Below, in pieces: positions 1-41,037 of a stretch of 41,037 bases of DNA (position 1 is its first letter; each line of letters starts with the position of its first letter). This DNA comes from Candidatus Saccharimonadota bacterium (GTDB taxonomy: Bacteria > Patescibacteriota > Saccharimonadia > Saccharimonadales > Saccharimonadaceae). The stretch is taken from positions 1 through 41,037 of the forward strand of contig JAFRCO010000004.1 of NCBI GenBank assembly GCA_017404325.1. The letters are read 5' to 3'. Both the position numbers and the translations under genes were made by a program. Below the pieces are notes generated by a model, which was given only the letters and a program-made list of their open reading frames with translations, made no database searches and had not been told where the DNA came from.

Positions 1-1
1 G

Positions 2-1690
2 AGTGAAATTCATTCAGATTATTTTAGGTTACGAAACAAGTCTGGAAGATCCTTATATTTATATGGTTATCCAAGATCTCTTTATACAGGTTTGATATCG
101 CCTATTATTAATATTGATGAAGTAATTGATGTATCGATGTATGTTTATCCGGTTGAGTCGGCAGTAGTGATGAAAAACTTGAGAACAAAAGTGACCCAGC
201 TTGAAGCATCGATGAATCTTAATGCAGAAAAGGGGAAGGTACGTGATCCGGAACTTGAGGCAGCGATTAACGATGCTGAAGAGCTTCGAGACCAGTTGCA
301 GCTTGGTGCGGAAAAGTTCTTCCGATTCGGTCTTTATGTAACGATTTGGGCAGATTCTTTGGATGAAATGAAGTTTGTACAACAGAAAATTGAAACGATT
401 TTTGGTCAGCAAATGATTTTCTCGAAAGTGGCAAATTCACAGCAAGAACAAGGTATGAATTCGACAATGCCGCAATGTACGGACCAATTACAGATTCGCC
501 GAAATATGAATACCGGCGCGATTTCGACATCGTTCCCATTCACGTCGGCGGACTTAACTCAGGATAAAGGTATATTATATGGTATTAATATGCATAATAA
601 CGGGTTGGTGATCTTTGATCGATTCTCGCTTGAAAATGCAAATATGGTGGTGTTCGCGAAATCTGGTGCAGGTAAATCGTTTACAGTGAAACTAGAGGCG
701 CTTCGTTCGATGATGGTCGGGGCGGAAATTTTGATTATTGATCCTGAAAATGAGTACCAGAAACTTTGTGATGCGGTAGGCGGATCATATATTAGATTGT
801 CATTAAATTCAGATGTACGGATTAATCCGTTTGATTTGCCGAAGGTAATAGATTCGGAAGATGCGAATGATGCTTTGCGCGCGAATCTTGTAACTTTGCA
901 TGGTTTGTTTAGATTAATGTTAGGAGGAAATCAAGTTTCGCCTTCAGGGCAGGTTGTTCCGGCTTTGACAGCGAATGAAGAAGCGGACTTAGATCAAGCT
1001 CTCATCGATACGTATGCAAGAGCTGGGATTACGTCGGATCCTTTGACGCATCAGTCGACACCACCGACGATTGCAAATCTTTACGATACACTACTTCATA
1101 TGGAAGGATCAGGACCGCAGTTAGCACAGCGACTTCGAAAATATACGACTGGTACTTTTGCAGGTATTTTTTCACAACAATCAAATATCGATATTAATAA
1201 TCAAATGGTAGTGTTTAATATTCGTGATCTCGAGGATGAACTGCGTCCAGTGGCAATGTATATTGTGCTTTCACATATTTGGAATATTGTGCGTGCTGAA
1301 CAAAAGAAACGTCTATTAATTGTTGATGAGGCGTGGCAGTTAATGAAATATGAAGACTCTTCGAGTTTCTTATTCTCACTAGCGAAAAGAGCAAGGAAAT
1401 ATTATTTAGGCCTTACGACAATTACACAGGACGTGGAAGATTTTATGGGTTCGAAGATGGGCCGGGCGATTGTAGCAAACTCTTCGATGCAGCTATTATT
1501 AAAACAGTCAGCGTCGGCGGTGGATGTACTGTCAGATGTATTTAAGTTGACGGAAGAAGAAAAAAGGAGATTGTCTAATTTTCCAGTAGGACAGGGTTTG
1601 TTCTTTGCGGGGCAGAACCACGTACATATTCAGATTATTGCGTCAGAAACAGAAGAGGGATTAATCACGACGAACCCGGGCGGGAAGTAA
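2..1690 (+). CDS. VirB4/TraE-type conjugation ATPase, C-terminal part (5' truncated by window edge)
   Basis: The reading frame is open to the first base of the window, so the N-terminus is missing. The first visible residues contain YLYGYPRSLYTGLISPIIN, typical of the segment ahead of the motor domain in VirB4 proteins. Walker A (GAGKS, bases 664-678) and Walker B (LLIVDEAW, about 1311-1334) are intact, followed by the usual TQDVEDF sensor region. VirB4 is the cytoplasmic hexameric ATPase that powers type IV secretion or conjugation. It is followed by a secreted wall hydrolase and a PEGA protein, as expected for a Gram-positive-style secretion locus. A TTG at 92 is only an artificial start. 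Family certain; exact secretion role inferred. Confidence 0.92.
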   Translation, partial: SEIHSDYFRLRNKSGRSLYLYGYPRSLYTGLISPIINIDEVIDVSMYVYPVESAVVMKNLRTKVTQLEASMNLNAEKGKVRDPELEAAINDAEELRDQLQLGAEKFFRFGLYVTIWADSLDEMKFVQQKIETIFGQQMIFSKVANSQQEQGMNSTMPQCTDQLQIRRNMNTGAISTSFPFTSADLTQDKGILYGINMHNNGLVIFDRFSLENANMVVFAKSGAGKSFTVKLEALRSMMVGAEILIIDPENEYQKLCDAVGGSYIRLSLNSDVRINPFDLPKVIDSEDANDALRANLVTLHGLFRLMLGGNQVSPSGQVVPALTANEEADLDQALIDTYARAGITSDPLTHQSTPPTIANLYDTLLHMEGSGPQLAQRLRKYTTGTFAGIFSQQSNIDINNQMVVFNIRDLEDELRPVAMYIVLSHIWNIVRAEQKKRLLIVDEAWQLMKYEDSSSFLFSLAKRARKYYLGLTTITQDVEDFMGSKMGRAIVANSSMQLLLKQSASAVDVLSDVFKLTEEEKRRLSNFPVGQGLFFAGQNHVHIQIIASETEEGLITTNPGGK

Positions 1691-1693
1691 ATG

Positions 1694-1702
1694 TGGTATA
1701 AT
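1694..1702 (+). promoter_or_regulatory. Extended -10 promoter (TGGTATAAT) of the wall hydrolase gene
   Basis: TATAAT at 1697-1702 ends six bases before the ATG at 1709 and just after the virB4 stop, so the transcript should be leaderless. It supports the 1709 start over the in-frame ATG at 1691, which lies upstream of the promoter. Confidence 0.75.
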
Positions 1703-1708
1703 TTAGAC

Positions 1709-3571
1709 ATGAGAGGATTTTTGAGAAAAGTCTCGTGTGTTGTTCTTGCGATTATTTTTGCTGGATTGTCGCCGGTTTCTACGTTTGCATTGTCTAGTTC
1801 GCAGCTAAATATGTTTTCGCAGAATAATATTTTGTTTTACAATCCGGACGACGGATGTAAAGTTACGCCGAATGATATTTATAAAGGTGCTCAATATAGT
1901 TTAACTGATGAGGAAATAGCTGGGTTCGCGCGTGCAGCGGATAATGAAAATAATTGTAATTTGAATGCCATAAAAAGTGAACTTTCTATTATGGCAAATC
2001 TATTTGAAGCGAATGGCTCTGATTCTTCTAGTATAGTAGATTATGTTAAAAATGGTGGTTGGTTTTCTGATGGGACAGTAGCAGCATTTAATGATACTTC
2101 GAAGGAGCCAAAAGAAGAATATATACAAGCGGTAAAAGATGTATTAGTGAATGGTAATCGTGTGATACCGCCAGAAATTGATGAGCATGATTGTATTGGC
2201 GATATTGAGTGGCTAGAAGTAAATGGAGAAAAACATTATGCTACTAACCCGGGTAATTGTAAGGGGACGGGATTAAGCGACAAGAGTTTATATGTATCTG
2301 GACAAACAAAGATACATAATAAATACGGTGCAGAATATACCTTTTATCAATGGGCGGGTGGAAAGGATTCGAATTGTGGTGATCCTTTTGGCTATTCCGA
2401 CAAAGCTCCATCTGAGTCTTATTCGACGGTAGCTGGTTCTAATACAAATTATGCTGGTGCTCAGGTTTGGTCTGAGGCCGAATTACAAAAAATTGAAGAA
2501 AATAGGCCGTTTTATGAAGAAGCAGCAAACCAATACGGTTTCCCTTGGCAAATTTTAGCAGTTCTACATAGTCATGAGACTAGTCTTCGACGTTACAATC
2601 CAGATAATGGACAGGGCGTGTATCAGTTGTATTCTTATACTGGTGGCGGGTCGAACTCAAATAGGTTTACGCCGGCTTCGAGTATTTCGGAAGAAGAATT
2701 TAGACGACAGACATTGATTGCAGCAAAAGAAGTTAGCGAGATGGTGAGTGATTTGAACACTCCAGGTGGAATAAAAAGACTATTCTTCCAGTATAACGGA
2801 ACGGCAGATGTATATATACAAAAGGCCATAAATATGGGCTTTTCTAGGGAGGATGCAGAAAACGGCGAAGGGTCTATGTATGTAATGAATCGCTATGACG
2901 CGAGACGTGACCCGACTAGCTCTAGTATGGATTCATTATGGCCTGGCCGATTTGTCGCTGATGGGGTTTACGATAGCAGTGCGACATCAAATGGATTTGG
3001 GGCTTATGTCCAATATGAGGCTTTAGCTGGAAGTTCATATTGTTCGGCGGCGGGCGGGCCGATTGCACAAGTAGCGGTTACTTTGTCTTGGCCGGATCAT
3101 CGTGTTCATAGTAAAAATGATCCGAAACCGGAATATGTTACGGCGATGAAGGAAGTTGATGCATATAGATCTGGTTGTGAAAAACCTACTTATTGTGCTC
3201 CAATCGGAGCAAGCTGTGACCAGTTTGTCGGTACGGTCATGAGATATTCTAAAGCAGATCCGGAGTTTCCGATTTTTGGTCCAGCGACGCAAGAAAAGCA
3301 TATGTTAGATCATCCAGAAATGTATATGAAGGTTGAGGCAAATAACGATGTAAATAATTTGCAACCTGGTGATATTTTAGTAACAACCCATAATGGTTGT
3401 CATATCCTTCTTTATGTTGGGGAATTAGAAGGGGATGGGCAGCATTATCAGGCTTCAGCTTCCTTTGATGATCGCACAGGAGAGCATTATGCGACAGCGA
3501 CATCACTTTTCTTCCATGATGATTATAATGGAGGAAGAAACTATACTGCTTATAGGAGGATTAATCAGTAA
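1709..3571 (+). CDS. Secreted two-domain peptidoglycan hydrolase (lysozyme-like plus NlpC/P60- or CHAP-like)
   Basis: The protein has 620 residues from the ATG at 1709, which gives a clean signal peptide (MRGFLRKVSCVVLAIIFAG, then a cut near TFA). The middle domain (about 270-440) has a lysozyme/transglycosylase-like pattern with putative catalytic Glu290 in HSHETSLRRYNP, then GQGVYQL. The C-terminal domain (about 470-615) looks like a cysteine peptidase: Cys503 in SCDQFVG, LQPGDILV, and His565 in CHILLYVG. This order resembles CwlT/VirB1-type hydrolases that open the wall for type IV secretion in Gram-positive bacteria. It follows virB4 and overlaps the next gene by one base (TAATG). The N-terminal 250 residues are cysteine-containing and unassigned. 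Enzyme class is strong; substrate is inference. Confidence 0.8.
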   Translation: MRGFLRKVSCVVLAIIFAGLSPVSTFALSSSQLNMFSQNNILFYNPDDGCKVTPNDIYKGAQYSLTDEEIAGFARAADNENNCNLNAIKSELSIMANLFEANGSDSSSIVDYVKNGGWFSDGTVAAFNDTSKEPKEEYIQAVKDVLVNGNRVIPPEIDEHDCIGDIEWLEVNGEKHYATNPGNCKGTGLSDKSLYVSGQTKIHNKYGAEYTFYQWAGGKDSNCGDPFGYSDKAPSESYSTVAGSNTNYAGAQVWSEAELQKIEENRPFYEEAANQYGFPWQILAVLHSHETSLRRYNPDNGQGVYQLYSYTGGGSNSNRFTPASSISEEEFRRQTLIAAKEVSEMVSDLNTPGGIKRLFFQYNGTADVYIQKAINMGFSREDAENGEGSMYVMNRYDARRDPTSSSMDSLWPGRFVADGVYDSSATSNGFGAYVQYEALAGSSYCSAAGGPIAQVAVTLSWPDHRVHSKNDPKPEYVTAMKEVDAYRSGCEKPTYCAPIGASCDQFVGTVMRYSKADPEFPIFGPATQEKHMLDHPEMYMKVEANNDVNNLQPGDILVTTHNGCHILLYVGELEGDGQHYQASASFDDRTGEHYATATSLFFHDDYNGGRNYTAYRRINQ

Positions 3572-4242
3572 TGCAAGATTTTATATATAATCATAAGAAA
3601 AAAATAGTCGTAGTCGGAATATTATTATTGGTTTTGATAATTGGGATAAGCGTCTTTTTCTTAGTGAAGAACAGAATTTATTCAGCTACTCTAAATATTA
3701 GAGTAACTCCAATAAGCGCAGAGGTTAAGATTGGCGATAAAAACTATGATACACTTGGTACATATAAAGTTAAGCCTGGCAGTTATGATGTAGAAGTCAG
3801 TGCAGAAGGTTTTATCACAAAAACTGACACTATTGAGATTGCCGAAGATGAAACAATAAGTTTTCAAGTATATTTGCTGCCGACAGAAGAGAATGCTAAT
3901 TGGTATGATGAACATCCGGATGATGCACTAATTTTGGGTGAAATCAAATATAGTTTAACGCTAGAGGCGCTCCAGAAATTACAAGAAGAAAATCCAATAT
4001 TAAGTGAATTACCGATGAATATTGATTATTTTACAAATAATGGAGCAAAGCGTGTAAGATACAGTATTAGCTACGAAATAGAAGAAGGTGCTACAAAGTT
4101 TTCGATTACGATTACCGATTACTCTGGCGGGAATTATGATGATGCGATGTTGAGGCTAGAAAAACGGGGTGTGAAAAAAGGTCAATACGAGATTAAATAT
4201 ATTGATAAAAGTGAAGACTCGGAATGGGGGCACGCGTATTAA
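3571..4242 (+). CDS. Membrane-anchored PEGA-domain protein
   Basis: The protein has 223 residues, with a short basic cytoplasmic start, one transmembrane helix (about 10-32) and an extracellular PEGA-type beta domain at about 40-110 (TPISAEVKIGDKNYDTLGTY, then a VKPGSYDVEVSAEGF repeat end). The rest (about 115-223) is acidic and unassigned. An AGGAGG Shine-Dalgarno sequence at 3554-3559 and the one-base overlap with the hydrolase stop show translational coupling. PEGA domains are small surface or wall-associated beta modules. Position suggests an envelope component of the secretion locus; no enzymatic motif is seen. Confidence 0.75.
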   Translation: MQDFIYNHKKKIVVVGILLLVLIIGISVFFLVKNRIYSATLNIRVTPISAEVKIGDKNYDTLGTYKVKPGSYDVEVSAEGFITKTDTIEIAEDETISFQVYLLPTEENANWYDEHPDDALILGEIKYSLTLEALQKLQEENPILSELPMNIDYFTNNGAKRVRYSISYEIEEGATKFSITITDYSGGNYDDAMLRLEKRGVKKGQYEIKYIDKSEDSEWGHAY

Positions 4243-4243
4243 T

Positions 4244-4270
4244 TTAGCGCTCTTGCGTTTAGAGTGCTAG
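4244..4270 (+). promoter_or_regulatory. CIRCE operator (HrcA site) upstream of dnaJ
   Basis: TTAGCGCTC, nine bases, then GAGTGCTAG: one mismatch in each half-site to the CIRCE consensus TTAGCACTC-N9-GAGTGCTAA, with exact spacing. It lies across the expected -35/spacer region of the dnaJ promoter, so HrcA binding should block RNA polymerase. No hrcA gene is in the window. Confidence 0.9.
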
Positions 4271-4275
4271 TGGGG

Positions 4276-4281
4276 TATAAT
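4276..4281 (+). promoter_or_regulatory. -10 box of dnaJ, leaderless configuration
   Basis: TATAAT ends seven bases before the dnaJ ATG at 4289, directly downstream of the CIRCE element. There is no room for a Shine-Dalgarno leader. Confidence 0.7.
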
Positions 4282-4288
4282 ATTTTTT

Positions 4289-5197
4289 ATGGCAAAACGT
4301 GATTATTATGAAGTTTTAGGCGTTTCTAAAGACGCATCCGATGATGAAATTAAGAAGGCTTATAGGAAGCTCGCGATTAAATATCATCCGGATAAAAATC
4401 CGGGCGATAAGGAAGCTGAAGCGAAATTTAAGGAAGTTAATGAAGCGCATGATGTTTTATCGGATAAACAAAAACGTGCGCGTTACGATCAGTTCGGACA
4501 TGCAGGAGTTGGCGGAGCTTCTGGGAATCCGTTTGCAGGCGGGAATCCATTTGGACAGGGCGGTAACTTTAACTTTAATGGTCAGACATTTAACTTTGAT
4601 TTTGGTGGAGCTGGCGGATTTGAAGATATTTTAGGAAGCTTATTTGGATTTGGTGGAGCGAGAAGGCCGCGACGTGGAGCGGATTATCAGACTTCAGTTA
4701 CTTTAACGTTTGAAGAAGCGATTTTCGGGACGACGAAGGAAGTTTCGGCGAATGGTGAGAATATAAAAGTGAAAATTCCGGCGGGAATTGATGACGGAAT
4801 GTCTATAAGGCTTCGTGGTAAAGGCGGGGAAGCGCCGGAAGGCGGAACAGAAAAAGGTGATCTTTATGTAAAGATCCGAGTTAAACCACATAAGAACCTA
4901 ACTCGTGAAGGCGCAATTATTCTTTCAGAAGAAACAATTAGTATGGTGGATGCGGCGCTAGGTTGCGAGATTGATGTTGAGACGGTCGATGGACCTATAC
5001 GCATGAAAGTGCCGGCAGGAACGCAATCGGGAACGCCATTTAAGTTGTCTGGGCATGGAGTTCCATTTAGAGCGGATGGAGATAGAGGGCCACATATTGT
5101 AACAATTATTGTTGAAACGCCGAAGAATTTATCAAAGAAGCAAAAAGAATTATTAGAAGAATTTAGAAATAGTAAAAAACGCGGATTTTGGGGTTAA
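4289..5197 (+). CDS. dnaJ: DnaJ-family co-chaperone without zinc finger (type II)
   Basis: The protein has 302 residues, shorter than canonical DnaJ (about 370-380). It has a J domain (about 1-70, with HPD in KYHPDKNPG), a Gly/Phe-rich linker (about 74-125) and two C-terminal substrate-binding domains ending before a short basic tail. The four CxxCxGxG zinc-finger repeats are absent; the beta domain starts directly after the linker, so this is a CbpA/type II layout. It recruits DnaK and stimulates its ATPase. A CIRCE operator controls it, as for dnaK 26 kb away. CbpA is a possible alternative name, but the heat-shock operator favours the DnaJ role. Confidence 0.9.
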
Positions 5198-5220
5198 AGC
5201 TGTTTAGAATTCCCTTATGC

Positions 5221-5249
5221 TTGCTTTTTGACCTCTTTTAATCTACACT
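5221..5249 (+). promoter_or_regulatory. Possible promoter upstream of the small repeat protein
   Basis: TTGCTT (5221-5226), 17 bases, then TACACT (5244-5249). The spacing is ideal but both boxes are imperfect, so this is tentative. Confidence 0.3.
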
Positions 5250-5278
5250 GGAATTGAGAGAAATAATAAGTTTAATGA

Positions 5279-5524
5279 GTGGAGGATAAAATTCCAGTGG
5301 GGTACTTGGAAGATATGTTGGTTAGGAACGGAGTCATTTATCGTTCACCGGATGGTTCTAGTTCTTACATAGAGGGGAGTTTGGTGTCAAATTCTTTGGT
5401 GGTGAGAAATTCGTCAGGATGGGTAACGCATCGAATAGAACGCGCGTCGAATGGAGTAGATTTGGTGGTTAGAAATACGTCTACTGGTTTAGTTGAAATG
5501 CGGATTTCGGCTTCAATTTTTTAG
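5279..5524 (+). CDS. Small hypothetical protein with an internal beta-type repeat
   Basis: The protein has up to 81 residues and no recognised family. Two similar segments, LVVRNSSGWVTHRI and LVVRNTSTGLVEMRI, follow each other, suggesting a small beta-rich domain built by duplication. There is no signal peptide or membrane segment. The start is uncertain: the GTG at 5279 lacks a clear ribosome site; the ATG at 5315 (residue 13) is an alternative. It lies alone between dnaJ and the rny promoter. The duplicated pattern argues that it is a real gene. Confidence 0.5.
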   Translation: MEDKIPVGYLEDMLVRNGVIYRSPDGSSSYIEGSLVSNSLVVRNSSGWVTHRIERASNGVDLVVRNTSTGLVEMRISASIF

Positions 5525-5531
5525 GTTTTTG

Positions 5532-5540
5532 TGGTATAAT
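5532..5540 (+). promoter_or_regulatory. Extended -10 promoter (TGGTATAAT) of rny
   Basis: TATAAT at 5535-5540, about 85 bases upstream of the rny ATG at 5625. Unlike most promoters here it leaves a leader of about 75 bases that carries a Shine-Dalgarno sequence. Confidence 0.65.
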
Positions 5541-5624
5541 AAGAGTGGAAATTTATTAATTTGATTTTATTTGTTAAATCGTCGGTATAAGGAAAATACT
5601 GACAAAACAATTAGAAAGGGCAAT

Positions 5625-7142
5625 ATGGAAATAATAATCCCGATTATTGCCGCCGTAGTGGGTGTATGCGCTGGGGCTGGTGGTATTTTTGCGTACAACA
5701 AAAAGAAAGAAAATGGCGGTAAAGATAAGGCGGATGATCTAGTAAGAAAGGCAAAACGCGAAGCTTCGGATATAGTTCTAAACGCAAAAAAAGAAGCAGC
5801 GGAAATTACCGAAAAGAATCAAGCGGAAGAGAATGAACGTAGAAAAGAGTGGAAGAAAACTGAGAATCGTTTAGCAGAACGCGAAACGACTTTAGATTCG
5901 AAGTTGGATCAACTCGAAAAGAAATCAGAAAAATTAAATCGCGAAGAAAAAGAAATCGAAGAATTAAAAAATGAGATTCGAGATATTCGTGTGCGTCAAC
6001 ATGAAAAACTTGAGAAAATCGCAGGTCTTTCAAAAGCGGATGCGCGTGATAAGTTAATGAAGATGACCGAAAACGATATAAAACAAGATTTAGTCGGTTT
6101 AATTACAAAAGAACAAAAAGAAATTAAACACGATATTGATGAGGCAGCGCAGGCAATGCTTCTTACGGCAATGGAAAGAATGTCGTCAGAAGTAACGGCA
6201 GATCGTACAATTACGGCATTGAAACTTCCGGATGATGATATGAAAGGACGAATTATCGGTAAGGAAGGACGAAATATTCAAGCTTTGCAACGTGCAACTG
6301 GTGTTGACATTATGGTTGATGACACGCCGGGCATGGTAGTTTTGTCATCGTTTGATCCAATTCGCCGACAAGTTGCGAGATATGCTTTAGAGCGTTTGAT
6401 GAAAGATGGACGCATCAATCCAGCTTCGATTGAAGAATCGGTTGAAAAAGCGGAAAAGGAAATTGAAAAGGAAGTCGTTAGAGCTGGTGAAGACGCGGCG
6501 AGGGAAGTCGGCGTAGTTGGAATTCCTCGCGAGATTTTACACTTACTCGGTGAATTAAAGTTTAGAACTTCGTATGGTCAAAACGTATTATTACATTCAA
6601 TCGAAATGGCACATGTCGCGGGAATGATTGCGGAAGAAATTGGCGCAGATAAAAGAGTCGCGAAAACCGCAGCATTACTACACGATATGGGTAAAGCAGT
6701 GACGCACAAAATCGAAGGAAAGCATGCAGATATTGGTGCGGAGCTCGCAAAAAAATATGGTATGCCGGACAATGTTGTGCATGCGATTGCAGCGCACCAT
6801 GATGACATCGAACCGACAACGCCGGAAGCAATTATCGTAAAGATTTGTGATGCGATGAGTGCAGCACGACCGGGCGCGAGAAATATTTCGGCAGAGAACT
6901 TTGCAGAAAGAATGAAGGATCTTGAAAACATTGCGACTTCATTCCCGGGTATTGATAAGGCCTATGCGATTTCAGCAGGTCGTGAGATTCGAGTAATTGT
7001 TGAACCAAAACAAATTGATGATTTGTCGGCTCTTAAGTTAGCACGAGATATTGCGAATAAGATTGAAGCGACGATGAGTTATCCGGGCGTGATTAAAGTG
7101 AATGTGATTCGCGAAACGCGCGCGGTTGAATATGCGAAATAA
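5625..7142 (+). CDS. rny: Ribonuclease Y
   Basis: The protein has 505 residues from the ATG at 5625, chosen over the in-frame TTG at 5571 because AGAAAGGG precedes it and the family's membrane anchor (MEIIIPIIAAVVGVCAG) then begins the protein. A long charged coiled coil follows (about 30-190), then a KH domain with GRIIGKEGRNIQ (about 210-270) and an HD domain with the metal-binding LLHDMGK (about 350-365) and AHH (about 400). RNase Y is a membrane-bound endonuclease that starts mRNA decay in bacteria lacking RNase E. Its end overlaps the next small gene by 11 bases. Confidence 0.96.
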   Translation: MEIIIPIIAAVVGVCAGAGGIFAYNKKKENGGKDKADDLVRKAKREASDIVLNAKKEAAEITEKNQAEENERRKEWKKTENRLAERETTLDSKLDQLEKKSEKLNREEKEIEELKNEIRDIRVRQHEKLEKIAGLSKADARDKLMKMTENDIKQDLVGLITKEQKEIKHDIDEAAQAMLLTAMERMSSEVTADRTITALKLPDDDMKGRIIGKEGRNIQALQRATGVDIMVDDTPGMVVLSSFDPIRRQVARYALERLMKDGRINPASIEESVEKAEKEIEKEVVRAGEDAAREVGVVGIPREILHLLGELKFRTSYGQNVLLHSIEMAHVAGMIAEEIGADKRVAKTAALLHDMGKAVTHKIEGKHADIGAELAKKYGMPDNVVHAIAAHHDDIEPTTPEAIIVKICDAMSAARPGARNISAENFAERMKDLENIATSFPGIDKAYAISAGREIRVIVEPKQIDDLSALKLARDIANKIEATMSYPGVIKVNVIRETRAVEYAK

Positions 7143-7329
7143 GTTCCAGGAATACGAACCGGAAAAGTGTTGGGTCGGAGAGACGCAAAAGATTTCTTAT
7201 GCGACACGTGAAGAGGCGGAGATGGCGGCGAAGGTTGCGGAATATGATCATAAAATTTCGGGGCTTTCGGTTTATAAATGTGAGTATGGTGATCATTGGC
7301 ATTTAACTAAAGAAAAGAAAGCGTCTTGA
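7132..7329 (+). CDS. Small hypothetical protein with a Cys/His-rich C-terminus
   Basis: The protein has 65 residues from the ATG at 7132, inside the last codons of rny in another reading frame (11-base overlap); a TTG two codons earlier is less likely. It ends with YKCEYGDHWHLTKEKK, resembling short zinc-binding-like 'C..C..WHLT' tails, but only one of the paired cysteines is present there (the other Cys is near residue 13), so metal binding is uncertain. Function unknown. The overlap and the eight-base gap to mntP suggest cotranscription with rny and mntP. Confidence 0.6.
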   Translation: MRNKFQEYEPEKCWVGETQKISYATREEAEMAAKVAEYDHKISGLSVYKCEYGDHWHLTKEKKAS

Positions 7330-7336
7330 AGATTCA

Positions 7337-7897
7337 ATGGACTATTTTGAAATAATTGGAATTGGGCTTGGATTAGCGATGGATTCATTTGCGATTTCTA
7401 TTTGCAAAGGTCTTGTGATGAAGAAATTGAATTGGAAGAATGTGATGATAATCGCGGCCTTTTTTGGAGTGTTTCATGTTGGAATGTTAATCATCGGATA
7501 TTTTTTAGGAACAGCATTTAGTAGTTTTGTGGAAAGTGTTGATCATTGGATTGCCTTTGTACTGCTTCTAATAATTGGTGGGAAAATGATTATTGAATCG
7601 TTTGAGAAGAAATTAAAAAAGAAGGATGATAGAGTTGGTTTTAAGTCGATGATTGGAGTGGCACTGGCGACGAGTATTGATGCTTTAGCAGTTGGTATAA
7701 CATTTGCATTTTTTGAAACAAATATTTTTGTATTGTCTATGATTATAGGACTAATAATATTTATACTGGCAATAGTTGGAGTAGTAATTGGGAAGAAATT
7801 CGGCGGAAAGTTAGGGAATAAGGCCGAGCTAATAGGCGGGGTGATTTTAATACTGATTGGAGTAAAGATTCTGTTGGAGCATTTGGGGGTGATATAA
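7337..7897 (+). CDS. mntP: Manganese efflux pump MntP
   Basis: The protein has 186 residues with six predicted membrane helices in two homologous halves. Each half has the family motif with its essential acidic residue: LGLAMDSFAISICKG near residue 13 and ATSIDALAVG near residue 115. MntP exports Mn2+ from the cytoplasm. Length matches the family. No yybP-ykoY manganese riboswitch is seen upstream; the gene follows the rny-linked small gene by seven bases. The last codons (GTG ATA TAA) form the promoter of the next gene. Confidence 0.93.
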   Translation: MDYFEIIGIGLGLAMDSFAISICKGLVMKKLNWKNVMIIAAFFGVFHVGMLIIGYFLGTAFSSFVESVDHWIAFVLLLIIGGKMIIESFEKKLKKKDDRVGFKSMIGVALATSIDALAVGITFAFFETNIFVLSMIIGLIIFILAIVGVVIGKKFGGKLGNKAELIGGVILILIGVKILLEHLGVI

Positions 7898-7898
7898 T
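7890..7898 (+). promoter_or_regulatory. Extended -10 (TGATATAAT) inside the mntP stop region
   Basis: TATAAT at 7893-7898 contains the mntP stop codon (7895-7897) and ends six bases before the next ATG at 7905, so one short stretch is both gene end and leaderless promoter. Confidence 0.7.
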
Positions 7899-7904
7899 TA
7901 GCTT

Positions 7905-8525
7905 ATGATAAAGAATAAGCGTTCGAAAAAGGAAGTCAAACTAGAACTTTGGCAGAAGGTCGGAATTACATTTTTAGTAGTTGTGTTTAGTGGTTTTTTC
8001 GGGTGGGTGTATGAATTTATTTTTTATTTTTTTGATGGCGGGATGAAAGAATGGTATATGCAGGGAGGGAATTTGTTACCATGGATTAATATCTATGCGA
8101 TCGGGGCAGTTTTAATTATTGGAGCAACATATAAAATCAGAAAATATCCGTGGGCAGTCTTTTTAGCTTCAATCGTGATATCGGGAATAACTGAGTTTTT
8201 AGGCGGTTGGCTGGTTTATGCGATTGGAAACGGGATGAGATATTGGGATTATAATGTTGAGATTTTGAACTTTGGGAATATTGGAGGGTTTATTTGTCTT
8301 AGGAGTGTATTGTTCTTCGGAATTTCGGCAATGTTCTTAGTATATGTAATGATGCCACTTTTTACACGATTGGCACAGAAGATGAGCAAGCGAGCATTTC
8401 TTACTTTAGCAATTACATTATTCACGCTTGTAGTATTGGACGAAGTAGTAAACTTGACTTTAAAAAACATGAATTTGCCGACAGCAGTAGATTTTTATAA
8501 ATCACTCGGTTTTAAGTATAAATAG
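7905..8525 (+). CDS. CmpB/DUF1113-family multispanning membrane protein
   Basis: The protein has 206 residues with five or six predicted membrane helices. It matches the 'putative ABC-transporter type IV' family (PF06541-like): GFFGWVYEFIFYFF, then a glycine/proline stretch with LLPWINIYAIGAV, and TEFLGGWL further on. Members are widespread, lack an ATPase domain and have no proven function. An extended -10 box overlapping the mntP stop gives it its own leaderless transcript. It is followed by the tRNA-Lys promoter. Family call is good; the transporter label in databases is not evidence of function. Confidence 0.7.
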   Translation: MIKNKRSKKEVKLELWQKVGITFLVVVFSGFFGWVYEFIFYFFDGGMKEWYMQGGNLLPWINIYAIGAVLIIGATYKIRKYPWAVFLASIVISGITEFLGGWLVYAIGNGMRYWDYNVEILNFGNIGGFICLRSVLFFGISAMFLVYVMMPLFTRLAQKMSKRAFLTLAITLFTLVVLDEVVNLTLKNMNLPTAVDFYKSLGFKYK

Positions 8526-8555
8526 ATTCTTTGTCTTTTCAAAGAGGATTATTTG

Positions 8556-8564
8556 TGGTATAAT
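8556..8564 (+). promoter_or_regulatory. Extended -10 promoter (TGGTATAAT) of tRNA-Lys
   Basis: TATAAT at 8559-8564, about 27 bases before the mature tRNA 5' end. Confidence 0.65.
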
Positions 8565-8591
8565 TATAGGAGTTCTTTTTGAACGGTGAGC

Positions 8592-8668
8592 GGGCCGGTA
8601 GCTCAGCTGGTTAGAGCACGAGCCTCTTAAGCTTGGTGTCGAGGGTTCGAGTCCCTCCCGGCTCACCA
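8592..8668 (+). tRNA. tRNA-Lys (anticodon CTT)
   Basis: All four arms fold over 77 bases with CCA encoded. The acceptor GGGCCGG pairs with CCGGCTC (one G-U at position 2), the D stem is GCTC/GAGC, the anticodon stem CGAGC/GCTTG encloses loop CTCTTAA (anticodon CTT), and the T stem is GAGGG/CCCTC. Confidence 0.95.
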
Positions 8669-8679
8669 AATAAAGATAC

Positions 8680-8703
8680 CGTCGCTGTAAGGCGATGTTT
8701 TTT
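8680..8703 (+). terminator. Rho-independent terminator of tRNA-Lys
   Basis: A six-base-pair stem CGTCGC/GCGATG with a six-base loop is followed by a six-T run. The T run leads straight into the next gene's -10 box. Confidence 0.7.
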
Positions 8704-8711
8704 GTTATAAT
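8703..8711 (+). promoter_or_regulatory. Extended -10 (TGTTATAAT), leaderless
   Basis: TATAAT at 8706-8711 ends six bases before the ATG at 8718. Confidence 0.7.
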
Positions 8712-8717
8712 TAAAAT

Positions 8718-9197
8718 ATGGAATTAGTAGATAGAGAACTTCCGAAAATACTTAAGTATTACAATGTTGATAATTTAGGCCTTATTTTTGATGGTTATGA
8801 GCCGGTAAATCCAGATAAATTATTATACTATTGGCACAATCCAAAAACCGGAGAGCTTTACGTTGCACTTCTGGCAGATTTCATTATTGAATTCGTTGGT
8901 GACGGTGAACCAGGTGATATATGTGAAGATTATTGGCCAGAGCATACTTGTGATTGGCAAGTTGACCATTGGCTTTGTTCTGATGGTAATGCGAGCGATT
9001 TTAATAACTACGACAAATGGTTTTATTGGCCAGAATGTGGCGATAAATGTGCTTTCGCAAAACTAAAAGATGATGTTTCAGCGCTCAAGGGACGTGAGCT
9101 CGAACATGCAGTTCCTACCATTAGTGAGGAGGAGATGCTTTCTCGCAAAATTGAACGACAAAAACTTACGGGAATCGATTTTCAAGCGCATAGTTAA
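8718..9197 (+). CDS. Hypothetical acidic, tryptophan- and cysteine-rich protein
   Basis: The protein has 159 residues and I do not recognise a family. It has no signal peptide or membrane helix. The middle (about 70-120) is rich in Trp, Cys, His and Asp (DYWPEHTCDWQVDHWLC, then FYWPECGDKC), which could bind a metal, while the C-terminus is charged and helical. The gene is leaderless, and its TAA is directly followed by the ATG of the AlkD-like gene, so the two are probably one operon. Confidence 0.65.
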   Translation: MELVDRELPKILKYYNVDNLGLIFDGYEPVNPDKLLYYWHNPKTGELYVALLADFIIEFVGDGEPGDICEDYWPEHTCDWQVDHWLCSDGNASDFNNYDKWFYWPECGDKCAFAKLKDDVSALKGRELEHAVPTISEEEMLSRKIERQKLTGIDFQAHS

Positions 9198-9887
9198 ATG
9201 ATGAGAGATTATAAAGAGTTTCAGGAGGAGTTGGGTAAATACGCGGATGATGAGTACCGCGTATTTGCAATGAAAGGAATTCCTTGTGAAAGGCCATTTG
9301 TTGGAGTGAGGATTCCGAATGTTCGTAAAGTTGTTGATTTAATACCGCGTGAAAAATATGAAGAGTTTTTGAAAGTTAAACCGGTGGCAATTGAAGAAGT
9401 TCTAGCACGGGGGATGATAATTTGTAAAATGTCGTATGAAGAAATGCTGAAGTATTTTGATTCACAAGTGGGATATATTGATAATTGGTGCGCGTGTGAT
9501 ATCTTTTGTTCTGGTCTTAGAAAAGTTATAAAGAAACACCAGGAAGAGTTTTTGGAAAAGAAAGTTGAGAAGTTACTAAAGTCCAAGGATGAATATGATG
9601 TTCGAGTTGGATTAGTAATTTTAAAAAGTTCGTATGTAGATTTTGATTATTTGAATGTGATATTTGATCGAGTGGAAGGATTGGTGGAACGTGAAGAGTA
9701 TTATATACGAATGGCGATTGCGTGGCTTTTGTCGGAATGTTTTATAAAGTTTCCGGCTGCGACGACGGGATATATGTTAGCATCGCATTTGCCGAAGTGG
9801 ACGTTTAATAAAACGATATCAAAAATTTGCGATTCATATCGGGTTGATGATGAAACGAAAAAGATGTTGAAGAAGATGAGAAAGTAA
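9198..9887 (+). CDS. AlkD-like DNA alkylation repair (HEAT-repeat glycosylase family) protein
   Basis: The protein has 229 residues, the usual length for the AlkD family (PF08713): helical HEAT-like repeats, an early GVRIPNVRKV segment, WCACDIFCSGL in the middle and YYIRMAIAWLLSECFIKFP near the C-terminus. AlkD excises N3- and N7-alkylated purines without base flipping. A second ATG follows at 9201. The stop abuts the stop of the convergent zinc-ribbon gene with no spacer. Family likely; substrate not testable here. Confidence 0.82.
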   Translation: MMRDYKEFQEELGKYADDEYRVFAMKGIPCERPFVGVRIPNVRKVVDLIPREKYEEFLKVKPVAIEEVLARGMIICKMSYEEMLKYFDSQVGYIDNWCACDIFCSGLRKVIKKHQEEFLEKKVEKLLKSKDEYDVRVGLVILKSSYVDFDYLNVIFDRVEGLVEREEYYIRMAIAWLLSECFIKFPAATTGYMLASHLPKWTFNKTISKICDSYRVDDETKKMLKKMRK

Positions 9888-10148
9888 TTATTGTTTTTGC
9901 CAGCGTTTTAAAGTTGGGAATACTTTGGTGCAGTATTCTTTCATTTGTTCGTTGGTCATGCCGGCTTGTTCGCCGAACTGGGAGCATTTTTCGATGTATT
10001 CTTCCATCGAACAGTCGTCTAAAAATTCGCCTTTGTCATAACACCATTTGCAATAGTCTTCGTTGACGCTACCATCGGCATTAGTGCCAAAAAGGTCGTC
10101 TGAGGTTAATGGCATTGCGCAACTTTGACAGATTTTAGTATCTTCCAT
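9888..10148 (-). CDS. Small zinc-ribbon protein
   Basis: The protein has 86 residues. The N-terminus holds two paired cysteine motifs, CQSCAMPL (near residue 7) and CKWCYDKG (near residue 33), a putative zinc ribbon matching the PF12674-like 'zinc ribbon 2' family, with the typical 'QSCAMPL' sequence. The helical C-terminus carries further cysteines. A clear AAGGAG (10153-10158) and -10 boxes at 10167-10177 support the start. The function of these short proteins is unknown. Confidence 0.78.
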   Translation of the reverse strand: MEDTKICQSCAMPLTSDDLFGTNADGSVNEDYCKWCYDKGEFLDDCSMEEYIEKCSQFGEQAGMTNEQMKEYCTKVFPTLKRWQKQ

Positions 10149-10166
10149 GTTTCTCCTTTGTTAACT

Positions 10167-10177
10167 ATTATATTATA
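10167..10177 (-). promoter_or_regulatory. Overlapping -10 boxes of the zinc-ribbon gene
   Basis: Two TATAAT hexamers share one base on the minus strand and lie within a TTGTTA...TAACAA dyad directly upstream of the Shine-Dalgarno sequence. Confidence 0.55.
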
Positions 10178-10221
10178 TAACAAGTCTTTCGACGCCTTTG
10201 GCATATTTTAAGGAATTCATT

Positions 10222-10428
10222 TTACCAATCGTCCTCATCATCGTCGGTATCGTGAAGATCATAGTCTTCAGCGCCAATATTATAACCGAGTTCGTAGGCA
10301 TCGCGTTCGTCATCGGTTAGTTCATCTAAATTTATTGAAGAACCAAAACTAGCTTGATATGACATTTTGTTTTCACGATCATACGTGCCGTCCTGGATGC
10401 CAAGATTTTCATAATCTGATTCGTCCAT
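10222..10428 (-). CDS. Small highly acidic hypothetical protein
   Basis: The protein has 68 residues, very rich in Asp and Glu, with C-terminus DTDDDEDDW. No family is recognised. The segment LTDDERDAYELGYNIGAEDY resembles a short helical repeat seen in several acidic bacterial proteins. It has no membrane helix or signal peptide. A -10 box six bases upstream of the ATG supports expression as a leaderless transcript, divergent from the MBL-fold gene. Confidence 0.6.
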   Translation of the reverse strand: MDESDYENLGIQDGTYDRENKMSYQASFGSSINLDELTDDERDAYELGYNIGAEDYDLHDTDDDEDDW

Positions 10429-10434
10429 GAGGTC

Positions 10435-10443
10435 ATTATAACA
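10435..10443 (-). promoter_or_regulatory. Extended -10 (TGTTATAAT on minus), leaderless
   Basis: TATAAT occupies 10440 down to 10435; six bases (10434-10429) separate it from the ATG at 10428. Confidence 0.65.
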
Positions 10444-10449
10444 CCTGCG

Positions 10450-10458
10450 TGATATAAT
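10450..10458 (+). promoter_or_regulatory. Extended -10 (TGATATAAT) of the MBL-fold gene
   Basis: TATAAT at 10453-10458 is back to back with the minus-strand promoter at 10435-10443; a Shine-Dalgarno GGAGAGGG follows. Confidence 0.65.
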
Positions 10459-10477
10459 TTAAAAAAAGGAGAGGGTT

Positions 10478-11032
10478 ATGAAGATTGAATATTTAGGGCA
10501 TGCATGTTTTAGGTTGGATGATGAGTTGGTGATTGATCCGTATAAAGACGGGTCGGTGCCAGGACTGGCACCTTTAAGGACGTCAGCGGCAGCGGTACTT
10601 TGTACGCACAAACATGCGGACCATAGTGGAGTGGAATGCGTAGAAATTGTATCGGGAGAATGTAGTTTTCAAATTGAGGATGTAGCGAGTTTTCATGACG
10701 ATCAACAAGGAGCTTTACGCGGGCCGAATACGATATTTATCATTTCAAAAGACGGCGAGAAGCTAGTGCATCTTGGAGATTTAGGGCATTTTCCGAATGA
10801 AAAACAATTAGCGAAGATTGCCGATGCGGATTATTTATTAATTCCGGTGGGCGGTTATTATACGATTAACGCGGAGACAGCGGTAAAGATTTGTGAAGCC
10901 GCGAATCCGAAACGAATTATTCCAATGCATTATCGAACGGCGCAGTCTGGGTATCCAGAGCTTGCGACGGTGGACGAATTCTTAGAATTAGCGAAGGAAA
11001 AAGGAATTTCGGATAAAGTAAAAGTATATTAA
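10478..11032 (+). CDS. MBL-fold (metallo-beta-lactamase superfamily) hydrolase
   Basis: The protein has 184 residues. It begins MKIEYLGHACFRL, has the zinc motif THKHADHSG (HxHxDH, about 43-51), later LGDLGHFP (third-metal Asp/His region, about 99-106) and a terminal IIPMHYRT (histidine near 150). This is the short Lactamase_B_3 type, related to UPF0173/YtkL-like hydrolases. The substrate cannot be told from sequence. The start is supported by AAGGAGAGGG. It is not part of ComEC, which lacks this domain (see comEC). Confidence 0.82.
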   Translation: MKIEYLGHACFRLDDELVIDPYKDGSVPGLAPLRTSAAAVLCTHKHADHSGVECVEIVSGECSFQIEDVASFHDDQQGALRGPNTIFIISKDGEKLVHLGDLGHFPNEKQLAKIADADYLLIPVGGYYTINAETAVKICEAANPKRIIPMHYRTAQSGYPELATVDEFLELAKEKGISDKVKVY

Positions 11033-11044
11033 AACGATAATTTA

Positions 11045-11755
11045 TTATTTTTCGTTTTTGTCAGTAATGGTGACACCGCCGAAGCCGCCGGCTGCGTCGA
11101 TATAGATAGTATATTTGCCTTTTTCGGTGGCGTTTTTGCGGTCGTCGGAAAAACCACCGAAGATGAAGCCAGATTTTAGTTTGACTTTGACGTCGTCTGG
11201 GACAATGATATCAATACCACCGAAGAGAGTGAAGGCTTTGATAACGGTGTCTTTGTCGAATTTGGCGTTTTTGAGGTTTAATTTGGCACCACCAAAAATG
11301 GCGACAAGATTGGAGCCTTGGAAGGTTTCGTCTTTGTAGACGCGATCACTACCGGAGAAAATGGCCATTTGAGAATCCATGGTCTTACCGTCTTTTTCGG
11401 CTTCTTTTACTTTTTTCTCGACTTCTTTGTCGTTTTGGTTGCGGAAGGTGGATTTGATGATGATGCTAAGGCCGGCGACAACTAAAAAGACGGCAAGGAT
11501 GACTTTCCAGGCGACATCGTAGGAAAAGACGTTTTGTGCGGCTAATAGAAGAATGATGCCAGCAGCGAGGAAGCCGAGACTGGCTAGTTTGTCTTTTTCG
11601 GTGAAGAGACTGATGACGCTTGGGACGATAATGAACAAGGTCCACCAGCCGTCAAAGAAAATGTCGATATTGAATAATCCGAGTGCGTTGAGGCCGAAGA
11701 TTAGGCCTAGTGCGATGATGGCTACGCCCCAGATAATAGGTTTAATTTGTTTCAT
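11045..11755 (-). CDS. LiaF-like membrane protein (DUF5668 plus LiaF C-terminal-like domain)
   Basis: The protein has 236 residues. Four membrane helices (about 7-25, 37-50, 57-75, 83-101) form a DUF5668-type N-terminus. A charged linker is followed by a beta-rich C-terminal domain with repeating FSGSDRVY, IFGGAKLNL, LFGGIDIIVP and FGGFSDD, typical of LiaF/VraT-type envelope-stress proteins. In Firmicutes LiaF controls a sensor kinase; no kinase or regulator gene is adjacent here. The start is supported by AAAGGAG and an extended -10 on the minus strand. Confidence 0.75.
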   Translation of the reverse strand: MKQIKPIIWGVAIIALGLIFGLNALGLFNIDIFFDGWWTLFIIVPSVISLFTEKDKLASLGFLAAGIILLLAAQNVFSYDVAWKVILAVFLVVAGLSIIIKSTFRNQNDKEVEKKVKEAEKDGKTMDSQMAIFSGSDRVYKDETFQGSNLVAIFGGAKLNLKNAKFDKDTVIKAFTLFGGIDIIVPDDVKVKLKSGFIFGGFSDDRKNATEKGKYTIYIDAAGGFGGVTITDKNEK

Positions 11756-11779
11756 TTGATTACTCCTTTATTCGGGTTA

Positions 11780-11788
11780 ATTATAGCA
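11780..11788 (-). promoter_or_regulatory. Extended -10 (TGCTATAAT on minus) of the LiaF-like gene
   Basis: TATAAT occupies 11785 down to 11780, divergent from the CYTH gene promoter 18 bases away. Confidence 0.6.
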
Positions 11789-11799
11789 TAAAGGGAGCG

Positions 11800-11808
11800 T
11801 GTTATAAT
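11800..11808 (+). promoter_or_regulatory. Extended -10 (TGTTATAAT) of the first CYTH gene
   Basis: TATAAT at 11803-11808; AAAAAGGAGG and the ATG at 11826 follow. Confidence 0.6.
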
Positions 11809-11825
11809 GAGAAAAAGGAGGCGAG

Positions 11826-12353
11826 ATGGATGAATTAGAACTAGAACGGACGTTTCTCGCAAAGGAATTACCAAAAGAGATAGAGGGGGCGGAGTTTGTT
11901 GAAATTGTAGATACATATATACCGGATGGGCCTGGGCATGCGGAGCTTCGGCTTCGGAAGAAGGGGGATAAGTATGCGATGACGAAGAAAACGCCAATGA
12001 CGGACGATGGTTCGGAAATGATGGAGCATACGATAGTTCTAAATAAGGCGGAATATGAGGCGCTTTATGGTTGTAGTAAAAAACGAGTAGTGAAGAAGCG
12101 ATACTTTGCAAAGATTGAGGGGCATGATGCGGAGGTGGATGTGTTTCTTGAAGATTTAGCGGGGTTAGTTTTAGTAGATTTTGAGTTTAGTGACGCCGAG
12201 GAGAAGAATAAGTTTAAGATGCCGAAGAGTTTACTTGCGGATGTGACGCCGGAGGAGTTTATTGCGGGCGGGATGTTGGCGGGGAAAAAGTATGAGGAGA
12301 TTGAGGGGAAGCTCGAAGAGTTTGGGTACAAACGAATTAAGGGAGAAGCGTGA
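11826..12353 (+). CDS. CYTH-domain protein (triphosphate tunnel metalloenzyme family)
   Basis: The protein has 175 residues. The N-terminal ELERTFL corresponds to the ExExK/R signature of the CYTH superfamily; alternating basic and acidic strands follow (AELRLRKKGDKYAMTKK, VVKKRYFAKI, EVDVFLEDLAGLVLVDFEF), as in tunnel enzymes acting on tripolyphosphate, thiamine triphosphate or nucleotides. Cytoplasmic. Its TGA overlaps the next ATG by one base (TGATG). A second, distinct CYTH gene lies at 17811-18395. Substrate unknown. Confidence 0.8.
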   Translation: MDELELERTFLAKELPKEIEGAEFVEIVDTYIPDGPGHAELRLRKKGDKYAMTKKTPMTDDGSEMMEHTIVLNKAEYEALYGCSKKRVVKKRYFAKIEGHDAEVDVFLEDLAGLVLVDFEFSDAEEKNKFKMPKSLLADVTPEEFIAGGMLAGKKYEEIEGKLEEFGYKRIKGEA

Positions 12354-12565
12354 TGGAAATTAAATGGGAAGAGGGGTTTAAAATCGCAGTAAGGAACGAG
12401 AACGGAGCGACAGTGATTTCAGCGAACGCGGCAGGGCTAAAATCATTAGGCAAGATTTTCTTAGATTTAGCGGAAGGGGGAGTGGGGGATCATGTGCATT
12501 TAGATGAGGGGAATTCGCTCGAGGAGGGGTCGGGAGAGTTGGTTATTGAAAAGGATAAAAGCTAG
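12353..12565 (+). CDS. Imm32-like small protein
   Basis: The protein has 70 residues from the ATG at 12353, which overlaps the CYTH stop; a GTG one codon earlier is possible. The pattern NAAGLKSLGKIFLDLAEG, then DHVHLDEGNSLEEGS and GELVIEK resembles the Imm32 immunity-protein family (GLxxLxxxLxxLAxG, HxHLD, GSxELxI). These occur in polymorphic-toxin loci, but no toxin gene is next to it. Translational coupling links it to the CYTH gene. Family match is from memory of the motif pattern, so moderate. Confidence 0.5.
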   Translation: MEIKWEEGFKIAVRNENGATVISANAAGLKSLGKIFLDLAEGGVGDHVHLDEGNSLEEGSGELVIEKDKS

Positions 12566-12583
12566 ACAGCTAGTTTTATATTA

Positions 12584-12612
12584 TTGACAAAAATAGATAT
12601 ATATGTAATAAT
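12584..12612 (+). promoter_or_regulatory. Full -35/-10 promoter, leaderless
   Basis: TTGACA at 12584-12589, a 17-base spacer, and AATAAT at 12607-12612 preceded by TGT. The ATG at 12619 is six bases further on. Confidence 0.7.
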
Positions 12613-12618
12613 ATAGAT

Positions 12619-13266
12619 ATGAGCGTTTTTAGGAAGGTAGTTTCATCGATATTTGGGACTGGGCTTTTCATGTTTGCCGTCATTGGTACTATTGCTTCTG
12701 ATATTCCAATATTGAAGACCGAAGAAAAAGAAGAAATAATAAGGTATAGTACCAGTGTAATATATGATGATGATATGCGAGAGGGGACGAGCAAAACTAA
12801 GCAAGAGGGTAAAAATGGTAAAAAAACCGTTGTTTATTCGGTATCTTATAAACATGATAAAGAGGTTGATAGGAAGAAAGAATCAGAAACAATTATTGAG
12901 CCGGCTATAGACGAAATTATAGTGAAGGGGACAAAGAAATATTATATGTGTAGTAATGGCGTTGAGTATGATAGTTTAGATGATAAGAATGAATGTGAAA
13001 CAAGAATAAAATGGGAAGAACAAAAACAAGCTAGTTTGCAGGAATGTTATGCCGATAGCGGTAAATTTGACTGTTGGTATGATGAATATCCTGGAACGAC
13101 ACTGCATTGGAGTTATTGGGTGTACGATTATGGCCCAAGTACAAATAACTATGCTCCAAACACTAGCAATTATAGGAGCGGAGCTGTGTGCAGAGACGGT
13201 TGGCAAAGTAGTGCAACTGGTAGAGGTGCATGTTCCCATCATGGTGGGGTACTATATTGGTTTTAG
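12619..13266 (+). CDS. Secreted or membrane-anchored G5-domain plus DUF3761 protein
   Basis: The protein has 215 residues. A hydrophobic N-terminal helix (about 8-28) acts as signal or anchor. Residues about 40-110 fit a G5 domain (alternating strands ending IDEIIVKGTK). The C-terminal 25 residues, CRDGWQSSATGRG then ACSHHGGVLYW, are the DUF3761 signature with conserved Cys and His. The Tyr/Ser/Asn-rich linker carries further cysteines. G5 domains occur in wall-binding and amino-sugar-binding surface proteins. The promoter is a rare one here with a perfect -35. Its 3' end faces the nuclease-helicase gene. Confidence 0.75.
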   Translation: MSVFRKVVSSIFGTGLFMFAVIGTIASDIPILKTEEKEEIIRYSTSVIYDDDMREGTSKTKQEGKNGKKTVVYSVSYKHDKEVDRKKESETIIEPAIDEIIVKGTKKYYMCSNGVEYDSLDDKNECETRIKWEEQKQASLQECYADSGKFDCWYDEYPGTTLHWSYWVYDYGPSTNNYAPNTSNYRSGAVCRDGWQSSATGRGACSHHGGVLYWF

Positions 13267-13275
13267 CTTATTATA

Positions 13276-15171
13276 CTATGGTATGTCGTTTGATGAAGTT
13301 TTTGTGATTTCTTTAATGTGATTGCGCAGTTCGTCGTCGGTGCAAAAAACGTAACATCCTTTCATTCCGCGAGTCATTAAGACTTTGTAAGTATCTTTAA
13401 TGATTTTGTCGAGTAGTTTAGTGGTCCCTTTGGGATCTTGGTCGAGTAGTTTTTTGTATCCTTTGATGGATTGATCAGTGTTGGCGCGTTTGGTGACATC
13501 GGTTATTATTTTGCCGTTTCGATAAATTAGATCGTCGCCAATAATAACGCCAACATAATCAAGTTCTAGACCTTGACAAGTATGAATACACCCAGCTTCG
13601 TTTACGGAATCTGGTTCGATAGCCCAGGTTTGTGATTTATCACCTAAGTTCCAGCTCATACCGAATTGGTATTTTGGAATAGTGATATCATAAAAGTTTG
13701 TATCGTTTTTGCTTTCTTTGATCCAGTCCCAGCAGTACCCGGCGACGATGCGAGATTTGTTGTTGATTTTATTTTTCTCGATTATTGCTTCGCGCATTTT
13801 GTTAGGGTCGTCAAAGATTTTAAAATCATAATTGAAATCCATGTCGTCAAAATTTGCTGTTTTTCTTATGTCGAGTAAATTATCTAACCATGCTAAATAT
13901 CCATCGGAGCCGTTACATCGTAACTGACTTTCTAATTCTATTTTTTCGCAATCGGCTCCTAATTCATTTGCAAATTGTTTGATAGAATCGATGGTGCCGA
14001 TGTCTTTTAAGGTCACTTTCTGGTCTTCATCGATGAAAAAGACGCTGAATTTGGCCGCATTTATTATTTCTTTGATTTGGTTTTCACCTAGGTTGCTCAT
14101 GAAGCCGGATTTTTCGGTAAGTCTATGCGCCTCATCGACGACTAATGCATCTATGCTATTGGTCTCGACATGATAAAAATTACCAGAGTTTTGGAAGCAT
14201 GATTCGATGAAATCATTTTTGAAATTGCCCTGTAGCTTTTTTCTAAAAACCGCTCTTGGTGTTCCGTTTCTAGTTACATAAAAAGTGGCTGCATTAATGT
14301 TTAATAAATCGACTAGGAGATTAATAGCAAGAACTGACTTTCCTGTTCCTGGACCGCCTTCAATAATGAGCACTTTTTTCTTATTGAACGCGATGGCATT
14401 TTTGGCTAATCTCATTGCAGTTTCGTATGCGACTTTTTGATCGTCGATGAGGATGAATTCTTGGTTACCATTAAGCATAGGGATTAAGCAGTCTTGAAGA
14501 CTTTTTGATGGTCGAAGCCTGCCGTGATCTATTTCATAAATGGTTTTCCCATTATCCCCTTTTTTGATGTGTTTTGTAATGAATTCACGTAGTTTTGGAA
14601 AATCTTCAGCACCGAATATCGGAGCGGCTTCTATATAGTTTTTGTATTGTTCACTGAGGATAGGGTCTTCTTCTTTGAAATGATAGTTGTGTAGAAAGGC
14701 GCAAGGAAGGAGTGTCATTTTCCCATCTTGGGTAGATTCTATATAATTATTAATATATACTGCATAACTCCATGCTTGATAGGATGGGTGAGGGGTTCGT
14801 CGGATGCCTCCTCCGACATAAGTTTCCACGACTACTGCATCTTCTGTTTTAACGGCCGAGCAGTCATCCCATTGTTTTAATTCGATAATAACAACACTTT
14901 TTTTGTCATTCTTATCAAAACCAGTTAGAACGAAGTCTATTCTTTTTGAAGTGGTCGGGATATTGTATTCGATCGCGACTCCACAGTTTTCTGGAATATC
15001 TTCTGAGTCTAAAACGTTTCTCATATATTGCATGGAATTTTGCCAAGCTCTCATTTGTGGTTCAGTTGTGCGTCCAAAGTATTTTTGATATTGCTCGTAA
15101 ATTTTATTGCAGATTAGATTATCACGAACATCGTTCATGAAGTTTGTTTTAATACCGTCATAAATAATCAT
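13276..15171 (-). CDS. PD-(D/E)XK nuclease fused to DUF2075 (Schlafen-group-3-like) helicase
   Basis: The protein has 631 residues. The N-terminal nuclease part shows Asp79 (RIDFVLTG), Glu97-x-Lys99 (IIELKQW) and a RecB-type QxxxY motif at Gln132-Tyr136. The helicase part has Walker A GGPGTGKS (272-279), Walker B VVDEAH (344-349) and motif VI with Arg601 (LMTRGMKG). DUF2075 proteins are superfamily 1-like ATPases found in mobile and defence contexts. This is the last gene of a minus-strand operon after a small protein and MazG, nine bases after the mazG stop. Nuclease activity is inferred from complete motifs. Confidence 0.85.
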   Translation of the reverse strand: MIIYDGIKTNFMNDVRDNLICNKIYEQYQKYFGRTTEPQMRAWQNSMQYMRNVLDSEDIPENCGVAIEYNIPTTSKRIDFVLTGFDKNDKKSVVIIELKQWDDCSAVKTEDAVVVETYVGGGIRRTPHPSYQAWSYAVYINNYIESTQDGKMTLLPCAFLHNYHFKEEDPILSEQYKNYIEAAPIFGAEDFPKLREFITKHIKKGDNGKTIYEIDHGRLRPSKSLQDCLIPMLNGNQEFILIDDQKVAYETAMRLAKNAIAFNKKKVLIIEGGPGTGKSVLAINLLVDLLNINAATFYVTRNGTPRAVFRKKLQGNFKNDFIESCFQNSGNFYHVETNSIDALVVDEAHRLTEKSGFMSNLGENQIKEIINAAKFSVFFIDEDQKVTLKDIGTIDSIKQFANELGADCEKIELESQLRCNGSDGYLAWLDNLLDIRKTANFDDMDFNYDFKIFDDPNKMREAIIEKNKINNKSRIVAGYCWDWIKESKNDTNFYDITIPKYQFGMSWNLGDKSQTWAIEPDSVNEAGCIHTCQGLELDYVGVIIGDDLIYRNGKIITDVTKRANTDQSIKGYKKLLDQDPKGTTKLLDKIIKDTYKVLMTRGMKGCYVFCTDDELRNHIKEITKTSSNDIP

Positions 15172-15180
15172 AATGCCTCA

Positions 15181-15495
15181 CTATAGTTTATTATATTTTG
15201 TGCTAACACCTCTAGCTTTTTCGATAGGATATTTTTTACGAGTTTTTTCTAGTTTGTTCAGAATGATTTCTTTTGGGTTTACTTTTAGTTTACTAGCCAT
15301 TTGAAAACAGTAATTAAATACATCTGCCAATTCGTCGCAAACTTCATCTTTATTGTAATTGTTATTCCATTGAAAACATTCAAGCAGTTCTCCTGCTTCA
15401 ATTGAGATTGATTTTGCTAGGTTTTCGGGGCTGTGAAATTGATCCCAGTCGCGCTCTTGATTGAATTTTTCAATCTCCCTTTGTATTCCTTCCAT
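15181..15495 (-). CDS. MazG-like nucleotide pyrophosphohydrolase
   Basis: The protein has 104 residues, a compact all-helical MazG (EAR/iMazG) fold. The Mg-binding motif is complete: Glu33-x-x-Glu36 (IEAGELLE) and Glu55-x-x-Asp58 (DELADV). These enzymes hydrolyse NTPs or dNTPs to NMP plus pyrophosphate, cleaning damaged nucleotides or altering pools during phage or starvation responses. The start overlaps the end of the upstream small gene by 26 bases. It sits directly before the nuclease-helicase. Confidence 0.88.
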   Translation of the reverse strand: MEGIQREIEKFNQERDWDQFHSPENLAKSISIEAGELLECFQWNNNYNKDEVCDELADVFNYCFQMASKLKVNPKEIILNKLEKTRKKYPIEKARGVSTKYNKL

Positions 15496-15682
15496 ATTTT
15501 ATATTATATACTCTTTTGCGCCAGTTATCGAATTTTTGCCATTCACTTTTCTTATATATGATATCTGAGTAGAGGATTGTTGTTCCGTTTTGCCTGAGAA
15601 AAGTTAGATATTCAGAAATAGCATCGATGGTTTCTTGACCTAAGAAATTGATTTGTTCTTCATAGTCTTGAAGTATGCTCAT
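15470..15682 (-). CDS. Small hypothetical protein, first gene of the nuclease-helicase operon
   Basis: The protein has 70 residues from the ATG at 15682, selected because AGGAGAAG directly precedes it; the longer frame to 15718 would start upstream of the -10 box. It is mostly helical and charged (MSILQDYEEQINFLGQETID, ending KYGRNTKGD) with no cysteines, signal or recognised family. It lies upstream of MazG and overlaps it by 26 bases. It could be a regulator, antitoxin-like partner or specificity subunit; nothing in the sequence decides this. Confidence 0.6.
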   Translation of the reverse strand: MSILQDYEEQINFLGQETIDAISEYLTFLRQNGTTILYSDIIYKKSEWQKFDNWRKRVYNIKYGRNTKGD

Positions 15683-15707
15683 TCTTCTCCTAGTTATTGG
15701 TTGCAAG

Positions 15708-15737
15708 ATTATATGCATAGTTTTAGCTTTATTTCAA
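15708..15737 (-). promoter_or_regulatory. Promoter of the nuclease-helicase/MazG operon
   Basis: On the minus strand TTGAAA (15737-15732), 18 bases, then TATAAT (15713-15708). The ATG at 15682 follows a Shine-Dalgarno sequence, so this transcript has a leader. Confidence 0.6.
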
Positions 15738-15773
15738 CCCCCGTACCTTTGCTTATGGTTTTAGTTTAGCGGA

Positions 15774-15782
15774 TGTTATAAT
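15774..15782 (+). promoter_or_regulatory. Extended -10 (TGTTATAAT), leaderless
   Basis: TATAAT at 15777-15782 ends six bases before the ATG at 15789. It is divergent from the defence-like operon promoter. Confidence 0.7.
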
Positions 15783-15788
15783 TGTTTT

Positions 15789-16217
15789 ATGGACAAGTTG
15801 ATTAAGCAAAGCATCGACTCGCGGAGGGATGCGATAAAAAATAGTTTTGAGGTTGATGCGGGGGCGCAGAAGAAGATTGATGCGCTTTTTGACGAAATTA
15901 AAAAGTTGGGGGAGAAATGTAAGGATGCGGGGGAGTTTGAAACGGAGTTTGCTAAAAGTCCGTTGAATCAAAAATATCTTGATTTATTTACAGAGATTGC
16001 GACAAGTAGTGCGATGAAGACGGCGGTGAAAGGTGCGGCGATTGGTGCGCTTGAGAGTGCGGCGGAAAATGCAATTCGTAAAGTTGTGCCGACGCGGGCG
16101 GCGGTAAATCAGAAAGCAACGGACGCTTTACGGAGCGTGCCGGGAGTTGGGGATGCGATTGATATCGGGCAGAAGGCGAGCTATTTGGGGCATTTAGGGA
16201 ATAGATTAAAGCGCTAG
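15789..16217 (+). CDS. Hypothetical alanine-rich protein
   Basis: The protein has 142 residues and no recognised family. An N-terminal charged helix (about 1-55) leads to an Ala/Gly-rich amphipathic segment (AMKTAVKGAAIGALESAAEN, about 77-96) and a C-terminal SVPGVGDAIDIGQKAS. The last segment recalls PGVGDAxD stretches ahead of polymorphic toxin domains, but no toxin domain follows. Codon use (many GCG and GGG) matches the genomic style, unlike the genes on either side. It is leaderless and lies between the nuclease-helicase operon and the GHKL ATPase. Confidence 0.6.
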   Translation: MDKLIKQSIDSRRDAIKNSFEVDAGAQKKIDALFDEIKKLGEKCKDAGEFETEFAKSPLNQKYLDLFTEIATSSAMKTAVKGAAIGALESAAENAIRKVVPTRAAVNQKATDALRSVPGVGDAIDIGQKASYLGHLGNRLKR

Positions 16218-16237
16218 AAGGTTACTATGGCTAGTCG

Positions 16238-16246
16238 TGATATAAT
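16238..16246 (+). promoter_or_regulatory. Extended -10 (TGATATAAT) of the GHKL ATPase gene
   Basis: TATAAT at 16241-16246, followed by AAAAGGAG and the ATG at 16271. Confidence 0.65.
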
Positions 16247-16270
16247 AATCTTAAGAAAAGGAGCTAAATA

Positions 16271-17809
16271 ATGAGTAATGCTGTGACAGAAACTATTTAT
16301 AATCAGCCAGATGTACATGAGCTATGGGCTGGTATTGGTGGACATTTTGATTCTCTTGGACAGATTATCAATGAGTTTGTTGATAACAGTATTTCAAACT
16401 TTGATGCTAATAACCCATTGCAAAAAAACATTGCTATTTCGCTAAGGGAATTAGAGTCTGGCAAAGTAGAAGTGACTATTGAGGATACTGGTACAGGCAT
16501 AAAGGATTTGAACATTGCCTTCACGTTAGGTGGTCGTGGAAGTGCGGAATCGCCATTTAACGAACATGGTTTTGGCATGAAACATGCATTGGCTTCGGCG
16601 AATCCGAGTGATGACAATTGGGAAATATATACTAAGAATGATGATGATGCTAAGAATAATCGTTATAGAGTAATCGGGGCTCCTTATAAAATTGGTGAAT
16701 ATGAGATAAAAATAGTCGATGCAAATGAAAATGAATGGCCAGGAGTTTATAGTCATAAAACTGGTACACTTGTGCGTTTTGTATGCAGTAGGGAGATGTA
16801 TAGAACGATCTATAAAAGAGCAACCGATTTTGTTAAAATTGCTGATGCTTTAATGGAAGATTTAGGTTTTACATATGCAAATATTTTATCGTCGGGTCGG
16901 GCCTCGATTCTGCTAAGAGCTCTTCCATACGGTAATGAGGAAAAAGATGGGAATGTTGGCGCGCTTGAGCCGAGTTGGGAAAATTATATTTCGCCATCTT
17001 GTGGAACGGAAAAGATCGACCTTGGTGGTGGCATGGTTGAGCTTGAATACAAATTTGGTAGATTTTACGAACTTGATGAGCGACAATTATTCAATAATAA
17101 GACGGCTAATCGCCATTATAAGCACAGTATGACTTCCTCTGGTGTAGAAGTTAGACTAAATGGCAGAATTATCTGTTCAAACCTTTTCCGCGAAGTGTGG
17201 GATATAGAAAAACACAACAGTTTTAATAATTTCTTGGTTCAAATTAATATTAAATCTGATCGAACGGAAGCTCTGCCGGAAACTAGAACATCTAAAAATG
17301 GCCTTCGAGAGGGCGATGAGAAACTCGAAGAACTATATCATTGGATTAGATCGAAGATGAGCAAGCCACCGAAAGATATGTCGTTCGCTGATCACGAGAC
17401 TGATATGTTCACAAGGTTGAAAGAAATGTTTGAGAAGACTAGGGGTGCGGCGGCGACTCAACAAAACAAGTCCTATGTTTGTAATACTGAAATGCATGTA
17501 TTTAATACTGGAAATTCTAAAGACAAAGTTCGGATTGATTTATACGAATCAATGGGAGACCAAAACTTTGTTTACGAGGGGAAGATTGACTCGACAACTA
17601 GTAAGGATGTATATCAATTAAGAATGTATTGGGACGGTCTAGTTTATGATGGGATTACGCCGACACAAGGATTTTTGGTGGCAAAAGAACATCCAGACAG
17701 CGTAAAGAACTTAATTGGTATAGTAAATACAATGGAAGATGCGAATGGTAATGGTTATAACTTAAAAGAAGTAACGTGGGAAGATTTGGGGATTACAACG
17801 GATAGATAA
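16271..17809 (+). CDS. GHKL-type (Bergerat fold) ATPase, MORC/MutL-like
   Basis: The protein has 512 residues. The Bergerat ATP-binding motifs are complete: N-box INEFVDNSIS (Glu35, Asp38, Asn39), G1 box DTGTGI (72-77) and G2 box HGFGMKHA (99-106). An S5-type second domain follows (about 130-350), then a unique C-terminal region (about 385-512) with no recognised nuclease. Bacterial MORC-like and other stand-alone GHKL ATPases are linked to restriction and defence loci. A Shine-Dalgarno sequence supports the start. The next gene (CYTH) starts two bases after the stop. It lacks the GCG/TCG-rich codon style of its neighbours, suggesting transfer. Confidence 0.8.
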   Translation: MSNAVTETIYNQPDVHELWAGIGGHFDSLGQIINEFVDNSISNFDANNPLQKNIAISLRELESGKVEVTIEDTGTGIKDLNIAFTLGGRGSAESPFNEHGFGMKHALASANPSDDNWEIYTKNDDDAKNNRYRVIGAPYKIGEYEIKIVDANENEWPGVYSHKTGTLVRFVCSREMYRTIYKRATDFVKIADALMEDLGFTYANILSSGRASILLRALPYGNEEKDGNVGALEPSWENYISPSCGTEKIDLGGGMVELEYKFGRFYELDERQLFNNKTANRHYKHSMTSSGVEVRLNGRIICSNLFREVWDIEKHNSFNNFLVQINIKSDRTEALPETRTSKNGLREGDEKLEELYHWIRSKMSKPPKDMSFADHETDMFTRLKEMFEKTRGAAATQQNKSYVCNTEMHVFNTGNSKDKVRIDLYESMGDQNFVYEGKIDSTTSKDVYQLRMYWDGLVYDGITPTQGFLVAKEHPDSVKNLIGIVNTMEDANGNGYNLKEVTWEDLGITTDR

Positions 17810-17810
17810 T

Positions 17811-18395
17811 ATGAATAACGAAATCGAGGCGCAATTTTTAGATATCAACAAAAATGAAATACGAAAAAAATTAGAAGAAATTGGGGCGAAGTGCGTGAAG
17901 CCGGAAGTTTTGATGAAACGGGTAGTTTTTGATACTGGACCGAATTCCTTTGCGCGGGTGCGAGATGAAGGGAATAATAAAATTGTGATGACTTATAAGA
18001 ACGTAGCGGATGAGAAGTCGATTCTCGGGACGAAGGAAGTGAATGTCGTAATTGATAATTATGAGAATGGGATTTTGTTTATGAAGGGTTGCGGGCTAGA
18101 GCCGAAGGCGGAGCAGGAATCGTATCGCGAGACGTGGGAATATGGAGATGTGGAGATTTGTATTGATACTTGGCCGTGGTTGCCGACGTTTGTCGAGGTT
18201 GAGGGACCGAGCGAAAAGTCAGTTTGGGACACGGCGAAGAAGATGGGGCTAAAAAAGGAGAAGGCGAAGTTCGGGTCGGTTGATTCGACGTATCAATACT
18301 ACTATGGGGTTGAAGAAGATATCGTGAATTTGCACACGCCGAAGATTATGTTTGATATGGACCCGCCAGAATGGGCGAGGAAGAGAATTAATTAG
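17811..18395 (+). CDS. CYTH-domain protein (class IV adenylate cyclase/ThTPase-like)
   Basis: The protein has 194 residues and begins with the CYTH signature EIEAQFL (ExExK-like, with Gln replacing the usual basic residue). It has the strand pattern SFARVRDEG, KIVMTYKN, GTKEVNVVI, VEICIDTWPWLPTFVEVEG, the last being the strong family signature. Members bind Mg2+ and a triphosphate-containing substrate (ATP, thiamine triphosphate or inorganic triphosphate). It is probably cotranscribed with the GHKL ATPase (one intervening base), yet its codon use is of the genomic type. Substrate unresolved. Confidence 0.82.
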   Translation: MNNEIEAQFLDINKNEIRKKLEEIGAKCVKPEVLMKRVVFDTGPNSFARVRDEGNNKIVMTYKNVADEKSILGTKEVNVVIDNYENGILFMKGCGLEPKAEQESYRETWEYGDVEICIDTWPWLPTFVEVEGPSEKSVWDTAKKMGLKKEKAKFGSVDSTYQYYYGVEEDIVNLHTPKIMFDMDPPEWARKRIN

Positions 18396-18403
18396 AAATG
18401 AAT

Positions 18404-18423
18404 TAAGCCCCGGATGGGGCTTA
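18404..18423. terminator. Hairpin between convergent genes
   Basis: A seven-base-pair stem AAGCCCC/GGGGCTT (plus one T-A pair) with loop GGAT lies between the CYTH stop (18395) and the Lar-like stop (18430). No good T run follows on either strand, so termination may be weak. Confidence 0.55.
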
Positions 18424-18429
18424 TTCAGA

Positions 18430-18639
18430 TTAGCGAGTTTCGCTGTTCCAAAGTGAGATGGCTCGGTTTTTGAGTGATTCGCTAGATTCGTCTTGCTCTG
18501 GACGTAGGGTCGGAGTTTTGTAGAAACAAACTCTGCATTGGACGAGAGCGTATCTAGTTTTTGAATTGCCCATATTTGGAAGGCCTCGGATTAGCTTTGC
18601 TTTTCCGCCACACTTTGGACACGGGTTTAGTGCGATCAT
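18430..18639 (-). CDS. Lar-like zinc-ribbon protein (restriction-alleviation family pattern)
   Basis: The protein has 69 residues with two CxxC pairs, NPCPKCGGKAKLI and VQCRVCFYKT, and the C-terminal NRAISLWNSETR, the pattern of the Lar family (C-P-x-C-G-G, C-xx-C, A-xx-WN). Lar of the Rac prophage reduces EcoKI restriction; most members are uncharacterised phage-type zinc ribbons. TTGGAGG and a TGGTATAAT box on the minus strand support the start. It ends at the hairpin facing the defence-like genes. Confidence 0.68.
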   Translation of the reverse strand: MIALNPCPKCGGKAKLIRGLPNMGNSKTRYALVQCRVCFYKTPTLRPEQDESSESLKNRAISLWNSETR

Positions 18640-18662
18640 AATTTGCTACCTCCAATCTTTCT

Positions 18663-18671
18663 ATTATACCA
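18663..18671 (-). promoter_or_regulatory. Extended -10 (TGGTATAAT on minus) of the Lar-like gene
   Basis: TATAAT occupies 18668 down to 18663; the ATG at 18639 follows TTGGAGG. Confidence 0.6.
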
Positions 18672-18698
18672 TAGTTCTTATGTATTGTCAATATATAG

Positions 18699-18704
18699 TA
18701 TAAT
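18699..18704 (+). promoter_or_regulatory. -10 box of the DUF362 gene
   Basis: TATAAT at 18699-18704, followed by GGAAGGAGG and the ATG at 18721. Confidence 0.6.
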
Positions 18705-18720
18705 TATAGGAAGGAGGACT

Positions 18721-19602
18721 ATGACGAAAGTATATTTTACGAAAGAAATTACGCCGGAGAGTTTACAAAAAGTTTACGAAGCTTTAGGTGTAAAACTTGA
18801 TGGGAAAATTGGCGTAAAAGTTTCGACGGGCGAAAAAGGCGCGAAGGGATATTTAAAGGCAGATTTGATTGGGCCGTTTGTAAAATCTTTAAATGGGACG
18901 ATTGTGGAATGTAACACGGCGTATGGTGGCGAAAGAAATACGGCGAAAGATCATATGAAAGTTGCTGAGGAGCATGGGTTTACTTCTTTTGCAGATGTTG
19001 ACATTATGGATGCGGAGGGCGAGATGAAAATTCCGGTTCATAAAGGAAAACATTTAAAGTTTGATTTAGTTGGATCGCACTTTGATGATTATGATGCCTA
19101 TATTAATCTTGCGCATGGTAAAGGCCATATGATGGGAGGATTTGGCGCAAATCTTAAAAATCAATCAATTGGATTTGCTTCGAGAAACGGAAAAGCCTAT
19201 ATTCACTCATGCGGAAAAACAAAGAGCCCGAAATTATGTTGGATTTCTAAACATGAACAAATTGATTTTATTGAATCAATGGCAGAAGCGGCTACTGCAG
19301 TGGCGGATTATTTGAAAGAAAAGGGAAAGCCGATAGTTTATATTACTGTAATGAATGCGATATCGACATCTTGCGATTGCGACGCGAATCAAGATGATCC
19401 AGTGATGGAAGATTTAGGAATTATCGCATCATTAGATCCGGTCGCGAATGACCAGGCATTTATTGATATGATTTGGGCAAGTAAAGATCCAGGAGCAGAG
19501 AAGATGAAAGAAAGAATTGATTCGAGACTTGGACGTGAGATTTTGCCGTATGCGGAAGAACTAGGGCTTGGAAGTAGAGAATACGAGCTGGTTGAAGTGT
19601 AA
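18721..19602 (+). CDS. DUF362-domain protein
   Basis: The protein has 293 residues from the ATG at 18721. The longer frame back to 18643 is rejected because it runs through the promoter, and GGAGG sits right before 18721. Family features: GVKVSTGEKG near the N-terminus, TIVECNTAYGG, INLAHGKGHMMGGFGANLKN, AYIHSCGKT and CDCDANQDDPVMEDLGIIAS near the C-terminus. DUF362 proteins are often fused to ferredoxin domains; this one has none, only the DUF362 core with clustered cysteines that may hold a cofactor. Function unknown. It precedes glmS by 58 bases. Confidence 0.85.
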   Translation: MTKVYFTKEITPESLQKVYEALGVKLDGKIGVKVSTGEKGAKGYLKADLIGPFVKSLNGTIVECNTAYGGERNTAKDHMKVAEEHGFTSFADVDIMDAEGEMKIPVHKGKHLKFDLVGSHFDDYDAYINLAHGKGHMMGGFGANLKNQSIGFASRNGKAYIHSCGKTKSPKLCWISKHEQIDFIESMAEAATAVADYLKEKGKPIVYITVMNAISTSCDCDANQDDPVMEDLGIIASLDPVANDQAFIDMIWASKDPGAEKMKERIDSRLGREILPYAEELGLGSREYELVEV

Positions 19603-19614
19603 AAAATAAATCCT

Positions 19615-19648
19615 ACATTATGTTATAATTATGAGTAACATTTAATGT
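19615..19648 (+). promoter_or_regulatory. glmS promoter with overlapping dyad
   Basis: The -10 TATAAT (19624-19629) sits inside an inverted repeat ACATTA-TGTTA...TAACA-TT-TAATGT that ends at the Shine-Dalgarno GGAGG. It may be an operator or an mRNA hairpin. The leader is too short for a glmS ribozyme. Confidence 0.45.
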
Positions 19649-19660
19649 GGAGGAAAAAAT

Positions 19661-21487
19661 ATGTGTGGGATCGTAGGATATGTGGGCGGTAAAAACGCAC
19701 AGAATTTTCTAATTTCGGGGTTGAAGCGGCTTGAGTATCGCGGTTATGATTCGGCTGGGATTGTGACTTTAGCGGAAGACGGGAAGTCTACTTTGATTCG
19801 GGAGAAAGGTAAGATTGCGAATCTCGAAGAAAAGTTAGCGGTGAATAAACGCGAAGATAAAATCGGGATTGGACATACGCGTTGGGCGACGCATGGTGAA
19901 CCGAGCGAGACTAATGCGCACCCACATCAAGCTGGGCATTTGTTCTTAGTCCATAACGGGATTATTGAGAACTATAAAGATTTAAAGAAGACGATTAAGA
20001 ATCATGAGTTTAAGTCGGAAACCGATACAGAAGTTTTAGCGGCTTTGATTGATTCGTTCTATCAGGACGGGAAGCATCCGCTAATGAACGCGGTCGTGCA
20101 GGCTTTAAAGCTAGTCAAAGGAACTTACGGGATTGCGGTAGTTTCGGAATTAAGTCCGGAAGAAATTGTCGTTGCACGTTCAGGTTCGCCGCTTGTAATT
20201 GGAGTCGGACATGATGAGACTTTCGTCGCGTCGGATGCGTCAGCTTTGGTCGGGCATACAAAACAAGCGATTTATTTGAATGATGGCGAAGTTGCGAGAG
20301 TGACGAAGAGCAGTATTGAAATTAAGACTTTAAAGGCGGAGCCGGTTTCGGCGAAAGTCGAGGAGATCGAGACGAATCTTTCGGCGATTCAAAAAGGCGG
20401 ATACGATCATTTCCTATTAAAGGAAATTATGGATCAGCCGGAGTCGTTAACGGAGACTTTGCGTGGACGTGTTAACGTTAGAGATGGGATTGTGCATTTA
20501 GGCGGTCCGGGGTTGTCGGAAGCGGAACTTAGAAAAATTAAGCATTTAATTATTGTCGGATGTGGGACGGCTTATCATGCCGGGTTACTTGCGAGTTATT
20601 ATATCGAAAAGTTCACGCCGGAAATTACGGTTGAAACCGTGATTGCTTCGGAATATCGTTATCGCGAAGCTTATATTCCGAAAGATTCGGTGGCGTTGAT
20701 TGTTTCACAATCTGGAGAAACGGCGGATACTTTAGCGTGTCTCCGCGAAATTAAGAAACAAGGGACGAAGACGATTGGGATTGTGAATGCGATTGGCTCG
20801 ACGATTTCGAGGGAAGTTGATGGTGGTACTTATGTACACGTCGGTCCGGAAATTTCGGTGGCATCAACAAAAGCGTTTACTTCACAAGTGATTGCGATGG
20901 TGATGTTCGGACTTACAATTGCACAAGCCAAAGGCGTTCGAGCGAGTGTTCTAAGACCGTATGTTAACGAAATCGCGAAGTTGCCGGAAGAAGTCAAGAA
21001 AGTATTAGATACGAATATTGACACGATTAAGAATATTGCGAAGAAGTATCACAAATATGAACATGCGATTTATCTCGGACGCGATACGGCTTATCCGACG
21101 GCAATGGAAGGTGCTTTGAAACTCAAGGAAATTTCTTATATCGATGCGAATGCGTATGCGTTTGGGGAGCTGAAACATGGGCCGTTGGCGTTAATTGATG
21201 ATAGGTTCTTTGAGGTTGCTTTACTCCCGGAAGGGGAATTGTATGAAAAGGCAGTATCGAACGTTCAAGAAGTCTTAGCGCGAGGCGGAAAAGTTATTGC
21301 GGTGACGAATGAAGATAAGTTTGATTTAGAAGTAGAAGATATTGTAAGAATTGCATCACCGATTAAGATTTTTATGCCACTTCTTATGAACTTAATTTCG
21401 CAATTATTTGCATATTATATGACGGTTGCGAAGGGATATAACGTAGATCAGCCGAGGAATCTTGCGAAATCAGTGACCGTGGAATAA
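19661..21487 (+). CDS. glmS: Glutamine-fructose-6-phosphate aminotransferase (isomerizing)
   Basis: The protein has 608 residues, full length. The N-terminal glutaminase domain starts MCGIVGYVG with catalytic Cys2 and includes GIGHTRWATHG; two SIS sugar-isomerase domains follow (CGTAYHAG near 305, SQSGETADT near 350, EGALKLKEISY near 485), ending with the family motif DQPRNLAKSVTVE. It makes glucosamine-6-phosphate from fructose-6-phosphate and glutamine, the entry to UDP-GlcNAc for peptidoglycan and surface glycans. glmM lies downstream on the other strand. Confidence 0.98.
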   Translation: MCGIVGYVGGKNAQNFLISGLKRLEYRGYDSAGIVTLAEDGKSTLIREKGKIANLEEKLAVNKREDKIGIGHTRWATHGEPSETNAHPHQAGHLFLVHNGIIENYKDLKKTIKNHEFKSETDTEVLAALIDSFYQDGKHPLMNAVVQALKLVKGTYGIAVVSELSPEEIVVARSGSPLVIGVGHDETFVASDASALVGHTKQAIYLNDGEVARVTKSSIEIKTLKAEPVSAKVEEIETNLSAIQKGGYDHFLLKEIMDQPESLTETLRGRVNVRDGIVHLGGPGLSEAELRKIKHLIIVGCGTAYHAGLLASYYIEKFTPEITVETVIASEYRYREAYIPKDSVALIVSQSGETADTLACLREIKKQGTKTIGIVNAIGSTISREVDGGTYVHVGPEISVASTKAFTSQVIAMVMFGLTIAQAKGVRASVLRPYVNEIAKLPEEVKKVLDTNIDTIKNIAKKYHKYEHAIYLGRDTAYPTAMEGALKLKEISYIDANAYAFGELKHGPLALIDDRFFEVALLPEGELYEKAVSNVQEVLARGGKVIAVTNEDKFDLEVEDIVRIASPIKIFMPLLMNLISQLFAYYMTVAKGYNVDQPRNLAKSVTVE

Positions 21488-21489
21488 TT

Positions 21490-21498
21490 TGATAAAAT
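21490..21498 (+). promoter_or_regulatory. Extended -10 (TGATAAAAT), leaderless
   Basis: TAAAAT at 21493-21498 ends six bases before the ATG at 21505. Confidence 0.6.
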
Positions 21499-21504
21499 AT
21501 AAAT

Positions 21505-22569
21505 ATGAGGTCCAGCAAGAGATTGCATTATGTTGATATTGCAAGGGGGGTTGCAATGTTTATTATTGTACTCAGCCATACGATTCCAGCTACTACGCCT
21601 GAGTCTTATGCGATATATCGGTTTTTGTTTTTTATCAATGTTCCGATTTTCTTTGTTCTTTCTGGGTTTTTATTTCATGTAAAAGAAAATGAATCCTTTT
21701 TCCAGTTTTTAAAGACTAAATCTTTAAGAATAATGTTGCCGTATTTTGTATGGGCATTAGTTTTTTTAATACCTTATTTGATTTTTGGGAATGAGATTAT
21801 TAGCCTACTTGAGCAAAAAGATATTTGGCAACGAATAGGAAACGTTTTATATGGAAATGGAGTAGGCGATACGTTACAGCAGAATGGCCCGCTGTGGTTT
21901 TTACCAGCGCTTTTTACGACTGAGATTATTTTTTATTTTGTAGTTTATTTTGTGAAAAGTAAGAAGATGGAAGTGGTTGCTTTTATTTTGACGTTGTTAG
22001 TCGGGTTCTTAAGTACTTTCTTTGCCAATAAGTTTTATTTACCGTGGGGATTAAATAGTGCTTTAACGATCGGGAGCTTCTTTTACTTCGGCTATTTGTT
22101 AAGAAAATGGGAAGTGCTTGATCGGATGAAACCGAAGTTTAGTGTCTGTTTATTTTTCATATGCCTTATACTTTGCGGAGTTGCAGTTTATTTTAACGAA
22201 ATAGATAATGTTGTCTGGGCAGATTATGAATATCGGAATTACTTTTTAACGATACTATCAGGAATGACTTCGGCTTTAGCGATAATTCAAATTTCGAAAT
22301 GGATTGGTAAGAATAAAGTGATAGAATATGTCGGTGTAAATACGATGAGCATTTTAATATTTCATAAAGTGATAGTTGTGATAGTAAGAACAAAACTAGG
22401 CGCTTTTTCGGGATTATTGACGGACAGTGATATTGCGTTAAAGTTAGTCCTTTCGCTTTTTGTGAGCGTGATTGTGGTAGCTATTTGTGTTGTCATCGGT
22501 ATACTTATACGGAGATTTTGGCCTTGGTTGATTGGCGAGCAGAAAAAGCCGGTAAGGTTGAAAAAATAA
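21505..22569 (+). CDS. Acyltransferase 3 family membrane protein
   Basis: The protein has 354 residues with about ten membrane helices. The N-terminal YVDIARGVAMFIIVLSHTI carries the family's conserved Arg and His, and PIFFVLSGFLF follows, as in O-acyltransferases of the AT3/OafA/NodX type. These O-acetylate or otherwise acylate cell-surface sugars or lipids. It lies between glmS and a glycan-assembly operon, fitting modification of that glycan. Predicted leaderless. Confidence 0.88.
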   Translation: MRSSKRLHYVDIARGVAMFIIVLSHTIPATTPESYAIYRFLFFINVPIFFVLSGFLFHVKENESFFQFLKTKSLRIMLPYFVWALVFLIPYLIFGNEIISLLEQKDIWQRIGNVLYGNGVGDTLQQNGPLWFLPALFTTEIIFYFVVYFVKSKKMEVVAFILTLLVGFLSTFFANKFYLPWGLNSALTIGSFFYFGYLLRKWEVLDRMKPKFSVCLFFICLILCGVAVYFNEIDNVVWADYEYRNYFLTILSGMTSALAIIQISKWIGKNKVIEYVGVNTMSILIFHKVIVVIVRTKLGAFSGLLTDSDIALKLVLSLFVSVIVVAICVVIGILIRRFWPWLIGEQKKPVRLKK

Positions 22570-22580
22570 CCATAAAATAG

Positions 22581-22586
22581 TAAAAT
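22581..22586 (+). promoter_or_regulatory. -10 box (TAAAAT), near-leaderless
   Basis: TAAAAT ends seven bases before the ATG at 22594; no TGn extension is present. Confidence 0.5.
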
Positions 22587-22593
22587 AATAGGT

Positions 22594-24018
22594 ATGCGGA
22601 AGAGTTCCGATTTTATTTTAAGACTGTGTTTACTTATAGGTGATGGTTTTGCATTGATGGTGTCATTTGCGATGGCATACGTTATTCGTGTGCACGTAGA
22701 CCCACGACCGATTACGTTCGAGTCTCAGCTATCACAATATGTTTTAACTGTAGCTTGGGTTATACCGTTTTTGTTAGTTATTCTAGCCGTGATCGGTTTA
22801 TATAAGAAATCTGTGTTTCTTGGTAAATCTAGGATTGGGGAAATAGGGAGGCTTGCGGTTGCAGCTGTACTTAGCGTGGGTGCGCTGATTGTGTATGGTT
22901 TTTTCGTAGAAGAAAATCTTTTTCCGGTTAGAATTGTAGCGCTTACTTCCGTAGTTTTGTCATTTGTGTTTTTGCTTTTAGAAAGAATTGTAGTGAGATT
23001 CATTATCAAGTTAATTTTCAGAAGTAATTATGGAATGAAGCGAGTGGTGATTGTCGGGAATCACAAGAATACGGAATATTTAGCGGACTATATCGCATCG
23101 ACGCCGGAATCTGGATATAAACTCGTAGGAATTGTAGCGAACCGAAAATATATTTCTAAAGACTTAAAGAAACGTCAGTATTCATCTTTGAAGGAAGCTT
23201 TAAAGAAAGCGCGGGCGGATGTGATTTTCCAGACGGATGAAAAATCTACGGAGTATGTTTATAAACAAGCAGTGAATCGACATTTGTTATATTATTTTGT
23301 GCCGTCGGAGACGGCTTTATCTTCGCATTTTGGGGAATTGGAATTAGTCGGAAATACGCCAGCTGTATTAGTTATGACAACGCCACTTACGGGCGGATAT
23401 GTAGTAGTGAAACGATTGTTCGACATTTTGTTTAGCTTAGTAGCGATTATTATTGCTTTAATTCCGATGATGATTGTTTGGTTGATTTTAAAGTTTTCTG
23501 ATTTTAAGCACTCGCCAATTTATTCAGCGGAAAGATTGACGCAATATAATAAAAGATTTAAATGTTATAAATTTAGATCGATGAAGTCGGAATATAGCGG
23601 GATGACGCCGGAAGAAGCATTTATTAAAATGGGAAAGCCGGAATTGATTAAGAAGTATCGTAAAAATGGAGATTGTTTAAAGAATGATCCGAGAATTACG
23701 AAAATTGGAGCGTTTATTCGAAAAACTTCAATTGATGAATTACCGCAACTGTTTAATATTTTAAAGGGAGATATTTCATTAATTGGACCGAGAGCGTTAC
23801 TTCCGGGCGAGCTTAGGGATTATGGGGATAGGTCACTTATTCTAACAGTTAAGTCGGGATTGACTGGATTTGCGCAAGTATCGGGTCGGCGAAATATTTC
23901 GTTTGAAGAACGACGGGCGCTTGATATTTATTATGTGAGGAACTGGTCGTTAATGTTAGACGCATCGATTTTCTTTAAAACTATTGCAGCAGTTTTGAAG
24001 AGGGATGGCGCGACATGA
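22594..24018 (+). CDS. Undecaprenyl-phosphate sugar phosphotransferase (WcaJ/CpsE-like)
   Basis: The protein has 474 residues. Four or five N-terminal helices precede a Rossmann-like CoA-binding-type region (RVVIVGNHKNTEYLADYI), a further helix and the C-terminal bacterial sugar transferase domain: KCYKFRSMKSEYSG, KIGAFIRKTSIDELPQLFN, LIGPRALLPGE and GLTGFAQVSGRR. It moves a sugar-1-phosphate onto the lipid carrier, the first step of surface polysaccharide assembly. The next gene starts within its stop (ATGA), so this begins a tightly coupled operon. Confidence 0.93.
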   Translation: MRKSSDFILRLCLLIGDGFALMVSFAMAYVIRVHVDPRPITFESQLSQYVLTVAWVIPFLLVILAVIGLYKKSVFLGKSRIGEIGRLAVAAVLSVGALIVYGFFVEENLFPVRIVALTSVVLSFVFLLLERIVVRFIIKLIFRSNYGMKRVVIVGNHKNTEYLADYIASTPESGYKLVGIVANRKYISKDLKKRQYSSLKEALKKARADVIFQTDEKSTEYVYKQAVNRHLLYYFVPSETALSSHFGELELVGNTPAVLVMTTPLTGGYVVVKRLFDILFSLVAIIIALIPMMIVWLILKFSDFKHSPIYSAERLTQYNKRFKCYKFRSMKSEYSGMTPEEAFIKMGKPELIKKYRKNGDCLKNDPRITKIGAFIRKTSIDELPQLFNILKGDISLIGPRALLPGELRDYGDRSLILTVKSGLTGFAQVSGRRNISFEERRALDIYYVRNWSLMLDASIFFKTIAAVLKRDGAT

Positions 24019-25160
24019 GAAAAGACTTAAAAGTAGCGATAGTTTGTGATTGGTTGACAAATGTTGGCGGGGCGGAAAAAGTAATATTATATATTCATAA
24101 AATGTTCCCGGAGGCGCCGATTTATACTTCGCAGTATGATCCGAAGGGAATTGATTGGTTTTCTGATACGGATGTGAGGACCGGTTCGTTACAAAAATAT
24201 CCAGCTATGTTTAAACGAATCTTAGGACCTCTAAGACAAAGGTATTTTTCAAAATTAGATTTGTCGGATTATGATTTGATTATTTCGGTAACGGGAGCGG
24301 AAGCGAAATCCGTGAAGTCTGGGAAGTGGCTTCACAAACAAGGGAAAAAGTATGTAAAAAATCCAAAGGGAATTCATATATCTTATTGCCATGTGCCAAC
24401 ACAGTATTATTGGCAAATGCATGATGATTATATAAAGAATCCGGGATTTGGGATTTTTAATCCGCTGGTTAGGTTTTTCTTTAAGTTGATGGTAGTTCCC
24501 TTAAGGCGGGCAGATTTAAAAGTAGCTCAAAGGCCGGACTATTTTATTACGATTTCGGAATATGCGAAAAAGGCGATTTCTAAATATTATGGACGTGAAG
24601 CGAAAATTGTCAGCCCGCCGGTAGAGCTGGATGCGTTTAAGTATAAAAAAGGAAAAGTAGAAGATTATTATATTGTAACGTCTAGACATGTGAATTGGAA
24701 ACGAGTTGATCTTGCAATAAAGGCGTGCATGATGACGCAGAGGAAATTGTTAGTGATTGGTGATGGTCCGGAACATAAAAAGTTGATGAGAATTGCGAAG
24801 GGTTCGGGTTTAGTTGAGTTTTTGCCGATTATGAAGAAGGAAGAATTGGCTTCATATCTTGCAGGAGCAAAGGGGTATTTATTCCCAAGCTTAGAGCCGT
24901 TTGGGATTGCGCCAGTTGAGGCGTTGGCTTGCGGATGTCCGGTAATTGCGTTTAATGAAGGTGGGTCGAAGGACTATGTGATTGAGGGGAAGAACGGAAC
25001 GTTTTTCAAAGAGCAAAGTACAAAATCATTAGCCGAGGCGATACTTAGGTTTGAGAAAATGAAATTTGATCGGGAAAAGGTTGCGAAGACGGCGGAGAAG
25101 TTCGGAGTTTCTAGATTTGAAAAAGAGATGAAAGCGTTCATAGATGAAAAGCTCAAATAA
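24015..25160 (+). CDS. Family 4 glycosyltransferase
   Basis: The protein has 381 residues with a GT-B fold. The N-terminus has VAIVCDWLTNVGGAEKVI (GGAE loop), the middle ISYCHVPTQYYW, and the C-terminal nucleotide-sugar site EPFGIAPVEALACGCPVIAF has the E-x7-E motif of GT4 enzymes, then NEGGSKDYV. It is cytoplasmic and extends the lipid-linked glycan started by the previous gene product. It overlaps the transferase gene by four bases and the polymerase gene by 17. The donor sugar cannot be predicted. Confidence 0.93.
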   Translation: MRKDLKVAIVCDWLTNVGGAEKVILYIHKMFPEAPIYTSQYDPKGIDWFSDTDVRTGSLQKYPAMFKRILGPLRQRYFSKLDLSDYDLIISVTGAEAKSVKSGKWLHKQGKKYVKNPKGIHISYCHVPTQYYWQMHDDYIKNPGFGIFNPLVRFFFKLMVVPLRRADLKVAQRPDYFITISEYAKKAISKYYGREAKIVSPPVELDAFKYKKGKVEDYYIVTSRHVNWKRVDLAIKACMMTQRKLLVIGDGPEHKKLMRIAKGSGLVEFLPIMKKEELASYLAGAKGYLFPSLEPFGIAPVEALACGCPVIAFNEGGSKDYVIEGKNGTFFKEQSTKSLAEAILRFEKMKFDREKVAKTAEKFGVSRFEKEMKAFIDEKLK

Positions 25161-26511
25161 AATATTTAGATACTTGCTTTATATATTGCCTTTGGTGCTT
25201 TTCTTCTCGTATCATCCGTTAATCCATTTTGGAACTGGTGAATCGATGAATTTTGAAATATCGTTACCTTTAATCTGGCTGGTGATTTTTGATGTATATG
25301 GATTATTTATGATATTGAAGTTCAGAAAAATAAAAGAAATATTGAGGAATTATGTTTGGTTGTTGTTTCCGATTTTTATGACGATTTCTTTAATCTGGAC
25401 TTATGATTTATTGAGGGGGATTTTGATCGGCGGAGTTTTGTGGCTAATTTATTTTGCTGGATATAGTATTTATATTTTCAGAAAAGAAATTAGCGACAAA
25501 GGGTTTTGGAAAAACTTTTTCAAAGTCTTTTTGTATTCGAGTTTGTTCGTTTGCTTTTGGTGTGTTTTGCAATGTGTTTTAGATGTTTTGGGAGTAGGAA
25601 GAGAATATAGTTTGGCTTGTACGGGTTGTACGTACGAGATTTTTGGTTTTCCGCATCCGAATGGGTTTGCTGCGGAGCCACAGTTTATGGGGAATTTATT
25701 ACTCGCGCCGATTGTTATGACAATTTATTTATTAGAAAAGAAGAATTATTTTAGCAGGAAATTCTTATTAATTTGTTTATTTGTTTTTATTGCGACGTTG
25801 TTTTTGACTTTATCGCGCGGAGCGATTTATGCATTTGGCGTTGGGTTAGTATTCTTCGTGATAACAAAAATTGTGAAAGAAAAAAGATGGCAAAGTTTGG
25901 CGTTATTTGTTTTGACGTTCTTAGCGTTTCTTTTTACATTGAATTTACAAGGAATTTTCGCGGATTTTTCGCCAACAAACGATACTTATGTTTCGGGAGT
26001 AAGCAAGGTTGTTAATCAACTGACACTTGGAAAAGTTGATTTAGGTGGAAGTAAAGTTAAAAAAGAAGAGGTAGAAGAAAAAGAAACCGAAGTAGAGACT
26101 GAAACAGCGATTTTTGATGGATATGTGGAAGTGTCGACAAGTGGAAGAACTGAAGTTTGGAAAGGGGCTTTAAAAACTTGGTCAAAAGATTTTAAGACAA
26201 TTATGTTTGGAGTTGGACTTGGCGGAGGACTAAAGGGGATGTATGAAAGCGGGAATTATCCATCGTCGCAGGAAAATGTGAATAATGAGTATATTAATGT
26301 TTTGCTTGAGGGCGGATTGGTTGGAGTTTTATTATTAATATTGTCGTTAATATTAGCATTCAAAATAATATACAAAATGTCGGGACGACTTTATCTTTTC
26401 ACGTTAGTAATAATATATTTGGTTTCGTTATTATTCTTTTCGGGATTACCAAATGTTCTGCAAATTTACCTTTTGCCAGTAGTTTTTACAAGGTTTTACG
26501 GAAAAAGTTAG
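25144..26511 (+). CDS. O-antigen ligase/polymerase-like (Wzy/WaaL family) membrane protein
   Basis: The protein has 455 residues with about eleven membrane helices. The signature Wzy_C region has LFLTLSRGAIYAFGVGL, and a large external loop carries STSGRTEVWKGALKTW and GVGLGGGLKGM, followed by NNEYINVLLEGGLVGVLLL. It is expected to polymerise or ligate lipid-linked repeat units at the outer membrane face. It is the third gene of the glycan operon. Its 3' end overlaps the convergent GNAT gene by 26 bases. Confidence 0.88.
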   Translation: MKSSNKIFRYLLYILPLVLFFSYHPLIHFGTGESMNFEISLPLIWLVIFDVYGLFMILKFRKIKEILRNYVWLLFPIFMTISLIWTYDLLRGILIGGVLWLIYFAGYSIYIFRKEISDKGFWKNFFKVFLYSSLFVCFWCVLQCVLDVLGVGREYSLACTGCTYEIFGFPHPNGFAAEPQFMGNLLLAPIVMTIYLLEKKNYFSRKFLLICLFVFIATLFLTLSRGAIYAFGVGLVFFVITKIVKEKRWQSLALFVLTFLAFLFTLNLQGIFADFSPTNDTYVSGVSKVVNQLTLGKVDLGGSKVKKEEVEEKETEVETETAIFDGYVEVSTSGRTEVWKGALKTWSKDFKTIMFGVGLGGGLKGMYESGNYPSSQENVNNEYINVLLEGGLVGVLLLILSLILAFKIIYKMSGRLYLFTLVIIYLVSLLFFSGLPNVLQIYLLPVVFTRFYGKS

Positions 26512-26926
26512 TATCGTAGATATCAGCACCATGCTTTAAATAGAAGGCTTGGGCGGCTTCGCGACCGTTTCCGCAAGTAAATTCAAGACGAGCGCAACCT
26601 TTTTCTTTAGCCCAATTAATCATTTCATCCCAAAGAGCCGAGCCGATACCTTTACCACGAAGGGAAGCATCGGTGACAAAATCTTCTAAATAGGCGTTTT
26701 TGCGAATGCCGGGGCCCATCATGACGGACATCGATGCGAGCCCGATGATTGTTCCATTCTCGTCTTCGGCAATTAGGAGATCGTGCCAAGGGGAATTAAT
26801 AATATCGTTAAACCAGCTTTCTGGTATTTCCCCTTTGTCTTTGCCAGAGCGGGAAAGTTGGATTAAAAGTTCACGAACACGGTTTCCAATTTCTGGGGTA
26901 TATTTATCTAGTTTTTTAATAATCAT
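26486..26926 (-). CDS. GNAT-family N-acetyltransferase
   Basis: The protein has 146 residues. The acetyl-CoA site motif RGKGIGSALWDEM follows the YLEDFVTDASL strand, and NGREAAQAFYLKHGA gives the GNAT C-terminal signature. It starts inside the glmM stop (four-base ATGA overlap), so it is the third gene of a phosphotransacetylase-like/glmM/GNAT operon. The natural guess is amino-sugar acetylation, but GNAT substrates cannot be assigned from sequence. The 3' end overlaps the polymerase gene. Confidence 0.88.
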   Translation of the reverse strand: MIIKKLDKYTPEIGNRVRELLIQLSRSGKDKGEIPESWFNDIINSPWHDLLIAEDENGTIIGLASMSVMMGPGIRKNAYLEDFVTDASLRGKGIGSALWDEMINWAKEKGCARLEFTCGNGREAAQAFYLKHGADIYDTNFFRKTL

Positions 26927-28239
26927 AAAACTTCTCCTAGTTTATTATTTAGTTCATTTGCGAGGTCGGTAATCGTTTTTTCGTCTTCGCCCCACATAGT
27001 AATACGAATTAAGTTTTCAGTGCCGGAGGGGCGAACGAGCAAGCGACCGGAAACTGGTTCGAGTTTTTTGTTATATTCTAGTAGCAGCTGTTTTGCCTCT
27101 TCGGAAGTTTTTAAGCTTTCCTTTTGTTCAGGGGTTGCTGGCATGTTAACAATAACTTGAGGATATTTCGTGATGATACTAGCAAGCTCTTCTAAAGATT
27201 TATTCGTTTCGGTGATAGCTTTAGTGACCATGAGGGTTGTTAAAATACCATCACCGGTTGCTTCGCCAGGAAGAATGACGTGACCGGATTGCTCGCCGCC
27301 AATACCGATATTCTTTTCGCGCATAGCAAGGGCGACATTTGAATCGCCGACTGGAGTAATTTCGGTTTCGATATGGTTTTCTTTAGCCCAGTTTAAAATA
27401 CCTTGATTCGCCATAACAGTAATCGCGATTTTGTCTAATTTAAGATAATTTGCAAGAATTGGAATGATTTCATCGCCGTCGACTTCTTCGCCATTTCGAT
27501 TAACCATTAAGCAGCGATCGCCGTCGCCATCGTAAGCAACGCCAAAATCTAGTTTTTTAGTAATAACGAGTTCTTTTAATGGTTCGAGATGAGTACTGCC
27601 ACAATTATTGTTAATTTTTTGGCCGAAATTCGGATCGGCGTTAATTACTTCAACAGTCGCACCAAGTTCTTCAAAGACAGTTTTATTGATAACGCTAGTT
27701 GCACCATTCGCGCAGTCCATACCGATTTTGAAGTTTGTAAAGTCGGCTGGTCCGAGATAGGTTTTTAGATGTTCTTTATAAAGATTAACTGCTTCTTCGT
27801 GTAAATCTTCTCTTAAAGTAGGTGAAACAAGCGCGTAAGTTTTTTCCGAATCGATAGCCTTTTCGATAATCTCGCAACCTTTTTCGCTAAGCTTTTGACC
27901 GGAAGTTTTTCCGCGTTCTAAAATCTTAATGCCGTTATCGACATAGGGATTATGAGAAGCGGTTACGTCGATTGCAAAATCGAAGCCCATTTCGTAAAAG
28001 CAGTAGTTAATCGCAGGGGTCGGGAGAACACCTATGTTTCCATATTCAACGCCGAAAGTTTCACAGGCAGATTCAAGGTCAGCTAAAATCCATTCGGTTG
28101 ATTCACGAGTATCACCACCAAGAAGGATTTTTACATTGTCGCCTGCGTAGTCGACAATTCCAGCAACGATTTTCGTTAAAAACTCAGAAGTAAATTTTTC
28201 GGCTTTTTGACGGATGCCGTCAGTACCAAAATATTTCAT
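26923..28239 (-). CDS. glmM: Phosphoglucosamine mutase
   Basis: The protein has 438 residues from the ATG at 28239, chosen because MKYFGTDGIR is the family N-terminus and GGAAAGGATT precedes it; the longer frame to 28254 overlaps the upstream gene. The phosphoserine loop TASHNP, the metal loop DGDGDR, the sugar loop GEQSGH and the phosphate site RPSGTEN are all present. It converts glucosamine-6-phosphate (from GlmS) to glucosamine-1-phosphate for UDP-GlcNAc. One base separates it from the upstream stop. Confidence 0.95.
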   Translation of the reverse strand: MKYFGTDGIRQKAEKFTSEFLTKIVAGIVDYAGDNVKILLGGDTRESTEWILADLESACETFGVEYGNIGVLPTPAINYCFYEMGFDFAIDVTASHNPYVDNGIKILERGKTSGQKLSEKGCEIIEKAIDSEKTYALVSPTLREDLHEEAVNLYKEHLKTYLGPADFTNFKIGMDCANGATSVINKTVFEELGATVEVINADPNFGQKINNNCGSTHLEPLKELVITKKLDFGVAYDGDGDRCLMVNRNGEEVDGDEIIPILANYLKLDKIAITVMANQGILNWAKENHIETEITPVGDSNVALAMREKNIGIGGEQSGHVILPGEATGDGILTTLMVTKAITETNKSLEELASIITKYPQVIVNMPATPEQKESLKTSEEAKQLLLEYNKKLEPVSGRLLVRPSGTENLIRITMWGEDEKTITDLANELNNKLGEVL

Positions 28240-28240
28240 A

Positions 28241-28993
28241 CTAATCCTTTCCAAATTGTTTTAAAATAACATTGATAGTTAACGCTATGTCTTCGGCAGT
28301 GCTGCCACGAGAGAGGTCAGCGAGAGGAGTTTTAAAACCTTGGATAATCGGGCCGGCACAAGTCCAACCAGCAAATTGTTCAAGGGATTTATAAAGAATG
28401 TTTCCGGAATTTAAATCAGGAGTGATTAAAATATTTGCATTGCCTTTTAGAGGACTTGTAGGCGTCTTCTTCTCGGCGACGCGTGGATTAGTGGCGGCGT
28501 CAAGTTGCATTTCGCCATCAATAAGATAGTCAGGATGGTTTGCGCGGATTTTCTCAATTACAAAATGGATTTTTTCAAGATCAGGGTTTTTCCCGCCAGA
28601 GCCATATGTAGAATAGGAAAGCATGGCGATTTTCGGTTGTTCTCCAGTATAGTTCTTAAAGGTTTCGGCGGTATCTTCGACTATACAATAAAGTTTTTCA
28701 GCATCCGGTTGTTTATTTACGCCACAGTCGGCAAGGGCGAGAATTTGATTATCCTTTTTACAAATAAAACAACTGGAGAAGAAAGTAGATTTTAAAGGAA
28801 GATGATTTTTAAAAACAATGACTACGTCGCGCGAAGGATAGTCGATGCCGGAAATAATAGAGTCGGCTTCGCCGTTTTTTAGCATTTCGGCGGCAGCATC
28901 GAGACCGTCGGCAGGAATGAACTCGATGTCCGGAAAATGTCTAATGGCTTCTTTTACAATTGGGTTTTCTAATTCAGGAAAGATTATTTTCAT
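28241..28993 (-). CDS. Short phosphate acetyl/butyryltransferase family protein
   Basis: The protein has 250 residues against about 330 for usual Pta, with a trimmed N-terminal part. The C-terminal signature is intact: LSYSTYGSG, then DGEMQLDAATNPRVAEKK, ANILITPDLNSGNILYK, GPIIQGF, and DLSRGSTAEDI, which carries the Ser, Arg and Asp positions that are catalytic in characterised Pta. It would interconvert acetyl-phosphate and acetyl-CoA (or a longer acyl group). It is the first gene of the operon with glmM and GNAT. Start from a leaderless -10 box. Confidence 0.85.
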   Translation of the reverse strand: MKIIFPELENPIVKEAIRHFPDIEFIPADGLDAAAEMLKNGEADSIISGIDYPSRDVVIVFKNHLPLKSTFFSSCFICKKDNQILALADCGVNKQPDAEKLYCIVEDTAETFKNYTGEQPKIAMLSYSTYGSGGKNPDLEKIHFVIEKIRANHPDYLIDGEMQLDAATNPRVAEKKTPTSPLKGNANILITPDLNSGNILYKSLEQFAGWTCAGPIIQGFKTPLADLSRGSTAEDIALTINVILKQFGKD

Positions 28994-28999
28994 AGGATT

Positions 29000-29008
29000 A
29001 TTATATCA
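29000..29008 (-). promoter_or_regulatory. Extended -10 (TGATATAAT on minus), leaderless
   Basis: TATAAT occupies 29005 down to 29000; six bases separate it from the ATG at 28993. Confidence 0.7.
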
Positions 29009-29047
29009 CGACATGAGGTTAATAATATTTGGATGGATTAGAATTTG

Positions 29048-29056
29048 TGTTATAAT
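29048..29056 (+). promoter_or_regulatory. Extended -10 (TGTTATAAT), leaderless
   Basis: TATAAT at 29051-29056 ends six bases before the ATG at 29063; it rules out the in-frame GTG at 29045. Confidence 0.7.
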
Positions 29057-29062
29057 AAGCTT

Positions 29063-30763
29063 ATGTTAAGGTTTTATTGCACTAAATGTGTTCCTGTAAT
29101 GTTGTTTTTGGTGAGCTTAACGTTAGCTTCTGGATTTATACTTGCTTCTTCTCGTGTTGTCGCTGATGATGATACTGTGATAGACGAAGTTGAGATTGTG
29201 GTTCCGTCTTCTTGTACTCTTTCTGGCGTGGGAATGGATTCTCACTCTGCCACTATTAATAATGGTACTTATGCTTCGGATATTGGTACTACTACGATCA
29301 AAGCGTTTTGTAATGATGTGGGCGGGTTTGCTATTTATGCAGCAGGTTATACTGGAGATGAAGTGGGGGGAATTGATAGTACTAAATTAGTGGGGGAAAA
29401 TAATGTTGGAAACATTTCGACTGGAACGGCTACGTCGGGTAATTCTCAGTGGGCGATGAAATTGGCTACTAACTCGGGAGCTACTTATCCGATCACGATA
29501 GAATCGGATTCTAATGGTTCTTTCGCTAGTTATCATATTGTTCCGGAAGATTTTGTGAAGGTGGCTTCTAGAAGTGCTAGTACCGATATCGGGGTGGCGG
29601 CGGTTGGTTCAACCCTTACGACGACTTATCAAGTTTTTATTTCTTCGACGCAGGCTGCAGGCACATATTATGGACAGGTTATCTATGTGTTGGTACATCC
29701 GTCTAATCACAATGCACCAGTAATTTGTAATCCTAATGCTACTACTATATCGGAAGTTGTATGTATGCAAGATTTTTCTAATGTAAGTGATGCGAATCGT
29801 GAGGCGATTGTTGATTCAATGACTCCGGAGACTCAATACACGATAAGTGATAGTCGTGATGGGAAAACTTACACTATTGCAAAGTTTTTTATTGAAAATG
29901 ATAGTCAAACCAATGAACCGATTTATGATGTTTGGATGACGCAAAATTTGGATTTAGATTTAGATGCTAGTACGACTTACACTAATTTAGATACAGATAT
30001 TGGTTATAATTCGACTACAGGAACTTATGATACTGCAACATGGATACCGGCGCGTTCTACATATACTATTGGGGGAGTGTGGTGTGATGGTGGGCATTGG
30101 GCTTATGATAATGGTGGCTATTATTGTGAGAGTAGTAACACTCCGGAGTCATATGACCCGGGCAATTTATATTGGGATGGCGTAGACCCTGGTTCTTCGG
30201 AAGCTGATTGGCAATCTTATCAGAATAGTTGTAATCTTCAATCTACTCCAGTTTATTGTGATGAGTCGTTAAATCCATTGTATGATTATACAGTTGTTAC
30301 TAGGTCTCTAACGCGACAATATCATATTGGTAATTATTATAATTTCGCGGCGGCAGTAGCAATGAACGATATAAGTTCATATACGGTGCCCTCATCGTTA
30401 GTAGATCAATCGATCTGTCCGGCTGGTTGGGCCTTACCAAGAATTAATGTTGATGATGATTCGTTTTATACACTATGGGATAAGGCATATGGTATTGGTC
30501 CTAGTACTCTTGAGAGCATATGGGATGCTCCGCTTTATACTGTTCCTAGTGGCAGTTGGGAGGGCTATTCAAAAAAATTAGTTGGTAATGAGGGGTATTT
30601 TTGGAGTGCAATTGTAGATGGGACCTATTATTCTTTTATTAGTGGTTATAAATATAATGATGATAGTATTTGGTATAACATTGGAGGTTTTAAATCTCAA
30701 GGCTATTCGATTCGTTGTATGCTTCGTCCAGTTACTACTAATATTGATCCACCTATTGGATAA
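29063..30763 (+). CDS. Secreted surface protein with FISUMP (Fibrobacter major paralogous) C-terminal domain
   Basis: The protein has 566 residues. A signal peptide (hydrophobic 10-28, cut near VVA-DDD) leads to an N-terminal beta module of about 190 residues with two cysteines (PSSCTLSG and AFCNDVGG). It shares this module with the protein starting at 40520. The C-terminal part has WMTQNLDLDLD, ICPAGWALPRI, YFWSA and GYSIRCMLRP, the markers of the FISUMP/TIGR02145 domain of secreted proteins. No sortase or membrane anchor is seen at the C-terminus. Codon use is rich in T-ending codons. Likely exposed to the host or the environment. Confidence 0.85.
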   Translation: MLRFYCTKCVPVMLFLVSLTLASGFILASSRVVADDDTVIDEVEIVVPSSCTLSGVGMDSHSATINNGTYASDIGTTTIKAFCNDVGGFAIYAAGYTGDEVGGIDSTKLVGENNVGNISTGTATSGNSQWAMKLATNSGATYPITIESDSNGSFASYHIVPEDFVKVASRSASTDIGVAAVGSTLTTTYQVFISSTQAAGTYYGQVIYVLVHPSNHNAPVICNPNATTISEVVCMQDFSNVSDANREAIVDSMTPETQYTISDSRDGKTYTIAKFFIENDSQTNEPIYDVWMTQNLDLDLDASTTYTNLDTDIGYNSTTGTYDTATWIPARSTYTIGGVWCDGGHWAYDNGGYYCESSNTPESYDPGNLYWDGVDPGSSEADWQSYQNSCNLQSTPVYCDESLNPLYDYTVVTRSLTRQYHIGNYYNFAAAVAMNDISSYTVPSSLVDQSICPAGWALPRINVDDDSFYTLWDKAYGIGPSTLESIWDAPLYTVPSGSWEGYSKKLVGNEGYFWSAIVDGTYYSFISGYKYNDDSIWYNIGGFKSQGYSIRCMLRPVTTNIDPPIG

Positions 30764-30764
30764 A

Positions 30765-30796
30765 AATAAGCCCTTATCAAAGGGCTTATTCTTTTG
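30765..30796. terminator. Bidirectional Rho-independent terminator
   Basis: A perfect 11-base-pair stem AATAAGCCCTT/AAGGGCTTATT with loop ATCA; T runs follow on both strands (CTTTTG on plus, TTTTTA on minus). It separates the convergent surface-protein and dnaK genes. Confidence 0.9.
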
Positions 30797-30810
30797 TTAT
30801 GATGCGACGA

Positions 30811-32703
30811 TTATTTGTCTACAACTTCGCCTTCGACTGGTTCGTCGTTTTTTTTGCCATCGAATTTTTTGTCTTCGTCCTTTTTAGTTTCTTCAGAAGC
30901 TTGTTGATACATTTTTGCGCCAATTGGCATGATTTTATCATTTAATTCCTTGGTGGCTTCTTCAAATTTATCTTTGTCGGACTTATCATCGTTTAAGACT
31001 TTTTTAGCTTCTTCGACAGCTTTCTTGATCGTATCTTTGTCTTCGTCGCTAATCTTGTCTTTGTATTCATCTGGCATTTTTTCGGCTTGATAAATGGTGT
31101 TTTCGAGACGATTCTTCGCATCGACAGAATCTTTTTTCTTCTTGTCTTCGTCAGCATGAGCTTCGGCTTCTTTACGAGCTTTTTCGATATCATCTTTGCT
31201 CATGTTGCCAGAGTTTTGAATAGTAATGGATTGTTCTTTCCCGGTACCTTTATCTTTCGCGGTAACATTTAAAATACCGTTAGCATCGAGATTAAAGGTA
31301 ACTTCGATTTGCGGAACGCCACGCGGAGCTGGAGCGATACCGTCTAAGATGAAGCGACCAAGCGATTTATTATCAGCAGCGAATTCACGTTCACCTTGAA
31401 GGACGTGGATTTCAACTTGTGGTTGATTATCAGACGCAGTAGAGAAGATTTCGGACTTCGAAGTTGGAATCGTAGTATTACGATCGATTAATGGAGTTCT
31501 GACGCCACCCATGGTTTCGATACCGAGAGTTAACGGAGTAACATCGAGAAGGAGGATATCCTTCACATCGCCTTGGAGGACGCCACCTTGAATTGCGGCG
31601 CCAACGGCGACGACTTCGTCAGGGTTAACGCCTTGCATCGGATCTTTGCCGAAGATAGATTTAACCTTTTCGACGACCGCTGGCATACGGGTCATACCAC
31701 CGACCATGACAACCTCATCAATATCTTTCGTTTCAAGCTTTGCATCTTTAAGAGCTTTTTTAACCGGTCCTTCGAGACGATCAAGAAGTTCGGAGACTAG
31801 CTCTTCGAGTTTTGCACGGGTTAAAGTGTGTTCGAAATGTTTCGGACCATCAGCATCAGCTGACAAGAACGGAAGGTTGATGTCGGTAGAAGTTGAGCTA
31901 GAAAGTTCCTTCTTAGCTTTCTCTGCTTCGTCCTTCACACGTTGCATAGCGGCGGCATCGCCTTTAATATCAATGCCAGATTCCTTCTTAAACTCATCGA
32001 CTAGGTAGTTAACGATGATATTGTCGAAGTCTTCACCACCGAGGTGAGTATCACCGTTTGTAGACATCACTTCGAAGACGCCATCGCCGAGTTCGAGAAT
32101 CGAGACATCGAAGGTACCACCACCGAGATCGAAGACAACAATTTTTTCGTCTTTCTTAGATTCAAGGCCATAGGCGAGGGCAGCAGCGGTAGGCTCGTTG
32201 ATGATTCTTTTTACTTCAAGACCAGCGATTTTACCAGCATCTTTAGTTGCTTGACGTTGGGAATCATCGAAATAAGCCGGAACGGTAATAATAGCTTCAG
32301 TGACTGGTTCGCCAAGGAAGGCTTCAGCGTCAGCTTTGATTTTAGAAAGAACCATTGCGGAAATTTCTTCTGGCGTATATTCTTTACCATCCATTTCAAC
32401 GGCGACGCCTTGGCCTTTTTTAACGATTTTGTATGGACTGATTTCAAGGTCGTGTTGGACTTCCTTATCATTAAATTTACGGCCGATTAAACGTTTAATG
32501 CCGTAAATCGTGTTTTTCGGGTTAGTGACTCTTTGTCTTTGGGCGACTTTACCGACTAGGCGCTCGCCCTTCTTAGTTACAGCAACGACTGATGGGGTCG
32601 TACGATCTCCTTCAGCATTGGTGATAACCTCAGGTTTACCAGCAACCATATAAGCGAAGGCACTGTTAGTTGTACCGAGATCAATACCAATAATTTTACT
32701 CAT
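30811..32703 (-). CDS. dnaK: Chaperone protein DnaK (Hsp70)
   Basis: The protein has 630 residues. The nucleotide-binding domain begins [16 protein letters not shown] and contains [14 protein letters not shown] and [14 protein letters not shown]; the substrate-binding domain (about 380-530) has [17 protein letters not shown]; a lysine/glutamate-rich lid and tail end [13 protein letters not shown]-driven protein folding with DnaJ and GrpE. Transcribed alone here: no grpE, dnaJ or hrcA next to it. Two CIRCE operators flank its promoter. AGGA lies just before the ATG. Confidence 0.98.
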
Positions 32704-32730
32704 TTTTCCTCACTTTCTTTAACTTTTTCG

Positions 32731-32757
32731 TTGGCACTCGTATGTGATGAGTGCTAA
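32731..32757 (-). promoter_or_regulatory. CIRCE operator 1 of dnaK (in the 5' leader)
   Basis: TTGGCACTC-N9-GAGTGCTAA read on plus: one mismatch to the CIRCE consensus. It lies just downstream of the predicted dnaK start point near 32760. Confidence 0.92.
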
Positions 32758-32766
32758 TATGACTCT

Positions 32767-32795
32767 ATTGTAGCGCACTAGCACTCATATGTCAA
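32767..32795 (-). promoter_or_regulatory. dnaK promoter
   Basis: On minus, TTGACA (32795-32790), a 17-base spacer and TACAAT (32772-32767): a near-consensus sigma-70/A promoter, the best in the window. Confidence 0.88.
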
Positions 32796-32804
32796 TAGTG
32801 CTAA
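32778..32804 (-). promoter_or_regulatory. CIRCE operator 2 of dnaK (over the -35 box)
   Basis: CTAGCACTC-N9-TAGTGCTAA read on plus: one mismatch in each half-site. It covers the -35 hexamer and most of the spacer, so HrcA binding would exclude polymerase. Confidence 0.88.
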
Positions 32805-32807
32805 ACG

Positions 32808-32917
32808 TCACAAAATAGCACTTTTCGGGTACGGGTCGCTTTCGCCCGTCGTCACGGGGAAAGCGCCCTCAAGCTCGGTCGTAACCTCCGCATGCCCCTC
32901 AAAGTACTATTTTGTGA
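32808..32917. repeat. GC-rich structured element with 17-base inverted ends
   Basis: The ends (32808-32824 and 32901-32917) are inverted repeats matching at 16 of 17 positions. Inside, 32833-32868 forms a stem of 15 base pairs with two one-base bulges and loop CGTC. The interior is far richer in G+C than its surroundings. It does not match the conserved loops of SRP RNA, tmRNA or RNase P RNA. It may be a miniature inverted-repeat element or a small structured RNA. Its right end runs into the ruvB -10 box. Confidence 0.6.
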
Positions 32918-32923
32918 TATAAT
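32915..32923 (+). promoter_or_regulatory. Extended -10 (TGATATAAT) of ruvB, leaderless
   Basis: TATAAT at 32918-32923 ends six bases before the ATG at 32930. The TGA extension is the last three bases of the inverted-repeat element. Confidence 0.72.
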
Positions 32924-32929
32924 CCAGAT

Positions 32930-33946
32930 ATGACGATAGAGAGGTTAGTGGAGCCGACAGCGGCGGACGATAAAGAGGAGGAGCGGATTGAAATTTCGCT
33001 TCGGCCGACGACTTTTTCGGAATATATCGGGCAGGAACATCTGAAAAATAATCTTAAACTCGCGATAGAAGCGGTAAAAAAGCGAAATGATGGCTCGACT
33101 TTAGACCATATATTATTATACGGTCCTCCTGGACTTGGTAAAACAACGATGGCGGGAGTGATTGCACATGAGCTAGGCGCTTCCTTACGAGTTACTTCGG
33201 GGCCGGCGATTGAACGGGCGGGGGATCTCGCATCGATTTTAACGAATTTAAAAGATGGTGATATCTTATTTATTGATGAAATTCATAGATTACGTCGGGC
33301 AGTTGAAGAAGTCTTATATTCGGCGATGGAAGATTATAAACTCGATATTGTAATCGGGAAGGGACCGGCGGCGAGGTCAGTAAGGTTAGACTTGCCACAT
33401 TTTACGGTAATTGGAGCGACGACACGAACAGGTTCTTTAGCTGGGCCGCTTCGTGATCGGTTCGGAATTATTCATCGGTTAGAATATTATAAAGAGCCGG
33501 AAATTGAGCAAATTATCAATAGAACAGCGGGGATTTTAAAGACGGAGATTCGTCCGGAGGCAACGGAGTTACTTGCGACGAGATCTAGGCTTACGCCAAG
33601 AATTGCTAACCGGATTTTTAAGCGAGTAAGAGATTTTGCGGATGTGAATGGGGATGGGATTATTGATACGAAAGTCGCGGAAGATGCACTTTCTTTGATG
33701 GAAATTGATGAGCTAGGGTTAGATCCAGCGGATCGAAATATGCTTCGGTTGATGTATGAGAACTACGGAGAGAGGCCGGTAGGACTAACGACAATTGCGG
33801 CTTTAACTGGAGATGAAGCGACAACAATCGAAGATTTTTATGAACCATACTTACTACAAATGGGACTTCTAGCACGGACGCCAAAGGGAAGGGTGGTGAC
33901 GGAAAAGGGGCGGAAGCATTTACAAGACAAGGGGAATGTGATATAA
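32930..33946 (+). CDS. ruvB: Holliday junction branch-migration ATPase RuvB
   Basis: The protein has 338 residues, family length. The N-terminus has [16 protein letters not shown]; Walker A is GPPGLGKTT, Walker [10 protein letters not shown], sensor 1 [10 protein letters not shown] with the arginine finger PLRDRFG; the C-terminal winged helix ends [16 protein letters not shown]. It drives branch migration with RuvA during recombination. ruvA and ruvC are not adjacent. Leaderless, and its stop codon lies within the next gene's -10 box. Confidence 0.98.
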
Positions 33947-33947
33947 T
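33939..33947 (+). promoter_or_regulatory. Extended -10 (TGATATAAT) overlapping the ruvB stop
   Basis: TATAAT at 33942-33947 contains the ruvB TAA (33944-33946). The downstream gene keeps a short leader with AAGGAG before its ATG at 33972. Confidence 0.65.
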
Positions 33948-33971
33948 TAAAGCAATAATTAAGGAGTCATA

Positions 33972-34550
33972 ATGGACACTAATTTAGCAAAAATTAGGCA
34001 CGAACGAAGCCTGAAAGATTTCCCGTTTTTAAAGTTAGAAGATGATGAATATGTTGAATTTGCATTTTCAAGGGCGAAAATTTGCCTTTTGATGATTTTA
34101 GGAGGAATAGCGGGTGGTTTGATTTTGATTTTGTTAGCTTTCTTATTAGTGCTTTTAGGTCAACAAATGATAGATGAGATGGGGAGACATTTCCTATTTA
34201 TTATTCTTTTCGCTTTACTTGCAGCGGCAGTTATTATTGGTTTGATTGCATTGAGGATTTATCGAGGGAATAGATTATTTATCACAAATAAACATGTCAT
34301 ACAGATGGTGATGGATTCTTTAGTGTCAGATTCGATTAATGTGATTGATTTAGGTTCGGTTGAGGATGCAAGTTTTAGACAAGATAGTTTGATGCAGAAA
34401 ATTTTCCATTATGGAACTTTTAGATTATCTACGGTTGGTGATGAAACGACCTATACTTTTAAGTATTCTGATATTTCTTCGGCGGATTTAGAAGCCGTAA
34501 TAAAATTAATTACTGAAGCTAAAAAGATTACTAAAAAGGCTAAAAAATAA
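33972..34550 (+). CDS. Membrane protein with bacterial PH (DUF304-like) domain
   Basis: The protein has 192 residues. Two membrane helices (about 38-62 and 73-95) form a hairpin, followed by a bacterial pleckstrin-homology-type domain: RLFITNKHVIQ, VIDLGSVEDASFRQDSLMQK and IFHYGTFRLSTVG, the common 'bPH' pattern. A lysine-rich tail closes the protein. Function unknown. AAGGAG precedes the ATG. Its stop abuts the convergent pseudopilin gene. Confidence 0.82.
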   Translation: MDTNLAKIRHERSLKDFPFLKLEDDEYVEFAFSRAKICLLMILGGIAGGLILILLAFLLVLLGQQMIDEMGRHFLFIILFALLAAAVIIGLIALRIYRGNRLFITNKHVIQMVMDSLVSDSINVIDLGSVEDASFRQDSLMQKIFHYGTFRLSTVGDETTYTFKYSDISSADLEAVIKLITEAKKITKKAKK

Positions 34551-34940
34551 TTAATTGCGATTGTATTTTGTATAAGCGTCTTCTTTTTCGAGCTCGGCTT
34601 TTAAGACATATTCTTTGCATTTTCCGTTTTTGCAGTTAGCCGGTTCGTAGGAATAAGAGCTAAAGGAATCCCCAAGATTAAAACCGAGCGGATCGGTCCA
34701 GAGGGCGGGGTCGATAACTTTGATATTTTCTTCAGAAATAAACTCAGGATAGTAGCCGTGTTCGGGATAGAAGCTTTCTTCGAGAGCGTAGTACATGGCG
34801 TTGATGGCGACTTTGCGGTCTTCGTCGCGTTCCATGGCGTCGATGTTAGATTTTTGGATAAAGAAGAAGATTAAAAGTAGGGAAGCGAAAATGCCTACGA
34901 TGATAATCTCTAGTATGGTAAAGCCTTTTTTACTGTTCAT
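34551..34940 (-). CDS. Type IV pilin/pseudopilin-like protein
   Basis: The protein has 129 residues from the ATG at 34940, giving the class III signal MNSKKGFTILEIIIVG: prepilin peptidase should cut after Gly6, leaving Phe+1 and Glu+5. The hydrophobic helix is followed by a long helix and a soluble head with a cysteine pair (CKNGKC). It is short for a major pilin and probably a minor pilin or pseudopilin. ComEC in the same window makes a DNA-uptake role plausible. The longer frame to 34958 starts upstream of the -10 box and is rejected. Confidence 0.85.
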   Translation of the reverse strand: MNSKKGFTILEIIIVGIFASLLLIFFFIQKSNIDAMERDEDRKVAINAMYYALEESFYPEHGYYPEFISEENIKVIDPALWTDPLGFNLGDSFSSYSYEPANCKNGKCKEYVLKAELEKEDAYTKYNRN

Positions 34941-34946
34941 GTTTTG

Positions 34947-34955
34947 ATTATAACA
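34947..34955 (-). promoter_or_regulatory. Extended -10 (TGTTATAAT on minus), leaderless
   Basis: TATAAT occupies 34952 down to 34947; six bases separate it from the pseudopilin ATG at 34940. Confidence 0.7.
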
Positions 34956-34963
34956 CATTTATA

Positions 34964-34972
34964 TGATATAAT
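34964..34972 (+). promoter_or_regulatory. Extended -10 (TGATATAAT) of tRNA-CAT
   Basis: TATAAT at 34967-34972, 11 bases before the mature tRNA 5' end; the leader would be only a few bases. Confidence 0.65.
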
Positions 34973-34983
34973 GAATGACTAGT

Positions 34984-35060
34984 GGTACCGTAGCTCAGAT
35001 GGTTAGAGCGTGGGACTCATAAGCCCAAGGTCACTGGTTCGATCCCAGTCGGTACTACCA
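34984..35060 (+). tRNA. tRNA with anticodon CAT (elongator Met, or Ile2 if lysidine-modified)
   Basis: 77 bases with CCA encoded. Acceptor GGTACCG/CGGTACT (G1-U72 wobble), D stem GCTC/GAGC, anticodon loop CTCATAA, T stem ACTGG/CCAGT. The anticodon stem has an A-G mismatch next to the loop (positions 31-39). It lacks the initiator 1-72 mismatch and the three G-C pairs, so it is not the initiator. A T run follows at 35061-35066. Confidence 0.9.
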
Positions 35061-35069
35061 TTTTTTATG

Positions 35070-35099
35070 GAGAAAAAACGCCGGATTATTCCGGCGTTT
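35070..35099 (-). terminator. Rho-independent terminator of the 110-residue protein gene
   Basis: A nine-base-pair stem AAACGCCGG/CCGGCGTTT with a six-base loop, followed on minus by a T run. The gene's stop codon (35088-35086) lies in the loop. Confidence 0.8.
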
Positions 35100-35418
35100 C
35101 GGTGGTGAGGAGAGCTTTGCTTTTCGGGGAGATGAACTTAGTTTTAGTTTGGTCGTCATAGATAAAAACGACTTCTTCATTCCCTTCAAGCTCTTCAAGG
35201 ATCCATTTTGGTAGCCATATACGATTTCTTTCGTCAATACAGAATCTTATTCCTGGTTGTTCTGGATGGCTATCAGCATCAAATAAGACAATACTCTTTT
35301 TATCGGCATCTATTACCAATAAAACTTTTCTTGGTGTTTTTTCTGGTGCGAAATATTCAGTAACAACAAGACGCCCTTGGCTACGGATCTTTTGTGCGCC
35401 GTAAATGTACAAACTCAT
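35086..35418 (-). CDS. Hypothetical protein with an AbrB/MraZ-like C-terminal segment
   Basis: The protein has 110 residues. The first half is a beta-rich unknown region; the second (FCIDERNRIWLPKWILEELE, then VVFIYDDQTKTKFISPK) resembles a SpoVT/AbrB-type swapped-hairpin element (Arg-x-x-x-Pro-Lys). If so it may bind DNA, but the match is weak. GAAAGGGG precedes the ATG and an extended -10 lies upstream (35460-35468 on minus). The end of the gene forms its own terminator. Confidence 0.6.
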   Translation of the reverse strand: MSLYIYGAQKIRSQGRLVVTEYFAPEKTPRKVLLVIDADKKSIVLFDADSHPEQPGIRFCIDERNRIWLPKWILEELEGNEEVVFIYDDQTKTKFISPKSKALLTTETPE

Positions 35419-35459
35419 ACTGTAACCAACCCCTTTCAGTAAGAAGATATATTTGTATA

Positions 35460-35468
35460 ATTATAGCA
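35460..35468 (-). promoter_or_regulatory. Extended -10 (TGCTATAAT on minus)
   Basis: TATAAT occupies 35465 down to 35460, upstream of the 110-residue protein gene, with a leader of about 35 bases. Confidence 0.55.
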
Positions 35469-35477
35469 TATTTTAAT

Positions 35478-35501
35478 AAAAAAATCAAGCTTTAGGGCTT
35501 G
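35478..35501 (-). terminator. Terminator of tRNA-Arg(CCG)
   Basis: A five-base-pair stem CAAGC/GCTTG with a six-base loop, followed on minus by GA and a seven-T run. Confidence 0.65.
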
Positions 35502-35505
35502 GTTT

Positions 35506-35582
<77 letters not shown>

Positions 35583-35650
35583 GTAATCAGCATTATAGCG
35601 CTTTTACAGGGAAAAGTCGAGTTTCATAGATATGTTAAAAGAAAGATTTA

Positions 35651-35659
35651 TGCTATAAT
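35651..35659 (+). promoter_or_regulatory. Extended -10 (TGCTATAAT), leaderless
   Basis: TATAAT at 35654-35659 ends six bases before the ATG at 35666. Confidence 0.7.
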
Positions 35660-35665
35660 GCGGAC

Positions 35666-36400
35666 ATGAAATTAGAGTTTATTCCGATAAAAACTAGGGT
35701 TGTGCATCCGCCGAAAGATGATATCACTGATATTATTGATAGTCTTGAGATTAAAGACGGAGACATTGTTTTTATTACTTCGAAAATTATGGGGATTTCT
35801 GAGGGACGGACGGTAAAAGCAGATTCAATAGAAAAAGAAGAGTTGATCAAGCGGGAAGCCGAACGTTATTTGCCGTTTGTAAATACGACGGGAGATTTTC
35901 ACGTTAATTTGTCAGTTACACAAAATGTATTGATCCCGGCGGCAGGGATTGATGAATCAAATGCGGATGGGTACTTTGTTATGTGGCCGAAGAATCCAGA
36001 CAAAAGTTGTCGAGAAATTCGTGAGTATTTAATGAAGAAGCATGGGGTGCGAAGGTTAGGGGTAGTCTCGACTGATTCGCATACAACGCCGCTACGCTGG
36101 GGAGTGACTGGGATTACGATTGGGTTAGCCGGGATTGAACCTTTAAGAGATATTAGAGGAGAGGCGGATTTGTTTGGTAGATTGATGCATGTAACGAAAG
36201 TGGATTTAATTGATCCGTTAACTTCGATGGCAGTATTATTGATGGGGGAAAGCGATGAAGGCACACCAATTGTGATACTTAGAGGATATGAGGGGATTCC
36301 GTTTTCGGATGAAGCTTCAATGGATGATTTTAAGATTATGCCAGAGGAAGATTTGTATCGACCGCTAATAGAGACCATACCGAAAGTAAAAAAATCTTAG
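35666..36400 (+). CDS. CofE-like (coenzyme F420-0:glutamate ligase family) protein
   Basis: The protein has 244 residues. Motifs of the F420_ligase family are present: DGDIVFITSKIMGISEGR near the N-terminus, IPAAGIDESNADGYFV in the middle and VVSTDSHTTPLRWGVTGITI after it, the last replacing the usual SDTFGRPWRxG. CofE adds gamma-linked glutamates to F420 using GTP. No other F420 gene is visible and F420 is not expected in CPR bacteria, so a different acid-amine ligation is likely. Leaderless, monocistronic. Confidence 0.8.
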   Translation: MKLEFIPIKTRVVHPPKDDITDIIDSLEIKDGDIVFITSKIMGISEGRTVKADSIEKEELIKREAERYLPFVNTTGDFHVNLSVTQNVLIPAAGIDESNADGYFVMWPKNPDKSCREIREYLMKKHGVRRLGVVSTDSHTTPLRWGVTGITIGLAGIEPLRDIRGEADLFGRLMHVTKVDLIDPLTSMAVLLMGESDEGTPIVILRGYEGIPFSDEASMDDFKIMPEEDLYRPLIETIPKVKKS

Positions 36401-36409
36401 ATTTTGCTG

Positions 36410-36430
36410 TGTTATAATTTAGAAATAACA
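36410..36430 (+). promoter_or_regulatory. pyrG promoter with overlapping dyad
   Basis: The -10 TATAAT (36413-36418) overlaps the left arm of TGTTAT-N9-ATAACA, whose right arm touches the Shine-Dalgarno AGGAGG. The arrangement resembles that at glmS. Confidence 0.45.
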
Positions 36431-36444
36431 GGAGGTCCCATATT

Positions 36445-38070
36445 ATGAAAAATAAAAAATGTAAATATATTTTTGTTACAGGTGGGGTTCTCTCCGGTGT
36501 TGGTAAAGGTATTACGGCTGCCTCGATCGGTTCAATTTTAAAAGCCAAGGGCTATAAAGTTACTATGCAAAAATGCGATCCATATTTGAATGTAGATGCT
36601 GGGCTTTTAAACCCGGTTGAACATGGCGAATGCTATGTAACTCATGATGGTGTTGAGACTGATTTAGATCTCGGTCACTACGAAAGGTTTTTAGATTTTG
36701 AGACCAATAGATATTCGATTACGCTTTCAGGTTCGATTTATAAAGAATTAATTGAAAGGGAACGATCTGGTGGTTTTAATGGTAAAACTGTGCAACTTGT
36801 TCCACATTTTACGAGCTTAGTTTGCGAGAAAATTGAAAAAGCTTCAGCAGGAAGTGACATCCATATTGTTGAGATTGGTGGGACGGTTGGTGATTATGAA
36901 GGTTTGCCTTTCGTTGAAGCAATTAGGTTATTTGCTAATAAAGTCGGGCGTCGGAATTGTTTGTATGTTTCAGTGGTTTATGTGCCTTTTATTCATACTT
37001 CAAACGAGTTAAAAACTAAGCCAGCGCAAAATGCCTTAAGGGATCTTAGAGGTTTTGGTATAATACCAGACATTGTATGTGTGAGGACTGAAAAACCTTG
37101 TGAGCGGGCTATTTGCGAAAAGATTGCGGCGTTTTCTGGCATTCCGGGTGAAGCTGTATTGAATCTGCCGGATATTAATAGTGTTTACGATGTACCTTTG
37201 AATGTATTAAAGTCGGGCGTTCTAGAAATCTTAAATGAGTTTGTCGGTGACGAAAAAGAACCAGATATGTCTAAATGGAAAGAGTTTTCGAAGCGGCGTG
37301 AGCGTCACTATTCAAAAACTGTGACGGTTGGTCTGGTTGCAAAATATGTAGGTAATGACGATACTTATATTTGCGTGACTGAGGCTTTGAAAGCCGCTGC
37401 GGCTTGGAATAATGTTAACCTTGATTTGAAATGGGTGAAAGCTGAAGAACTTGGCGATAATACGACAAAAATACTTAAAAAATGTGATGGCTTAGTAGTA
37501 CCGGGTGGCTTTGGCATAAGAGGAACCGAAGGGAAAATTAAGGCTGCCGAATATGCCTTAAAAAACGATGTTCCATATCTCGGGCTTTGCCTTGGTATGC
37601 AGGTTGCTTGTATTGCTGCTGCTAGAAGAGGCGGTATTAAAAATGCTAATTCGGAAGAATTTGGTGCTAAAGAAAAAGATGACAATAATGTAATTTATAT
37701 TATGGAGGATCAAAAAGGAAAAGAATCTACTGGCGGTACTATGCGGTTAGGAGATTACAAGGCAATATTGGACAATAAATCAAGAACTAAGAAGATTTAT
37801 GAAAAGTATGGTTGGGGAGAAATAAATGACGGGAAATACGAAGTTATCGAACGTCATCGTCATCGTTATGAAGTAAATCAGAAGTTTTTGCCAGAAATGG
37901 AGAAAGGTGGGATCAAAGTTTCCGGGGCTTCGCCAGACGGAACGCTAGTTGAATTCATCGAGGCACCAAATTGTAAGTTTTTTGTAGCGACCCAGGCTCA
38001 TCCAGAATTTAAGTCGCGTCCACTTAATGTCCATCCTTTGTTTATGGAATTTATAAAAAGCTTAAAATAA
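36445..38070 (+). CDS. pyrG: CTP synthase
   Basis: The protein has 541 residues, full length. The N-terminal synthetase domain has YIFVTGGVLSGVGKG and DLDLGHYERF; the C-terminal class I glutaminase has GGFGIRG, the nucleophile elbow LGLCLGMQ and terminal QAHPEF. It converts UTP, ATP and glutamine to CTP. AGGAGG and a -10 box precede the ATG. Codon use leans to T-ending codons (GGT, GCT) and differs from the GCG/ACG-rich neighbours, which could reflect high expression or transfer. Confidence 0.98.
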   Translation: MKNKKCKYIFVTGGVLSGVGKGITAASIGSILKAKGYKVTMQKCDPYLNVDAGLLNPVEHGECYVTHDGVETDLDLGHYERFLDFETNRYSITLSGSIYKELIERERSGGFNGKTVQLVPHFTSLVCEKIEKASAGSDIHIVEIGGTVGDYEGLPFVEAIRLFANKVGRRNCLYVSVVYVPFIHTSNELKTKPAQNALRDLRGFGIIPDIVCVRTEKPCERAICEKIAAFSGIPGEAVLNLPDINSVYDVPLNVLKSGVLEILNEFVGDEKEPDMSKWKEFSKRRERHYSKTVTVGLVAKYVGNDDTYICVTEALKAAAAWNNVNLDLKWVKAEELGDNTTKILKKCDGLVVPGGFGIRGTEGKIKAAEYALKNDVPYLGLCLGMQVACIAAARRGGIKNANSEEFGAKEKDDNNVIYIMEDQKGKESTGGTMRLGDYKAILDNKSRTKKIYEKYGWGEINDGKYEVIERHRHRYEVNQKFLPEMEKGGIKVSGASPDGTLVEFIEAPNCKFFVATQAHPEFKSRPLNVHPLFMEFIKSLK

Positions 38071-38113
38071 AAATGGTATGATTTTAATGTAAGAAGTTGT
38101 TGTAGAAACTACA

Positions 38114-38134
38114 AAATAAGACCTTAAAGGTCTT
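38114..38134 (-). terminator. Terminator of tRNA-Arg(TCG), probably also serving pyrG
   Basis: A seven-base-pair stem AAGACCT/AGGTCTT with loop TAA; ATTTTG follows on minus. It lies between convergent pyrG and the tRNA gene. Confidence 0.65.
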
Positions 38135-38142
38135 CTTTGGTT

Positions 38143-38219
38143 TGGTACACCCGGAGGGACTCGAACCCACGACCCTCTGTTCCGAAGACAGATGCTCTAA
38201 TCCACTGAGCTACGGGTGC
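38143..38219 (-). tRNA. tRNA-Arg (anticodon TCG)
   Basis: 77 bases with CCA encoded on minus. Anticodon stem TCTGT/ACAGA, loop CTTCGGA; acceptor GCACCCG/CGGGTGT with a G1-U72 wobble. A TGATATAAT box (38239-38231 on minus) lies upstream. Confidence 0.94.
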
Positions 38220-38230
38220 ACAATGTATAT

Positions 38231-38239
38231 ATTATATCA
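38231..38239 (-). promoter_or_regulatory. Extended -10 (TGATATAAT on minus) of tRNA-Arg(TCG)
   Basis: TATAAT occupies 38236 down to 38231, 11 bases before the mature 5' end at 38219. Confidence 0.6.
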
Positions 38240-38288
38240 CTTTTTTCTTCTCTTTAAAAGCCTAGACGGATTGGGGAGGTTGATTGTT

Positions 38289-38357
38289 ATGAAGCAGCGT
38301 GTTAGAAGATTTGCATGTTTAAAAAACTTGGAGAGGAACTGCATCAATCGTGGGTAG
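38289..38357 (+). CDS. Possible 22-residue leader ORF overlapping the comEC start
   Basis: An ATG nine bases after a strong GGGGAGG (38273-38279) opens a 22-codon, Arg/Lys-rich ORF (MKQRVRRFACLKNLERNCIN) that ends 40 bases inside comEC in another frame. comEC itself has no clear ribosome site. It may be a translational leader, or the Shine-Dalgarno match may be chance. Confidence 0.35.
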   Translation: MKQRVRRFACLKNLERNCINRG

Positions 38358-39760
38358 TAGTGTTTTTGTGTGTAGGAATCGTTTTCGGTATGATTTTAGG
38401 GTTGGTTTTTCGGGTTAATTATTTTTCGTCGCCGATTTGGATTATGTGTGTGAGCATTCTATTGATTTTTGCGTATTTTAAACCGAAATTTGCTTTTATG
38501 ACAATTGCAGTAATTGCGGGAATGATCCTAGCGTTTTTTCGGGTTTCGGCGGAATTAGGGTCGGAAAATTATATCCGACAGTTTTATAGTCAGACAATTC
38601 AGGTGAGCGGGGAAATAGACGGAGATCCGGAAACGGATGAAGGCGGGACGAAGTTTAAACTAAAGAATTTGAAATTTGGAGGAGAGGTTGAGACGAGAGG
38701 GAGTTTGTATATTTCGGAATATAAGAATGAGAAATTGGCGAGAGGAGATAAAATAGAACTTTTAGGAAAAATGTCGGAAGGGTTTGGGACTTACGCGGGA
38801 TATATGTATCGTCCAAAAATTGTTTTGTGGAGTCGGCCGGAGCCGGGAGATTTAGTCTTAAAAGTTCGCAATTGGTTCTCGGAACGAATTGAGGGATTAA
38901 TAAAAGAGCCTGAAGTCTCGTTAGGCTTATCATATCTTCTCGGAATGCGGTCTGGATTACCGGATGATTTAAATGAAAATTTAAGGACAGTAGGATTAGT
39001 ACATATCGTTGTTGCGAGTGGGGCACATTTATCAATCTTAGTAGAAATTGCACGGAAAATTTTCGGGAAGTTGTCGCGATTTTCTGGGCTTTTGTTTTCA
39101 GTTTTATTTATTGTCTTTTTTATGGCGATGGTTGGATGGACGCCGTCGATCTTAAGGGCGGGAATAATGGCGATTTTGAATTTGTTGGCTTGGTATGTGG
39201 GGCGGAGATTTGAGGCATGGCGAATTATTTTAATCGTAGCGGCGTTTACTTTAATGATAAATCCGAATTATTTAATTAATTTGGGATGGCTGCTGTCGTT
39301 TGCGAGTTATGGGGGAATTATGATTTTAGGACCGAGACTCGCGAAGTTCTTTTATGGCGAGAAGAAACCGGGATTTATTAGTTCAATTATTTTAACGACG
39401 GTTGCGGCGACTTTAATGACATTGCCAGTTACTTTATATTATTATGGTCAGGTTTCTTTGATTTCAGTTTTAGCGAATCTTTTGATTCTACCGACGCTTC
39501 CCTATGCGATGGGGTTAGTGTTCTTAACTGGAGTTTGCGCGGGGATTTCGGGAATTGAAGTAGCAGTCTCATTTTTAGCAACGAAATTATTAGACTTTCA
39601 TATTTTAGTAGTGGAGTTTTTTGGAGGGATGAAACAATTTTTGATAGAAATTGAGCCGTATCACTGGCAAGTGTTTTTAATATATATGGTGACAATTATT
39701 CCGTTATCGATTGGACTAATTAGAAAAAAGATGGTAAAATTAAGAGAAGTTAGATATTAA
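38315..39760 (+). CDS. comEC: ComEC/Rec2 DNA-uptake channel without nuclease domain
   Basis: The protein has 481 residues. Two or three N-terminal helices, an OB-like soluble domain (DUF4131 type, about 85-175), then the multispanning Competence domain with GLVHIVVASGAHLSIL, GWTPSILRAGIMAIL and LGWLLSFASYGGIMIL. The protein ends after the last helices; the C-terminal MBL-fold domain of long ComEC proteins is absent. It forms the inner channel for single-stranded DNA import. A TAG closes the frame upstream, so ATG 38315 is the first start. yebC follows after 19 bases. Confidence 0.92.
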   Translation: MFKKLGEELHQSWVVVFLCVGIVFGMILGLVFRVNYFSSPIWIMCVSILLIFAYFKPKFAFMTIAVIAGMILAFFRVSAELGSENYIRQFYSQTIQVSGEIDGDPETDEGGTKFKLKNLKFGGEVETRGSLYISEYKNEKLARGDKIELLGKMSEGFGTYAGYMYRPKIVLWSRPEPGDLVLKVRNWFSERIEGLIKEPEVSLGLSYLLGMRSGLPDDLNENLRTVGLVHIVVASGAHLSILVEIARKIFGKLSRFSGLLFSVLFIVFFMAMVGWTPSILRAGIMAILNLLAWYVGRRFEAWRIILIVAAFTLMINPNYLINLGWLLSFASYGGIMILGPRLAKFFYGEKKPGFISSIILTTVAATLMTLPVTLYYYGQVSLISVLANLLILPTLPYAMGLVFLTGVCAGISGIEVAVSFLATKLLDFHILVVEFFGGMKQFLIEIEPYHWQVFLIYMVTIIPLSIGLIRKKMVKLREVRY

Positions 39761-39779
39761 ATTTTGATGGAGAAAAACC

Positions 39780-40481
39780 ATGTCAGGACATAGTAAGTGG
39801 GCGACAACAAAAAGGCATAAAGCGGTAGTTGATGCAAAAAGGGGAGCGCTTTTTACGAAGATTGGAAACCAAATCGCGATTGCAGCGCGAAGTGGGACTG
39901 ATCCGAATATGAATCCAAGCCTTGCTATGGTTTTAGAAAAGGCTAGACTTGCGAGTATGCCGAAAGCGAATATTGAGCGGGCGATTGCGCGAGTTGCGGA
40001 TAAAACAGCGGCGGCTTTAATCGAAGAAGTTTATGAGGCGTACGGTCCTGGCGGAGTTGGAATTGTGATTGAAACGGCGACGGATAATAAAAATCGAACA
40101 ATGCCGGAAGTCAGACATACTCTTGATAGGAATGGCGGACGAATGGCGGAACCGGGTTCGGTTATGTTCCAATTCAAACGAAAAGGTGTAGTTGAGATTT
40201 CTGAAACCGGTGAGGACGCATTAATGGTAGCGCTCGAAGCGGGAGCAGAAGATGCGAATGAAGAAGACGAGGGAATTGTAATTTATACAGAAGCTTCGGA
40301 TTTAATGAAAGTTAAAAAAGCGTTAGATGAAGCGGGGATGACGGTAACGAGTGCGGAATTACAATATGTTCCGACGAGTTATGTTCCGGTTGAGGGAGAT
40401 AATGCGGAAAAGTTAGAGAAGCTACTAGCAGCGATTGATGATTTAGACGATGTGACGAACGTTTATACGAATGCAGAATAA
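39780..40481 (+). CDS. yebC: YebC/PmpR (TACO1) family protein
   Basis: The protein has 233 residues. Family N-terminus GHSKWATTKRHKAVVDAKRG, then LEKARLASMPKANIERAI, YEAYGPGGVGIVIE and the C-terminal VTSAELQYVPTSYVPV and LDDVTNVYTNAE. Members are described as transcriptional regulators (PmpR, YebC) or as translation factors relieving ribosome stalling at proline-rich stretches. GGAGA precedes the ATG. It probably shares a transcript with comEC rather than with ruvC as in many bacteria. Confidence 0.95.
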   Translation: MSGHSKWATTKRHKAVVDAKRGALFTKIGNQIAIAARSGTDPNMNPSLAMVLEKARLASMPKANIERAIARVADKTAAALIEEVYEAYGPGGVGIVIETATDNKNRTMPEVRHTLDRNGGRMAEPGSVMFQFKRKGVVEISETGEDALMVALEAGAEDANEEDEGIVIYTEASDLMKVKKALDEAGMTVTSAELQYVPTSYVPVEGDNAEKLEKLLAAIDDLDDVTNVYTNAE

Positions 40482-40504
40482 ATTGTTATAGTTCAAGATT
40501 CTTA

Positions 40505-40513
40505 TGATAAAAT
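40505..40513 (+). promoter_or_regulatory. Extended -10 (TGATAAAAT), leaderless
   Basis: TAAAAT at 40508-40513 ends six bases before the ATG at 40520. Confidence 0.6.
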
Positions 40514-40519
40514 AAGAGT

Positions 40520-41037
40520 ATGGCAAGAGTTTTACGGCTGTTTCTTGGTGGTCTCGTAAGTTTGGTTTTTGTGTCTGGTATTATTTTGTCTAGCTTTTCT
40601 GTCTCCGCCGACGAACAAGTCAAAGTCTCTAATGTAGATATATCAGTCCCAGCTTCTTGTGAACTATCTGGTACTGGTACTAACTCACATACAGCTGATA
40701 TTAATAATGGTACCTATATGGAGAATATAGGAAAGACTACACTAACTGTCTTTTGTAATGATGGTGGAGGCTATGCTATTTATGCTGTAGGTTATACTGG
40801 TGAAGAGATTGGTGGAACTAATAGTACTAAACTAGTAGGAGAAGACTATAGCCTTACTATTGATACTGGAGTTTATGCTCAAGGTACTACTACATCTTCT
40901 GTTTGGGCAATGAAGTTGACTAAAGTTACTAATACTTCTACTTCCTATCTTCCTGCTAATCTAACAATTGAAAATGGTTTTGATTCTTATCATGTAGTTC
41001 CTGCAGCTTATACTAAAGTTGCTAGCTTTACTTCTAC
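40520..41037 (+). CDS. Secreted surface protein, N-terminal part (3' truncated by window edge)
   Basis: The frame is open from the ATG at 40520 to the last base. A signal peptide (MARVLRLFLGGLVSLVFVSG, cut near VSA-DEQ) is followed by a beta module clearly paralogous to that of the protein at 29063: PASCELSGTG, INNGTYMENIGKTTL, VFCNDGGGYAIYAVGYTGEE, STKLVGED and a later SYHVVPAAYTKVAS. The C-terminal domain is cut off. Its codons are almost all T- or A-ending (ACT, GCT, TCT), unlike yebC just upstream, which is rich in GCG and ACG. Confidence 0.85.
   Translation, partial: MARVLRLFLGGLVSLVFVSGIILSSFSVSADEQVKVSNVDISVPASCELSGTGTNSHTADINNGTYMENIGKTTLTVFCNDGGGYAIYAVGYTGEEIGGTNSTKLVGEDYSLTIDTGVYAQGTTTSSVWAMKLTKVTNTSTSYLPANLTIENGFDSYHVVPAAYTKVASFTS

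Follow-up and report, generated by a model that had tools for sequence, protein, structure and literature searches.

What occupies the short gap from which dnaK (30,811–32,703, minus strand) and ruvB (32,930–33,946, plus strand) diverge? The initial annotation offered a miniature inverted-repeat element whose insertion rebuilt the ruvB promoter, a REP-like repeat, or a small structured RNA. Sequence, matches and folding delimit a palindromic element at positions 32,808–32,917 of the window, the 41,037-nucleotide stretch analysed here; it consists of an arm, a core of two hairpins and a second arm, all given on the plus strand. The 17-bp terminal inverted repeats, 32,808–32,824 (TCACAAAATAGCACTTT) and 32,901–32,917 (AAAGTACTATTTTGTGA), pair with exactly one mismatch, as annotated. 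The left arm (32,808–32,829) is locus-specific sequence: 17 nt base-paired to the right arm, and an inner CGGG side, which pairs with the CCC end of the core. The right arm (32,901–32,917) ends in an outer TGA that forms the host's extended −10 (TGA-TATAAT). Between them lies the conserved core (32,830–32,900), defined by covariance model and alignment as the 71 model positions common to all copies. Its 36-nt hairpin P2 (32,833–32,868) is a 15-bp stem with two bulges that covaries between copies, and folding places the loop CGTC at 32,850–32,853, again as described. The short second hairpin P3 (32,877–32,886; GGT-CGTA-ACC), identified by folding and alignment, is also part of the conserved core. 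The interior is G+C-rich, with a G+C fraction of 0.66 in the core and 0.55 in the element compared with 0.40 in the window.

The fold of the element is far more stable than that of shuffled sequence (MFE z = −7.1 on the plus strand and −8.0 on the minus strand; 0 of 200 shuffles as good). It is the sole long interrupted palindrome in the window, which contains four inverted repeats of at least 14 bp against 0–1 per simulated sequence. No Rfam family matches it at the gathering score, which only tRNAs reach in the window, in keeping with the annotation's statement that it resembled no familiar RNA family. Two CIRCE-like (HrcA) operators lie upstream of dnaK at 32,733–32,806, the second directly preceding the element.

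In a BLASTN search with the 110 bases, the own genome (766 kb) gave four copies. Among 60 related genomes, 19 also contained copies, and these 19 all belong to one genus. The RuvB neighbours belong to the Candidatus Nanosyncoccus clade of Saccharibacteria from rumen and gut. A covariance model of the 71-position core, R1, was built from 31 copies and matches the window copy with 91.4 bits (E 8e-19). With it, 89 of 100 genomes of the genus proved to contain copies, 38 at most in any one and 8 in the own genome; the genomes are species representatives, mostly metagenome assemblies, and many copies share one site and are non-independent. Pairing is conserved, with double changes in 11 of 18 core pairs (63 cells, compared with 20.6 in shuffles). 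The outcome that the initial annotation had set against its reading, a single copy with no conserved pairing, is therefore not what was found: the copies are many and the stem covaries. In samples of the order and phylum, the few R1 copies outside the genus were in one sister genus only, and there was no match beyond these two genera of one family; in the phylum sample the model matched 1 of 209 genera, the own genus. A strict 29-nt motif, being too specific, gave no match in a scan of genome contigs. Cores of the same genome show weak concerted evolution overall (0.81 within versus 0.80 between genomes). In the sister genus the core occurs as close, intergenic inverted pairs, upstream of a gene's −10 or in the groES-groEL gap (L158, 1,583–1,654/1,859–1,930; L160, 1,502–1,570/1,729–1,805; also L159 and L161).

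Outside the core, conservation drops to chance-like levels, and the arms vary from locus to locus and, at a single locus, from species to species. In each copy, nevertheless, the approximately 20 nt of host sequence on either side of the core are mutually complementary. The pairing score of a copy's own arms was 17.2, compared with 6.3 for arms of different copies; for orthologous copies at one gene site the values were 14.1 and 7.3 (p = 6e-18). In the dnaK-ruvB gap of a relative (L048) the arms differ at several positions, nearly all of them changed on both sides. Two pairs of copies, each pair within one genome, have identical cores (L182/L183 and L198/L199; 0 of 71 differences), whereas their arms are identical at only 7–8 of 21 positions, a likeness no greater than chance. 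The idea that the arms are host-independent element sequence with a strong consensus was ruled out, the column majority being mostly 0.3–0.6. Weak similarity of the inner arms does recur in some copies (CTCTCTCGG...CCCTCGAG), which leaves core and arm without a sharp boundary. The length of the palindrome is rather fixed, with a median of 119 nt and quartiles of 115–123 nt. At gatB, two copies (L176 and L196) have homologous arms around oppositely oriented cores, the single clear case of core inversion. General inversion of the core at shared sites was rejected: this was the one convincing pair, and mean arm similarity was barely above random.

Most sampled copies lie within genes. Two of the eight in the own genome lie between genes and six lie in frame inside genes (mnmA, rlmD-like, rluB-like, obgE, truB and tgt). 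Overall, 66 of the 113 distinct copies examined are in frame in long ORFs with conserved gene sequence flanking both sides, a copy being called in-gene if the frame stayed open for at least 45 codons both before and after it. Further host genes include lepA, uvrB, gatB, der, argS, alaS, ileS, pheT, ligA and topA, named from recognisable sequence rather than by family search. The in-gene copies occur in both orientations and in several frames, and no stop codons were found at the split truB, uvrB and mnmA matches (60–80 genomes each). Read from sequence, the core is stop-free in five of six frames, two of three sense and three of three antisense. We infer that the inserts in TruB, MnmA and LepA are translated as passengers, for example as the predicted peptide EVTTENEGASPVTTG. 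AlphaFold2 modelling of an insert-bearing argS protein gave a confident N-terminal domain in which insert residues 68–85 fall below pLDDT 50, as would be expected for a tolerated loop; the model derives from a shallow seven-sequence alignment and is mediocre overall (mean pLDDT 61). One argS gene (L065) carries three separate in-frame inserts relative to orthologs. In several congeners (L364, with lepA-N at 81–626 and lepA-C from 1,381; L365; L370) lepA (EF4) is split into two ORFs at the position that the palindromic element occupies in other species. The genes between the halves are unrelated (aquaporin-like, phosphoglycerate-mutase-like and dinB-like). Because these are ordinary genes, the large interruptions were ruled out as an autonomous version of the element, and no Rfam intron was found in them.

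Empty and filled sites were compared between species, counting residues between fixed anchors; no empty/filled pair at strain level turned up. At truB, 17 empty alleles have 42–46 residues (one has 50) and five distinct filled alleles have 64–65; L207, the sixth filled allele, contains additional sequence. The corresponding values are 26 residues in three empty relatives versus 50 in the filled L059 at argS, 28–29 versus 52–57 at lepA, and 50 (one allele only) versus 72–77 at obgE. The net gain at these four genes, about 21–27 codons, is about the size of the core. The gap between dnaK and ruvB is empty in L038, L050 and L064; from GTGCTAA to TATAAT it measures 25–32 nt in L038 and L050 and 113 nt in the window, a gain of the core plus a little. 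Since the host usually gains about a core, and not a palindrome of about 119 nt, the arms must occupy host positions that have been turned into inverted repeats. Against a core-sized gain as the rule stand a larger gain at mnmA, about 30–37 codons, and perhaps one at uvrB (about 30 codons or more). Filled loci aligned across species showed no obvious direct repeat of the kind left by target-site duplication.

These comparisons bear on what moves. One alternative, which we regard as unlikely, is that the whole palindrome of about 119 bp is mobile with hypervariable arms, that its insertion deletes about 45–50 nt of host sequence, and that selection keeps the arms paired for mobility, the hairpin acting as a cruciform or in single-stranded DNA. 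The rather constant length, the weak consensus that the inner arms of some copies show and the strongly kept pairing would all fit. However, identical cores carry unrelated arms; the arms are thus not passed on together with the unit, and over generations they offer selection for mobility nothing to act on. At argS, moreover, removal of the 24-codon core restores exactly the ortholog length of 26 amino acids, and both arms encode ortholog-like residues. A mobile palindrome would also require a host deletion of equal length at every site.

Alternatively, the core might prefer to insert in the loop of a palindrome already present in the host, the arms being the target site. This would account for arms on host positions, and two sequences are of the expected kind: one empty truB allele (L214) has a short hairpin, and the gap upstream of ruvB in L043 (about 2,930–2,990) contains, at the orthologous position, a perfect core-less palindrome, CACAAGATGGTCAAT-GCTCAGGA-ATTGACCATCTTGTG. 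Empty alleles in general, however, are not palindromic beyond shuffled sequence, 17 at truB, 3 at argS, 15 at mnmA and 5 of 6 at lepA having no comparable hairpin, and such palindromes are otherwise nearly absent from the window. We consider this explanation improbable, and clearly more so than a mobile palindrome.

We therefore favour a different account, and think it likely that the element is a copy of a genus-specific, non-coding, selfish palindromic cassette whose core spreads and whose flanks are rewritten by template switching. The approximately 71-nt core would be the spreading unit, moved by an enzyme other than RAYT. Once inserted, its hairpin would cause template switching between the flanks at the replication fork, so that the reverse complement of one flank replaces the sequence of the other. 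Selection on the host would retain those rewrites that spare the conserved side, such as the GEI codons of truB or the −10 of ruvB. In-gene copies would survive because five of the six core frames are stop-free and because the insertion site is one at which the protein can accommodate a loop. According to published work, template switching between inverted repeats homogenises arms and inverts spacers, also in coding genes (PMC8604942), and creates perfect stems (PMC8794818). Rewriting of the flanks by such switching during replication is probable. The stricter version, that the core of about 71 nt alone is mobile and sculpts some 20 nt of host flank on each side into an inverted repeat, with proteins carrying the result, is put forward more tentatively, with the chances slightly against it. 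The main reason for caution is the rather fixed length of the palindrome, which is not obviously expected from open-ended template switching and suits a defined element or an enzyme footprint. A further point against the account is that no mobilising enzyme was found.

The pairing could in principle be maintained in RNA or in DNA. Pairing kept as mRNA should tolerate G·U more than A·C. On the mRNA strand of in-gene arms, mismatches comprised 21 G·T and 20 A·C, and in all outer arms 57 and 62, respectively. An apparent wobble asymmetry, with A·C above G·T, was traced to a fixed mismatch beside the core and disappeared when only outer arms were counted. As the two mismatches are equally frequent, the pairing is not kept at the mRNA level, and this result, together with arms that do not travel with the core, argues for mutational copying rather than selection on RNA.

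The same data weigh on the proposal of a structured RNA or a cis-regulator of ruvB or dnaK (a riboregulator, promoter part or terminator). Such a role might be suspected from the very stable fold, the covariation of P2, with the double changes in core pairs described above, and a position between divergent promoters. Stem covariation need not imply RNA function, however. The element lies upstream of the ruvB −10 and is therefore outside the ruvB transcript, many relatives have no element between dnaK and ruvB, and copies are present in dozens of unrelated genes in both orientations. With neither a wobble excess nor an Rfam match, we regard a regulatory or RNA function as very improbable, the least probable of the alternatives, and the small structured RNA of the initial annotation is not upheld.

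The ruvB −10, TATAAT (32,918–32,923), adjoins the right arm and is kept in element-free relatives. The right end of the element does abut it with the TGA of the extended −10, as had been noticed, but TGn-TATAAT is also present in element-free relatives (L038, L050 and L034), which contradicts the suggestion that insertion rebuilt the promoter. The left arm starts with the complement of the promoter's TGA. As judged from these sequences, the promoter is not made by the insertion; rather, the palindrome has incorporated the promoter's bases. With an extended −10 in place, it would seem that any −35 could be lost without harm. The dnaK-ruvB copy is probably a passenger whose spacer, behind such a promoter, is tolerant of inserts.

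As to classification, the term miniature inverted-repeat or REP-like element applies in part: this is a palindromic repeat interspersed in many copies throughout the genus. With terminal inverted repeats that are not conserved from copy to copy, it is not a classical MITE. Nor is it a RAYT-dependent REP: Y1_Tnp, the RAYT transposase, was found in 0 of 12 carrier genomes, while control genomes were positive, and mobilisation by RAYT was ruled out on this ground. Its CGTC invites comparison with CGTC-tagged REPs, single hairpins of 20–40 nt with CGTC at one end and a CCA-like tail (PMC3733652). These too are palindromic, have no dedicated transposase and lie in part within genes (PMC3733652). 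The core hairpin of the element also carries CGTC, but here as the loop of an inner hairpin in a palindrome of about 119 nt.

The best reading is that the element works like the Rickettsia palindromic elements (RPE-1 to RPE-3 and others), to which it is likened here in architecture and insertion habit. Those elements are short (100–150 bp), genus-wide and in frame in housekeeping genes, and recur at the same ortholog sites in solvent-exposed protein regions (PMC10969869, PMC3767692). Common to both are the size (here a median of 119 nt), many copies across a genus (here 89 of 100 genomes), insertion into ORFs without loss of frame (here 66 of 113 distinct copies) and truB as a host gene. The element differs in its Saccharibacteria host, in locus-specific arms on host positions with only the core of about 71 nt shared, and in its two orientations, several frames and net gain of about 24 codons. 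Coding palindromes are also known from nematomorph mitochondria, as perfect repeats of up to 284 bp in which both arms encode conserved protein sequence, so that pairing coexists with coding; the abstract mentions no conserved mobile core, and the setting is animal mitochondria (PMC6649704). Template-switch mutations predict homogenised arms, inverted spacers and new perfect stems in coding DNA, as proposed here, but have been described as a mutational process with no tie to a spreading repeat (PMC8604942, PMC8794818).

To our knowledge, protein-coding palindromic elements have been described chiefly from Rickettsia and Wolbachia, and a search of open-access literature yielded none reported from Saccharibacteria or from elsewhere in the Patescibacteria. 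The present copies form a large cassette family in one of the most reduced bacterial lineages, mostly inside essential genes. A conserved core with host-derived, locus-specific and well-paired arms is a natural experiment on the origin and upkeep of DNA palindromes, and the old question of how such elements spread and persist in genes becomes testable by comparison of strains. If the proposed account is true, a selfish DNA cassette moulds the protein-coding sequence of its host into palindromes.

Several families of such cassettes seem to exist. The same architecture was seen with different cores in mnmA (L303), uvrB (L377), lepA (L358) and the dnaK-ruvB gap of another genome (L067). In L019, L032, L078 and L016 the arms share an outer module like GGCTCGCTTGCGGTCGACAG...CTGTCTTCCCGCTCGCC, an arrangement that looks as though the loop of one palindromic element had received a second.
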